Source: Dictyophora rubrovolvata (lineage: Eukaryota; Basidiomycota; Agaricomycetes; Phallales; Phallaceae). From it: a stretch of DNA of 64,000 nucleotides. The stretch is from NCBI GenBank assembly GCA_029959195.1, contig CP114117.1, positions 1,612,001 to 1,676,000 of the forward strand, given 5' to 3'. The position numbers and the translations under genes were made by a program. The notes under the pieces are model-generated. The model did no database searches. It saw nothing but the letters and a program-made list of their open reading frames with translations, and was not told where the DNA came from. This document shows positions 1-64,000 of the stretch, one piece after another; position 1 is the first letter of the stretch; each line of letters begins with the position of its first letter.

Positions 1-87
1 ACTAGGTCTTCATTACAGCACCACCCTTCTGTCTTTCCCTTTCTTTTTCAAAAAATACAACTTCATTTACTGATTATCGTGGAGCCA

Positions 88-700
88 TTAGCTGAGTACA
101 AGACGGAAGACATCGTTTAATCTTTTCAGAAAGGTTTAGAGTGAGCAAGTGACGGTGAAAGACTGATTCAACATACACATAATAGGAACCACCGTCTGGA
201 ATCAACTGGAACAGCTGACAGAATTGAAGAGGTGAGCCATCGTCGATCTAATCTGAGATTGAGAGTGTGGTCAAATTTGCATATATATTGAGGTCTCACA
301 ATTAGAGCTCCAGTTACTAGTACGACCAATGATGCAACAGTAGGCGAAGATGGTTGGGCATCCACAGTTGCCACTTGATGTACAGTCTTTTGGAATTGAA
401 GAGACTGTTCAGATTATCAATCAGAGGGAAATAGGAGTGAAACTTGTGTATGATGGTTAGCTTACTGTCAGCTTCTCGACGATACTCTTGACACCAAGAA
501 ACGCTCCGCCTTCCCAATTCAACATGGAATGATCTCGCTTAAAGAAAAAAAAAAAAAAGTAAAAAAGAAAGAAATTAGGGTGCGATCGAGCTTGTGAATA
601 AATGACAGCTTGCATAAAGTGGAGCGAGAGTACTTCTGTCAGAATCGAAAGCTGCATAATAAAACTCGGCGAATTGTTTTGCGATGGTGTTATGATCCAT
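88..700 (-). CDS. NTF2: Nuclear transport factor 2 (NTF2)
   Basis: Nuclear import factor that carries Ran-GDP into the nucleus through FG nucleoporins. Five exons rebuild to 122 residues, close to the usual 125: 614-700, 466-537, 300-404, 177-247 and 88-121. Family landmarks run in order: an N-terminal helix with QFAEFYYAAFD, then RDHSMLNWEG, IVEKLTSLQFQK, DAQPSSP, LVVLVTGALI, FCQLFQLIPDGGSYYV and LNDVFRL just before the stop. The acidic loop DDGSPLQF that helps bind Ran is present. The start is the first ATG giving the family N-terminus. Intron 1 begins with GC (GCAAGC) rather than GT; the other introns are GT-AG. The conservation leaves little doubt about identity. Confidence 0.95.
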
Positions 701-891
701 TCTTTACGATGCCCAAGTCGTGAAGAGAAGAATGAAAGGGGAATATGAATATATATATCGCGTCTATAGTTGTTTTGTTTTTGCAGCCGTATCGATGTTG
801 TTTGTACGAACCAAACAACAGCACGATCAAATCATCAGTCTTGCCGAACATCTTGCCGATACCCAGCCTGCCCCGAGGTCTGTCAGGAAAG

Positions 892-2414
892 ATGCAAAAT
901 GGGCACGAGAGTCAGTCTCAGCAATCGCAAAATGGGCTAATCTCTCGTCCAACGATTCGCAGAAAGTCGAGTGCTGGTTTGCTGTCGTCTTTCAAGGCAC
1001 CGGCCCCATCAGGATCAGCGTTTAGTGCTGCTAGTACCAGTGGTTCTACAGCAAGCCAACCGCAACTCCAGCAACTATCTGCTCCGTTACCTCCAACTCC
1101 CCCAATCTCTGCAACGTCGTCGATGACAAGCAGCTCAATAGCAAGCACTTCCCGTGATGTGGACTCGGTCTCCTTGTATTCCGAGTCTACTTCTGGCAAC
1201 CCGGCGACTCACGTCCAACCCTTACAAAACACCTCAACAGAATACCTTCGAGACGTCGTTCAGAAGCGTGTTATGACCCTTACATATATTCGAAGCACTC
1301 ACGAAGGGTTTGTGTTCGTTTCCATGTTTTACCACACCCGTTTAATTTCCATCGATATTTGTTTCTTCAGCAAACAGCATTGGTTTCATACCATCCTTCT
1401 CACACGAGCCGAACTCGATAAAACATTCAGTAACAATGCCATGCGGAAACAGTATGTGCGCTATTTATTTTATATTTCTTTTCTTTGATTAAGTCTAGTA
1501 CTTATCGTTTCGCTGTTCTCGCCATGTCACTTTCGAATCTCTTTGATATCCCGACCGCGGTCGACTTTTTGCGAGGCGTGCTAACAACTTTATCTGAATT
1601 CGATCAGTTCCAAGATGATAATTTCAAACCGAAAATGGTACTTAAATCAGCGTTCCAGTTTTTTCTTTCTTCTTCTTAGCTATGTGTCCTGATATCTTCT
1701 AAAGCGTTTTTTGCGATTCTCAAGACCTCCCAAAAGGGCTGGAATGAATGATTTTACTCCATCTGACTCAACCGACACGTCATACCTTGTTTCACCACAT
1801 ATGGTATAGCATTGCTAATTAACCTCTCAAGGCGCATGTTATACTGACCTTAGGGTAGGCATTTCCTTTAGATTACAATCAGACACTTTTATCGCTCCTC
1901 GACATTCTATCCGAAGTCTATCAGAAGATATTGCGAATCCTCGGACCTTCACAGTTTCAGTCCAATACAGCAATGCATATGGTGGCTCCTCTAGGGGTGC
2001 TTTCGCCACATCTGGGTGCTGGTTATGGTTTCTCCGGGGCGGACAGTCAAGCTGAGATAGATACTGTGCTGTGGGGAAGTATATTCGGAAATTCGACAAG
2101 TACGACATTAGGAAGTCCCCCGGCAGCATGGACCCCAACAATGGCGGATATGTTTATGAAGATTGATGGAAAACTTAAGGTGAGTGGAACGCGCGTTGTT
2201 CGCCTGACCCAGCGCATGCATGTTGTTTTCTATACGCGTCAATTTAAAATTTACTATTTTCATATAGAAGCTGATATTTTGGCTCCTGAAAGAATTAGAC
2301 TCGTTGGCGCGAGACAGTATCAGGGATGAACTGGGAAGTCTAGATCCTTTATTGAGGAACGTGAAGGAGGGACCTGTGAAGGAGCTTCATCATGAACTCG
2401 ATCTGAATCTGTAG
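892..2414 (+). CDS. Conserved fungal protein of unknown function
   Basis: I do not recognise a named family. Exons joined by short introns give a serine/proline-rich N-terminal third (PLPPTPP and long Ser/Thr runs) followed by an ordered helical region. That region includes YLRDVVQKRVMTL, HWFHTILLTRAELDKTF, a segment ending DIPTAVDFLRGVLTTLSEFD and DILSEVYQKILRILGP. The C-terminus is charged and ends near LHHELDLNL. First splice donor at 1308, second exon 1371-1451, third from 1499. The start is uncertain: ATG 892 is used because it follows a plausible intron/5' leader, but the frame stays open back to ATG 745. The C-terminal helical part reads like a conserved domain; function cannot be inferred from sequence alone. 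Confidence 0.7.
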
Positions 2415-2498
2415 TTGAAAACTTTTTGGACATGTGCGGTTTGTGTAGCTATGTGTTGTGTATTATTATATCTTTTTACTTCGGTGTATACTGCGTAC

Positions 2499-2573
2499 GT
2501 TACGCTATTTGGTGTCCAGACTCGTTACGCTATTTGGTGTCCAGACTCGTTACGCTATTTGGTGTCCAGACTC
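2499..2573. repeat. Three tandem copies of a 25-bp unit
   Basis: Copies at 2499-2523, 2524-2548 and 2549-2573 are identical. Each contains the 11-mer TTGGTGTCCAG, which recurs inverted as CTGGACACCAA at 2882-2892. Confidence 0.95.
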
Positions 2574-2892
2574 GTCGCGCTAGGCGTACCGAACAGTCTT
2601 GCTCTCGCACCCGGTCACGGTAGGTTAGAGCCTTAGTACCATGAGGTAGAGGTGGTCTCAGACCGCCTGGGTCAAGGGTTAGTGGCCTGGCATATAAGGA
2701 GCAGGTCGCCCGGTCTCCTTCCCGCTACGGCAACCGGGCAACGGAATGGCTCACGGTCAGGGCAGCGGAGTCATCCGATGCCAAGGGTCGAAAACGTAGT
2801 GCCCTCCACCACCGGATTCGACCACCGGGACAGTACACGCCCGGTGTACACATTGAGTGGTATATACTCACTGGACATTGACTGGACACCAA
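2499..2892. mobile_element. Possible non-autonomous DNA element (MITE-like)
   Basis: A GC-rich stretch without coding potential is bordered by an 11-bp inverted match: TTGGTGTCCAG on the left, repeated three times in a 25-bp array, and CTGGACACCAA on the right. Repeated terminal motifs and a non-coding interior fit a small transposon derivative. No clear target-site duplication is visible, so this is an inference. It lies between the stop of the upstream gene and the RAD18 start, about 80 bp upstream of the RAD18 ATG. Any RAD18 promoter must therefore lie in or beside it. Confidence 0.4.
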
Positions 2893-2972
2893 TGCCGTTC
2901 CCGGCATTTTGGATGAAGTCGCTTCAACCGGTGTCACTACTTAGCCTAAGCCACCCTTTTCAATCTGCTCCT

Positions 2973-4503
2973 ATGGATCTGAGCCAACTGGGTGAAATTA
3001 CCGATCCTTCAGATTTTTCATTGGAAACTCTCAAGAAATTGGATAGCACATTCCGATGTACAATATGCAAGGAGTTCTTCGAGGCTCCCGTTTCACTAAC
3101 ACAATGTGGACATACGTTCTGTTCACTCGTAAGCTTCTCGAGGAAAAGTTGTATTATATTCATTTAATTTTTGGAGAAATAGTGCATACGAAACTCGCTT
3201 CCTAGTAAGCCGGAATGCCCGTTATGCAAAAAGGCAGCTAAAGAGACGCATTTGATACGCAATGTCATGTTCGCGGAATCTGTCGAAGCCTGGTGCACAG
3301 CACGGTAAATTACTTCTAGAAACACATACGGTCCGTTGATTACGTTCAGGAAAACTGTTCTTGACCTAGTCAAAGACATCGCGCAATCATGTGCTCAGCG
3401 TACCAGTAAGAAACGGAAACGTCAAGACCTTGAGGGACCCTCAGACGCGGGAGGTAGAAATAGTAATATTTCCTATCGCAACATGTTGCTCATTCTCTTC
3501 AGAATTAGGGTCTGATTCATCTTCTTGCGGTAGGCGACAACTCGATGAAGAAGTCATTACCATTCCGAGCGGTTCTGAAGCTGACGAAGAGGTTGTCGGC
3601 TCAAGGTCGAAGAAGCGAAGTAGTGTCCCTTTTTAAATTTTGTTTTGTTTGAGAACTATATACGCTGATTTTGGCTCTCTCAGGCGAAGAAGTCTCTTGT
3701 CCTCTATGTTCTGCACGAGTTTTAATTAGCTCTATCAACTCTCATATAGATAGCCAGTGTAAGAGATTCCTTGCGGAAGAAGAGAAAGTTGACAGGACAA
3801 AATCCAAGGCCGCTTGGAATTCGATATTCAAACAGGGTAAACGAAGAATGCTCGATAGGTAAGAAGGGTTGATAAAAGCCAGTTTAAAAATCGCCGCTTC
3901 TAATCCGTAACCGATTGAAAGTTCCCAAGATGCAGAAATACCCTCTACGAGGCTTGCCAAAGTATCGTACGGCACACTCACGCTTTCAAGCCTTAGAAAA
4001 CTTCTTTTTGATTTTGGATTACAAACCACTGGAGACAAGGATGCACTGATTACTCGCCATGAACGGTAGGTCCGAGTGACACCACGCATGGACGCAAAAC
4101 ACTCATTTGGATGTACGTAGGTGGTTAGCTATATACAACGCTAATTTGGATCGAGTTAATCCGAGGACATGTAAGGGCGCGGGCATCCTATAAACTCGAA
4201 TCTTAAGACTGACTCTGATTCTAGTGAGCGAGCTGAAGGTCCAGTTGGATGAAATTGAGGAAGCGGCTAGTCGTCCGGGCTCTAAGAAGATCTCTGATGA
4301 GAAAGAGTGGACGGTATGTTTTTTATTTTTATTTTTGCCCACACACGTCTTTGAATGATGAGACGACGCACCCCTAGATAAAGAATCAAAATCAATTCAA
4401 GTTACTCATCGCCCAGGCGAAGAATGGGTCAAATTCACGGAGGGCGAATACTTCTGAAATCGGAGTAGACACGCTATGTTCGGAAAAAGCCAGTGAAATT
4501 TAG
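2973..4503 (+). CDS. RAD18: RAD18, postreplication-repair E3 ubiquitin ligase
   Basis: RING E3 that, with RAD6, mono-ubiquitinates PCNA at stalled replication forks in the nucleus. Domain order matches the family. An N-terminal RING begins RCTICKEFFEAPVSLTQCGH and continues after an intron with KPECPLCKK. A UBZ4-type zinc finger follows (SCPLCSARVLISSINSHIDS then QC), and then a SAP segment (LRKLLFDFGLQTTGDKDALI with the RHERW that follows it). The RAD6-binding type tail WLAIYNANLDR comes next. About eight exons; the C-terminus ends after ISDEKEWT and a short Ser-rich tail. The start is the Met just before DLSQLGEITDPSDF, the typical fungal N-terminus. A repeat-bordered GC-rich block sits directly upstream. 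Confidence 0.92.
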
Positions 4504-4616
4504 TTGAAGAAGATATTTGTTTTCATGTAACAATCTTGTACGTCCGTAAAATTACCAGGAAGTGTATCATTACATAAATACATAATACACTGGCCCACCA
4601 CTGTCACCATCACGCG

Positions 4617-5207
4617 ATGACTTCGCTCAAGCTACTAACAGACTTACTGGGTGAACGGTCAGACTCACCCCGTCTACGTTCAATTCTGGAGAACGCTGCC
4701 TCGGCTGCCAACATTGCACTTGCTGAAGCTGAAATCAAAGCTTACCCGAATAGTGTTTACTTCAACTATTACGCAGTCGGGCTCAGTTTGATATTCATCC
4801 TACCCGCAAACCAAAACGTGAAGCCAGGAGGAGATTATCGAGAATATGTCATTGACTCCATAGACATTTATAATCCACACCAGTCGGAAGGAAGGGAAAC
4901 TCGGGATACGGACACGGGCAAGAAAACATTTGCCATATTCCCCATGCTTCCGATTGACATCAGTGGAGATTCGAATACTACGGCAGAGTTGACTACCAAA
5001 TCGACGGGTGAGGACATTGTTCGGATGCTGGGAGAGCCTGAACGGAAGGGAGGAGGAAGTGGACCATTGTCGGGATCCATATCGATTTGGTGCGAATGGA
5101 CTAAAAAGGGTATTATGATTGAGTTTGGCGGTGAACACGCTCGCGGACCACAGGCTTGGGAGCGCGGTAAGGATGCGATATGGAAGGTATTGACTATATT
5201 CCCATGA
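4617..5207 (+). CDS. Uncharacterised single-exon protein
   Basis: A 196-residue open frame without introns, unusual among its intron-rich neighbours. The N-terminus is helical (KLLTDLLGERSD, SILENAASAANIALAEAEIK). A middle part looks beta-rich (SVYFNYYAVGLSLIFILP), and charged loops follow, ending in WCEWTKKGIMIEFGG and AWERGKDAIWKVL. There is no signal peptide; the single hydrophobic stretch is more likely a buried strand than a membrane helix. I do not recognise the family. A run of nine or more G follows the stop at about 5211. The composition looks like a real globular protein rather than a chance frame. Confidence 0.75.
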   Translation: MTSLKLLTDLLGERSDSPRLRSILENAASAANIALAEAEIKAYPNSVYFNYYAVGLSLIFILPANQNVKPGGDYREYVIDSIDIYNPHQSEGRETRDTDTGKKTFAIFPMLPIDISGDSNTTAELTTKSTGEDIVRMLGEPERKGGGSGPLSGSISIWCEWTKKGIMIEFGGEHARGPQAWERGKDAIWKVLTIFP

Positions 5208-5399
5208 CAGGGGGGGGGGGCTACATTTATTGTGTGCCAGGTTACATAATGATAGTAGTGTTCGAACAATAAACTTCTCGAGTCATGACTTGAACTGATG
5301 CACTGCACGGCTCTTGCTTAGGCTCAGGCTTTATTCTTTTCCAGTTTATACCCATATCTCTCTTTTTCTTGCTTTGTTTTCATGTTTTGTTGCTATCGA

Positions 5400-6782
5400 A
5401 TGTCTGAGTCGACATCAACACCGCCTCCCGACACGGTCCACAGTCTGACCAGCGAGATCGACCGCATTAAGCTCTCAAGCGCGAATCAAGATGGCCGCAA
5501 AAGCATGTCGAGTCCGCGTTCTGGAGTTCCAACGTCTCTATTACCCGCCAGTGGTGCACCAATACACCCCACGCCAAACCAGCCCATGGCCAGGATGGAA
5601 ATGCCTGTGCCAATGATTCCTACCCATGCCAGTGGTCAATCACTCACAATGGCATATGCTCGTTCTTACCCACCGCAAATTGCATATACCACCTCCTCAA
5701 GTGCACCCCAATATCACCAATCTTTGACTCCGCCTCACCCGACCAGGCTTGCGCACTCATTCAACTCATCCATTCCGACCGTGTCAGAGATTGATACCTC
5801 TTTCCCCGTTCCGAGTCCCGCTCGTCCACGAGCATCTTCTGTCTCTATCCTTACTAGTTCGACGACATCATCACCTTCATCATCAGCCTCAGCCTCTTCT
5901 GTTCAATGTGCAGGGACGACAAAAGCAGGAAAGCGATGTACGCGACAGGTGAAAGCACCGCCGTTGTTATCGTATTTTACCTCCTCGGATCACGACCCAG
6001 TAGAACGGCTGTGCTTCCAGCATGTAAAGGAGGTTTTACAGCCAACAGGGTTCTATTCGCGTAAGACAGGAGTAGGCTGGGTGGAATTTTCAGGTATTGT
6101 ATACAAATACTGTTTTCTATTCTTATCAATTATATTCAAACACTGCACTGCGATGTATGCTGTATTCCCTCTCTCTAGATTGGATACCCAGCTATCTGAA
6201 TGCCGACACTCAGGCAGCTTTAAGGGTAGAAATGGAACGTCCACGCAGCGCCAAGGACGAGGACGGTTATATTTATACGTGGGTACAATAACCACTAAAT
6301 AATGTCGACCCTGCATTGATCTCCGAACGACTTTTCCGTTTCAGATACGAAATAAGAGACGACCGAACACCTGACGAGATCCACCTGAAGGTCGGCCGGT
6401 CCACTAAATTAGTGAAAAGATTGGACCAGTGGTCTAAACAATGCACGTCAAAGGAAGTCGTCTTACGGGGATGGTGGCCTGGAACTGTGGAAAACGGTGA
6501 AACCAGTGACGATACGAGCCTACTGAAAGGCAAAATCAAGGCTGGGGAGAAAGGACCGTACTGCCATCGGCTTGAGAAGCTCGTTCATCTGGAATTAGCT
6601 GATCTATCGGTGCATGCTTCTTACTTGAAGCCCGGGTTCTCCAGATTAAAACAAGACATTCCGGACCCTTCCTCCGGACGTTCGTCAAAACCTGTTGTCA
6701 AAACTCCCCGCCCAAATAAGCCGTGCATGGACTGTAAGCTCGATATTTATTAAGTAATAATAGACATGCACCCTCATGCGCC

Positions 6783-6814
<32 letters not shown>

Positions 6815-6948
6815 CAGGTGGTGCAGTGCATAAAGAAATATTCTCGTTCAAACGTGTCAACAGAGGACCCTTGAAAGGCGTCGAGTGGGAAAAAATCGTG
6901 CAACCCGTGGTACACAAATGGGGTCGATTTGTTTCGGAATACCTGTAG
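5400..6948 (+). CDS. T5orf172 / MUG113-type (GIY-YIG-like) protein
   Basis: The N-terminal half is a disordered Pro/Ser-rich region. Residues after about 170 contain a small Cys module (CAGTTKAGKRCTRQV, then LCFQHV). After an intron comes a T5orf172-like domain: DGYIYTYEIRD, then IHLKVGRSTKLVKRLDQWSK, which has the family's Y-x-Y and K-x-G-R-(T/S) features. Its C-terminal part holds HRLEKLVHLELADL and a paired Cys (KPCMDC) before the last exon. Domains of this kind are related to GIY-YIG nucleases; in fungi (DUF1766, MUG113) the function is mostly unknown. Start taken at ATG 5400; an in-frame ATG at 5382 is possible. The last intron carries a T14A18 tract next to its acceptor. Confidence 0.8.
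6783..6814. repeat. T14-A18 self-complementary homopolymer tract
   Basis: Fourteen T followed by eighteen A inside the last intron of the T5orf172 gene. It ends just before the CAG acceptor, so the usual pyrimidine tract is separated from the acceptor by a run of A. Confidence 0.95.
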
Positions 6949-7180
6949 TCAGCTGTATATAGTTCTGTATCCATAACTTTATTTTATTTTTGATAAATTA
7001 CGACAATCTAATAATTTATGGGATCGATACTAATCCTATTTCTCGCTTTGTTCTCTCAATTAGGGAAATTCTGGGCGCCTATTGACGCATCCCGGCAAGC
7101 AACAACAAAAAGAAATTAGATATCCAGGCCATCCCTGACCGTGGTCTGCGCTTCCCTGCCCCCTTGTTGTCCGCTGGGCG

Positions 7181-7187
7181 TATAAAT
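7181..7187 (+). promoter_or_regulatory. TATA box of the cupredoxin gene
   Basis: TATAAAT lies 74 bp upstream of the ATG and is followed by a C/T-rich leader, typical of strongly expressed fungal genes. Confidence 0.75.
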
Positions 7188-7254
7188 ATGGAGCTCTTTC
7201 CTGGTGTAATCTATAATTCTTTCCTCTACTCACTACTCACACCCCCTTTTAATC

Positions 7255-8594
7255 ATGCGTCCTTCCTATTTTGCACCCTTTGCACTGGCTGCAATTGGCT
7301 TTACTCGCGCACAAGTTACTCATACTGTCCTCGTTGGAAATATTAACGGTGACACCGTATACAACCCTAACCAAGTCGTAAGTGGCTGCCTTTTGTTTTT
7401 TCTCTCTTTATTTCGTCAGATGGACAGGAGACTAAATTTTATGAATAGATCGCCGCTGTCGGCGATACAGTCAAATTTGAATTCCACCAGAAAAATCATA
7501 CCGCCACCCAATCTACTTTCGCAAATCCTTGTACCATGCTCGACGGTGGTTTCGATTCTGGGTTCCACCCCGTGTCACCGGACAATACGGACGGTCCTTT
7601 CCCTACGGCCCAAATAACGGTACAAGACGACAAGCCCATCTGGGTCTACTGCAGACAAAAGCTTCATTGTCAGATGGGGATGGCGATGGGTATCAACCCG
7701 CAGGGCCAATTCGATGCTTTCTTAGCTGCAGCCAAAGCTACCGGTGATTCTGCCTCGTCCAACTCGACTTCGTCGACCCCCCCTCCCGACTCCGCGTCTG
7801 GTCCTGCTACCTCTGGTGATTCTAGTGGTTCGACATCAACCACGTCTGCACCTACGTCCGGTTCTACTTCTACGTCGACCTCTGGTTCACCCACAAACCA
7901 CCTTGTTATCGTTGGAGAAAACGGCACGCTTACTTACGATCCCCCCACCTTTAACGCTTCAAAGGGGGATAGCGTAACTTTTGAGTTTAGGGCGAAGAAT
8001 CACACAGTTACACAATCTACCTTCGACGACCCCTGCAGAAAAATTTCGGCCACCACCCCAGGAAAGGAGGGATTCGACTCGGGGTTGTAAGTCACTTTGC
8101 TCTGCTCAGTCTTTACATGTTTATCGTAAGGGAATTAAACAAAAACCTTCTTTTCCAAATTTTAGTATGCCAGTTCCAGCCAACTCCTCGGATTTCCCAC
8201 AATTCACCATCACTCTGAATGATACTCAACCAACTTGGGTTTACTGTCGTCAGGATGTAAGCGCACAGATCCGTATCGCTTTCCTCAACATGTTTATAAC
8301 TAGGATTATTAGAACCCGATATCACACTGTGGATCAGGCATGGTATTGGGTATAAACGCCCCTCTAACAGGTCCACATACCTTTCAAGCTTTCGTGGCTC
8401 TGGCTAAGCAGTTGAATGGCACGAATTCTACCTCTGGAGGCTCCTCTTCTGGAGGCTCTTCTGGTGGCAACTCTACGAATGGCAACTCTACGTCTTCCGG
8501 TTCAGATTCCAAGAACGCCGCGTCCAGCGATGTCATCATTCCTCGAGGTCTTATCAGCATTTTCGCTGTGTTAATGTTAGGGTTATGTTTGTGA
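7255..8594 (+). CDS. Extracellular serine-rich GPI-anchored protein with two cupredoxin domains
   Basis: Secreted blue-copper-like protein of the fungal extracellular serine-rich family. A signal peptide covers about residues 1-19 (MRPSYFAPFALAAIGFTRA). Cupredoxin 1 holds VGDTVKFEFHQKNHT and then IWVYCRQKLHCQMGM. A long Ser/Thr/Pro linker follows. Cupredoxin 2 holds GDSVTFEFRAKNHTVTQSTF and WVYCRQD, spliced to HCGSGMVLGIN. The His, Cys, His and Met positions of a type-1 copper site are present in both. A second Ser/Gly region and a C-terminal hydrophobic tail (LISIFAVLMLGLCL) after a small-residue stretch fit a GPI anchor. About five exons. Its role is probably at the cell wall; the redox partner is unknown. 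Confidence 0.9.
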
Positions 8595-9228
8595 TTTACG
8601 GACTAATGAGGTATCGATTTCATGTCGACAGTCAATAATTTTCGAATGTAGTCGTTGATTGTCATGTTGTTTATTTATCTTATATTTCTTAATGTTTTTT
8701 TAATAAATTATTCAATGTAAAAAAGCCGGAGCCCATTCGGTGGCTCTGGGGTGTCGCGCGTTGGAGTTTAGCCGTATTTTGAATAAACCGTGTGGGCCTC
8801 GGAATATAATACACAATAATAAATTTTTATATACAACACCTCACAAAAATACAGAAAAGAAGAATTAATTTTTAAAAATATTATACTCGAAACTTTAATC
8901 TAGATATCACTCTTTGAATCTGGACATGGAAAGACAAAACAGCGAACACCCCTTCTGACACACGTACGTGCGAAATATTGGTTATTATCTTGTCTAGTAA
9001 ATAACATGTCTAGATATATGCGCTGTGACAAAGTCATCATATTTTCTACGTGTCGTGTTTTCCAACATTCAACCTTTATTAGTCATGGCAAACGCATAAA
9101 AGACCCTCCGATATGATATAACACGCTCGCGGGATGACATACATACTTTATGCGGAATTGTTCCTGCACAGAGCTTTTTAGATATAAGAAAGTAGCTGGA
9201 CGTCCTCCCGACTCAAAAGAACATAGAA
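8595..9228. other. AT-rich spacer
   Basis: Holds the 3' end of the cupredoxin gene (AATAAA-like at about 8702) and the upstream region of the next small gene. I see no further coding or repeat signal. Confidence 0.6.
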
Positions 9229-9695
9229 ATGTCGCGTGCGGCCGAAAATACTGCTAGAGGCACTGCAGCTCACAGAGGTGGCCAGAAAGTGACCCCAGAA
9301 ACACATCGTGATACAAGTTCAATGGTGTACAAAAAGCCATTCCAGGTAGCTAAGATACTTCTCAAATTTGAGCAGCTGACTGCATTGGAAAAGATTGTCG
9401 GAAAGCCCCCCATAGTTGGTAGTCCGAACGATGAGTATATGCGGCATCCTACTATACATGTGCGTACAATCATCCTACAGAATTTTTAACGCGCTGGGAA
9501 TTAAGAGATCTTTTCAAGAATGAATCGGGACCAAGAGATGAAGGCGTATGGAAGAAAATGGAGTCCGTCACCCCCAATTCCACAGATCCACGAGCTGAGG
9601 TCCCGAAGAAATTAGAGAATTCGGTTGGAGAGGGTGGCATGAGTTCTGTATTAGGGAGACAGAAAAACCTTCACGTAGAGGAGAGCGAGGTCTAG
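9229..9695 (+). CDS. Small protein of unknown function
   Basis: Two exons, 9229-9418 and 9481-9695, with a 62-nt GT-AG intron give about 134 residues. Exon 1 is basic and hydrophilic (GTAAHRGGQKVTPETHRD) and leads into a helix KPFQVAKILLKFEQLTALEK. The splice joins PPIV to EFLTRWELRDLFKNES, extending a charged helical region. The Ser/Glu-rich tail ends LHVEESEV. There is no signal peptide, membrane segment or familiar motif. The intron rescues an otherwise frameshifted downstream open frame, which supports a real gene. It could be a lineage-specific protein. Confidence 0.5.
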
Positions 9696-10414
9696 AAAAG
9701 ACGACTTGTCTCACGTAGAAGGCCCTCCTCAATTAATCCAATAATACATGAATACAACCCACGTTCATATTACTTGTTGTGGCTGACAGTGGAGTCGTAT
9801 ACAGTACAGACATGGATCGTATTTTACCCTCCTTAGTTAGGTCGAGGGAAAGATCAGGTATTAGTATGAGTTACAGCATGATTCGTATTGAATATCAAGG
9901 ACTTCTTAGTTCGGGTACCAATGACTGCCACCCAGGACTCAATATATTAATACTGATTGCCCTTACTATACCTTATAGACTGCTCCGTAGCCGACAGCTG
10001 TGGCCTGGTACAAGTGCGAAGTTTCACCAAGCTCATCGATTGACGTAATGTGAGCAAACGGAGACACCTAATTCGGGAGTAGACTAGAACATTAGCCAAT
10101 CTTGTATACTTCCATCAAGTAACATATGATTATTTTGAAATTCTGTATTCAAATGTGAGTCATTATTATCACATGCATGATGAACATTGGAAGGTTACGG
10201 CACACATTGCACAAGGCTTCAAGTTCACCACGCTTATATCCACCCCCTTTCTCGAGTAGCATGCGCACGGATCGGATCTCATTCGGGAAAACACTTTTCT
10301 TATCATATCGGAAAATTTCAGCACTCATTTTTGGGATCGATCAGGTTCGCCCTCCTCCTATTCCGTCCCGACCATGTGACGACGTCACTGCATTATTTAA
10401 TCAGCAGATGGGGA
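9696..10414. other. Spacer upstream of the metallothionein gene
   Basis: No convincing gene. An open frame at 9779-10048 has no recognisable features. The right part holds possible regulatory sites of the metallothionein gene: TGCGCAC at 10262-10268 matches the animal metal-response core TGCRCNC, and a GACGTC palindrome lies at 10381-10386. Both are short enough to occur by chance. Confidence 0.4.
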
Positions 10415-10420
10415 TATAAA
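10415..10420 (+). promoter_or_regulatory. TATA box of the metallothionein gene
   Basis: TATAAA lies 81 bp from the ATG (5' end 86 bp upstream), at the spacing seen for the other TATA genes here. Confidence 0.65.
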
Positions 10421-10500
10421 TGAACCCAGTGACCGATACGCGGCTAAATCCCAAGACACTTTGTCTGAGTACTATTATCTCGCATCTACTAGCCAACAAC

Positions 10501-10727
10501 ATGTTCACCGTACGTTCCTATACCATTCACTTCAGTCATGTTCTGTGAATGCTGATTTCCGACTCAACTAGATCTCTGAATCTCCCAAGAACTTCAACGG
10601 CTGTGGCAGCACCTCCTGCAACTGCGGTTCAAAGTGCGTAGATTGCCATCGGTTCCAGGATCCAGTAACTGATCATACTTGTCTTGTTCACAGCTGCCAA
10701 TGCAAGCCCGGAGAATGCAAATGCTGA
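10501..10727 (+). CDS. Metallothionein, 34 residues
   Basis: Small Cys-rich metal-binding protein that buffers Cu, Zn or Cd in the cytosol. Three tiny exons (10501-10509, 10572-10633, 10694-10727) splice to 34 residues: MFTISESPKNFNG, then a Cys block with spacing C-x4-C-x-C-x3-C-x-C-x4-C-x-C, ending EC-KC. The seven cysteines and the absence of His or aromatic residues in the block fit short basidiomycete metallothioneins. Both introns use GTGCGT or GTACGT donors and YAG acceptors. The first coding exon is only nine bases. A TATA box lies upstream, with possible metal-response and CRE-like motifs. Which metal it prefers cannot be read from the sequence. Confidence 0.88.
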
Positions 10728-10866
10728 ACTCTTCAAATACAGCCACGTCTGCTTATACTGAATCGTTTGACGTCATCTTTGTTTCATAGTGGCGTTCTTG
10801 TATGCTAAATATGTAATCGCAAGCCTATAAAAGATCCCTTTCGTCTATGTAAACTCGAGAGTATAT

Positions 10867-12331
10867 TTATTTCAGCGTTGCAAGTTCATCAACTAGTCCA
10901 GTTCACATGAGGACAATCATACCCTCCCTAGTTTAAGAAGTAAAACTTACCGAGGTCTTGGTATCTGCCGTGCCTGAAAGGATCTAGTGTTTGCAATCGA
11001 GACAATAGGTCCAGACATTCCTCCTTAATTTCCATTGAATAGCGGTGTTGGAGAAGTAAACTTTTATAATGAATTAACGTGTCCAGGCACCCTAAATGCA
11101 CGCAAACATCATTAATTTAAGTCATCACATGATCATCCATTTCTCTTACATTTACTGTCGGGCTCGAGAGATAGAAGTTCTTGAATTGACTCAATTTCGC
11201 GCTTCAGAAGTTCCTCATTTTTACCTGAAATAACAAAGTGTGAGTGTAGATACTAACATCTTTTGATGCTTACCCTCGCCAATCAACCAACGGTGGTATA
11301 GCCATGCGCTTTGATCTCCTGGGTCGGTATACATGGCGTGCTTCACGAATTCCAATTCTGTATATGAATGAACGCGCGTGTCAACCTTCCAGCCTGCTGG
11401 TATGAACAGCAGCTTACCGCTAACCTTTCTCTTTGACCAGTTGTAAATCGTTCTCGTCAGTATTCTGCCCCCATAGTGAGGTATAAACTTTAGAACGATG
11501 GTGCCATGCGCTGAAATTGGAAAAATTCGATCCGATTTTGTGAGTAGTGTAAGCCAATTCTTTCTCCGGGCTATAATCAATATAGGAGGATAATAAAACG
11601 TAGCGACGATAATCCCATGCGTGAACTATCATTTAAGGGCATGCTCGTCAATTAATGAAAAGAAAGCTTATGTTTGAACTGCTACTTACAATTGCGGGAG
11701 TCAGCGTCGAGGAAACTTTCCACGACGCGCAGCTCTTTAGACCAGCTGAGCTTGGGCCAGCTCACTTGTCCACCCTTGGGTCCTTCGGGAACGTGTTCCA
11801 AGCACCATCTTCTGTGATTCCAGATCCAATAAACCTTGGGATGTTCACGAAGCACCTTCATGGTCAGATCTAAGTCAGCAGCGATTAAATCATTAATCTC
11901 TGCTGGAGATCTGAATAAGGGGATTATTTAGAAAACGGAGGATGCAAAGAAACTGAAACTTGAAAAAAGGGAACGTGTACTTCGAAGGGAATATGCCTTC
12001 CACTAAGATCTGACGGCGATAATTCCAGATTGTGTAGAATTCAGGATTAAGAGAAAGAAGACGGCCCGTTAAGGAAAGGGTTTCTAGAGTAAAATCTTTG
12101 TTTGATTTCTAATGCTTTCAACCATCTAAGTATTATAGAAAAATATAGTGTCAACTGACGTGTTGCAAGACTTCATCAGTCAGGGCTACGTATTGCTCCA
12201 ACCTGCGCTGTTCGTGCTCGCGTCGGGACTTCAAAGCTAGGGGAGTTTCCTTATAGCGCCTGGTTCCATGCGACTAGAAGAGGTCTTGAATCGCTATTTG
12301 CTCTAGAACGTTTAGAGGGAGCATTTACCAT
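10867..12331 (-). CDS. BET4: Rab geranylgeranyltransferase alpha subunit
   Basis: Alpha subunit of RabGGTase, which with the beta subunit and an escort protein adds geranylgeranyl groups to Rab C-termini. The sequence shows repeated protein-prenyltransferase alpha motifs: EFYTIWNYRRQIL, VYWIWNHRRWCLEHVP, HAWDYRRYVLLSSY, SAWHHRSKVYTSLW and SAWLYHRWLIGEG. The N-terminus reads MSHGTRRYKETPLALKSRRE and needs a first coding exon of just ATG (12329-12331) followed by an intron. The last exon (10867-10892) gives VDELATLK and a TAA overlapping AATAAA-like sequence. Reading on through the last donor instead would stop at about 10928. About seven exons. Confidence 0.9.
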
Positions 12332-12807
12332 CCTCTTCGTGCGAGTTCTTGGTTAATGTCAAAGACGCCGAGCTTGGGTGCCGTTGTCTTGTGCCGAATT
12401 GCATTATGTCAACTTTATCAAGGCCGACATCGACTACTCAGCCGTTGCCGCGTATGGCCGAGGTCGCCTAAAATTATTCCGGGCCCCGACGTGTCTCGTA
12501 ATCTACTACTAAACCTGCAGCTTTTTCTCCGAGCTAGCTTCAAAACATCTCCGGTGATTTATAATAATATATACTTCGTAATCTAAATCCTGGCTCCATA
12601 AAACCAATTTTCGACAGTGATACGATGTGTAATAAAGGTTATACGTGACCCGCGCCGGTATTTCACTTTGCCATTTTCATTTTTCCAAGTCAGCTTATTT
12701 TCCGATTGAGGTTGATCGGAAAGTGATTTGTACGTAAAAAGCTGCCGACGTTCTCTCTCCGTAGGTCGCAAGTCCGAGTCGCTCTCACGCAGTATTCTCC
12801 TCCCCTA
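12332..12807. other. Divergent spacer between BET4 and the transporter
   Basis: Shared upstream region of two divergent genes. The open frames here have no protein-like features. Confidence 0.5.
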
Positions 12808-15036
12808 ATGACAGACATTGCTGGTCAAAGGGACTGTGATATATATGAGAATGCAGCAGCGAGCTCTACAGATGATAACGCAACTTTCGCTGCGAGTCCA
12901 CCTTTAAAGACGGAGAATGAGAAAATCGAGGTTGGAGTGGCAACGTCCGAAGCTCTAGATTTGGATTATCCTGACGGAGGTCTTGCTGCTTGGCTGACTG
13001 TCCTTGGCGGCGTATGTATAACGACGGCGACATTTGGTTTCGTGAACAGCTATGTATGTTTTTGTTGGCCTCCAAAAATCATGATCTGTGAACGTGTATT
13101 TTCAGGGCGTATGTGGCATTTGTCATTTAATTTGGATTCGTTGTCGTCAACCATGATTCTCTAGGTCTTTCAAGCGTATTATTCCGAAACTTTGTTCCCG
13201 CATATATCTTCCTCGACTCTGTGAGCGTTTAATATAGATTAACTGGTCGCTTGTATTGAACTAGTTGCAATTCTTCTAGAGCTTGGATTGGCTCTGTTCA
13301 GGTGTGTACCTATACATATATCACTCTCTTTCAGAAAATTCTGGAAAGTTTAATCTTGAAAACCGAAGTATGCCCTAGTGTTTTTACCGGTGAGAGTTCG
13401 TGTCCACTGGTGCCTACAGTATATTTACAATGTTTGCCTTATAGGGAATTGTGACTGGACGACTTTTTGATTTGGGTTATTTCAAAACTCCAGCTACAAT
13501 TTTTGGCTGTCTCCTGGTTGTTTGTACGTTTTTAACGGCAGAATGTAAAGAATATTGGCAGTTTTTATTATGTCAGGGGTTCGCTGTTGGAGTAAGTAAT
13601 GTCCTTTTACGCCTTTGACTTTTCCTCGAATAATAATAATTAGCTTACTGCTGGAGCGATCTTTTCACCCGCTTTTAATTGCCTTGCCCATTGGTTTTCG
13701 AGACGTCGTGCGCTGGCGTATGGAATTGTCGCTACGGGTAGCAGTATAGGAGGTATTTGGATCCCTTCTATGAATATTAGTCCCTAATATAACCTTTTAC
13801 CCAAAAAATTAGGAACCATATTTCCAATCCTTGCTAAAAATCTATTACCACGAATAGGGTAAGTATACTACTACTAAGCTCTGCTCGACGCTTCACACTG
13901 TGTTGTCGTTTACTATAGATTTCCATGGACCATGCGAGTATTGGGGTTCCTTATTCTCCTGCTAGTAGGAACATCTTTAATTGTAAGCTCGTCTGCGCGT
14001 TGGGTGGTTTGCTTTCTCTTATAAAAAATAAAAAATAAAACAAGGTATCTCGACGTCGTTTGCCTCCCAGGAATGTTAGTGGCGGATTATTGAACCTCGC
14101 TGTTTTCAAATATCCGCCATTTACTATTTACACATTATCTGGATTTGTATGCTTCCTCGGATGTAAGTGTCACCATTTATTCGTGGCTATTATGAATCGC
14201 TCGCTGAACAAATCGGAATTAAAGTATATACAGGTGCGGGGTTATTCTTCCTCCTTTTTCTCTCTTGCACGAAAAGCTGATATTCTCCCTCAGTACTAAC
14301 ATATATGTTTGTCTATTTCAATTTTCAATGATCGTAATGGCGGAAAGATACTAATTGGGTGATGTCAACAGTGCGTCAAGTGCAAATTTTTATGGTGTTT
14401 CGCCACGTTTGGCATTTTATCTTGTCGCAATTGCCAATGCCGCTTCGGGAGTAGGTAGGTGAATCAAAAAATTAATTTCACAAGAAAATAAAAGGATTAT
14501 GTTTAGGTCGCATTGCATGTGGGATTATGTCCGATCGCATTGGTCCTTTGAATAGCATGATTCCAATGTGCTTCTTCGCCGCTATTCTAACAATAGGCTG
14601 GCCATATGCAAGATCAGCAGCGTCCTTAATCATTATTGCTGTCCTTTATGGAATTGCATCCGGCGCGTTTGGTTAGTTTTTCCATAGTAATATGAAATTT
14701 GTTTTAGAATGCTTACATTCTAAACAGTTGGATTATTAACTCTTCCAGTTGCGAATATGGGTGATATAGGAGACGTAGGAAGACGACAGGGAATGCTTTT
14801 CACTACACTCTCTTTAGGTGCCATATTAGGTCCCCCAATATCCGGTCTTATCAATACCTCAACAGGTGGCTACACCGCAGTTGGCTTTTATGCAGGCAAG
14901 ATTTTTTTCAATCATTTGACGTGGATTATTATATATTCGATTGTTCATTTTAGGAGGCGCAGTGATACTTGCTGTTATTCTTATGATTGTTACGCGAACA
15001 TTACTGACGGGACGTCTTTGGGGTGGAATTGCATAA
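12808..15036 (+). CDS. MFS transporter, monocarboxylate permease (MCT/MCH) type
   Basis: Plasma-membrane carrier of the major facilitator superfamily. The N-terminal cytosolic tail is acidic and leads into the MCT signature region [16 protein letters not shown], a hallmark of fungal monocarboxylate-like permeases. Later exons give hydrophobic segments including [73 protein letters not shown] with the SDRIG that follows, and [20 protein letters not shown]. Together they fit a 12-helix protein. It is cut into about a dozen exons by short introns, so no single frame covers it. Substrate cannot be assigned: family members carry monocarboxylates, riboflavin or unknown solutes. Confidence 0.88.
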
Positions 15037-15372
15037 ATACATTCATACACTATTACACTTATACAATAAATTATATGCCTCTACATCCGAAAGTGTTTAG
15101 ACAACTTGATTCCCAGCTACACTTACGTAACCGGGCAAGCCAGCGAATCTGTTAAGTAGCAGTTGTCTAACTTCCAAGCGGCGAACTCCTGCATCGGAGC
15201 TTGAATATCTGGAAATTTTGCTTTTCTACCACTCAAACCTCGACGATTGTCATCGATCAGCTTTCGTTGCTGACACTTCAAGTGAATATTTGTTCCTCTA
15301 TTTTCCTTGAGTTGAATTCTGAGTTCTAAATAGACCTAGCCTACCCTTCGTCAAGACTTTAAAAAAAGGATT

Positions 15373-16844
<1,472 letters not shown>

Positions 16845-17043
16845 GATAAACTATGTATTAGATGATTGTAATTGTCTGATTTGATTTACCCTTTCCCTCA
16901 TATGCAGTATTACTTAGTGATTTAACGCGTTGTTGCAATTCAATCAATAGCGTATCTATTATTCTCATTATGGATATCGTAGGATCGTAGGAAGTATAAA
17001 TTACACCAAAATTAGATCGTACATTATCAATTCGGTGGCTTGG
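16845..17043. other. Convergent 3' spacer between eIF4A and the Rab gene
   Basis: AT-rich, about 200 bp, holding both 3' ends. Nothing else is seen. Confidence 0.5.
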
Positions 17044-18001
<958 letters not shown>

Positions 18002-18119
18002 GGTACAATTAGTGATTTGGCGTCGTCACCGGGCCCTTGACCAGCGCTTTTACACGAGACTGGCTTAGTCATCCCTCCCTTACCTCTTTCCCAATTAAAC
18101 AGTACCAACTGATTTTAGA

Positions 18120-18427
18120 ATGCCCGCGCTTTGGAGGGGTTTTTTTTCGTAACTATGTTGCCATTCCTTGTAGTTAATCCAGCTCATAATCTTTCTTTCA
18201 GCTTTAATAAATATTCACAAGTCGCGTCCCGAGCTCTCCGCCATTCTTTGAAGGAGTCGGAACGAGTAGAAGCTGAAAGGCGTGGACAAACCTTCGCAAG
18301 ATATCAAAACTGGGAGAATGGCAAGGCCGGGGAATCAGTGAGTGTCTGTTCCGTGTTATTCATCTCAAGCTACTTTTCTGACTGTGGTTAGGTATCCGTC
18401 AGCTCGGATAAAACTGCGTCTACTTAG
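18120..18427 (+). CDS. ATP15: Mitochondrial ATP synthase epsilon subunit
   Basis: Small central-stalk subunit of F1-ATPase in the mitochondrial matrix. Three exons splice to about 66 residues: MPALWRGFF, then SFNKYSQVASRALRHSLKES, then ERVEAERRGQTFARYQNWEN with GKAGES, and the tail VSVSSDKTAST. The pattern M-x-x-x-W-R, (Y/F)xKYxxVAxRAxRxSLK and a Lys/Arg-rich second helix match the family, whose members are 50-70 residues. Intron 1 runs from a donor after the T run at about 18151 to a CAG before CTTTAATAAA. Intron 2 ends TTAG before GTATCCGT. The start is the only Met giving the N-terminal Trp-Arg. Confidence 0.88.
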
Positions 18428-18640
18428 AGCGCTTTACATATCCTTTTTGTAACGGAACACCTCGTATCAATCCCAGAAATTTGAGCAATAACTAAATCAT
18501 AGCGTTTGAGCAAGCAATTTATTCGACTTAGTATATGTATATATAATTCCAGCTATGTCTTTAGTTTCCCTCACTCCGCTGCAAAAAAAGGGGAGTCCCT
18601 AATGCAGATAGAAATCTTTGATGAATTCACCGAAGAGCAT

Positions 18641-19110
18641 TTATTTGCTGGCAGTAACAAAGCCTGATCCTTTGTAGCCTTCGGACGATATACCTGAACA
18701 TACGACTGGTTAGTAGTAGCCCGTTCGCAGAAAAAAAAAGCATAACGCCATACCCGAAATGGGATTCGCTTTTTGAGCTATAGCACGTTCGTTTGAAGCT
18801 TCCTGCCATTCTTTTGTCATGGTCTTTGGTGGTGGTTGTGCTTGAAAATTTGGCATATAAGTTTTTGCGCAACCAATGAGGTTCAGTGGATGAATGATCT
18901 AACCTCGAGAACGAAGCGTTGTGAATACGATTGCGCTGACGGTCAGTGCCGCGAGAGTTCCCAGAGCCACTCTCATAACGGTCCCCGGAGGATTCTTTGG
19001 AGTACGAGGTCCGTGTGGGCCATATGCGACGTAATAAACTGTTTAGTGCAATAGTAACAACGAGGTTCCGTCAGTGGCCGACAACCGCGAACAGCTTATT
19101 TACGGAGAGA

Positions 19111-19145
<35 letters not shown>

Positions 19146-19451
19146 TAGAGACCACATACTAGCTCGTTTTTCGTCTAAAGTCAATTCTTTCCAATCTTTC
19201 TTTTGTAATTCTTCTAGCTGTAAAGCAGTGGTGACTTTATCTTGCTTCGACAGTTTGTCCCATTGAGCCTCGACGTTGGAGAGTTGAATAAGGAAAGGAG
19301 CACCGTTTACGTTCGTATGGGAATGTGGTATGGTAGAAGCTTTGCGAATTAGTGCCCGCAAATGAGGATGAACACGGTTTAGACGTTGAAGATGCATATT
19401 GGGCGATAGACCAGTGCAGCGCAATAAACTCGGCGTCAATTGGCCAAACAC
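18641..19451 (-). CDS. COX5: Cytochrome c oxidase subunit IV (COX5 family)
   Basis: Nuclear-encoded subunit of mitochondrial complex IV with one inner-membrane helix. An N-terminal presequence rich in Arg/Leu/Ser (LQRLNRVHPHLRALIRKAST) is followed by family motifs: IQLSNVEAQWDKLSKQDK, LEELQKKDWKELTLDEKRA, YYVAYGPHGPR with a Pro-rich stretch, and a membrane helix VALGTLAALTVSAIVFTTL. A matrix or intermembrane tail KTMTKEWQEASNERAIAQKA then ends KGSGFVTASK. Four or five exons. Intron 1 contains a GA microsatellite. The gene ends 213 bases from the convergent ATP15 gene, another respiratory-chain component. Confidence 0.92.
19105..19142. repeat. GA microsatellite in a COX5 intron
   Basis: Almost pure GA dinucleotides over about 38 bases with one interruption, inside intron 1 of the subunit IV gene. 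Confidence 0.95.
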
Positions 19452-19560
19452 CGCACAAACAAATATGGAGACAGGACAGGTTAGTGGAAAGGTTTTTTTT
19501 TAAAAAAAAAAGGAAAAGCGCGTATGACACATTAAAAAAGATTTTGAAGTTATCATTAAG

Positions 19561-22371
19561 CTACATATGTCTATTATAAAAGAGCAAATAAGCTGCCTTG
19601 TCGTCACCGAAATCCTTCGAAAGTAGATCATCCACCGTTATATCTTGCACAGAGTCATCATCCAATCGTATCCACCCTTCTTGACCAATTCCGCGAGGGT
19701 CGGGGTGTAGAACATCTAGAGTATAATGCCCTCCAGTAGCCGAATTGCCATGATGATTCAGAACTGCAAATGTGTAAGTCAGACCGTTCCGAGAGAAACT
19801 GGCTCAGAATAGATCATACCCCCAAACAGTTTATATTTATGTTTTTGAAAACGTCGAGAGGTTGCCAAAACATCTGCGAATAAAGAGTCAAAAGAACTTC
19901 GTATTATATAGCAGAAAGCTGCCCGTACCTCTGGGTATTACGAGTTCGGGTGAAAACGTAATCTTCTTACTTAGCTTTACGACATCATTAACAGCGGTAT
20001 CATACAAAAATCGCTTCAGATGTAAAATTAATATTGGTGGAAGGTTTTCAACCAAAGTTTGTTGATTCGCGTCGACTTGGCCTTTCGTAGCTGAGGACAT
20101 TTGTACGGTTCTTTGCTCTGTCATATAACGTAAAGCATCCTCGATTGTGCCAACAGAATCGGGCTATAACGAAAGGAATTCAGTATATGCCAGGTGAATC
20201 AATATCAAATATTCCTGCCTGAATGTCTAACTGAAGGCGACTCCAAGGATCAATCATTGCGCTCTCACGGGATCCAGGGACTTTTAACGTCGTACGAAAC
20301 TTGCCATTGAATATTCGACTAATAGGCGAGTCCGTAGCCTTATGCTAATTGTGATGTTCAGAACAAATAAACATCTCTAGTCGTAGATAAAATACTGACT
20401 GTGCGGGTAAGTACAGCTTTATTTTTTCGGCCTATTTCTTGCCAGCCGTCACCGTTGTCATTTGCAGCGCCATCTGTTAGAATATCTGCAGCAATCACTC
20501 CCGACGTCTGGTTTTCTAGCAATAATGAAAATTCGTCTTCTAAAGTATCCAAATAAAATCCCAGAAATTCTTCCGCGTCTTCTTGTTGTCCTCCCTGGGA
20601 CAAGATTGTGAATTTATTGGGGAAAAAGACATCTAAAATAAAGCCTACCCTCATAGAGTCAAATCGTTTTTTCTCTTTCAATGCTTGATAAATAACAGTG
20701 GGTATGAACGGCTCATCTCGAATAGTTTCCTGTTCAGTCATCTCCTGGACGCCCTTGTCAGATTCGAGGGGACGGAATTCTTGCGTGAGTTCGATTCTAT
20801 AAAAAAAGTCAATATTATGTCTCATGTTGCTCGGGAAAAAGCACCTACGTTGCGTTGATTAATGGGGTGGAAACCGGCTCTTTAGGGTTTTGGTACTTCT
20901 CGAGCTCGGTGAACAGGTTATAAAATGGAGGACAGTACATTAATATCTGAAGTACAGTGTTAGCAAAACACATGTTTCCGAGATTAATCAAGCCACGAGC
21001 GCGGAGATTCGATAATCGTCCAGATAGAACATTGGACGACGTCAGATGACTCAGCATGTTGGGAGCTCGAATGGGTTTGGGAGCTAGCTCTCGAGGAGGA
21101 ATTGCAGGGACGGAAAAGCCTTGAATAGAAGACATAGGCAATCCGTTAGTGGAAGCCTTGCCGTTTTCCTGGGGCCGAAGCAGTGAAGCCCAAGACTTTT
21201 TGACAGTTTGGGAAGGTTGAGGTAAGGGTTGTGTAACAGAAATTGGGGATGACTGGAGTACGGGTTCGGGTTCGGGTTCAGATTCGGGCTCGGGTTCGAG
21301 TTCAGGTTTAGGTTCAGGCTCGGATTCGGTGACATTTTGTGGGAGGGATGACCCGAGTTGTAGTTTAGGCCGTTCTTCAGCCGCGTCGGATACTGTTTTG
21401 GCCACTACCGATACGGAGGTTATAGAAGAGCGAGGTGATTCCAGTTGGGGAGTTTCAGCTCCCGTTGACGTCTCGGGCGTCACTACGGACGCTAAACTGG
21501 GTTCAGGCAGTATAGGTTCTTGTTTGTAACTAGTGGACTCGTTGTTGACCAGGTCAATGGTTGACGTGTGGAACACGGTTTGATCGGAGGTTGGCGACGA
21601 AGAGGTGGCATCCAGGAAGGAGATAAATGAAGCTGGTGGTCTGGCAGTATATGATATTGTTACTCCGAGTGCTCTTTGCACCCTGGGCCGTTCCAATTGA
21701 AGAGCAATGCCTTTGTCAATGTTTCGACGAATAGGGAGATTGGCAGGGTCATTTATGTTTAGAGTTTGTGTGATACCTTGAGGGATGTCGTCGTCTTTTT
21801 CAGGGTGAACTAGGGAAGGTTCAGATGTGAACTGAGCCTCTAGTTCTGATGTCACTGGGGTTAGAGGAATCTGGGCTGTGTGAAGTGATGGAGAGCTATC
21901 ATAGAGGGGCATGTGAGGTTGTTTTGGTAACACAGATTGAGGATAAGGAGTCTGATATGCATACGCCAGATGCTGTGGCGGTGGTGGTGGAGAGAAAGGA
22001 GGAGTCCACATATCGTGTGAAGGATAATATTCGGGTGGTAGGTGGTAAGGATCCATGACTGCGTGGTGGGGAGGAAATATCGGTTGCGATTGATAATAAT
22101 GCATTTGCGGTTGTTGCTGAACATGGGGAGGAAACCGGCGCTGGCGATGTCCTTTTCTGAAATTCCGTTGTTGAGGTATAAATTCTGGGTGTAGAGAGTT
22201 GTTGCGATGAGGGCTATGGTTATGATGGTTCATGTTCCCTTGAGGGAGTTGATTCGGGGGGTAAGGTGCTAGGTGCTGGTATGAGGACTCGGGTCCAGCG
22301 TATGGTGGGGAAGAAGGATGATAGGGCAAGGAAGAAGGCCCCGCTTGAGGGTATGATTGCGAACTAGCCAT
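19561..22371 (-). CDS. UBP3: Ubiquitin-specific protease, UBP3/USP10 type
   Basis: Deubiquitinating cysteine protease; the yeast orthologue works with Bre5 in trafficking, ribophagy and stress. A long disordered N-terminal half of about 400 residues is rich in Pro, Gln and Ser and contains an acidic Glu-Pro repeat (21255-21330). The catalytic domain follows: the Cys box ARGLINLGNMCFANTVLQIL with Cys as nucleophile, then GGQQEDAEEFLGFYLDTLED, LPPILILHLKRFLYD and the His box NHHGNSATGGHYTLDV. A closing segment reads GWIRLDDDSVQDI then AYLLFYNRHM. Catalytic Cys, His and Asp positions are all present. The single long first exon (20845-22371) precedes several small ones. Length and layout fit USP10/UBP3. 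Confidence 0.93.
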
Positions 22372-22704
22372 ATAATCTTTATCCTATAAACCAGTTTCAG
22401 TTGGTTCGTCATGAAAACGAACGAGCAAAACGGTCTGACCGTTGCTAAGCCCAAGTCGTGTGAGATTAAAACGGTAATGGTGATTTACTGCAAGTGGGTA
22501 GTACAATTAAATATTCCACTATAAAAAAAATAATTTGCTAACATTACGATTTAAGAACCACAGAACCTCAGTTTCAGCGACAATGCAGCGAAGAGAAAGA
22601 ACGCGCTTTGCGCAGATACTAGCAGTTATTGCTGAATACAACAAGCGAGAGTAGAACTTAGAACTCCGCTCAACTTTTTTTCCTACTTAGTCGTAACTTG
22701 AAGA
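22372..22704. other. Divergent spacer between UBP3 and fibrillarin
   Basis: About 330 bp of shared upstream sequence; no coding signal or clear TATA box. Confidence 0.5.
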
Positions 22705-23993
22705 ATGGCTTTTGGTATAGTGCTTAGCCTTTTTGTGCTCTATATTCTCTTAATTGCATGCAAATTTAGGCGCATCAGGCGGTAGAGGCGGTTTTGGTGC
22801 AAGAGGACGGGGCGGTAGGGGCGGTGGTGGTGGAGACCGAGGAGGTCGAGGGGGTCGTGGAGGTCGAGGTAAAGTTTTGCGTATGATCAATAGGGGAACT
22901 ATTTTATGAAGTAACCTTCAGGAGGTGGTGCTCGGGGAGGCGTCGCAGCCCGAGGTCGTGGTGGCGGTAGAGGAGGACCGCGAGGTGCTAGAGGAGGAGG
23001 TCGGGGAGGGGGAAGGGGCGCGCCAAGAGGAGCAAAAGGTGGCTCGAACGTTGTTGTTGAGCCTCATCGACATCCTGGAGTCTTTATTGCGAAAGGAAAA
23101 GAACATCTATTAGTCACCAAAAATCTCGTTCCAGGAGAATCCGTGTACGGCGAAAAGCGCATATCAATTGCGGGCGACATTGAAGGCAGCAAAATCGAGT
23201 ATCGTGTTTGGAACCCATTCAGAAGTAAACTTGCTGCTGGAATTCTCGGTGGTTTAGATGATATCTATATCCATCCTGGCAAGAAAGTCCTTTACCTTGG
23301 TGCTGCAAGCGGTACTAGTGTCAGCCATGTTGCTGATGTTGTTGGACCAGTGGGTTCCTTAACGTGCTGTGTCAGAAGTGTTTCATCTCTTTTCTTTTTC
23401 TCTTCTTTAGGAAGGAGTCGTATATGCAGTTGAATTTTCAAATAGGTCTGGCAGAGACCTGATCAACATGGCTAAAAAACGGACCAATGTTATCCGTAAG
23501 TTCACTTCATGATCATGTTCAACAAAGTATCATCTGGTCATCCTTTTTTTTTAAGCCATCATCGAAGATGCTCGTTATCCACAAAAATATCGCATGCTTC
23601 TCTCGCTAGTCGACGTAATTTTTGCCGACGTAGCCCAGCCCGACCAAGCTCGTATCGTTGCTATAAATGCTCATCAATTCCTAAAAAATGGGGGACATGC
23701 TGTCATCTCGATTAAAGCGAACTGCATAGACTCGCTTGTGCCAGCTGAAACCGTTTTTGCCAGTGAAGTCAAGAAGCTGTCATCAGAAAAATTCCACCCG
23801 CTAGAGCAGCTAACACTTGAGGTTTGTAGCGGATCCTTCTTGTTAGTGAACGAGAACTGATGATTATTTTTATTTTTATTTTAGCCATATGAAAGGGTAG
23901 GCCTGAGTCGACAAAACCGTCTTTTCTTTATTGAATTTTTTTTTTGAATAGGATCATGCGATTGTAACTGCTGAATATCAACGTCATCAATAA
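22705..23993 (+). CDS. NOP1: Fibrillarin, C/D-box snoRNP 2'-O-methyltransferase
   Basis: Nucleolar methyltransferase of box C/D snoRNPs that modifies pre-rRNA (and, in yeast, histone H2A Gln). The N-terminus is a Gly/Arg-rich GAR domain spread over exons 2 and 3. The catalytic domain includes [52 protein letters not shown], the SAM loop [50 protein letters not shown] and [14 protein letters not shown], and it ends in TAEYQRHQ. The first coding exon is ten bases (22705-22714) and encodes MAF plus a base. About seven exons. Residue signatures are near invariant across eukaryotes. Confidence 0.97.
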
Positions 23994-24208
23994 AACGTGT
24001 ATCTATCTATTTCTTTTCCTTTTTTTTTCTGCCGAATCTATTTTCCTTTTTCTTTTTGTATATGTGCATAGTAAAGTGTGAAAATACATATCGTAGGGTC
24101 TGTTTTTTTGAGAGTTCCTAATAATAAAGCTGTGTCTAGCGCCCATTACGTATCTCCATTGAACCTGCAGTCCCCGCTGTTTTCACTCCCTTTAAAAGTA
24201 CGGAGCGT

Positions 24209-27200
24209 ATGCCTCAGGCGGCTGAAGTAACACTTGATATTGGAACACCTCCCCGCTCCCCTAGGACATCGGAGGAGTTTGAGCAGATACCACATCCATC
24301 ACACTCTGAATTGCCCTCGACGAATCGTCGGAGTCAGTGGGGATACGCCGTCGAGGAAGAATTGCCGCTCCATTACATGAACGAAGACAAAGCTCGTCGA
24401 CGTCTCCGTCCGGGAGGAGGCGGTCCCCACGAGTCTGAAAAATTATTCGAAGCTCCTTCTGACGACGAAAAAGATCTTTTTCATAACAAAGCTCGTCTAG
24501 CCGTCGCTCCACGTCTTCCCAGACTCGTAAAAAAGTACCCTCCTCCCTCTAATTTGGTGCGCATTCCCCAATGTTATCCGAGCGTGTTTAGGGCTTATGA
24601 ACTAATTCTTGACTTGATTTCAGTATGAACTCACACTACAAAATCTCGACACCATCGTGCCTGCAGTATATACCATTCTCGCTTGTTGGACACGTTTCTA
24701 CCAGATTGGAAGATCTAATATCGTTGTTTGGGATGAAGCTCACTTTGGAAAATTCGGATCGCATTATCTGAAACGCGAGTTCTATTTCGACGTACACCCT
24801 CCTCTAGGGAAAATGCTAGTCGCATTTGCTGGAGCTCTCTCAGGTTACGACGGCACATTCGACTTCAAGAGCGGTGCTGACTATCCTGAAGAAGTTCCCT
24901 TTGTCGCTATGCGTGTTATACTTGCACTATTCGGCGTTGGCATGGTTCCTGTCGCTTGGTTCACCGCAGTGGAGCTCGGCCTTAGTTGGAGGGCTTGTCA
25001 TCTCCTCACCTTGATGGTTCTTTTCGGTGAGCAAATACTCGGACTGCTCTCCAGCGGTGTTTAGCTCACATTCTTTTCAGATGTCGGATGGTTAGGCATT
25101 TCTCGATTCATTCTTTTAGACTCAATGCTATTATTCTTCACGTTCACTACTGTATTCTGTATGACCAAGTTTCACAATGAACAATATGAGTGCGTCGAAC
25201 CTACTTTCACTTTAGCGAATTGAAAAATCTCATATTTTCTAGTCCATTCTCATTCGATTGGTGGGCTTGGCTAACCTTCACTGGCCTATCCATAGGCTGC
25301 GTAACTAGGTAAAATCCCCGAGTCTGTTTCTATCATTCCTGTGCCCCATCTGATGGTCATTAGCGTCAAATGGGTGGGATTATTCGTCACTCTGTTGGTT
25401 GGTGCATATACTATCGAAGACCTTTGGGAAAGATTTGGTGACCTAAAAATGCCCATAGTATGATTATCTGCGTTTTCAGCACAATCAATTGCTGACCTGA
25501 CTGATAATTCGTAGCGAACATATATCCGGCACTGGATTGCCAGATTTATGTGTTTGATGCTCTTACCGATCATTGTTTACATGATATGCTTTAAAATCCA
25601 TTTCTTCGTACTCAATCATTCCGGGCCCGGTGACGCACAGATGAGCTCTCTCTTCCAGGCCAACCTCGTCGGCAATGATTTTTCCTCGGACCCTCTTGGT
25701 CAGCCTCATTTTCTGCCATGCAATCACTGAATTACTCTTATCATGATTTCTCTTTTTTTAGAGATTGCATTTGGTTCCAGAATCACTTTGAAAAACGTTG
25801 GCTACGGAGGCGGTCTATTGCATTCGCATGTACAAACCTATCCCGTAGGCTCCAATCAACAGCAAGTAACATGCTATCACTATAGGGACAACAACAATGA
25901 ATGGATTGTCAAACCACCATGGCAAGTACCAGCTATTAATCCCAATGGAGACATTCGTTATATCAAACACGGCGATATTATACGCCTGGCTCATGGGCCT
26001 ACTACCCGCAACCTGCACTCTCATCCTGTAACTGCTCCTGTTACTAAGCTCAATCACGAGGTCGCCTGTTACGGCAATGAAACTGTTGGAGACACGAATG
26101 ATCATTGGGTCGTTGAAGTTGTCGATGACATCCAACGTGGAAGTCGATCTAAAGTCGATCGGATACATTCACTTACTACACGGATGAGACTACGGCATCA
26201 AAATCTCAATTGTTATTTACGGGCTGCGAATGCAATTCTCCCACAATGGGGGTTCAAGCAAATTGAAGTCAGCTGTGATAAAGAAAATAACCCTAATGAT
26301 GCTCACACTTATTGGAACGTTGAAAGCCATTGGAATGATCGATGTAGGTACCCACATATCAACAAAGCGACAAAATCTTACAAGCGCTTTTCTAGTACCT
26401 CCTGGTCAACACTCTTTCTATAAATCACCTTTCTTCGCAGATTTTTGGCATCTTAATGTAGCCATGATGACTTCGAACAATGCTCTTATTCCTGACCCTG
26501 ACAAGGACGACGTTTTAGCTTCCAAACCCACAGATTGGCCACTAATGCATCTCGGTTTACGCATGTGTGGATGGGGGGATCAACAAATCAAGTATTACCT
26601 GTTAGGAACTCCATTTATCTGGTGGACCGGAAGTGCTAGTTTGGTTGTTTTCGTGATGGCATGCGCCATCTATTTCATGCGAATGCAGCGACATTATAAC
26701 GACTTTGAACCTGGTACGTCATGTTGACTTTGCACTGTCTTGTAATCACCATTAATTTACTCAAATTATAGGCGAATGGGATCGTTTCCTGTATATCGGG
26801 AAAGTAGCCTTCGTTGGTTGGTCCTTCCATTATTGTAAGTGTTTTCAGTTTATATTATATATATCGCATCTAAGTTGATTACCGCAGTACCTTTCTTAAT
26901 TATGGGTCGTGTACGTACCTTTGGGTTTCTTAATGCATGCGTATATGCTGACAAAAAAAACAGGTAACCTACATACATCACTACGTGCGTATAATGTGCT
27001 ATTTATCAGAATTTTATTTTGACGGAAATTTTAGTTACCAGCGCTGTATTTCTCTACTATAATGGCGGCGCATATGGGAGACCATTTCTTTTTTCATTCG
27101 CGTTGGTTGACGGATAGAACCAAAAATATCATTTTTGCTTCATGGTCATTTGCTATTTTTGCCTGTTTCTGGTGGTTCAGGGGAATGGCATTCGGTTACG

Positions 27201-27314
27201 ATGGTCCCATAACCCAACATTGGGGTTTAAGATGGCGTAAGGTATGTAAACTTACTGTCAAGACTACCAGAAAATCGAAATAAGCTTTTATTTCAGAGCT
27301 GGAACATCTACTAA
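24209..27314 (+). CDS. PMT2: Dolichyl-phosphate-mannose protein O-mannosyltransferase, PMT2 subfamily
   Basis: ER membrane enzyme that transfers mannose from dolichyl phosphate to Ser/Thr of secretory proteins, typically in PMT1/PMT2 heterodimers. The sequence shows a cytosolic N-terminus, then the catalytic first loop with the Asp-Glu pair in VVWDEAHFGKFGSHYLKREF and then FDVHPPLGKMLVAFAGAL. Several membrane helices follow, then luminal MIR repeats (ITLKNVGYGGGLLHSHVQTY, IIRLAHGPTTRNLHSH and similar). The C-terminal membrane block includes PFIWWTGSASLVVFVMACAI, YIGKVAFVGWSFHY, LPFLIMGR and YIHHYLPALYFS. It ends KSWNIY. About eleven exons. PMT2 rather than PMT4 is chosen from the loop and C-terminal wording; this is from memory of the family. 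Confidence 0.93.
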
Positions 27315-27433
27315 ATTATAACTTTTACTTTTATCACCACTATCTTATAACGTCGAGTCATTTTCAAAAAGCAAAAAGGGGCAAGTCTGGTCAGATAACC
27401 CTCGGTGTAGATACCTATAACAATATAAATACC

Positions 27434-30115
27434 TCATTCAACATCAGCGTGATCATTGTCTACCACGACAGATTCATTCGGCTGCTCTGGTGTTTTGGGC
27501 GTTTCACCATCAAATGTACGCCTAGGGGAATGCAGCCCAACTTGATATAATGAACTAGCAGAGCGCGTAACTCTTAGCTGGTTAGAATTGGGCTTAAAGC
27601 CTAGAGGGGATGTTAATGGCATGGATTCCCATGGTGGATGCTGCGATGGCATTGATATACGAAGATTGAGACGGGAATAAGGATCCTTTAAGGATAATGC
27701 ATCGTGAGATGAAGCGTATCCCGCGAGAGAGTATATTCGACGAGATTTGGGAGCCGTTATGACTGTTCCGAAAGATGGTGGTATAGGATCGTGATAAGGT
27801 GCTGAAGAGGAGAATAGGGACCATGTCGGTGATTTGGAAGGCAAGTTCGACGGGGAATCTGTGTCAAATACTGATGCGGATGATTCGGAGTTGTATAGAG
27901 CCGATTTGACCTGAACAATATCATGTTCTAAATCACTGAGCTTTTTCTCGAATGCTTCGAGGTCATTATTATCAACGTTCGCGTCAAACAGCTGGTTCAA
28001 ATCCTCGGTCGATGTAGATGATTTGGAAGGAGGGAGAAAGTTATTGACAGTTTGCAACCCCCTTTTGATTCTTTCGATATCGGCGATATGTATTTCTAAT
28101 TCGACTCTAGCATCTTCGCAGTAGTCATCTAGTCTTAGGACAACGTTCAACAGCAAAGATCTCTGCGAATCCAGTACGTTTGCCTTGTCAAGAAGCAACA
28201 GCCTCAATTGCTGCAATGCTGAGTGACAGTCGGTGAAGCCCTTCTGCACCTTCTCACATTTTGGGTCTGTGGCATGCTGCTCTTCGAACAATATTTGCGA
28301 CTTCAGTGGATCGGCCACTTCTGGTGGACATTCTTGAGTGACTGGGTCTGAATTCAGAGTATGGTTTTCTGTTGACCCCGGAGAATCTTTTGAAGCCACG
28401 CCTATGTCTTCCGAATTTTCTGCAGGGTGAGTAATGGACCCAGATTGCGCTACATCGACATTTGCAGATGTACCAGAGTCGTCACTTGGAACCTCAGGAG
28501 ATACATTTGTTTGACCTTTTCGATCCAGCTTAGATATGATGGGTGCGGGCGCAGACAACTGAGGAGCATAACAATTGCCCAGCCTTTTGGCCAGTTCCAG
28601 GCGCTTTCCAGTCTCGATTTCCAATTCTGATTTCAGCGTTGAACATAGATGTTCTGCTAACAAAACATTCGACATAGACTCTGAATTTGAATCGTTCGAC
28701 TCTGAATAGTCTGACGATATGAGAACATTTCTGGCTTCTTCCATCATCACGTTATAAGTCGACAGCAACGAAGAAGATGGGGTTTGTTCTGCCACATTTC
28801 CTGAGGCAATCCTTAAATACCGGTCTTCCGCTCGTCGAATCCAGTTTGTAAGGCTTTCGAGCAATAGTTCCTCGCGAGAAACGTGCCGAAGCCTCAATGA
28901 GACCTCTCTTCGACGGCCAAAGGTTTCTCTGGAAATATCTTCTGTTAGCTCATCTAGTACATCCCTCATCTGAGATACCCGTGTCCGTTCTTCCCCCAAG
29001 GCTTTCGTGAGCATTTCTGATGTGGTCGATAAGGTAGCCAATGTGGCTGCGTGGCGGGTCTTTAATGATGAAACCGCTACTTGTAGAGTATCAATAGATG
29101 ATTGAGAAAAACGCCTGTGATAAATACGTTTATTATGGACTGTCTGAAAAGATGACGAAGACTGACATATATCGTGAGACCATTTTTTCGGCTGCATTAT
29201 CATCAGCTTTGTAACGGTCAATTTCCAGTAAAGCTTTGGCAAGCCTTTCACGGTCGAACCGACAAGTCTCCCGCTCGGCTTCTAAATCGGTGCGAGCAAC
29301 GGATAGCTCGTTGTGTAGATGTGCTATTTCGGTATGGAGGCTCGTAGTCTCTGCATTTGCTTCTGAAAGGAGCTGATGTAGAGATTTTCGGCTATGCTGG
29401 AAGGAGTCGAGAATGGCAGTCGACAAGCTATTCTCATCGCTAGCTGAGGAGGAGGAGGAGGAGGAGGAGGTGGTGGTGGTGGGAATTGGTGGGGTGTCGG
29501 GGTTCTTGGCAAGCGTTAAATCTCGCTGTAATGATCGAACCAACGACGCATAATCATTGATAACTGCCATAGCCATCTTGACTTCCTCTTCAGCTGCTTT
29601 ACAACGTACTGTCAAGAGGCTTTCTTTGGAAAGATATTCCTTCAGCAGGGTTCTGTTGCTGTCGATATTGCTCTGCATAAGTTTAAGTTCCACTTTGGAT
29701 TTGTTCAGCGTATGAGTCGTTTGCAAACATTCTGAAGTCTTCTGAAGCAAGGACTGTTCTGTAAAGGAGAGTTTGTCGGAGAGACGTCGCAAGGCTAATG
29801 ACAGCTCTGTTGTTTGACGAGAGGCCTGGATCGGCTCGACATTTGATCTCAAATAAGAAACTTCACGTTTGAGGATATCATTTTCCGTTTCTAATAGTTT
29901 TACGCGTCTGGAAGCGTCCGCTGCGTCTGAGCGGGCACGTTGCAGCTGGAGAGCGGAGACATGCGCTGCATGCTATACTAACAATTGGAAAATTGAGAAC
30001 ACGACGTTGATGCAACGTATAGATATAAATGCAGAAAAACACCTGCCTGGTAGTTCTCAAATGCCGAACGTAAACTTTTCAATTCCAGAGCAATAGGGTG
30101 GTCATTCTTGGACAT
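27434..30115 (-). CDS. Large coiled-coil protein, function unknown
   Basis: About 870 residues dominated by heptad-like helices. An N-terminal Met-rich start MSKNDHPIALELKSLRSAFE runs into a long coiled coil with QLQRARSDAADASRRVKLLE and RLSDKLSFTEQSLLQKTSEC. A Ser run encoded by GAG/AGG trinucleotides (29450-29480) interrupts it. A second coiled coil contains LGEERTRVSQMRDVLDELTE, and the C-terminal tail is disordered and Ser/Pro-rich, ending DNDHADVE. The first intron can be spliced two ways (GT donor within GCAGGT, or GC donor before it). The architecture resembles cytoskeletal, spindle-pole or septal-pore scaffolds, but nothing identifies which. Confidence 0.8.
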
Positions 30116-30290
30116 GATGCGGGCATGCCATGCGCGTGTTGTGAACACGCGCCGGAGTGACAGAGCGGAGTTACTTTTGCGGTTATTAGCCCTTTTTTTT
30201 CTTTTTTTTATATAAACCAGCCTCAGTTCTGCTTTTGCGTACAACGACGAGGACGATCTTCACCTATTTCATCGACAAAAGACATCGAGA

Positions 30291-31700
30291 ATGACGAGTG
30301 CGAGAGGATGCTTTAATTGTGGTGGATGCACGTCGATTCCTTTATCTTTGTTGCGCGGAGAATGCTGATCGGCGTACTGAATGCTTTTTCTTTTTTTATT
30401 GTTGAATTTGGGTTTAAATCACAATCAATGCGTGTTTTTGACTGGTCTCGTACTTGGTTTTGTGTTTTCTTCCGTCTCGTCTGTGCTGCTCCTCGTCGAT
30501 GCTCCTACAGTCGGGCACCAAGCCGCTCAATGTCCCAAGGCAGGAACGCCCACCTGGTAAGAGCCGTTCTGCATCTAACCAGAACTTGAACTTTGAAAAA
30601 TTGAGTGCATATACGTCAGTTATAACTGTATGTGTCTTTTAGCATCTCCATTTAGATATCGGCTGTTCATCAAGAAATTTCAGGCGGATTAGAGGGCCAT
30701 GTGTCTAGGGGTCCGCCAATTTCAATTAACATATCCATTTTCATTATGTATGCTTAAGGAATACGCTAGATTGCACGATGGAACCAAAAGCAAAGAGTTG
30801 CTACAAGTGTGGCGCAGAGTGAGTCGCAGTGATTGTTATCTCAAGTGTCTTTAGACTGAACCAGCGAAATGCAGGGGGCATATTGTTCGTAGTTGTACCA
30901 CTTTTTGACTCGACACGATTGATAATCATAGTGTCATCTCCAATACTCTAACGATCTCTCTTGTTGTTTCTAGTCTCGTGATTGTCAACAAGCGAACGAT
31001 AGCGGCTACGGCGGTGGTGGTGGCGGCGGCGGCTCATCGGGCGCCGAGTGTTATCGCTGCGGTAAAGTAAGTGTTCAGTCTCATCACCGGACAAAACTCC
31101 TAAAATATATCATACAAGGTCGGTCATATAGCTCGAAACTGCACCGATGCTCCCGGTGGTGGTGGTGGTGGTGGTGGAAGTAACAATTACAACAGTGGCT
31201 ATGGGGAAAGAGGATTCTCGCAAAGCAAGACTTGGTTAGTTTTGTCACATTGTAAAATTTCTTCCCTAACACCCCATGTCAGTTATACTTGCGGTGGAGG
31301 TATGATTAACCTTCTCATGACACAATGTGCATGCATCTTATATAAATCCTTGTCAAAGTCGGCCATTTGAGTCGCGATTGTGTTCAAGGATCAAAATGCT
31401 ACAATTGCTCACAGAGGTAAATGTGTATATCAAGATTTTCTGAATTCCTCCCGCTGAGATCAATAATTCAAGTGGACATATTAGTAAAGGTAATCCTAAA
31501 TTGGGTACGACTATCTGTTGCTTGGAATTGACCTTAATCCACCAGATTGCCCACTACCTCAAAAGCGAGCTTGTTATACCTGTGGCAGTGAATCGTGAGT
31601 CATCCCCTTATTTTACAGGGGGGAAAGCATGCTCATGGACATCCTCATTTATCTTAGTCATATCGCACGAGACTGTCCAGGCGCTGTCGAAGCTAGTTGA
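30291..31700 (+). CDS. GIS2: CNBP/Gis2-type protein with seven CCHC zinc knuckles
   Basis: Cytoplasmic single-stranded nucleic-acid binder linked in yeast and animals to translation control and RNP granules. The spliced protein holds seven CX2CX4HX4C knuckles: CFNCGGFGHQAAQC, CYNCGLEGHVSRDC, CYKCGAEGHISRDC, CYRCGKVGHIARNC, CYTCGGVGHLSRDC, CYNCSQSGHISKDC and CYTCGSESHIARDC. A Gly-rich linker separates knuckles three to five. About twelve short exons are needed, and splice phases agree at each knuckle. Intron 1 (30328-30510) has a GC donor. Knuckle 2 depends on an eight-base microexon at 30620-30627. Without it the second Cys pair is lost, which is strong support for it. The tail after the last knuckle is short. 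Confidence 0.9.
30620..30627 (+). other. Eight-base microexon of the CNBP gene
   Basis: The bases TTATAACT lie between an acceptor CAG (30617-30619) and a donor GTATGTG (from 30628). Joined to TG at 30555-30556 and GC at 30684, they read TGT TAT AAC TGC, that is Cys-Tyr-Asn-Cys, the start of knuckle 2. Flanking introns are 63 and 56 bases. Confidence 0.85.
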
Positions 31701-32033
31701 AAGTAAAACCTGGAGTTAAGCCTGAGTTTTTTTTCTAAAAAAAGAGAACAAAAAAGAACTAAGAAGAAGAAGAAATATCAATGGTTTTGAATCTCGCATT
31801 TACCTGCTTTATGTACAGTGTTTGTTCTTCTCGTCTATGCTACAAATACATTACTTGAAAAGACACTCGAGTCATATCTAAAAAAGAACGGTGCCATGCG
31901 ATGAACACTGCTTTGCAACTCGTATATTCATTTTCCAACGGCTCCGAGACAGTCGAGGCGTGGGATATAAGCCGACTGAAATTTGTCACGTCCAGTGATA
32001 AAGCGATATTCCACAGCTAAATTACTGGTGACA
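31701..32033. other. Spacer between CNBP and HEL2
   Basis: AT-rich 3' region of CNBP and upstream of HEL2; nothing else supported. Confidence 0.5.
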
Positions 32034-34559
32034 ATGGCAACACCGACGCACACGCACACAACAAAACCCGCCAGACCAAACAACAATCGAAATAGAAGAC
32101 AGCGAGGACGTGGCTCGGGAAAGAAAGAGAGCGCACTAACCAGAGAGGCTACCACTGATAAAGCTGACACTACATCGACACAAGATTCCAGCTCCCCAGC
32201 CGAACAAATCACAGAGTCTGTCTCAACTCTAACAGTTCAGGAAACGAATAACGAGAACCTGTGCTGGATATGCACAGAACCAGTTAAATATTTCTCTGTA
32301 TCGGAATGCAACCATCGGACTTGCCATGTTTGCGCACTTCGATTGAGAGCATTGTACAAGAGGATGGATTGCACTTTTTGTAAGGTACTGTTTCCAGCAA
32401 TTTTTTCTTTTGATATCGTTCTGTGTCAGGCTTATACATGTATACTATAGCATCCCCAACCAACGCTGATCTATACTCGCTCCCCGGATCAGTTATATGA
32501 GACCTTCATACCCGAGCAGATCCCTTTCAAAGATATAAAGTTATCAATTTTTTTTGAATCACAAGATATGATGGAGGAGACTCTCCTTCTTTTACGCTTC
32601 AATTGTCCCGACTCCGACTGCGATTTTGTGGGCCATGGTTGGGGAGATCTCAAAATGCATGTTCGATCGACTCACAATTGTTTGTTATGGTATGTTGGTA
32701 GTTTCGATGCTGCAATGCGATAACTTCTTAATATTCTCCTAGCGATCTGTGTACTCGTTTTAAGAAAGTTTTCTCTCACGAACACATTATGTATCATCCT
32801 TCCCAGCTGCCTATCCATTTACCCTCGGTCCCTCGTCGTAACATCAACAAGAGTACTCCCCCTCAAGATCAGAAAATCGAAGGAGGAATACACCCTCTTT
32901 GCGAATTCTGTCGTGAATGCTATTTTGGAGATGATGAAATGTTTGCTCACATGCGTGAAAAGCATGAAGAGTGTTTTATTTGCAAACGGAATGGTATCAG
33001 AGATCAATAGTAAGACTTACTACACCTATCTTCTTCCTTGGCTGATTTTCTCTTCTTTCTTAGTTTTCAAGATTATGGTAGTCTTGTAAGAAAAAACGGT
33101 CTATATTTTTGTCTTTGTTTCAAACTCTAACACATCTTCTGTGTACGGCAGGACCATCATTTCAACAATGCCCATTATCCCTGCAAAGATTCCAATTGTC
33201 AAGCACAGAAATTCGTCGTATTTGGCTCTGTACTTGACCTAAAGGCGCACATGGTGGAACAGCACGGTCAGGATTTAAGCGCCAAAGACAAGAAGGACCT
33301 TCGTCGATTGGATTCAGCATTCGAGTACGAAAGCAGAGATGATTCCACTCCAAGACAAGCTAGATTTAGAAAGCAAGACAGAGACAGGGAAAGAGAATTA
33401 CCTGAATCTAGTCAATCGGCCAGGCGAAGAGAGGCATTTGGTGCTAGTTTGACCTCCGAATCACACAATCCTCCTCCGTCTACACAGCCGTCTCCCAAAC
33501 CATTCTCTTTGGACCAATCCCAACTATCTGAAGTTTCAGGCATCAATGCAGAGTAAGCTCGAACGTATATATCCTCTTTACTTCTTTCTTAACAGTGGCA
33601 TAGACGTTATACCGCCTTTATTGCGCGGGTAATTGACCTTACAAGTAATCTTAGCAATGCAGTTCCTGCAATTGAAGCTGCTATACGCTCATATATATCG
33701 AATGAATCTGGTCCTAGAGATCTCATCAACACTATTTTTAACGTTGTCAACAGAAATATAGACGATACTGCTAGCCTAATGAGCGCGTTGGTCGAATTGT
33801 TAGACGATGAGGAGAAAAGAAGAGCCCTCCTTGCTTCTTGGAATGGTTTCAAAATTGAGGTAAGACACGTTTGTCTTCATGAAGTGCACCTATTCATAAT
33901 CGTGCAACCAGCAACGACAACAGTTTCCTGATTTAATCGGTCCAGCCTTGGGGTCGGGCTACGCCGGGGTTGCAAGTGGTCGAATTATCAATATTAAACA
34001 TTCCACGACGAGTCGATCCTCCGCCCAATCTTCTGGGCAAGTCTGGGAGCGTGTCGCTCAAGCTGCAAAGTCGACATCCACAGCACAAGGGCCACCTGTT
34101 CGGCCGAAACAGTCATCGAAGCCTCCGTCTTCAAATCCTGCTTTCCCTACTCTTTTAGCAGCTAAGAACACTTCGGTTCGACAGGGATCGACCTCAACTA
34201 CGGCGTGGTCTTCTGGCGGTGCGACCAGACCACGAAGTGAGGTCGTCTCGACGCCATCTTTGTCAGCTTCGAAATTAGCGTCACCTCAACTATCGTCAGA
34301 GCTATTTCCAACGCTGCCATTTTCAGCTAAAACTCCACGAGTACCTATGAGTGGCAACCAATCCTTGAGAAAGATTTTGGGAGATGGTAACGTACCATCT
34401 TCCAGTGCGTGGGGACCAAAAAGAGATGAAGATGGTCAAACTGAATTTTCCACAACACCTCTTTCCACAGATGCAGGGACGCCAAATCCCAACAAAGGGA
34501 AAAAGAAGAAAGGCAAGGAGAAACAGACATTGTTTGTCATTGGCACATTTCCAACGTAA
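32034..34559 (+). CDS. HEL2: RING E3 ligase HEL2/ZNF598, collided-ribosome sensor
   Basis: E3 ubiquitin ligase that marks stalled, collided ribosomes and triggers ribosome-associated quality control. A Lys/Arg/Asn-rich N-terminus precedes the RING: CWICTEPVKYFSVSECNHRT then CHVCALRLRALYK and CTFCK. A row of C2H2-like fingers follows, split by introns: FNCPDSDCDFVGHGWGDLKM, CLLCDLCTRFKKVFSHEHIM, LCEFCRECYFGDDEMFAHMR, CFICKRNGI and HHFNNAHYPCKDSNCQAQKF. A helical middle domain (AFIARVIDLTSNLSNAVPAI) and a disordered Ser-rich tail ending TLFVIGTFPT complete it. About seven exons. Start taken at ATG 32034 rather than the in-frame ATG 31983, because the conserved part begins later and 32034 fits fungal N-termini. 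Confidence 0.93.
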
Positions 34560-34760
34560 ACCGGTTTCCTGGGTAACACGCATTGTACAACGCTACAAAG
34601 TATACATAATTGTTTAGATTATGACGAGTTTGAATAACCATGTTTTCCAAATAGCGAACCTGTCCTTTAGACATCGAATGAAAAGATTTCAAGTCCCCGA
34701 AGCAGAACAGTTGAGACGGTTGGAATGACTTGGCAGAGTCTGCCACATAAAGAATCGCTC
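34560..34760 (-). pseudogene. Decayed copy of the 3' end of an MDR dehydrogenase gene
   Basis: The minus strand here resembles the last exon and 3' flank of the intact dehydrogenase gene at 37421-39012. Aligned blocks include a CACGCATTG stretch, TTTCCAAAT, GAACCTGTC, and AGTTGAGACG near the inner end. In translation the remnant reads SFHSMSKGQ where the intact gene has EFSHKGFDI, and the tails share IRHN or TRHN. The match starts near the HEL2 stop and fades beyond about 34760. Only the terminal exon region is present. The similarity was judged by eye. Confidence 0.55.
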
Positions 34761-35124
34761 CAAAGAACCTTCTACTATCTGATAATCATCAGATGGACTA
34801 TACTATCTCCAACTGTGTGATGAGAGGTCCAGAAATTTAGTAAAAAATGCTGAATGAAAGGCTTAAGCTCTGAATATTCATAGTATAATGCAGCAACATG
34901 TCAGTCATTCTTTTGATCAAAACTTCAGAAAATAATATGATTTATTCCTCAACATTAATCTAATGTTGATTTGGCTTAACATCGTCATACAATAACAATT
35001 TCTCGTAACTTGCTGCTACAACGCACGCTAAGAAGACAAAGGAACGATACGCAATTTATTGTAAGAAAGCACTAAATCCAAAGCATCAGTTCAAGTCTAC
35101 TGCTTGTTATGACACAAGCTAAAC
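34761..35124. other. AT-rich spacer with a small inverted repeat
   Basis: Contains a 9-bp perfect inverted repeat with a 3-base loop at 34949-34969 and a 7-bp hairpin at about 34778-34795. No gene is seen. Confidence 0.5.
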
Positions 35125-35919
35125 TTACAGCACACCGAAGTCGGATGCGATGCAAGCTCCGTCAGAGCTAGCTTGGGGAACGTCGAAGTCGGGGAAACAC
35201 TGTGCGCTGATAAGCCCAATATCAAGGCCCTAAGATCATATACAACCTTAGCTAACTGTAAAAACATCAAGAAATTTGAAAGACGTACAACTCCTAAACC
35301 GCAGGACTCTTGTTCTTCATCTGAGGTGTTTTCGTAGAAGCCACCACAAGTGTTACCCAAGCTAAACTCAATTGCACCTCCTGCCGGAACGATGAAATCG
35401 TTGGCTATTTTTGTGAGCGTCAGCGAAGTATTCCTCTCGACAGATTTTAACATAATATTTACGCTGCATCTCCTCTAGTGCATCCACGAGTGCATCACAG
35501 TCACTAGCGAAAGGCGCACTTCCTGTAGGAGTGTCGCAAACAATAGTGCCTGTCAAGATAAATAGGTAACTACGACGTCTCAGAATAAATAAAAATTTGA
35601 ATTCGCACAATCGTCATTACAGACGTCGACTTGACGCTTTGAAACTCTGGCTTTGCCGGCGGCAGCCTTCACCAAAGAAGACGAGATGGCGGGGGTGGCC
35701 TTGGTGCAGATTGTCACCTTAAACTCCTTGCCATTGAATTCTGTGACCTGTTCGTGGATAATTTCCCCGGTATCACAAGGAAGTTGTCGGGCTATATGTG
35801 AGATCTTGAGCATTGAAAACCGGTGAAGGGGTCTAGTAGATAGTCATACTTCTTTTAACAGCTACGGCGAGAGTAGCATGAGCAGAGAGTAAACCAAAGA
35901 AAATTGCATTGAGCTTCAT
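35125..35919 (-). CDS. Small secreted Cys-rich protein, weakly Hce2-like
   Basis: A signal peptide MKLNAIFFGLLSAHATLAVA opens the protein. A propeptide-like region follows with a dibasic site, VSKR before QVDVCNDDC, of the kind cut by Kex2. The mature part has well-spaced cysteines: TIVCDTPTGSAPFASDCDAL, FIVPAGGAIEFSLGNTCGGF, ESCGLGVGLDIGLISAQCF and SSDGACIASDFGVL before the stop. The order DC ... TC ... G(V/L)D ... I resembles the Hce2 domain of fungal secreted proteins; this is tentative. Five exons with short introns, and the final acceptor choice gives the Cys-rich tail. A TATA box lies 72 bp upstream. It may act in the wall or towards other organisms; the role is unknown. Confidence 0.7.
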
Positions 35920-35990
35920 CTTTGAACGAGGGAGGTAGTTGAGGAGAGAACTGCCTTGCTTTGAAAAAAAAAAGAGAGAAAACAGCGCAG

Positions 35991-35998
35991 TTTATATA
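35991..35998 (-). promoter_or_regulatory. TATA box of the secreted Cys-rich gene
   Basis: Reads TATATAAA on the minus strand, 72 bp upstream of the ATG. Confidence 0.7.
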
Positions 35999-36000
35999 CC

Positions 36001-37420
36001 CATACTAGCTACCATAAAACATTATTGACCCCTTGCATTCAGTCATGTTGAGGCCTCACTGTCGATGAACAATCGGAGGCAGAGTATCAGAGAACCACTG
36101 AGTCGTAGGTCCATTTCAGGTACGCCATGTTTGTTGAGGGAAGAATGGCAGACAGTGCGAGTGTTTGCGAAGATCTATGAAGGACCGGATACTTTTTCTG
36201 CCGAGTGAATACAGTGCCTGACTCTGTTTTGGCATCGTTAAACCAGCTCAATGTCATGTGCCTCCAGAATAGGAACCTTGCTCTAAGGCAACCCTGCTAG
36301 AGGTAGGGTGAATTCCGGGGGAATTTTGCTGTCTCATACTGGTAGGGACTGGCCACCGCTTGATGAGAAAAATGTTCCTCAGATTTGTTCGACCTGTCAG
36401 CGTTGCATGCAGCTAGGCACGTCGTCCTCATTACTCACATATAATATTTTGATGGTCGAATTAAATTGTTGATTAGCTTGCGAATTACGTAGTCTTGGTC
36501 TTCTTTCTGTGAGAAATTTACAATCGATTATCACTTTATTCTCCCTATTCGCCATCAGAGTACAAGCAGTCCCAATCATAATGGAGGAGGAAACACAAAG
36601 CCAAACGTTTGTATCCAGAAGCATATCGGATTGAGAAGACGCCAAGATGTTAGTTTCGTGTCGGGCGTTTTACCTTGCAAAGTAGTGTCTTTGCGCGGAT
36701 ATGGATGAGGATCATAAAAACTTGAAGAGTTTCCAGACATTGGATGTCTTCGGCAGTATCCGCGACAAACTTTCGGGGTACAAGCCAATCTGTTCGGTTT
36801 AGTCCTGCCTCGCAAAAATCCGAAAAGATGCCAGTGCCCGATGTGTTTTGATCAACTTTGGATCGACGTTTGATTTTGGGATCCTCAGCAGCTGAATTTG
36901 TCTGTGCGAACCATTCTCATCCCTCAGCCACAATCAACTTCTTTATGATCGAAGACAATGTCTACGCGACACAGTTATTATCATAAATAGAGTGAGTTCA
37001 CGTTGTCCCAGGTTGTTGATCCAAATTAAAATCATTCACAAGAGGAGTACATTTGTCTGAGCCCCGTTAAGGGACTGAGGAATTGTTCTGTCACCAGCCT
37101 GAGAAGTATAATCTATTAAGGTCGCATAATGCTTAGGCTGCTGGTAGATTCACAATACCATGCACGCAGGGGCAATCTCGGTGCTGCATGTCAAGGACAT
37201 CAAAGATGCGTGTCGGAAGGGCATATAAATACATGTATGTGGGTGGAATATTAAGGTGCAAATTTATGTGGTCAGTGCACCGGGGGAGCATAGCCTCAAG
37301 GGAAAAAGAACGGTAAAGAGACATCAGCACATTTTCAACGCAAAACTTTCTATCAGATATCACGCATTGTTACAACTTTACACAATATACACAAGTAATT
37401 GTTCCATTAATTTCGATCCT
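36001..37420. other. Long spacer with no confident gene
   Basis: Several Met-started frames exist but none has recognisable motifs. A 266-base stop-free stretch on the minus strand at 36650-36916 is listed separately. A plus-strand TATAAA at 37224-37229 has no gene placed downstream of it. Confidence 0.5.
36650..36916 (-). other. Protein-like open stretch, possible gene remnant
   Basis: Open without stops for 88 codons but with no Met near its start. The composition is protein-like, with segments such as SDFCEAGLNRTDWLVPRKFV and DTAEDIQCLETLQVF. A possible GT donor follows KTLLCK, with a CTAAC branch-like motif just after it, but I could not find a convincing partner exon. It may be an internal exon of a decayed or lineage-specific gene. 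Function unknown. Confidence 0.25.
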
Positions 37421-39012
37421 TTAAAGTCTCGAATTGTGACGAATTCGAATGACTATCTTTCCAAATTGTGAACCTGTCTTCAAGATGTCAAAACCTTTAT
37501 GAGAGAATTCTAAGCCCTCCAAAGCAGTTGAGACGACAGGAATAATTTGGTGTTCTGCTACAAAATTTGTCGCCTCAACCAATTCCCTCTTGGAGGCCAT
37601 GGCCGAACCTAAAGGGGAAAGAAGACGGGGTGTTAGGAGCTTAAATAACCGCACAAAACAACACGTTACCTTTGAGGTGAATGTTCTTCAGAACTTCCCT
37701 CATCGTGAAAACAATTTGAGGTGTTGAAGTCCTGTGAAATGTTTAGCTTGAGATCATGGCAACTGCACGATACCTACATTCCATAACAAACCACGACACC
37801 GCCTTGTTTCAATAGTTTTGAGGTTAAGCGAAGAATGTCGCCCCCGGCGGAATCTATCACCGAGTCGAGAGTGCCATTGTCCTGTTTTAAGATTTGTGCT
37901 AGTTCTTTAGACCAGGAGTCTGCGCGGGATCATCAGTTATGGGATTTGAAAATCCAGCATTTATAGTGCCTTCGTTATAATTGAATCCAGCCTAGAAGAT
38001 GTTCGATAAATACTTTTAATCCTGAAAACTATATCATTTGTACCTTGGCTCCCAGCTCAACTGCGCGTTTGATTTTCTCATTCGAGCCACTTGTGTTAAG
38101 TACTTCAGCACCAATAAAAAAAACTCAAAAGGAAACAAACCTTGTAACATAAACGTTAGCTCCTAAAGCTACTAGCAATTGGAGAGCAATAACAGCAACA
38201 CCGCCTGGAAAGAGCTGAGGTATATGAAGTCATTTTTAAGTTGACAAATTTGCACACCTCCGACACCTGTAAGGAGAACATTATGTCCTTTCTTAACACC
38301 AGCCTGATGGTTGATAGCTCTAGTTCAAAGCAATTAAAATACGGAAACCGTCAAGGTAATCCTTATTTACCTCCAAGCCGTTGCACCAGCCAAGGGCCAC
38401 GCTGCCGCATGTTCGAAGTCGAGATGCGATGGAATTTCAATCACTTCACTTCTCTCAACAACAACATATTCGGCAAATGTCCCGCCAGTATTTTGGCCTT
38501 TGACCCCACCAATAACAGCAAAGCTGGTGAGACGGGTCAGCTCAGCTCAAAAGCGACTTGCACAATGACATTGGCGCTTTTACCTTTCCTCCGGACCAAC
38601 AGGATCTTGCTCCCAGCCCCTAGAAGGTGTCAAAAATACGCGACGATCGACTAATGGATCATTCGGAGTACCAGAGCGGGTGATTGTCCCTATGCTACAT
38701 GTACAAAATAGTGAGGACCGATAGACAAGTCTTCGTACCAGCACCGTCACTTCCAAAAATTTCGCCAACACCAATACCAGGATAGAGGTTTTTGCGAATC
38801 CAAAGCTTTCGGCACATTGTATCAGCAATGAACACGTTTCAGGCTTATGAACCAAGACATACATCTCTATGGTTGAAAGCAACAGCTTCCATCCGCACCA
38901 ACACTTCCGACTCCTTCAATTCCGGAATGGCTCGTTCTATTAACCGGGCATCGTAAGGAAATTCGTCGGACTTGTTGGGAGCTTCAGCAACGACGATAGC
39001 CTTGGTTGTCAT
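37421..39012 (-). CDS. Zinc-type MDR alcohol dehydrogenase / quinone oxidoreductase-like
   Basis: Medium-chain dehydrogenase/reductase. The N-terminus reads MTTKAIVVAEAPNKSDEFP, then PELKESEVLVRMEAVAFNHR, typical of the GroES-like domain. Later come DGAGIGTITR, NTGGTFAEYVVVE and AAWPLAGATAWRAI. The Rossmann region holds VLLTGVGGGVAVIALQLLVA followed by LGANVYVTSGS, and DSVIDSAGGDI. The C-terminus carries KGSAMASKRELVEATNFVAE and ends IRHNSRL. GxGxxG-like spacing supports NAD(P)H binding. The catalytic zinc ligands of classical ADH are not clearly kept, so a zinc-free reductase is likely. About eight exons. A degraded copy of its 3' end lies at 34560-34760. Confidence 0.88.
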
Positions 39013-39280
39013 TGCGATAAACCCGAGTCGATTATGTCATCTTTTTCTCTCGAGAGCTCAAAATAACCAACTTTTAGTATGACCATGTCAGTCCTGGACT
39101 GGAACCGCACACGTTAACTCAATGTTGACCTCGACTAGCACGCTCATTAAAATAGCTCTGTGCTGTAGATTATTGAACGATCAAATTGTACATATGTTCT
39201 GCAAAGCGTATTATTAGAGAAGAATATCCCTGTTAAAATTACATGTCCTACGCAATCTATAAGAAACACCAAGATACTGA

Positions 39281-39688
39281 TTACTGCGTCTTCATGAAAT
39301 TCTGGTCTTTTATCTTCTGTCGGTTTTCTTTTCTTAGGCGAACCTTCTCGGCTTTTCCCCCTGGTCCATCGTCAGGCCAGACCTTAGGCGATAAAATCGT
39401 CCACAGCCACGCAGGGTATTCCTCGTCAGGAAGGGCAACAACAGGTGCTTGATCTTTTAGGTATGCCAGACCCGCAAGAGTCGTATTACTGGGGCACGAA
39501 GAGACAGGTGCAGTCACACCAGCGGTCCCTAACTCAGTCAGGCCGAGAGTGGGAAGATCAAATAAAGAAAAACCTTTATCCGTGGATGATGTTCGTAGAC
39601 CGGTTGCATATATTGTCCGCGAAAGAGGTTTACAGCGTGCAGTGCAAGTTCTTCTCCATGAGCAGTGCAAAAGTGACATACTAGCCAA
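39281..39688 (-). CDS. MRPL37: Mitochondrial large ribosomal subunit protein mL54
   Basis: Mitoribosomal protein of 135 residues in a single exon. An Arg-rich, Ser/Thr-rich N-terminus (LLHCSWRRTCTARCKPLSRT) looks like a mitochondrial presequence. The conserved C-terminal part contains ALPDEEYPAWLWTIL then SPK, the mL54 hallmark, followed by a basic tail KVRLRKENRQKIKDQNFMKT. The gene starts only 90 bp from the divergent TFIIIC gene, so they share a promoter. An in-frame Met at codon 4 is an equally good start. Confidence 0.9.
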   Translation of the reverse strand: MASMSLLHCSWRRTCTARCKPLSRTIYATGLRTSSTDKGFSLFDLPTLGLTELGTAGVTAPVSSCPSNTTLAGLAYLKDQAPVVALPDEEYPAWLWTILSPKVWPDDGPGGKAEKVRLRKENRQKIKDQNFMKTQ

Positions 39689-39778
39689 ATACTAGCTTTT
39701 TTTCAGAGTTAATGGCCCGCTGGTCACGCAGTCACACAACGCGGTGACTTGAGCTTAAATTCTTGCCATTCCGTTATC

Positions 39779-42522
39779 ATGCCTCGTATAACTCGGTCGC
39801 AAACGAAGGCTAGATCAGGCGAAGCAAAGTCCAAAAATGATGAAGAAGAAAAAAGTGCATCTGAATTTGAGCTGAAAGATGACGACCCATCACTAGCAGG
39901 ACAGACCAAACAACGGACCAAAGGAAAAATAAAAGAACGACCAAAAGATGCGAATATCTTGGAAAACAAAAATGTTTCTCACCAACAGACTATAACTTTA
40001 GCTCCAGGTGTTACTAAATCAATTGCTCGTCAAAATTACGCTCTTCCTCTTCCTTCAAATAAACACAGGCATCGCGGAACTCCAATATATATGCCGACAC
40101 AGCGCCAGACATTACGACTATTAAAAAGACCCTCACCATTTTGCAACCATGAAACTGTCTGGACCAAAAGCGTTGCTAATCCTGATGTGCTGAGGAGAGT
40201 AACTAGAGCTCTAAGTAATAATGCCGGCGAAGGACCGATTTGGGAGCTGCTGGAAGATAGGTCTTGGTATAAAGAATGCGTTAATGGTCAGAAGCGACCT
40301 CTTGTATACGAGAATATTGCACCAGGAGATCACTTGGAGTACATAACTCGACAGTAATCCTTGATATTTTTCATGATTTCCGCAGATTCTGAAGTTGTTC
40401 TAGGGAAGCCACGCCTTACCTTCCCTTATCATTTACAGTGGATAACGCCGAACTGCAGTGCTATATTGGTCCTTTCAATAATCAAATCAAACACTCGTTT
40501 AAGCCACTGCAGCACTTCTCCTTGAGTAAGCATGTCCCAGAGATGTGCGCCGACCGTCCTTATTTCAACCCAGATAATGCCTTTCCTGAGAAGATATCCC
40601 ATGTTTTCAACGCAGGGGGGCCGGTATGGGCTATTGATTGGTGTCCTATACTTTTTGAAGCTTCTTCTCGTAAGACAATTTTCGAAATCAACCTCTGGGA
40701 ATAATCAGACATTCGCACTAAGTAAAAACACAGTACCTAGCTGTTGGGCCATTGCCTTCAAACGTTCTATCAGCGAAGGTCGGTAAACCTGTTTTGAGGC
40801 CATCCCCAGCTTGCATTCAGATATGGAGTCTATCACCATCAGCAACAGATGACCCGTCGAGAGATCCGGGCACTGTTGCTTGCTCAATGATCATATGTAT
40901 TGACTCAGGTCCTGCCCTCGATTTGCAATGGTGCCCCTTGCCTACTCACGAGGAGGTAATTTAGCTTGCACAACCCCATTGTTGACAACTATAGCTGACT
41001 GTACACGAACTATTAGCCTTCCTCCGATACATCTTTAAAAACACTCGGTATTTTAGCTGGTATATTTGAAGATGGTTCTGTCTCGTTTTACGCTGTCCCG
41101 GACCCGGATTCCTTGACAAAGGGACAACTAGGATCAGAAACCCTCTTTGGTATGCTTCTCGTTAGACTTTTATCTTCGTTTCTGAGCAATTTCAGTAAAA
41201 CTTCAACCGCGTTTGCGAATTGAGGTCCCAAATACGACATGCCTAAGTCTCGACTGGGCCAATAGTGGTCTTGTAGCCATCGGTTGTTCAAATGGTAATT
41301 AAGGCTCTTTTTTTACTTCAAATAATTCTTGTCAATTTTGAACTCAGGTCACCTTGCGATATACCAGGTCGAGAAAGCCCTTGAGGATCCTTCATATAGT
41401 AAGTCTCGGTGCAGCTTACAAAAAAAACCAAGCTATATGCCCTTCAGAACTATATCCTTCCCATTATATTTCAGTTCATCAGTCGGCCATTCGTTCAGTT
41501 GCCTGGGTTAAGGCACCTCCTCGAACTTCGTCTGGTTCATCTCAGTCAGACGCTAATCCAACTGTGGTACTCAGCGGGGGATACGATGGTGCGCTGATAG
41601 CCACAGACGTGCGAGATTTACGGGGAAATATCATCTATAGGACCAGGGGTAGCAGCTATCTGTTCTGCATAGTTTGACTGGATTCTAAATCGACAATTCA
41701 GATGTGATCAACTCCATTGGATTCTCCCACCACGTTGGTGGATTTCTAGCATCAGACAATGAACATACCGTGAAAGATTTTGGCCTGACACCGCTCCTCC
41801 TGGGTCGTGGACATTCTTTAATTGATCTTGATGGACCGGTTTGGGTAAGTGGCTGTGTTTTGCGTTCTTTTTGTGTTCAACGGTACATTAGCCCTAATAT
41901 GAAAAGTCTATCGCTACTTCAGATTTCCATCCACAACTCGCAGTTGGATCAGCAGACGGCACTTGTCGTACGACCAATGTCGTGAAATCCACCCGAAAGG
42001 GTGGGATGGTGGTATGTCCCTTTTTTTAAAAAAATATCTCTCGCCTTTTCTTATAATTCTTTATACCCTCCCAGCCATTTTTCATCCACAAAATCTACCA
42101 GCTCGATCACAATAGACTTACTGGAGAATTCCGTCTCTTAGACAATATCCTTCCTTATGTATGTCGTCAGGTTTTTATGAAAAGCTCATTCCCGATGATT
42201 CCTCTAGGAATATGTTGAACGTTCCGTAGCAGCCCGGCCAATGACGAAAAAGGACGCTTTAGAATCAGTGCCGTCAAGCAGTGGTTCTTGGCCTCCGGAA
42301 GTAAGCGTGACCAAAGTTATCTGGAACTCAAGTGCTGGGATGGCACGTTCTCCGTGGTTAGCATCTGCAACAGCAAGTGGATTATGTCGCTTGGACTGGC
42401 TACTTGGACGATTTGCACATGACCGTTTCCCATACGTTGACATCCAAAGTCTTCGAGGAGATGTTGAAATGGACGAAGTTGATGAACTCGAAGATGACGA
42501 TGGCGAAGAAGACGAGGATTGA
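39779..42522 (+). CDS. SFC6: WD40 protein, TFIIIC subunit (Tfc6/Sfc6, GTF3C2 type)
   Basis: Likely tauB subunit of transcription factor IIIC for RNA polymerase III. The N-terminal tail is charged (PRITRSQTKARSGEAK and acidic runs). A propeller follows, cut into about ten exons: FNAGGPVWAIDWCPI, SPACIQIWSLSPSA, ALDLQWCPLP, LAGIFEDGSVSFYAVPD, CLSLDWANSGLVAIGCSNGH, HQSAIRSVAWVKAPP, VLSGGYDGALIATDVRDLRG, NSIGFSHHVGGFLASDNEHT and AVGSADGTCRT. The acidic C-terminal tail (MDEVDELEDDDGEEDED) ends the protein. This mix of a weak propeller with VWAIDWCP and a basic AT-hook-like start matches fungal Sfc6; the assignment is from family memory. Start at ATG 39779; ATG 39749 is also in frame. Confidence 0.8.
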
Positions 42523-42959
42523 AAAGTGTTTGTGATTATGGAAACAGTTTAAGATATACTGATAGATGTATTTCAAAGAATAACGGCACTGAAAGAACCT
42601 AGAATCAAACTAAACAACAGCACTGGCTGCACCACAAAACACAGTCCATATTTACTTTATTCTACATCGATAACAATAGGTGGCACAACATTGGACAGCG
42701 AATACACAGGTATTAGAAGGAGAACAAACGAATTGCGTATGACCTTAAGAAGCGAGATGAAACGCTCTTGTGATTGGTACATGCGATATGAAAAGAATGT
42801 CATGGTCGTCGGGCGGGCGGGTGATCATCTGAATTATACTGCTTGTCTGAACGGCGTGTTATTGTATGATATCGACATTGGGTGGTCGTAGGCAATCATT
42901 ATGCCGTGTTCGTTCAGTTGAAAATGGGCTTGATCAAGTGAGCCGGAGATGCACATTCA
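42523..42959. other. Convergent 3' spacer
   Basis: Holds the 3' ends of the TFIIIC gene and the membrane-protein gene. No coding signal. Confidence 0.5.
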
Positions 42960-44504
42960 TCATTTCCGATTCGAAATGCGTGGGTCAATATCTGTGGCCG
43001 TTCCAGACTGAGAGTATAAAGATGGTGCGGAGACTTGAGATTCTGAAGCACCAGAAACGCCGGAAGAATTGGTTCCCGTAACTGAACTTGAAGCATAAGC
43101 CCCTTGACGGAATGCAGGTCTGGGCTGGGAAAGAGGAGCCATGTCCAATGAAGAGAGGGCAGCGAGTGCCTCATTTACTGATCCCGGATTTGTCGGAGGC
43201 GAAAGGGGTAATGAAAGTGATGGAAGGTTTGCTCCTCCCGGAAGGCTTAATGATACTGACGCTTGTGCAGGGGAGGGAGGAACAGGAGATGGAGAGCTTC
43301 GCGTTGGGGCGGGGTCGGGGGCGATGGTGGAGGCAGGAGTTTGATTTTGACCGTGAGTTTCATTTGGGGCATGGCTTTTGAGAATTGGTGTGCGAGTCAA
43401 AAACAATTTAGGATTATTTTTAGAAGATCCAGACGTAGATGGAGACCTGGCTATTCCTTCTCTTTCCCGGTCCACATCTTTTGACCCAAAAATTGGTAGC
43501 ACAGACAAGGATCGCGCAGCTGGTGGACTTGACTTGTGCTTATCAGCTGATCCTGTTCCAGCCATTACACTACCCAAAGGTTCACCGGTTCCTGGTTGCG
43601 GTGCCGAAGGTGTCCGTTTTCTTGAAGACAAGCTTGGTGAAGGGGACAACGAACCGGGAGAGCTTTGACCTAGCGGTGAGCGTCGTGTAGGAATGTAACC
43701 TCTTTCTGAACTATGTGAACGACGAGCAGGCGGCGGAGGTGTTGGCGTTGGACCACGGATTGAGAATCCCCGCACAGGTGAACTGGCGGTCATCTTTCCA
43801 GCATCCTTTTCTGTTTCATGATTCAATACTCTGTCCTTCTCTGCAATTGAGATGGATATCTTGACTTCTGGACTATCCCGACTGGGTGTTGCGGTAGCAG
43901 CAGAAACGGCTTCATCGTCTGCAAAAGTGACACTCTTTTGGGACGCCGTGGCTGCTGCCACGAGAGGGTGGACACCCTGTTGTAAAGAGCGCTTAGAGGT
44001 ACGCGCGCTTTCCCGCCCGTTTACGGATTCCGATACGCGTCTACTTCCGTTCTCCTGCTTGACGGAGGAGCTGGTAGATGTCTTGCGTTTTCGTTCACGC
44101 TGAACGTTGCGAAGCAAATTCGAAAAATGAACAAGGGTAAAGCGAAAAACAATAGATAAGAAGGGGCTTACATCTCGTTTCGCTCTGCGTTCTATCATTC
44201 TTCCCCACCAAATCCATCCTCCGACAGTTAGCAAGGCTATGGCGACGCCACCAAGTAAACCCCCCACGATCGCACCCACAGGAACCTTAGAGGAGTCGGA
44301 GGGTTTCGTTGTTACCGTTGGGCCGGTGTCAACAAACACGGTCGTGGTCACCACATCCAGCAGGTTTGCATTAATGTTCTGAAGGTCCGTCAAAGGCGGT
44401 CCCGAAGAGAAAGATGAAGTTGTGGCTAATATAATGTCGGAATCAAATTGGGTAGTCGGTGTCGGTGTTGGTGTCGAGAGTAATGGAGGTAATGGAGGTG
44501 GCAT
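42960..44504 (-). CDS. Single-pass membrane protein with disordered cytosolic tail
   Basis: A short Pro/Ser/Thr-rich extracellular segment (PPPLPPLLSTPTPTPTTQ) leads to one membrane helix VPVGAIVGGLLGGVAIALLT then VGGWIWWG, followed by a basic stop-transfer RRAKRD. The rest, about 380 residues, is low-complexity Ser/Pro/Arg with possible phosphorylation sites (RRSPLGQSSPGSLSPSPSLS). The layout resembles fungal Mid2/Skg6/Axl2-like wall sensors, but no signal peptide is clear. An in-frame 72-base intron (44100-44171) lies directly after the helix; splicing joins RRAKRD to RERKRKTS. Start at ATG 44504; the frame is open back to ATG 44711, but that extension is not protein-like. Exact function unknown. 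Confidence 0.7.
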   Translation of the reverse strand: MPPPLPPLLSTPTPTPTTQFDSDIILATTSSFSSGPPLTDLQNINANLLDVVTTTVFVDTGPTVTTKPSDSSKVPVGAIVGGLLGGVAIALLTVGGWIWWGRMIERRAKRDVSPFLSIVFRFTLVHFSNLLRNVQRERKRKTSTSSSVKQENGSRRVSESVNGRESARTSKRSLQQGVHPLVAAATASQKSVTFADDEAVSAATATPSRDSPEVKISISIAEKDRVLNHETEKDAGKMTASSPVRGFSIRGPTPTPPPPARRSHSSERGYIPTRRSPLGQSSPGSLSPSPSLSSRKRTPSAPQPGTGEPLGSVMAGTGSADKHKSSPPAARSLSVLPIFGSKDVDREREGIARSPSTSGSSKNNPKLFLTRTPILKSHAPNETHGQNQTPASTIAPDPAPTRSSPSPVPPSPAQASVSLSLPGGANLPSLSLPLSPPTNPGSVNEALAALSSLDMAPLSQPRPAFRQGAYASSSVTGTNSSGVSGASESQVSAPSLYSQSGTATDIDPRISNRK

Positions 44505-45332
44505 GAAGATAATGCTGTACGTCTGTCTGTAGGCGGAATTGAAAGGACAAAAAGACGGAGGAATAAATACAAAGTCGTGAGCGAGTGAAGGGTAGCCAAA
44601 TGAACAGCGTAAGAAATGAGGTGCGATGCGTGGTTCGGGGTAGTATGTGGCGCGTGATTTTTGAAGCAATTGGAATGGCAGGTGGCTGGCTGACTGTAGA
44701 CCTTTGATCAATCAGAGTATACAACTGATCTAGGCTATGAAAATCCGATCAATCGTTTGATTCACCTGATAAGTTAAGCACCCTCCAGTTCGTCCCCCAA
44801 TAGGTACCTATTGTAATGAACTTGTAAAATTTCGACGAAAAAGAGCCGTTTCGCTAGCTTGTGCTTGACGATCAAAGGTCTCCAAAAATAAAATATCTTC
44901 CCAAAAAAAAGAACAAGTAGAGGAGCTTAGGGGCAGTCGGACGATTGCAGCACGGGAGGCGCACGACTTCCAACAAGAGATGGCTCGCTGAAAGTTTGAT
45001 CTTGGAGAGTTCTCTGAGCCGCCAGCGTGCTTCTAGACGCCTTTCGACCGACGTCGAAGAGACAATCGTTGGCTGGGCTGCGGATTGAAATTATTGAAAG
45101 ACCACCGCTGGTTGGTAGCTTTTGAGAAGATCATGGATGCACCTTCAAGTTTACATAAGTTCACGTCCGTGCACATGATTTGTGGATGTTATTGGTTTGG
45201 CTGATCAGGTTCAGGTATTTACTGTCTATGAATAGAGAGTATCCTGCCAAGAAGAAGAAAAAGAAAAAGAAAAAAGAAAAAAAAGGATCCGACTACAAGA
45301 AGCATATTACATATTACTACAAAGACCCAAGG
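44505..45332. other. Spacer with purine-rich tract
   Basis: Upstream region of the membrane-protein gene and 3' region of the GH55 gene. It has an A/G-rich tract at about 45250-45290. No gene seen. Confidence 0.5.
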
Positions 45333-48300
45333 TTATCCATATAGGTATGTGCCCAACTCCACGTCGAATGTGGGGAAAACCACCGCTTCAGTATACCGAT
45401 TCTTGTTACATAGCGCCTCACGGCCCCGGGGCGCAGATGACCAGCTTGTCAACATGGCAGCGAATCCATTCTGATTTTCCGAAGCGAGAGCAGTCTCCAC
45501 GCCGTTTACCGTCAACTGATATGTCGTCCCGATCGTCGCGAGATTCAAGATGGTGACTCTCGAAATAGAGTCGATTGTGACAGACTGTCGTTGACAAGCA
45601 TTAGTGGGGTCTTTGACACAAGCAGCATCGTAGTTTTTGAAGAAGCTGTAAAATCCCGCGCCTAGAAATGGACAAATCAGGGGGGGAATGTGTTTAAAGT
45701 TGGTTCCCGCTAACCGTATACAAGGATATTCAGGGAACTAGCGACTCTCAAGGACCATGCCGCTCCATCGTAATATTCTGGGTCACTCCAATCGGCTCGA
45801 ATTGGGTACGGAGCGGGCGGAGCGGGTTCAGGTTGATAATACGGCTTCAAGAAACGAAAAGGAAATGGAAGGGAAGGGAAGATATAAGCGGGGGAGGGGT
45901 GAAAGGGCTAGAAATCTCATACAGTCTCAGTCTGGATCAATCCCATATAATGATCCTCAGCATTTACGAGATTGAACTGATACAAAACGTGGTGTTCCGC
46001 TAGATAAGAAAAAAGTTTGTACGTCAGCGACACTCGTCCCACATCCAACCAAATTAAAACAACATTACAGCCTTGATGTTTAATTACGCATAAATGTGAG
46101 TCCCATCCTAAAATCGACTTCATATCTCGTTGCTCACCTGTTCCAACCAACCACACAGGTCCCTTGGATTCGGAAAACAATCCACGTCCGCTAAAAGCTG
46201 TTATTTGATCGTGATCATTGTCCAAATCATGATCCCCAAGCCATATCCACGTGGCCTGAGATTGTGAACAATATAAAACTGATCGAAAATAACTTTAGGT
46301 GGATCACTCACCTCGAAATAGCCGCTCGAACTAGGCGTCAGATGTAACGCTAGGAAAGCGGCAAAACATTCTTCAAGTTGTAAGTTTGAGGTTTGCTTTT
46401 TACATTCAGGAGCTCCAAGATGTGAGCCCAGTGCTAAATGTATAACGCTACAGCAAGTGGAAAGGTAGGTTAATATGGCACTTACTCCCTCCGAGTCTGC
46501 GCAAATAAGCATCAAAAAGGCACTGACAGAAAGGCGGCAGTGCCTCCTACCTTATGTGACTATCCCACATACCCACTGCACCTTGCATTCCAGGTGGATC
46601 AGCAGCGTTCCATTCAATAACAATGGCACCAGGAGCTAATCTGATTCAGCTTAGGCTTCTCGGATGTATTGAGAAACAAAAACCTGGCCCTCTAGTACTA
46701 AACAGCATATCAGTTATCTCTAAAACATCCCGGGAGCAGGGATTGCCGACTCGTATAACCGGCTTGGGTTGGTCGATATTACCAAAAGCCAATCCTGAAC
46801 CCATTAGCTCGGTCCATATCTCACCGATGATTCGCGAGCCGGGAGGTATAACAAGGGTATCCGTGACTATATACGTCCCAGCATCGAAATAAATAATTTT
46901 GCACCCTGCATACTTAAAAAAACAAAAAAGGTTTTGGAAGCGCGGAAAGGTAGGAAAGAGAGAAAAAATACATCATTTAAAATTCTTTGCAATGCAGCCG
47001 TATCATCCGTCACCCCATCGCCTTTCGCACCATGATCCTTGACAGAAGCAATTTGATCAAGCCCATAATTAGCATATACAGGTCGAGTACGCCCAAATAT
47101 ATTCCCGAGTGGATCCAGAAGGGAGGGAGGTTTATAAACCCGTTGGCTTCGTACAAACTCCCCTTCATCTGCATATTCTTGTAATCGGCTTCTTCGACTC
47201 CAGTGGTCGATTGTTACTGTTCCTCCTGCTAGAATCACCGCCCCTTCTTCGGTTTGAACAGCAAAAGGAACATTAGTAAGCTTTATATTGTCTAAAACGA
47301 GCGACCCGGTTTCAAGGCGACCCGGAGAGGTAGCAGACGCCGATGTAAGTATAAAAGCCGGGGTATTTTGAACGTCCACGTCGAGGAAAATTGAGCCTCC
47401 TGTAATCTGTACACGGAGACAGTTGGAAAATCGACAAAATACATAACACATTTGTACAGACCGGAGTATCTGCATCGTCATCTAAAGACAGGTGCTGAAT
47501 AATACAGTCGGCTGTACAGAATCAAAATCGCTAGACGCACCGGAAAAAATACGCATGTAGACCCCAGCTTGCTGGGATGAATTAATCAGGGATAACAAAA
47601 CAGACCCAAGGCGATATTCACCACACAATTCTCTATTGTCAGTCTTTGGAAGGTCCAGCCTAGAATAGCAGGCAGTGAGGGAAAGAATAGGTGAAATCAT
47701 ATTTATATAACATACCCCAGTTCCAAATAAACGAGATCCCTATACCAGCATCTCGGATAGTGACGTTTCGAACAGTAAACCTGTGATAAAGCTATTGACT
47801 TGGCATTTCAGAATGAATGAAATTAACATACTGCTGATTTCCCACATTCATTCCTATTTGCCCTATTTATAACGGACATTGAGAGTGCCTCCCTGTACGG
47901 TGCTCTACTTGCAGACTTACCTCCTTCTATAACGAGATCTGCCACCACAGTTTGATCATGACGAAGATAGAGATAGAGAATAGACGCACCACCCATGAAT
48001 CCACCACTAACTTCCGCATGAAGAGTGAAGCTTTAGAAGCGGGTAGAACATGCTTACCTTCCATTTTCTATGAAGATACCTAATCATGAGGGTTTAGTAA
48101 GGAATAAAATGACCAGTATTAGGGACTACATACCTCTGTGTTGCGTTTTCGGAAGTGAAGACATTCGAATCAAAACATTGGTCAGGGAAGTCGCCTGAGA
48201 TACCTGCCAATGTAGACCAGTGGCTTCGTAACTAGGATCCACGCCACGTAAATCGATAACAAAGTTTCGAAAGGAACGGAAACTGAGATGATATGTCTGT

Positions 48301-49173
48301 CTCGAGGATGGTCTGGAAATTGTGAAACAGAAACCCACAAATTGTTTTGGTTGATATACCACTGAGCTCCGTATCCGTCTGTGTAGGGGATTTAACTTGG
48401 AAGTCGTGCACTAATTATACGTCATTTACCTGGGATATACGGATCCGCATCTGAAACAGAGACACATGAAATACGTAAACTTTGGAATACTTTGAGAACT
48501 AATTATAATACCTATAACAGCAATACCCTTGAACTTGGGAGACACGAGCAATGTTGGTAAATCCTTGGCATCGCCGACAAGGGCTGTATAGTACCAAGCA
48601 ATGATAGGGCTGGACACGAGATATGTGCTTTTGACAATTTTAAAAAAGAAAGGTTTAGCAAGACCAAAGCCATGGAAATAAGAGAGCTTACCCGGAAGGA
48701 AAGTAGACAACTGCCGGAGTCAATGTGGACGAGTCACAACCAAGGCCACATCGATCTCCTTCTGCAATTGCATTACTATTGGAATCGAACTAAACTTAGT
48801 GCCAGTCGTCGACCAGACAAGTTGAATAGAACGGACTTGATGGCATCCGTGTCATCCGTGATACCATCTCCAACGGCACCATAATCCTTAACGTTTCGAA
48901 AGACTTTATAGCTTGGATCCGTATTGAATGCGGATGTTCCTCTTTCGCGAGAGATATGACTATGTGACGAGACTTCGACGATTAGAACACTCACTGTTTT
49001 TTAATTGTTTCAAACCAGTATGGGCTTTCAGGATCTGCTGTACCGGGTCCCAATGGACCTGTGCATTGAGTTCCTAAAGCAAGGGTCGGCAATGGAAGGA
49101 AGAATGATAGCTGGAGGACGACAGAGAGGACAAAGATCAGAGAAACTCGGTATTTGACATAGTTTTTAGCCAT
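45333..49173 (-). CDS. Secreted exo-beta-1,3-glucanase, GH55
   Basis: Cell-wall or substrate beta-1,3-glucan hydrolase with two pectate-lyase-3 beta-helix domains. Signal peptide: MAKNYVKYRVSLIFVLSVVL, then QLSFFLPLPTLALG. Helix 1 starts FRNVKDYGAVGDGITDDTDA, and helix 2 starts SVKDHGAKGDGVTDDTAALQ; this paired G-A-x-G-D-G-x-T-D-D-T signature defines GH55. Further family pieces: STLTPAVVYFPSGTYLVSSP, FRNFVIDLRG, GGFMGDLVVEGG, GAIVIEWNAADPPGMQGAVG then MWDSHIR, and DHDLDN. A C-terminal Cys-containing module ends DVELGTYLYG. About fifteen to eighteen exons. A 48-bp direct repeat lies just upstream of the start. Confidence 0.93.
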
Positions 49174-49305
49174 CACACAGAGCAGACTGCTCAAGTTTGC
49201 CAGCCTGAGGATTTGGCCAACCTGTCTGGTCCACCTGTCAAACTCTGACGGTATATATATACTAGCAAAGCACAAAAAAATCCGACCTACGTGAGGAAAA
49301 TGCTC

Positions 49306-49402
49306 AGAAGAAAGAAGGGAATTCCACGGAAATAGCACCATTAATGACATATAAGAAGAAAGAAGGGATTTCCACGGAAGTAGTACCATTAATGACAATA
49401 AT
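49306..49402. repeat. Two tandem copies of a 48-bp unit upstream of GH55
   Basis: Copies begin at 49306 and 49354, each with AGAAGAAAGAAGGGA, TTCCACGGAA and ACCATTAATGACA. They differ at three or four positions. Confidence 0.9.
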
Positions 49403-49507
49403 GACATATAAAATAACTAGTGATTCCAAAAACAACGACTGGAGTTACACAAAAAATTACATTGGGTAAGTATGTCTCCATTCAAGCAACTGCGGCATTC
49501 GCTTATA

Positions 49508-52500
49508 CTAAGAAGCCAGAGGATCAAAGCTACTCCAAACGTCTTTATTCTTCTTTTGGTTCGAGCTAGTACTTTGCCATAAATTAGAAGACCGAGAAGG
49601 TGCACTAGGCGATAGGATTGGTCCCAGGTTTGGCGTCGACATGAATCCTAGAGATGGATTCGAGCTTGCCACTGTTGGAACAGCCTGCTGGAAAAGGTGA
49701 TTGGTTTGTGTAGGCGGGGGTGATAGCGTCGGAAACATTTGCGAGGAGTGTTGCTGCTGTTGTTGGAAGGGCCGTACCGGAGACGTAAACAAAGTGGACC
49801 CGCCAGTTGGCATAGTAGCAACAGCGGAGACAGCAGGCGTAGATCTCAACGGCTTGGACAATGGACTAGACTCTCGATGTAACCCAATCTGCCCAAGCGT
49901 AGGTTGCCTTGGACCAGGCAAATTGAAAGGGGAAGCAGGCGAAGAAGGTGAGGAATTACTCTGTTTACCGGTGGACATCGGTAAATTAGGACGTTGTTGC
50001 AATCCGGCGGACGATATCGTCGATGCAGGAGCTGGTGTAGCTGGCGGCGACTACCAAGCCAAAAAGAATCAGAGTCATTTTTTTCAAAAAGAAGACTACG
50101 TAAAACATCTCACCTGAGCTGGTGTATCAGCCAGAATACTTCCCCAAATATCATCATCCCAGCTATTTTTTGTGCTTTTGCTTTCTAATGTAGTCGTTTG
50201 TCCTCCATTGGCACCACCGATACCAGTGCCGCGAGAAACTAGACTTTCGAAATCTACACCGGCGCTAGCAGTTGAAGAAGTAGCAAAACCATTTGCTGCT
50301 CCCGAACGATCTTCGATGCGATGTGAATCCTTGAGATACTGTGCATGCTCCTTTTCCACGCGTTCCCCTGTCGTATGGAAATAAAATCAGAAAAAAGGAG
50401 AGAGAAAAAAGGGGGTGGAGTGCCAACAAACAGAATAGTAGCAAACATTAAACCCAATCTACTCACCTAGATTCTTGATAGCCGTCATGAACCGCTGGAA
50501 TTGACTTATCAAACCCAACAAATGATAAACACATTGTATCCAGTCCAAATGAAAGAAACATACTCAAGATTAATAACTTGCGAGCGTAAGAAATGATACG
50601 ATATTTAATAAAACGCGATCTCAAATATGAGAATCGATAATACTCACGTGGCCCCATAGACATCGCCCACAACTGAGGCAAAACCAGTGTTGCAACAGCT
50701 TCCCTGTCTACCTTCATACCCATAGCTTCTTGGACTGCCAGCGTACCTAGCTTTTCAAGGGCACCGCTTCCATCTCACTTCAAAGAAAATTGTATCAAAC
50801 CACTGGTGCTTACCATGACAGCGGGTTCTATAGCAATATTCGGTTAACTAGCATGTTTCATATTCGCCACAAAGAAAACACACGAACCCTTTGAAATGGT
50901 AGAGGTCGGATCATTTTTTTCTTCATCACCAATGCCGTTGCCACAAGAAAAAATAAAACATACCTTGGTGCGAATTTTCGATAGAAGGGGAACAAGTTTT
51001 TGAGTTAAACTAGTCTGTGAATGCGTTTAAGAAGTGCAAAAAAAGGTCAAGGAGATATAATCGGAACACATACCTGATCCAAAGTTGTTACCATTCGCAA
51101 GAAACACTCCAACGTCTGGACTTTGACACTCAATATCCGGGTTTTAGTGAAGACAAGCTGAAAGGAAAACGAATTAGAGAGCAATACAACTTAACGAAGT
51201 ACATTGTCCTACCGCGACACGAGGAAATAGGACGGTCTGCACTTCTGCATAATCGATAGTATCGCAAAGATGGGGAACAATTTTTAGAGCACATTCCTGA
51301 ACCTTTGGGAATCATTTGTCAATTCACGAAATATTTCCTGTAGGGAGACAACTTACCACAGCGTGATCCGATTCGAGGGCATTATACACCAAGGGTAACA
51401 CATCTTTCGAGCCGAGCGAATAAATACCACGGAAACCAAGAGCGAAAGACGGTAAAATGACTTACGATCCTTAAATGTCAATTTATCTGTCTTTTCTTGC
51501 AGTAACGTTAGATTGTCTAAGAGTGTTAGCATGTTTTGAGGTGGATCTTTGACCGAGAATAGAGGTTTGAGGCTCGGTAAAACGGCCGATGCGAATAATA
51601 GAGATGACAGGGATTTGGAAATATAAAATACATTAGGGAGAATGTACGGTAAAAGATGGATATCTTTCATCTACGATAATAATTAAAATCGAAAAGAAGA
51701 GGGGGAAGAAAAAAAAACTTGTGCGTACTTCTTCGATTAGACTGGGAAGAATCTTTCGCGAACGAAGTCCATCTGAAAAATTGGGTAACACTTTCGTCAG
51801 TCCTTTCATAAATGCAATTTTCTCTTCTCTAGTTTTAGAAGCAAATGTAGACCGATCGAGATAGTTGAGTGTGGATATCGCCAAGGAAGAGAAAAAAGGA
51901 TATGTAGGCAAGTTAGTCGGTCCTGGTCGCGATTGAGGATGTCGCGTGATGAGGACTGAAAGTAAATCTACCATCATAATGATGTTAGTAGCAGTTTGTG
52001 TCAAAAAATAAAAATAAAAAATGCCAACCTCGTAAAGAAGAGTCCATGGTTTCTACGCCTACCAACGATTTTCCCGCGTTGTCTTTCAATCTGCCCAAAT
52101 TATTATGATTTAAAAAGGGAGGTCTTCCTTTACTATGAACAGCATAAATAACGCAACCGAGCGAGTACATGTCTGATGCAGGTATGAGTTGTTCGTCAAG
52201 TGCATATTCGGGTGCTTCAAAAAAAAAAAAACACTCCGTATCAGGTCTGGACAATAATTCGAGCAGGAAACAACGAACCCATGTAGTCGAAAGAACGCTG
52301 GACGTGAGGAATCATACGGGAATTGTAAGCTGGAAACTCCCATCTGGAGGGTGTACCGTCTGGACGAAGAAATGGAATGGTAAGACCCAATCCGCCGAGT
52401 TTCCAGTCTCCCTTTTGTTAAAAATCAAAATCAAAATTAAGATTCCTTGGCAAAAATAAAAGACGTCGAACAACCAACTTTGGCATTGACGAGAATACTC

Positions 52501-53252
52501 TCAGGAGACAAATTCGTATGAACTACTTTTGCGGAGTTGTGTAAAAAGTCGAGACCTTTGCATAGTTGGAGAATTCCCTTTTGGATCTATATATAAGTAT
52601 AAAAGCGAACAGTCATTTCACATGTGCAAATAAGATGAGGAATCTTTCTCACTTCGACTTCGTCCAGGTCAACAACTTGCCGTCGGTGTTTTGTAGGAAT
52701 GGACTGAGAGAGGACAGATAAGAGGGGCTCGGTGGCGAAAACGAGCTCTGAACGTGACTCTTCAAGGGGTTCCGCCATTTCTTAACATAAAAAAATAGAA
52801 AGAGAATGTCAGCTTGCTGTGTTTTATTTTCATTCGCGCGAGCTATTTGGAGACATACCGAGGATAGAAGGATGTCGGAGCCGGCCCAGAGCAGTAGCCT
52901 TTGCGAGAAAATAACAAACGAATTAACTGCGAAAATAATAAATAAATGATCATACCTCTGCTTTAAGGACCTCCATAACCTGCTCTTTACTATGCGCACC
53001 ACCGCTTTCAAGCTCTGGAGATCGTTTATCAAACGACCAGACCGAGACACGCTTATTCGTGGTTTTATGAACGGCCGGTTGGATTTTCCAAGGTCCTACA
53101 TGAAATGTTGGTGTAGGCTCAGTGGCTGATAGAGGTGGTCCGGTTGCTGATGATGAGGCTGAGGAACTGCTCGCTGAGATCGATGCTGAACCAATAACGT
53201 AGGATTGGGAGATATTGGTGCGGCTAAATAAAGACGTCGCTGCTGCAAACAT
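49508..53252 (-). CDS. SCY1: SCY1-like pseudokinase (SCYL2 type)
   Basis: Catalytically weak kinase-fold protein of clathrin-coated membrane traffic. The N-terminal kinase domain includes GPWKIQPAVHKTTNKRVSVW then SFDKR (the Lys region), ATALGRLRHPSIL and EPLEESRSELVFATEPL. The catalytic loop reads VVHTNLSPESILVNAKGDWK, with HTN in place of HRD. GGLGL replaces the DFG motif, and YMAPEYAL fills the APE site. Several helices of a HEAT-like domain follow (LLPYILPNVFYISKSLSSLL then FASAVLP; RSRKILPSLIEE). The C-terminal tail is Ser/Pro/Gln-rich and ends DVWSSFDPLAS. About fifteen exons. Loss of both HRD and DFG Asp predicts a pseudokinase, as known for SCY1 proteins. Confidence 0.9.
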
Positions 53253-53695
53253 GGATTCTGAAAAATAAAAGAAAAAAGGTCTATGAGAGGGAATTCAAGC
53301 GTATTGAGGAACTGACCCATGTTTATGTAAGAACGATGGTATTCCGACACAGTCGAGAGAATGAAGTTCTTTGGCCGGAAGCAAAAGTGAATTTCGAGTT
53401 TGTGAAGTTTCAGTCCGGGAATAAAAATTCTATAGATACTTGGTACTATATAACAACAAATCAATCCAACAATAACTAACTGTACATGCTCGTAATTTTT
53501 TCCCCCTTAATACATGAAACAAGAACACATGTTAGTGGGTTTTACTCATTTAACAAGAGAGTAAATACAATAAATTAGGTAGCATCGAGATAGCAAGTGC
53601 CATGGCAAAACAAAAGAGCAAACCAAAATAGATGAGAAGGATAGATCCGAGTGACAGCCCCAAGAAACAAATGGACAAATATGTCCTGCCCCGAC
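53253..53695. other. Spacer between SCY1 and the INO80F-like gene
   Basis: Holds the SCY1 leader and the 3' end of the next gene; no coding signal was accepted. Confidence 0.5.
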
Positions 53696-55252
53696 TCACT
53701 CCATAACCTCACTCTCTCGCAGACGTGGAACATTGGGAGGAGGTTCTCTATCTCTTTCTTTTGCGCGACTTTGCTGCTGTTGAGCTTGGTCCTGCTGAAC
53801 ATGAGTTGATCGTCGATCATCGTATTCATAGTCATAGTCACCGTCGGGACGCCTCATAGGATGAGCGGTATGCGGATGGTGATGTGAAGAGGTAGGAGGA
53901 GCGGGATGATAGTCTCTGAGATAGCTGGTCGCTGATGATCGGCGGGAATGAGAGTGGTAAGAACGAGGGTCGACGTACTCCATTGGAGGAGATTGAGAAT
54001 GTGCGGGGTGAGGCTCGTACCTCTGATCGTATCTTTGTGGATGCTCATCGTAACGTTGGTACGAAGGAGGTTGAGGCTGGGGTTGGGGCGGGGAATGGGG
54101 AAAAGAGAAACCGTTATTGTGTTGTTCGCCTCTGTTGCGATCTCGATAGCTGTATTCTCTTTCTCGTACTCTCTCCCCCTCCCTCTCCAGGTCCCGTTCG
54201 CGGTCATACTCCCAACTCTTTTCGTCTGATGAATATGGATGGGTAGAATTATATCCGTTTGACGGTCGGTGTGGAGGGGGAGGAGAAGGCGGCGGTGGCG
54301 GCGGTAGTGGTTGATGGTGATGGAGAGAAGGAGAGGTTTCCATCTGCGAATGTGAATGTGGATGTGGATGAGACTGAGGGTAAGCTCGCATTGGGGGAAG
54401 ACCTGGCCCTCCTAATTCTCTGTCCCTAAGTTCTCTGCGACGTTCTCTGTCCCTGTCCCTATCCCTGTCCCTGTCCGCGTCTCTTTCCCTTTCCCTATCC
54501 CTGTCTCTGGCCCTTTCGTGTTCGCGTTCATGCTCACGAGAGTAGGAAGAGTAGGGTGACCGAGAAGAGGGTGGAAAACGAGATGAGGAAGGGAGAGAAC
54601 GGTACTCATCATTTGTGTGGGTATTGGAAGGTGGGGGCGCATCTAGTTGGGTTGTTGTCGAAACGTGTTGGTGATGATCGTGATAGCGTTGGTATGAATC
54701 GGGATCAGGGTCTAACTGCCGATAGGGATGGGAATGTGTGGGTGGGTGCGGATGTGAATGGGTTGGATGTTGGTGAGTGTGATTATTAGTATTGGTATTG
54801 GACAGCGGAGAGGTCGGTCTGCTTGACGGGTATTCTCGATGATGGAGGGGAGGAGGGTGAGGAGAGAAAGGTGCATCGTATGGCCGTTGATCGGGATGAC
54901 CAGCGGTAGCAGGAGCAGTGGTAGGAGCAGTAACAGTAGCACCGGAGGCGGGAGGGGGCATGACTGACAGGCGTTCATACAGTATTCTAAAGACAAGGAA
55001 AGGTTTAGTGAAAGTAATTTGGTGAGTACATTTCTTTCTGATACGCACGCTCTCTCGAGATGGAGTCTTTGGATGTTTTTCTTTGTTTTCAGCACCTTAA
55101 GATGGAGTCTGTCATTGTCCTGGAAATAGCGGTTAGTCATGAATGGCATGCTGACTTTTGTGTGTGATTACTAGTTCAATTTGTTTGACTTTGCGCTTCA
55201 GGTCATTGTACTTTTGGATGTATTTGAGGTCGTTGGGAGGAAAAGATGCCAT
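53696..55252 (-). CDS. INO80F/TFPT-like coiled coil with long low-complexity tail
   Basis: The N-terminal exons encode MASFPPNDLKYIQKYNDLKR then KVKQIELVI, ENDRLHLKVLKTKKNIQRLH and LERAILYERLS, a basic coiled coil that resembles the INO80 complex subunit F (TFPT) domain. The remaining 400 or so residues are low-complexity: Pro/Ala/Ser, His-Pro repeats, and a run of Arg-Asp and Arg-Glu dipeptides (about 54420-54520) like those in RNA- and chromatin-condensate proteins. It ends VPRLRESEVME. Three exons. A nuclear chromatin-remodelling role is inferred only from the short N-terminal match. Confidence 0.72.
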
Positions 55253-55464
55253 AGGGACGCTGAGAGAGGTAAGGAGCAGCCTGAGTGCAGTACTATTTGT
55301 GCTTATGGTGCTCGATTGCGCATAGACTTGTAATATAATAATAGTCTTCTGAATCAATTAAGTAAAGAAGAAGAGCGCATGATATTGTCAGATATGTATA
55401 TTTTATATGTATATTTTTATTTATATATTGATATGTGATCTACAGATCTCTAGGCAGATGATTG

Positions 55465-55836
55465 TCAAGAGGCTATGCTTTTGTCCATCTCCAGTTGTCT
55501 CCACGCTGCCTCGGTCTTCGCCCGCCGCTCTTTTGAAAGCTCGAGATTTTTGGCTGCTCGGTCGGTGCGCTGTACACGACAGCCAGCTCAGAAACAATGC
55601 CAGCACGCGACCCTTTTTTTATAATGAGCTCACCTCCCTCCTCAGGCACATATTCAGCTCTCTTTTGGGTTCATTGCAGGACCCAAAATATCGAGCACCC
55701 CACCACTCTGCATGGCATTGTTCCAGAGCCTGGATGAACTCTCTGCAGACTGTAGCAATGTTGATTCAGATATTACGTATATTTGCTTTTCATTAGTAGA
55801 CGTGCCTATTCGTTTGTCTGTCAGTTGAGGGTGCAT
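55465..55836 (-). CDS. CMC2: CMC2, twin Cx9C mitochondrial protein
   Basis: Intermembrane-space protein for cytochrome oxidase biogenesis, imported by the MIA40 route. Three exons (55806-55836, 55634-55749, 55465-55569) give 83 residues. The start is MHPQLTDKRI, then V-C-REFIQALEQ-C and, after a short link, GSC-NEPKRELNM-C. Both Cys pairs are nine apart, as in the CHCH fold. A basic helix RAAKNLELSKERRAKTEAAW then RQLEMDKSIAS ends the protein. Intron 1 uses a GC donor (GCACGT); a GT reading would break the Cx9C frame. The gene is small, and an antisense open frame hides it. Confidence 0.9.
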
Positions 55837-56020
55837 GCAGGGTTTGGGAAATAGAATACTAGACGCTGGTCACAAGATTGAAGTACACACCGCGCATCCG
55901 AAAAGAACTCTATTTAATTCATTGAATTTTAGATTATACAGTTAGGGTCGTCAAATGGTCGTGTCTAAATCGCGAATGAGAAGAACATCCAGCGTTCCCC
56001 TCCCACTCCAACCACCGCCC

Positions 56021-56689
56021 TCAATACGATAGGGAGGCGGGCGGCGACCAGTCCCTATTCATAAAGTGCCATTCTATAGATACCACGCCCTGGGACAACT
56101 CAGCGAGCTGAGAAAACGTCGCGGGCGACATGTCTTCATAAGCAGAGTCAGTCACCTTGCTTTTTCTGCGAGAATTTAAAGAGTCACTGAGACACATACC
56201 GACCGATCCAGAATCGCACGCTTGGCAGCTGTCCACCGTTTGTGCATAAACAGTCTGGTTCGTGTCCGTGTTGGTTACATGAACCCACTTCAATATCATA
56301 TTACACGAGAGTGAGTCGAAAATCAGCAGTAACAAACTTGCGAGACAATGCACTGACCTGTCCACAGTTATCACCGTCATGATAGATGTCGATCGAAATG
56401 GCAAGCACGAATTCAGAACTCGTATTCCAATGTCCGCAGTTGCCTTCACCGGGCTGTTCATGATCAATGTCAGTGATCAGTCAGCAACTTAGCATGCTAC
56501 AGAATCGATGCAACTGCGTACATAAAACCAAGTCCCTCTCCCGGTATGAGTCACCCTCTTTCGCAGCAAGGCCGTACCATCACTGGCCGGTCCGAGCTGC
56601 GTTGGGAGACATCCAATCAAGGGGAGAACAGCAAAGAGCATACAAAGAGGAAACACGATTCGCAAGAAACAAGTCATCGAGTTCATCAT
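56021..56689 (-). CDS. Secreted double-psi beta-barrel protein (expansin/loosenin-like)
   Basis: Secreted single-domain DPBB protein of the type that loosens cell-wall polysaccharide or inhibits plant proteases. The signal peptide is MMNSMTCFLRIVFPLCMLFA with a VLPLIGC continuation. The mature domain starts after a short linker: THTGRGTWFYPGEGNCGHWN, then EFVLAISIDIYHDGDNCGQ, WVHVTNTDTNQTVYAQTVDS, CQACDSGSVDMSPATFSQLA and VVSIEWHFMNRDW. The D-S-C(x2)C pattern, G-x-C-G-x-W-N and SPATFSQLA are typical of fungal DPBB proteins. Four exons. The start is chosen as the first of two adjacent Met codons before the hydrophobic core. A TATA box lies about 110 bp upstream. Confidence 0.85.
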
Positions 56690-57776
56690 AGCTCTACCGC
56701 AGATGCCAGGTATTCCCTTTCTACGTTGTTGAAGAAATTTAACCTGAGAGTTGACTCGGGGCTGTGGACGCATCCTTTCCCTCCCACATCGTTCGTCTTT
56801 ATATCACTCGCATTCTATTCTATGCATTCATTTATAGCTACGCGGCGTATATCAATGTATACTCTTGTTTTTGAGAAAAATCAAAAGTTTATATTGTAAG
56901 CCCCATCACTGCCACTGTCCATGTGTTATATATATGTGGCATAAAGTCACAACCGTCGTTTCTGCTGTTCTATAGGTCAAACCTCTGTCTATTCAATTTG
57001 AATTTCTTTCGCTGTATTTTTCGCACTCTGGTCGTATCTGCCTTTGAATTGGATATTCATTTGTTGCATCCTTCAATGCGCCGCGGCACGGGCAACTCTG
57101 TTCGCAGGCGCCTCCATTGACACTCGTCGTGCGCGTGCGTGCGAGAGAGCAGTTTGAGAAATAGAAACGTGCCCTAATTAAAGGCGTTCATAATCACGGT
57201 AACCAAATGTGATTCCCAACGAGAACGTTGAGCTTATTGTCTGTCAAGTAAGTACCACAACAAAAAACTAGACTGGGGATTCTGAAAGGCTACAAAGTGA
57301 CAGGGCGGAACTGTGCAACAACTAGAACACCTTCAAGCGAAACATTAATACCGAAAGCTTCTCCACATTCAGTGCATAAACCCCGCTGGGGTTCGGTTGC
57401 CAAATTCCTCTTAAGCGACATTTAAGCTGTTCATACCGACTCGGACGGGGCTCTTTCGGAAGCTTTCGGATAATTCCCTGAAGAAAAAAGTCAAATTTCT
57501 ATATAAATCCAATATGCGCTCGGGTTAAATTAAAAGTGCCGGTGAGCGTGACGGCTCGCTGCCTTTTTATATCACTGCGAATTCACAACTCACATACATC
57601 AAACCGTTCTAATCTTCGGATATTAGCAAGGGTCTTAAGAAGATTTGTTCTGTATGAATATCCTCAATGTGCAAGTACGGAGAAAGAAACTTACATACAT
57701 TTGAAAGGAAATCGCAAGTGCACATCAATTTTCTTCCGATTTTCCCTCTTTAATGAAAGAAGAACATAATACCAAA
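56690..57776. other. Spacer upstream of the DPBB gene
   Basis: More than 1 kb with no accepted gene. Holds the TATA box of the DPBB gene and the 3' end of the FunK1 gene. Open frames here have no recognisable motifs. Confidence 0.5.
56798..56803 (-). promoter_or_regulatory. TATA box of the DPBB gene
   Basis: Reads TATAAA on the minus strand about 110 bp upstream of the ATG; a fair match, position slightly far. Confidence 0.5.
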
Positions 57777-60232
57777 TCACAAAATCGCCTGTGGGAGACT
57801 CTTAATAGATACAGACTCCTCCACTCCCCAGACATCCGGTATTTCTTTCAACCAGTTCAATGCGGTCGTAAGATACGCCCCATATATGCTCTTGCAAATA
57901 TCTTCCTTCTCATCCGCCGAAGACCGAGTAAGAACGAGTAGCTCCCGCTTCTGGTTTGAAAATGCCATGTTCTCGAACCAATCCCTCAACAAGGGCACGA
58001 ACGATTTAAAACCATCCGAAGCGTCCGCGTCCGAGTCCGGCCGCTGAACATAGTCCGCGATGTCCATCCGACATAATATGCTGCTCAGATTTTTCGACGT
58101 CATAAAGTTCGTGAATGTTTCTTCAGCCGGATGAAGCGCGATACGTTTAGATCTTAGAATCTCGAAGACAGCCCATACGAAGACCCAGACGAAGGATTCT
58201 AAATCATCTATGACGGTATGATTGACCCGACGTCCGGAATTCCATGCTTTAATCAAGTGCTGAGACATGAACATCGGTGTGCCCTTTGTTGTTTAAATGA
58301 ATTATGAAAACTTTTCATATCAAAAGAGATGTGGAACTAGACATTACTTTAGGGCGTCCTGAAGCGGTCCATTCATATATCCCCTCAGTGTCTCTACGGA
58401 TCGCTTGGTCGCCATCTGTCAGAAATCCTTCACATTTGGATATACATTTTGTGAACTCAAAACTTTGACGTTCAAGTTTAAATCATGAACACACAGATGT
58501 TTAAAATCACAATCAGAAAAAGTAACGCACTCGGTAAGAGGGGATCGAAGCTCGGTCGGATCCATAATCAATACATTCCCAATACTCACATCACAGTGCA
58601 GCCAACCGTTCTTGAACATATTATAGTGGCCTGTCAATTAAAACAATAAGCATCGCCATGCCAATAAACAAAGTTTAATTCACCGAGCATGGCGTGAATG
58701 ATGGCTTGTAAAAGCTCTTTAGGGCTCTGAGCTGTAACAATCGATCTTCCAAGAGTTTTGAAAACTAATCGTTTATGTATCCTTTCCGCTGGCTTGGACA
58801 CTTTGATACGGTCCTTATGCTCTGGCTCCCAAAACCTAGTGTCACAAGGCACGACACTTTTCAAAGGTGAACCATATGTAGAATGCCTGACATTATATCC
58901 ATGAAGTAGCACTGGCAGACCAAACTGTCCGTTTAGGCTCCGAAAGATGGTTAATTCGTTGTTTTCCGAAGCACAAGGCCAGCAGTCTTTTACGATGACA
59001 GACCACTTATGGAGTAAAACGCGATTCAAAGTTGCGCTTGAATTCGTCAAGTTATCAACAGAGATTGAAGCCCTATCGGTGGTTGGACATTTCTCGAAGG
59101 TTTCTAACACAGCAGCATGATTCTTAGGATCTACAGAACGAGTGAAAGGCATGAGCGTACACAAGGGTTTAAGTTTAAGTTTAAGTCAGTCATGAAAGGT
59201 ACCTTCTTGCTGCACTAGATATACTCTAGTAGCTCTTCCTCTCACGCATTGTCGTTCACAATGAACCTCTTTAATTACACCCAGGCCCAATGGAGGGGGA
59301 AGTAATATATGCGGGGAAGTCGGATGTCGGGTGATATCCATTCCGGCTTTGGTATGTTCCGCATTATATAGTCCAAGAACGCCTCGTACAAACTTACGAA
59401 ATGCTTGTTCTTTAGTTATCATTGGGATGTACTCAGCCTTCCAATCGTAGCTCTTTGGGGGCACAGCGGACAAAAAGTCTAACGATTCCGTTTTAAAAAG
59501 TCCCGATCGCGTATAAATCCCAATCTGGACTTGAACGTTATCCAATTCTGGTACGATGAAAATTACAGACACCCATTCTCTAGTTTTAGTATTCGAGAAA
59601 CGGTTTCTTGCGTATATTGTTCCGTGTGAATGAAGTAGCGACCAGCTTTCGTGAATAAAAATACACAATGGGGCATCTTGCCAGTCGGTGTCTTCGTCCA
59701 CCACGCCCAAAACCATAAGATGCGCTTTCTTGCCGACCTCAGAGCTCCCCTCTTGTACGGAAAACTGCATGCGGTCCATAATGTTTCCTTTGCCTACTCT
59801 TGCGCCAAGGTTTGTTTTGCAGGCCAGGATGATTCTTGACAACACCGAGGAAAATAGGTTAGCCAGGGGGGTTGAACCACCTTCTAGAGGAGAGAAGACA
59901 CCGCCGCTGAGTGAGCAAGAACCTATGATAGAGTCGTGTTTCAGTCCATATCGTGTCTCAAGCAGATGCATGACTTGGTCTACGTCCACCCTCTCAACGG
60001 GACAGTAATGATCCAAAACGGATCTACTTTCATAAATTGCGTCGTCGAGTTCGTGATCCAAAGAGTCATGGAGGGAAAGTCGATTGTTGCCAGATTCGGT
60101 GATGTAGTGCGAGGATTTAGAACCAGAGGAATTGGTGGAGTTTCCTGAAGATGAATTAAATAAATTGGAGCTACGAGGTGTAAGCTGCTGAACAGAGTTT
60201 TTTCTTGAAAGAATTGCGTTTGAATTGGACAT
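57777..60232 (-). CDS. FunK1-type protein kinase
   Basis: Fungus-specific kinase-like family, expanded in mushrooms. The N-terminus is Ser/Asn-rich and then folds into a beta-rich domain (SWSLLHSHGTIYARNRFSNT, DNVQVQIGIYTRSG). The kinase part contains VRGRATRVYLVQQEG, KWSVIVKDCWPCASENNELT (the Lys and Glu region), and the catalytic loop NGWLHCDVSIGNVLIMDPTE with Asp and Asn in a D-x(4)-N spacing. GTPMFMSQHL sits at the activation segment, and DDLESFVWVFVWAVFE is the signature helix of FunK1. About six exons. The catalytic Asp is kept (HCD in place of HRD). Substrate and role are unknown; the family is linked to development or signalling. Confidence 0.9.
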
Positions 60233-60813
60233 GACATGGACATGGAAAATGATTCCACAGCCTGGCAGCCGGGCCCGCAGTGTTGGGATAAATGGTTAAT
60301 CCCCTCTGTTCCGTGTCCCGATCATCTCTTTTTTGAAAGTCACCAACGTATGAGTAATTTCCCGTGATTTGAAAATGGCGGAGTACCTCCTATTGCTCTC
60401 CTAGGTGACGAACACTTAAAGCTTCACCTTTTCAAGCTTTGGAGTGCGACAACCACCGAGTTTCAATGGAACCCTCGCGATAACCGGAGACGACTGCAAG
60501 CTGGTCTAGTATTTTTCACGATAAAAAACGCAATAGATTCATTAGATGACATCTACTAGTAGTTGCCTTTAGTACCGCCTGGCCACACCCTTACAGGGCA
60601 AAGTTGAAAAGAAGGCAATCCCAAGTAGACGGAGAAATCGAGTTCGTTTGCTTACAGACTCGGTATTAAGAAGTTGAGATAAAGTTTTTGAACCATATCC
60701 TCTAATAATGTACGATCTGTCGTTGAATAGTGTGTGGAAATCCTTTGAATTAATAGACTGTATGGGCGTCTTTTCAACAGTCAACAACCTCTGACGGTCA
60801 TCTTGAATTCCTT
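60233..60813. other. Divergent spacer between FunK1 and TRF4
   Basis: About 580 bp of shared upstream sequence. A minus-strand frame at 60569-60787 shows no recognisable feature and was not accepted. Confidence 0.5.
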
Positions 60814-62986
60814 ATGGCTGTCGAATTAGCCGTATGCAATCCTAATATCGTTGATTCCCAAAAACCCTCAAGTTCAAGACGAAGCATTTCACCCGATGAA
60901 GTTTTAGAAAACGGCGAAATACGAGAAGAACAAACTCATATCTCGATATCCTCGAATAAGGCCTCCGCGGGTTTTGATGACAACGAAGATTTCATAGCTT
61001 TCGATTTTTCAGGAGACTTTGAAGATACTTCGTTCATTACTTTTGAAAGAAATAGAAACGAATCTGCAAAGGCAGAAGGCAAACGGCCTGCAGTGGAGAC
61101 CGATGAAAAAGCTGAAGGTCGCAGAAAGAAAAGACAGAGATTGGATGCCACGTCCCGTTTGACCCCTTGGATCAGTCAAGTCGACTGGGATGATTGTCGG
61201 AATCTCGCCGAGATGTACGTACATGGCTTTCTAGTCGCCATAGAAGGCTTCCTAAACTTATACGTTAGGTTACATAAAGAAGTTCAAGCCTTCGTTGATT
61301 ACATATCACCAACGCCCGAGGAACACGAAGTCCGGGGTATGATTATTGCATGTATCTCTCGGGCCATTGGAAGCGTATGGCCGGATGCTCATGTATCACC
61401 TTTTGGCAGTTACGAAACAAAATTATATTTACCATCAGGGTGAAGTGTCTTCAACTGTCTTTGAAAATGCTTCCATACTGATTTGTTTTGCCACCAGAGA
61501 TATAGATTTAGTGGTTGAGTCTCGTGCAATGGAATATCAAGATAAACGACGAATTCTTTACAGTCTCGCCCATGTCCTTCGCAAAGCCAATATAACCAGT
61601 AATGTCCAAGTAATTGCCAAGGCGAAAGTTCCTATTGTCAAATTTGTTACGAATCTCGGTTGGTTTTTAATTGGTGCAATCGAACCGATCTCCCTTATCT
61701 TACTTCAGGACGCTTCTCTGTCGATATCAGCTTGAATCAAACAAACGGTTTAAAAGCAGGCTCTGTTATAAATCGTCTTCTACAGCGCATTCCTGCCGTA
61801 CAACCTTTGATCATGGCCATCAAGCTATTCTTGAATCAACGGAGTATGAACGAAGTATATACCGGTGGTCTAGGAAGTTATGCGCTTGTGTGCATGGTGG
61901 TTAGTTTTTTGCAGGTAATGCGTATACCAATGTGCGAGCTTTTCCCAGATCTCAGTCGTAGTAGATGCACCCAAAAATTCGTGCAAGGGAGATTAGTCCT
62001 ATGCAGAATCTCGGCGTGTTGCTCATCGAATTCTTTGAATTATATGGCCATTATTACAATTACGAGAAGACAGGGATATCAATTCGTGATGGAGGCACGT
62101 ATTTTGATAAGATGGCAAGGGATTGGGATGATCCTCGAAATCCAGCATTACTATCTATCGAAGATCCTGTCGATATCAGTAGGTTGTGACGAGGTATGGT
62201 GTTTTTTTTTGAGCTGAAACCTGTATCCATAGCCAATGATGTATCAAAAAACTCTTTCAATATGCCCAGGGTTCGCAAGACCCTAGCCGGTGCCCATGAA
62301 ATACTTACAGCAACCGCTTTTATGCGATGCCGTGTTCTCATGTCGAACCCTCGTTTCCGCGGTGGCCATAGAAACTCGCATTATTCACAAGAAGAAAGTA
62401 TCTTGAGTTGTGTTCTCAGCGTCACCCCAGAAGTAGGTCTCATATACTTTAAGGTCGTGAGAATATTCATATCTTGATTAATTTTTAGATTCTGAACCAT
62501 CGTCGCATGGTTAAACAATTATATAATCGAAGCACTTTGCAGAAGCTATTGGGAATACCGCTGAAGGAAAAAAAAGATCATATAACAGATACCTCGATTC
62601 GAAATGAAGCGTTAGATGCGGTACGCGGGGCCTGGCGCAATGGTTCAGATATGGAAGAATCCGAGGCTGAACAAGGCTTGGACAATCATAGTAGGGCGAA
62701 TTCGGACGTCGAGGAAAGGAGCCTGTATTCGATGCGAAGTTCTCAAAAAAGGCGTCGGTTAGGCAATTCTAGTTATTTCCGGAAAGAAATGAGCGCCATT
62801 TATGTTGCTGAGAGTGAAGGTGGAGGTGACCAAGGTGAACACGATTCCGAGTCAGAGTTAAACGACGGTCCTCCTTTAGAACGACGCCGCACTGATTCTC
62901 GGGCTTCGTCTAGTAATAAACAAACTCATAGAGCATATTGGGCTTCAAAGGGACTTTCTGGCGGGCCAGAAAGCGGTAGCGATTAG
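60814..62986 (+). CDS. TRF4: Non-canonical poly(A) polymerase (TRF4/5, Cid14)
   Basis: Nuclear poly(A) polymerase of TRAMP-type complexes that tags RNAs for exosome decay. The acidic/basic N-terminus is disordered. The nucleotidyltransferase core contains LTPWISQVDWDDCRNLAEML, LHKEVQAFVDYISPTPEEHE, then SPFGSYETKLYLPSGDIDLV, which holds the G-S motif and the catalytic D-x-D. FSVDISLNQTNGLKAG carries the third Asp. The PAP-associated domain follows: MAIKLFLNQRSMNEVYTGGL, LGVLLIEFFELYGHYYNYEK and DPRNPALLSIEDPVDIS. The C-terminal tail is basic and Ser/Glu-rich (SQKRRRLGNSSYFRKEMSAI) and ends SGGPESGSD. About nine exons; an extra short intron splits the GS loop from DID. Confidence 0.93.
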
Positions 62987-63182
62987 TTCTATTTGAATAG
63001 AATATAGAATTTCCACCAGTGTTTCTCAATGACTGCCATGTGATTTGGGTTGCTGACAATGCGCCCTCTGATCCCAAATTCAAACTCAGCGTGCACCTTT
63101 ATTAACGCCATCATTTCTATTATTTTTTTAATTCTTTGGTGGTTATTTGTAGCACTCTTTTATTTACTTCTTTTTCTTAGAC

Positions 63183-64000
63183 ATGTACGAATACTTCTCG
63201 AATTCTGAGATTACTTACTGACGGGGCAATTGTTTAGGACTTCGTCAACGCTAAAAGAGCGCATCGCGGCTTTACAGCAGCGCAGTACCTCACCACAATC
63301 ATCGCCTCCCCGAAAAACAGCGTCTGGTGTTCCAATTCATAAGAACGCCCTTCGTGATAAGATTGCTCGCTTTGAGGAGAAAGGGAGTATCTCGAAGTCA
63401 AAGGGTGAGTAAAACAAAACATACTATTCATCAATAAAATCTGGCTTACGAAGCTTTCAGCCACTATTGGTCTAGGAACGCCTGCAAAAACTGGAGAGCC
63501 ACTGAATGTCAGGGCGGTATCGATAGGTGACATCCCTGGAAGCCGTCCTGCTTCAGATCAGGCTCGCCATGTGCAACAACTTGGATATAGCAGAAGTATA
63601 TCTGAGGCACACGAGGTACCGCGAGATTCTGCGTCATCCCCAACATCTAGTCACGGAGATACTTTCAGTGAGACGTACGAAGGAGAATTCCACAGTCACC
63701 CTTCTTCTGTACTCCATTCTCCCGGTAGCAGTCACTCCCATGAGATTCATGCTGTTTCCATTTCTACGCCCCTAATAACCGTTGATAACAACGCCGAATC
63801 CTTAAGTGAAGATTCAGGAGCCCTAAAGCTTGAAGGTATCGCGTTCCAAGTCCTCGGCCAGCGATAGAAATCTGACGTAACATAAACAGTACAGAATATC
63901 CACTCGTCGGAGAGCAACGCTGAATCGGACAAGATTTTGCCAGTCCCTACCAATAATGGCCAAGAAGACCGTAACAAGGCTAAAAACCAGATTGTGGGAG
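63183..64000 (+). CDS. Partial gene, disordered low-complexity protein (continues past the right edge)
   Basis: The coding exon from 63238 reads TSSTLKERIAALQQRSTSPQ then SSPPRKTASGVPIHKNALRD and KIARFEEKG, two basic amphipathic helices joined by a Ser/Pro linker. A long Ser/His/Pro-rich region follows, with GYSRSISEAHEVPRDSASSP and LHSPGSSHSHEIHAVSIS. After an intron near 63835-63891 it continues VQNIHSSESNAESDKILPVP and runs off the end. The best start is an ATG assembled across an intron: AT at 63183-63184 and G at 63238, with a 53-base intron between. No known domain is visible in this part; it could be a scaffold or cytoskeletal protein. Confidence 0.6.

Follow-up and report, generated by a model that had tools for sequence, protein, structure and literature searches.

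An eight-nucleotide segment, TTATAACT (30620-30627, + strand), in the 64,000-nucleotide stretch of Dictyophora rubrovolvata DNA analysed here (the window, to which positions refer) is very probably a genuine, constitutively included coding exon of an intron-crowded gene of the CNBP/Gis2 type. This reading is built on the observed sequence, on the logic of its reading frame, on the near-uniqueness of the solution among the alternatives and on a product with seven zinc knuckles. The exon is ordinary in kind, tiny exons being already known from fungi, and it changes no general idea. It does provide a clean test case for annotation: an 8-nt and a 10-nt exon occur in one gene and each is required for a defined metal-binding motif, so that a gene caller missing them visibly breaks the protein.

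A CAG acceptor precedes the segment and a GTATGT donor follows it. It thus has the properties of a microexon, that is, an internal coding exon of approximately 3-30 nt with splice sites on both sides, and it is predicted to code for Tyr-Asn together with parts of two Cys codons. On re-reading, the bases and coordinates that the initial annotation had given for the exon, its AG acceptor and its GTATGTG donor were all exact. When joined to TG upstream (30555-30556) and GC downstream (30684-30685), TTATAACT yields TGT TAT AAC TGC (Cys-Tyr-Asn-Cys), the predicted spliced order across exons 2-3-4 being ...CCCACCTG-TTATAACT-GCGGATTAG... Reading through the junctions gives TGT TAT AAC TGC GGA TTA GAG GGC CAT GTG TCT AGG G/AT TGC, or CYNCGLEGHVSRDC, a full CX2CX4HX4C knuckle; the earlier proposal that the exon restores these four codons, and with them a complete second CCHC knuckle, was in this way reproduced base for base. 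With the exon included, the 36-residue piece around knuckle 2 scores 43.6 bits in Pfam. A single copy of the 12-mer AGTTATAACTGT is present in the window, against an expectation of 0.01. The sole occurrence of the motif YAGTTAYAAYTGTRNGT in the genome is in this gene, but the same motif written backwards, used as a control, was also found once, so the single occurrence says little.

Over the sequence read (29600-31800), exons were joined so as to satisfy the knuckle rule CX2CX4HX4C, which gave a gene of 13 predicted exons at 30291-31700 (+), with a coding sequence of 570 nt (189 residues) whose frame is open to the stop codon. Exon 1 (30291..30327, 37 nt) contains the start codon and the first half of knuckle 1, and exon 2 (30511..30556, 46 nt) contains the remainder of knuckle 1 and the first two bases of the first Cys codon of knuckle 2, ending in ...CCCACCTG at 30556. 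Intron 2 (30557..30619, 63 nt; GTAAGAGC...CGTCAG, donor GTAAGA) and intron 3 (30628..30683, 56 nt; GTATGTGT...TTTCAG, donor GTATGT) enclose the 8-nt exon 3. Exon 4 (30684..30710, 27 nt) begins GCGGATTAGAGG and supplies the remainder of knuckle 2 as far as the first base of codon 13, while exon 5 (30770..30818, 49 nt) ends knuckle 2 and starts knuckle 3. Exon 6 is a second microexon, GGGGCATATT (30875..30884, 10 nt), which forms the middle of knuckle 3 and completes CYKCGAEGHISRDC. The end of knuckle 3, a Gly-rich linker and the start of knuckle 4 lie in exon 7 (30974..31066, 93 nt); the remainder of knuckle 4, another Gly-rich linker and the first two bases of the first Cys codon of knuckle 5 lie in exon 8 (31119..31234, 116 nt). 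Knuckle 5 has its first half in exon 9 (31283..31299, 17 nt) and its remainder in exon 10 (31359..31416, 58 nt), where knuckle 6 starts, to be continued in exon 11 (31473..31489, 17 nt; middle of knuckle 6) and ended in exon 12 (31546..31594, 49 nt), which also starts knuckle 7. Exon 13 (31658..31700, 43 nt) provides the remainder of knuckle 7 and the stop codon. Four tiny exons occur in this gene: the 8-nt one, which is the smallest, and others of 10, 17 and 17 nt. Introns 4 to 12 measure 59, 56, 89, 52, 48, 59, 56, 56 and 63 nt, and the density reaches 12 introns per 570 coding bases.

Intron 1 (30328..30510, 183 nt) has at least double the length of every other intron in the gene and is of the GC-AG type (GAT/gcacgt...ctacag). 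When GT, GC and AT donors were tried, the only single intron found to yield knuckle 1 in frame was the one using this GC donor; a GT-AG alternative keeping knuckle 1 was not found. A microexon within intron 1 in place of the GC donor was also considered and rejected, the one open model lacking the knuckle.

The predicted protein carries seven knuckles, all CX2CX4HX4C, in 189 residues: CFNCGGFGHQAAQC, CYNCGLEGHVSRDC, CYKCGAEGHISRDC, CYRCGKVGHIARNC, CYTCGGVGHLSRDC, CYNCSQSGHISKDC and CYTCGSESHIARDC. Pfam zf-CCHC matches seven stretches, with an E-value of 1.8e-50 for the whole protein. Seven knuckles is the number typical of the CNBP/Gis2 family, and the product, a small protein with seven such knuckles, is probably a member; the CNBP label of the initial annotation agrees with this make-up and with the seven zf-CCHC stretches, the name being based on make-up and not on a tree. 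Among 26 listed matches to solved structures, those found are by name other knuckle proteins. Searches for relatives returned one stretch matching a pattern in the viral_contigs scan and 26 in the genome_contigs scan, of which tblastn confirmed none in either. Known members of the family are likewise small zinc-knuckle proteins, for which RNA binding is a feature (PMC6083090, in the part available), and the same text gives Cryptococcus neoformans two CNBP/Gis2 homologues, Gis2 and Znf9, in contrast to the one seen at exon level in the D. rubrovolvata genome; exon structure in the fungal genes is not among the things that text describes in the part available. Elsewhere, at locus L014 (1300-2075), translation by eye revealed a further gene for a knuckle protein, whose two CCHC knuckles lie together in a single long open exon. 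This gene may perhaps encode a branch-point-binding splicing factor (SF1/BBP).

The initial annotation had further supposed that automated gene callers would miss such an exon. In support of this, when the genome was searched in six frames with the zf-CCHC profile, none of the 27 matches listed at E <= 0.001 fell in the gene. All seven of its knuckles are interrupted by introns, an illustration of how a gene like this can go unnoticed when exons are searched one at a time.

What omission of the exon would do can be read directly from the frame. Skipping gives TGG CGG ATT AGA GGG CCA TGT GTC TAG, that is, ...TPTW RIRGPCV followed by a stop, for 35 residues in all; a Pfam search with the 22-residue end of this product found no family at E up to 1. 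The frame shift that had been foreseen for skipping does take place, whereas the accompanying loss of Cys-Tyr-Asn does not occur as such: Tyr-Asn is lost and the first Cys becomes Trp. Retention of intron 2 leads to TGG TAA, an immediate stop, and retention of intron 3 adds 20 further residues beyond CYNC before a stop.

A rival reading is that of a regulated switch, in which occasional skipping or intron retention yields a truncated message that is destroyed, thereby setting the amount of protein. Eight nucleotides is not a multiple of three and skipping brings a stop after residue 35; in addition, a 20-nt Trichoderma microexon forming part of a zinc-binding domain is described as switched by glucose (PMC11121469, in the excerpt available). 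Matrices built without introns 2 and 3, and based on 9 and 10 introns, place the acceptor at 30619 first, a rank in favour of the modelled exon, and that at 30683 second among nine AGs in the scored stretch. Among nine GTs the donor at 30557 is second and that at 30628 third, which counts against it; the latter has 3.26 bits, a score equalled or exceeded by 18.8% of the 3,715 GTs on the window's + strand. Intron 2 also contains a competing GT, at 30615, whose score of 5.47 is above both proposed donors and lends a switch some support. By these ranks the splice signals are ordinary rather than strong, with a competing site present. Moreover, a hairpin at 30608-30636 can cover the exon and both splice sites (-7.0 kcal/mol, z -2.08, 9 of 200 shuffles being at least as stable). 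Its z, however, falls to -0.56, -1.02 and -0.16 in stretches of 46, 71 and 200 nt, so the hairpin carries little weight; as a candidate regulator over the exon it is weak in the 29-nt cut and gone in longer stretches. Inspection by eye also showed that the exon with its adjoining bases, CAGTTATAACTG (30617-30628), is a perfect 12-base palindrome, mostly because of the splice-site bases and the codons used for Cys-Tyr-Asn-Cys. We regard a regulated switch as quite unlikely.

With constitutive inclusion of the 8-nt exon, knuckle 2 would be completed and the downstream frame kept, while skipping or retention of either adjoining intron would bring an early stop. The flanking introns (63 and 56 nt) fall within the 48-89 nt range of the gene's nine other GT-AG introns, and each would be short enough to be recognized as a unit (intron definition), in which case it would hardly matter how long the intervening exon is. 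The two introns are probably removed stepwise, one and then the other, because splicing factors at the 3' site (30619) and the 5' site (30628) would crowd on eight bases. That splicing takes place as modelled, in this order and constitutively, we infer from the sequence, and the mechanism itself from intron length and published precedent; intron definition in fission yeast was reportedly the subject of a study by Romfo et al. in 2000. The case bears on the pairing of short introns across almost no exon.

A different proposal is that a single intron, or some other exon, spans the gap, knuckle 2 being absent or altered in this species. Enumeration of the 127-nt gap (30557-30683), with GT donors and both introns of at least 40 nt, allows eight internal exons, three of them in frame (26, 14 and 8 nt); the CX2CX4HX4C spacing arises from the 8-nt one alone. 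A wider set, in which donors (GT or GC), acceptors and the internal exon (up to 60 nt) could move between a fixed exon 2 start and a fixed exon 4 end, comprised 639 splice models. Of these, 68 had an open frame continuing into exon 5, and two contained two knuckle motifs. The second of these two uses a 1-nt exon with GC donors, and both of its matches share one cysteine; it was set aside as an artefact. Models with direct splicing, with a retained intron or with displaced donors or acceptors were thus rejected, since among the enumerated models two separate knuckles appear only with the 8-nt exon, and the earlier claim that this exon is needed to build the second knuckle holds in the sense that it is the sole credible route found there. 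Five single-intron models are indeed open and in frame with movable ends, but all five lose knuckle 2 or fuse it with knuckle 1, none uses the donor at 30557 together with the acceptor at 30683, and the six other knuckles of the predicted protein are intact. A spliced product bridging the gap in some such way is very improbable.

How readily chance could produce the exon was gauged from 20,000 dinucleotide shuffles of the 127-nt gap, under the conditions of GT donors, both introns of at least 45 nt and no stop. An 8-nt exon giving CYNC arose once, one giving C-aromatic-x-C 84 times and one giving any CxxC 653 times. The fairest chance figure is the last, 653 in 20,000, because the exact CYNC residues were named after they had been seen.

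One GC donor and very many introns for the gene's size could suggest a copy in decay, or an assembly error, with the exon arising by chance. This notion is hardly credible given seven intact knuckles, a frame open to the stop codon and no better copy at exon level in the 28.2-Mb assembly. In the exon-by-exon search of that assembly (11 contigs), the five matches with E < 0.001 were all exons of the zinc-knuckle gene itself. No second such gene was seen at exon level, the five own-exon matches extending to E 8.2e-5 and the next match having E 0.003 and 36% identity, although this kind of search could overlook a diverged copy whose knuckles are just as split.

The positions of the introns follow a pattern. 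All 12 cut knuckle codons and none lies in a linker, whereas the knuckles make up 52% of the coding length; random placement puts a mean of 6.3 introns in knuckles and reached 12 in 8 of 100,000 trials. Four pairs of introns occupy the same codon position and phase in two separate knuckles: 1 and 5 (codon 7, phase 1), 2 and 5 (codon 1, phase 2), 2 and 6 (codon 13, phase 1) and 3 and 6 (codon 7, phase 2). In addition, the same six bases hold a cut in six of the seven knuckles. With placement over the whole coding sequence, four pairs arose in 181 and the six-base cluster in 35 of 100,000 trials; with placement within knuckles alone, the corresponding counts were 5,699 and 1,440, so that the coincident pairs are not clearly above chance once introns are confined to knuckles. 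Since these statistics were chosen after the pattern had been seen, and the knuckle rule had served to build the exon model itself, they count as a lead. The positions would fit a history in which knuckles were copied along with their introns, and equally repeated insertion at like sequences, and the Gly-rich linkers may simply be younger. It is possible, if unlikely, that the 8-nt exon is a by-product of recurrent-register intron crowding in knuckle codons, and that its inclusion could serve as a fail-safe or as an on/off step shutting the gene by skipping.

The proposed exon resembles others from fungi. The P450 genes of Phanerochaete chrysosporium contain microexons, the shortest exon being 6 bp, and their small introns measure 45-55 bp (PMC1184071, in the part available). 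They share with the present gene very short coding exons and small introns; they belong, however, to another gene family, and that part of the text mentions no exons completing a metal-binding motif. In Trichoderma virens, Xlr2 has a 20-nt 'switch' microexon that was missed by annotation and varies with glucose (PMC11121469, in the excerpt cited above). Here too a small exon supplies part of a cysteine-rich zinc-binding domain, but it is 20 nt long, belongs to the Zn2Cys6 domain of a transcription factor and is reported to respond to glucose. Within the available parts of PMC3990503 and PMC4014442, the term microexon appears only as a setting of read aligners. No published report of this 8-nt exon was found in the literature searched on microexons, short exons and Gis2/CNBP, and one may exist elsewhere; the pair of terms CNBP and Agaricomycetes retrieved no literature linking the two.

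A control from the same genome is the cytochrome c gene at locus L018 (1419-2101), which encodes a cytochrome-c-like product of 108 residues in seven exons; the fifth exon measures 14 nt and the final coding piece 9 nt. Its 14-nt exon is the sole in-frame GT-AG choice in a gap of 128 nt and gives ENPKK. The likeness is that of a tiny internal exon in a conserved gene with short introns on both sides; the exon is larger and there are six introns. With two genes looked at, tiny exons are therefore not confined to the zinc-knuckle gene.

As for the surroundings of the zinc-knuckle gene, ten frames of the window were scanned against Pfam, and eight gave no match at E <= 0.001. Of the remaining two, the frame at 20848-22383 (-) contains the beginning of a ubiquitin hydrolase (UCH) domain and that at 15506-16396 (+) is a DEAD-box helicase.
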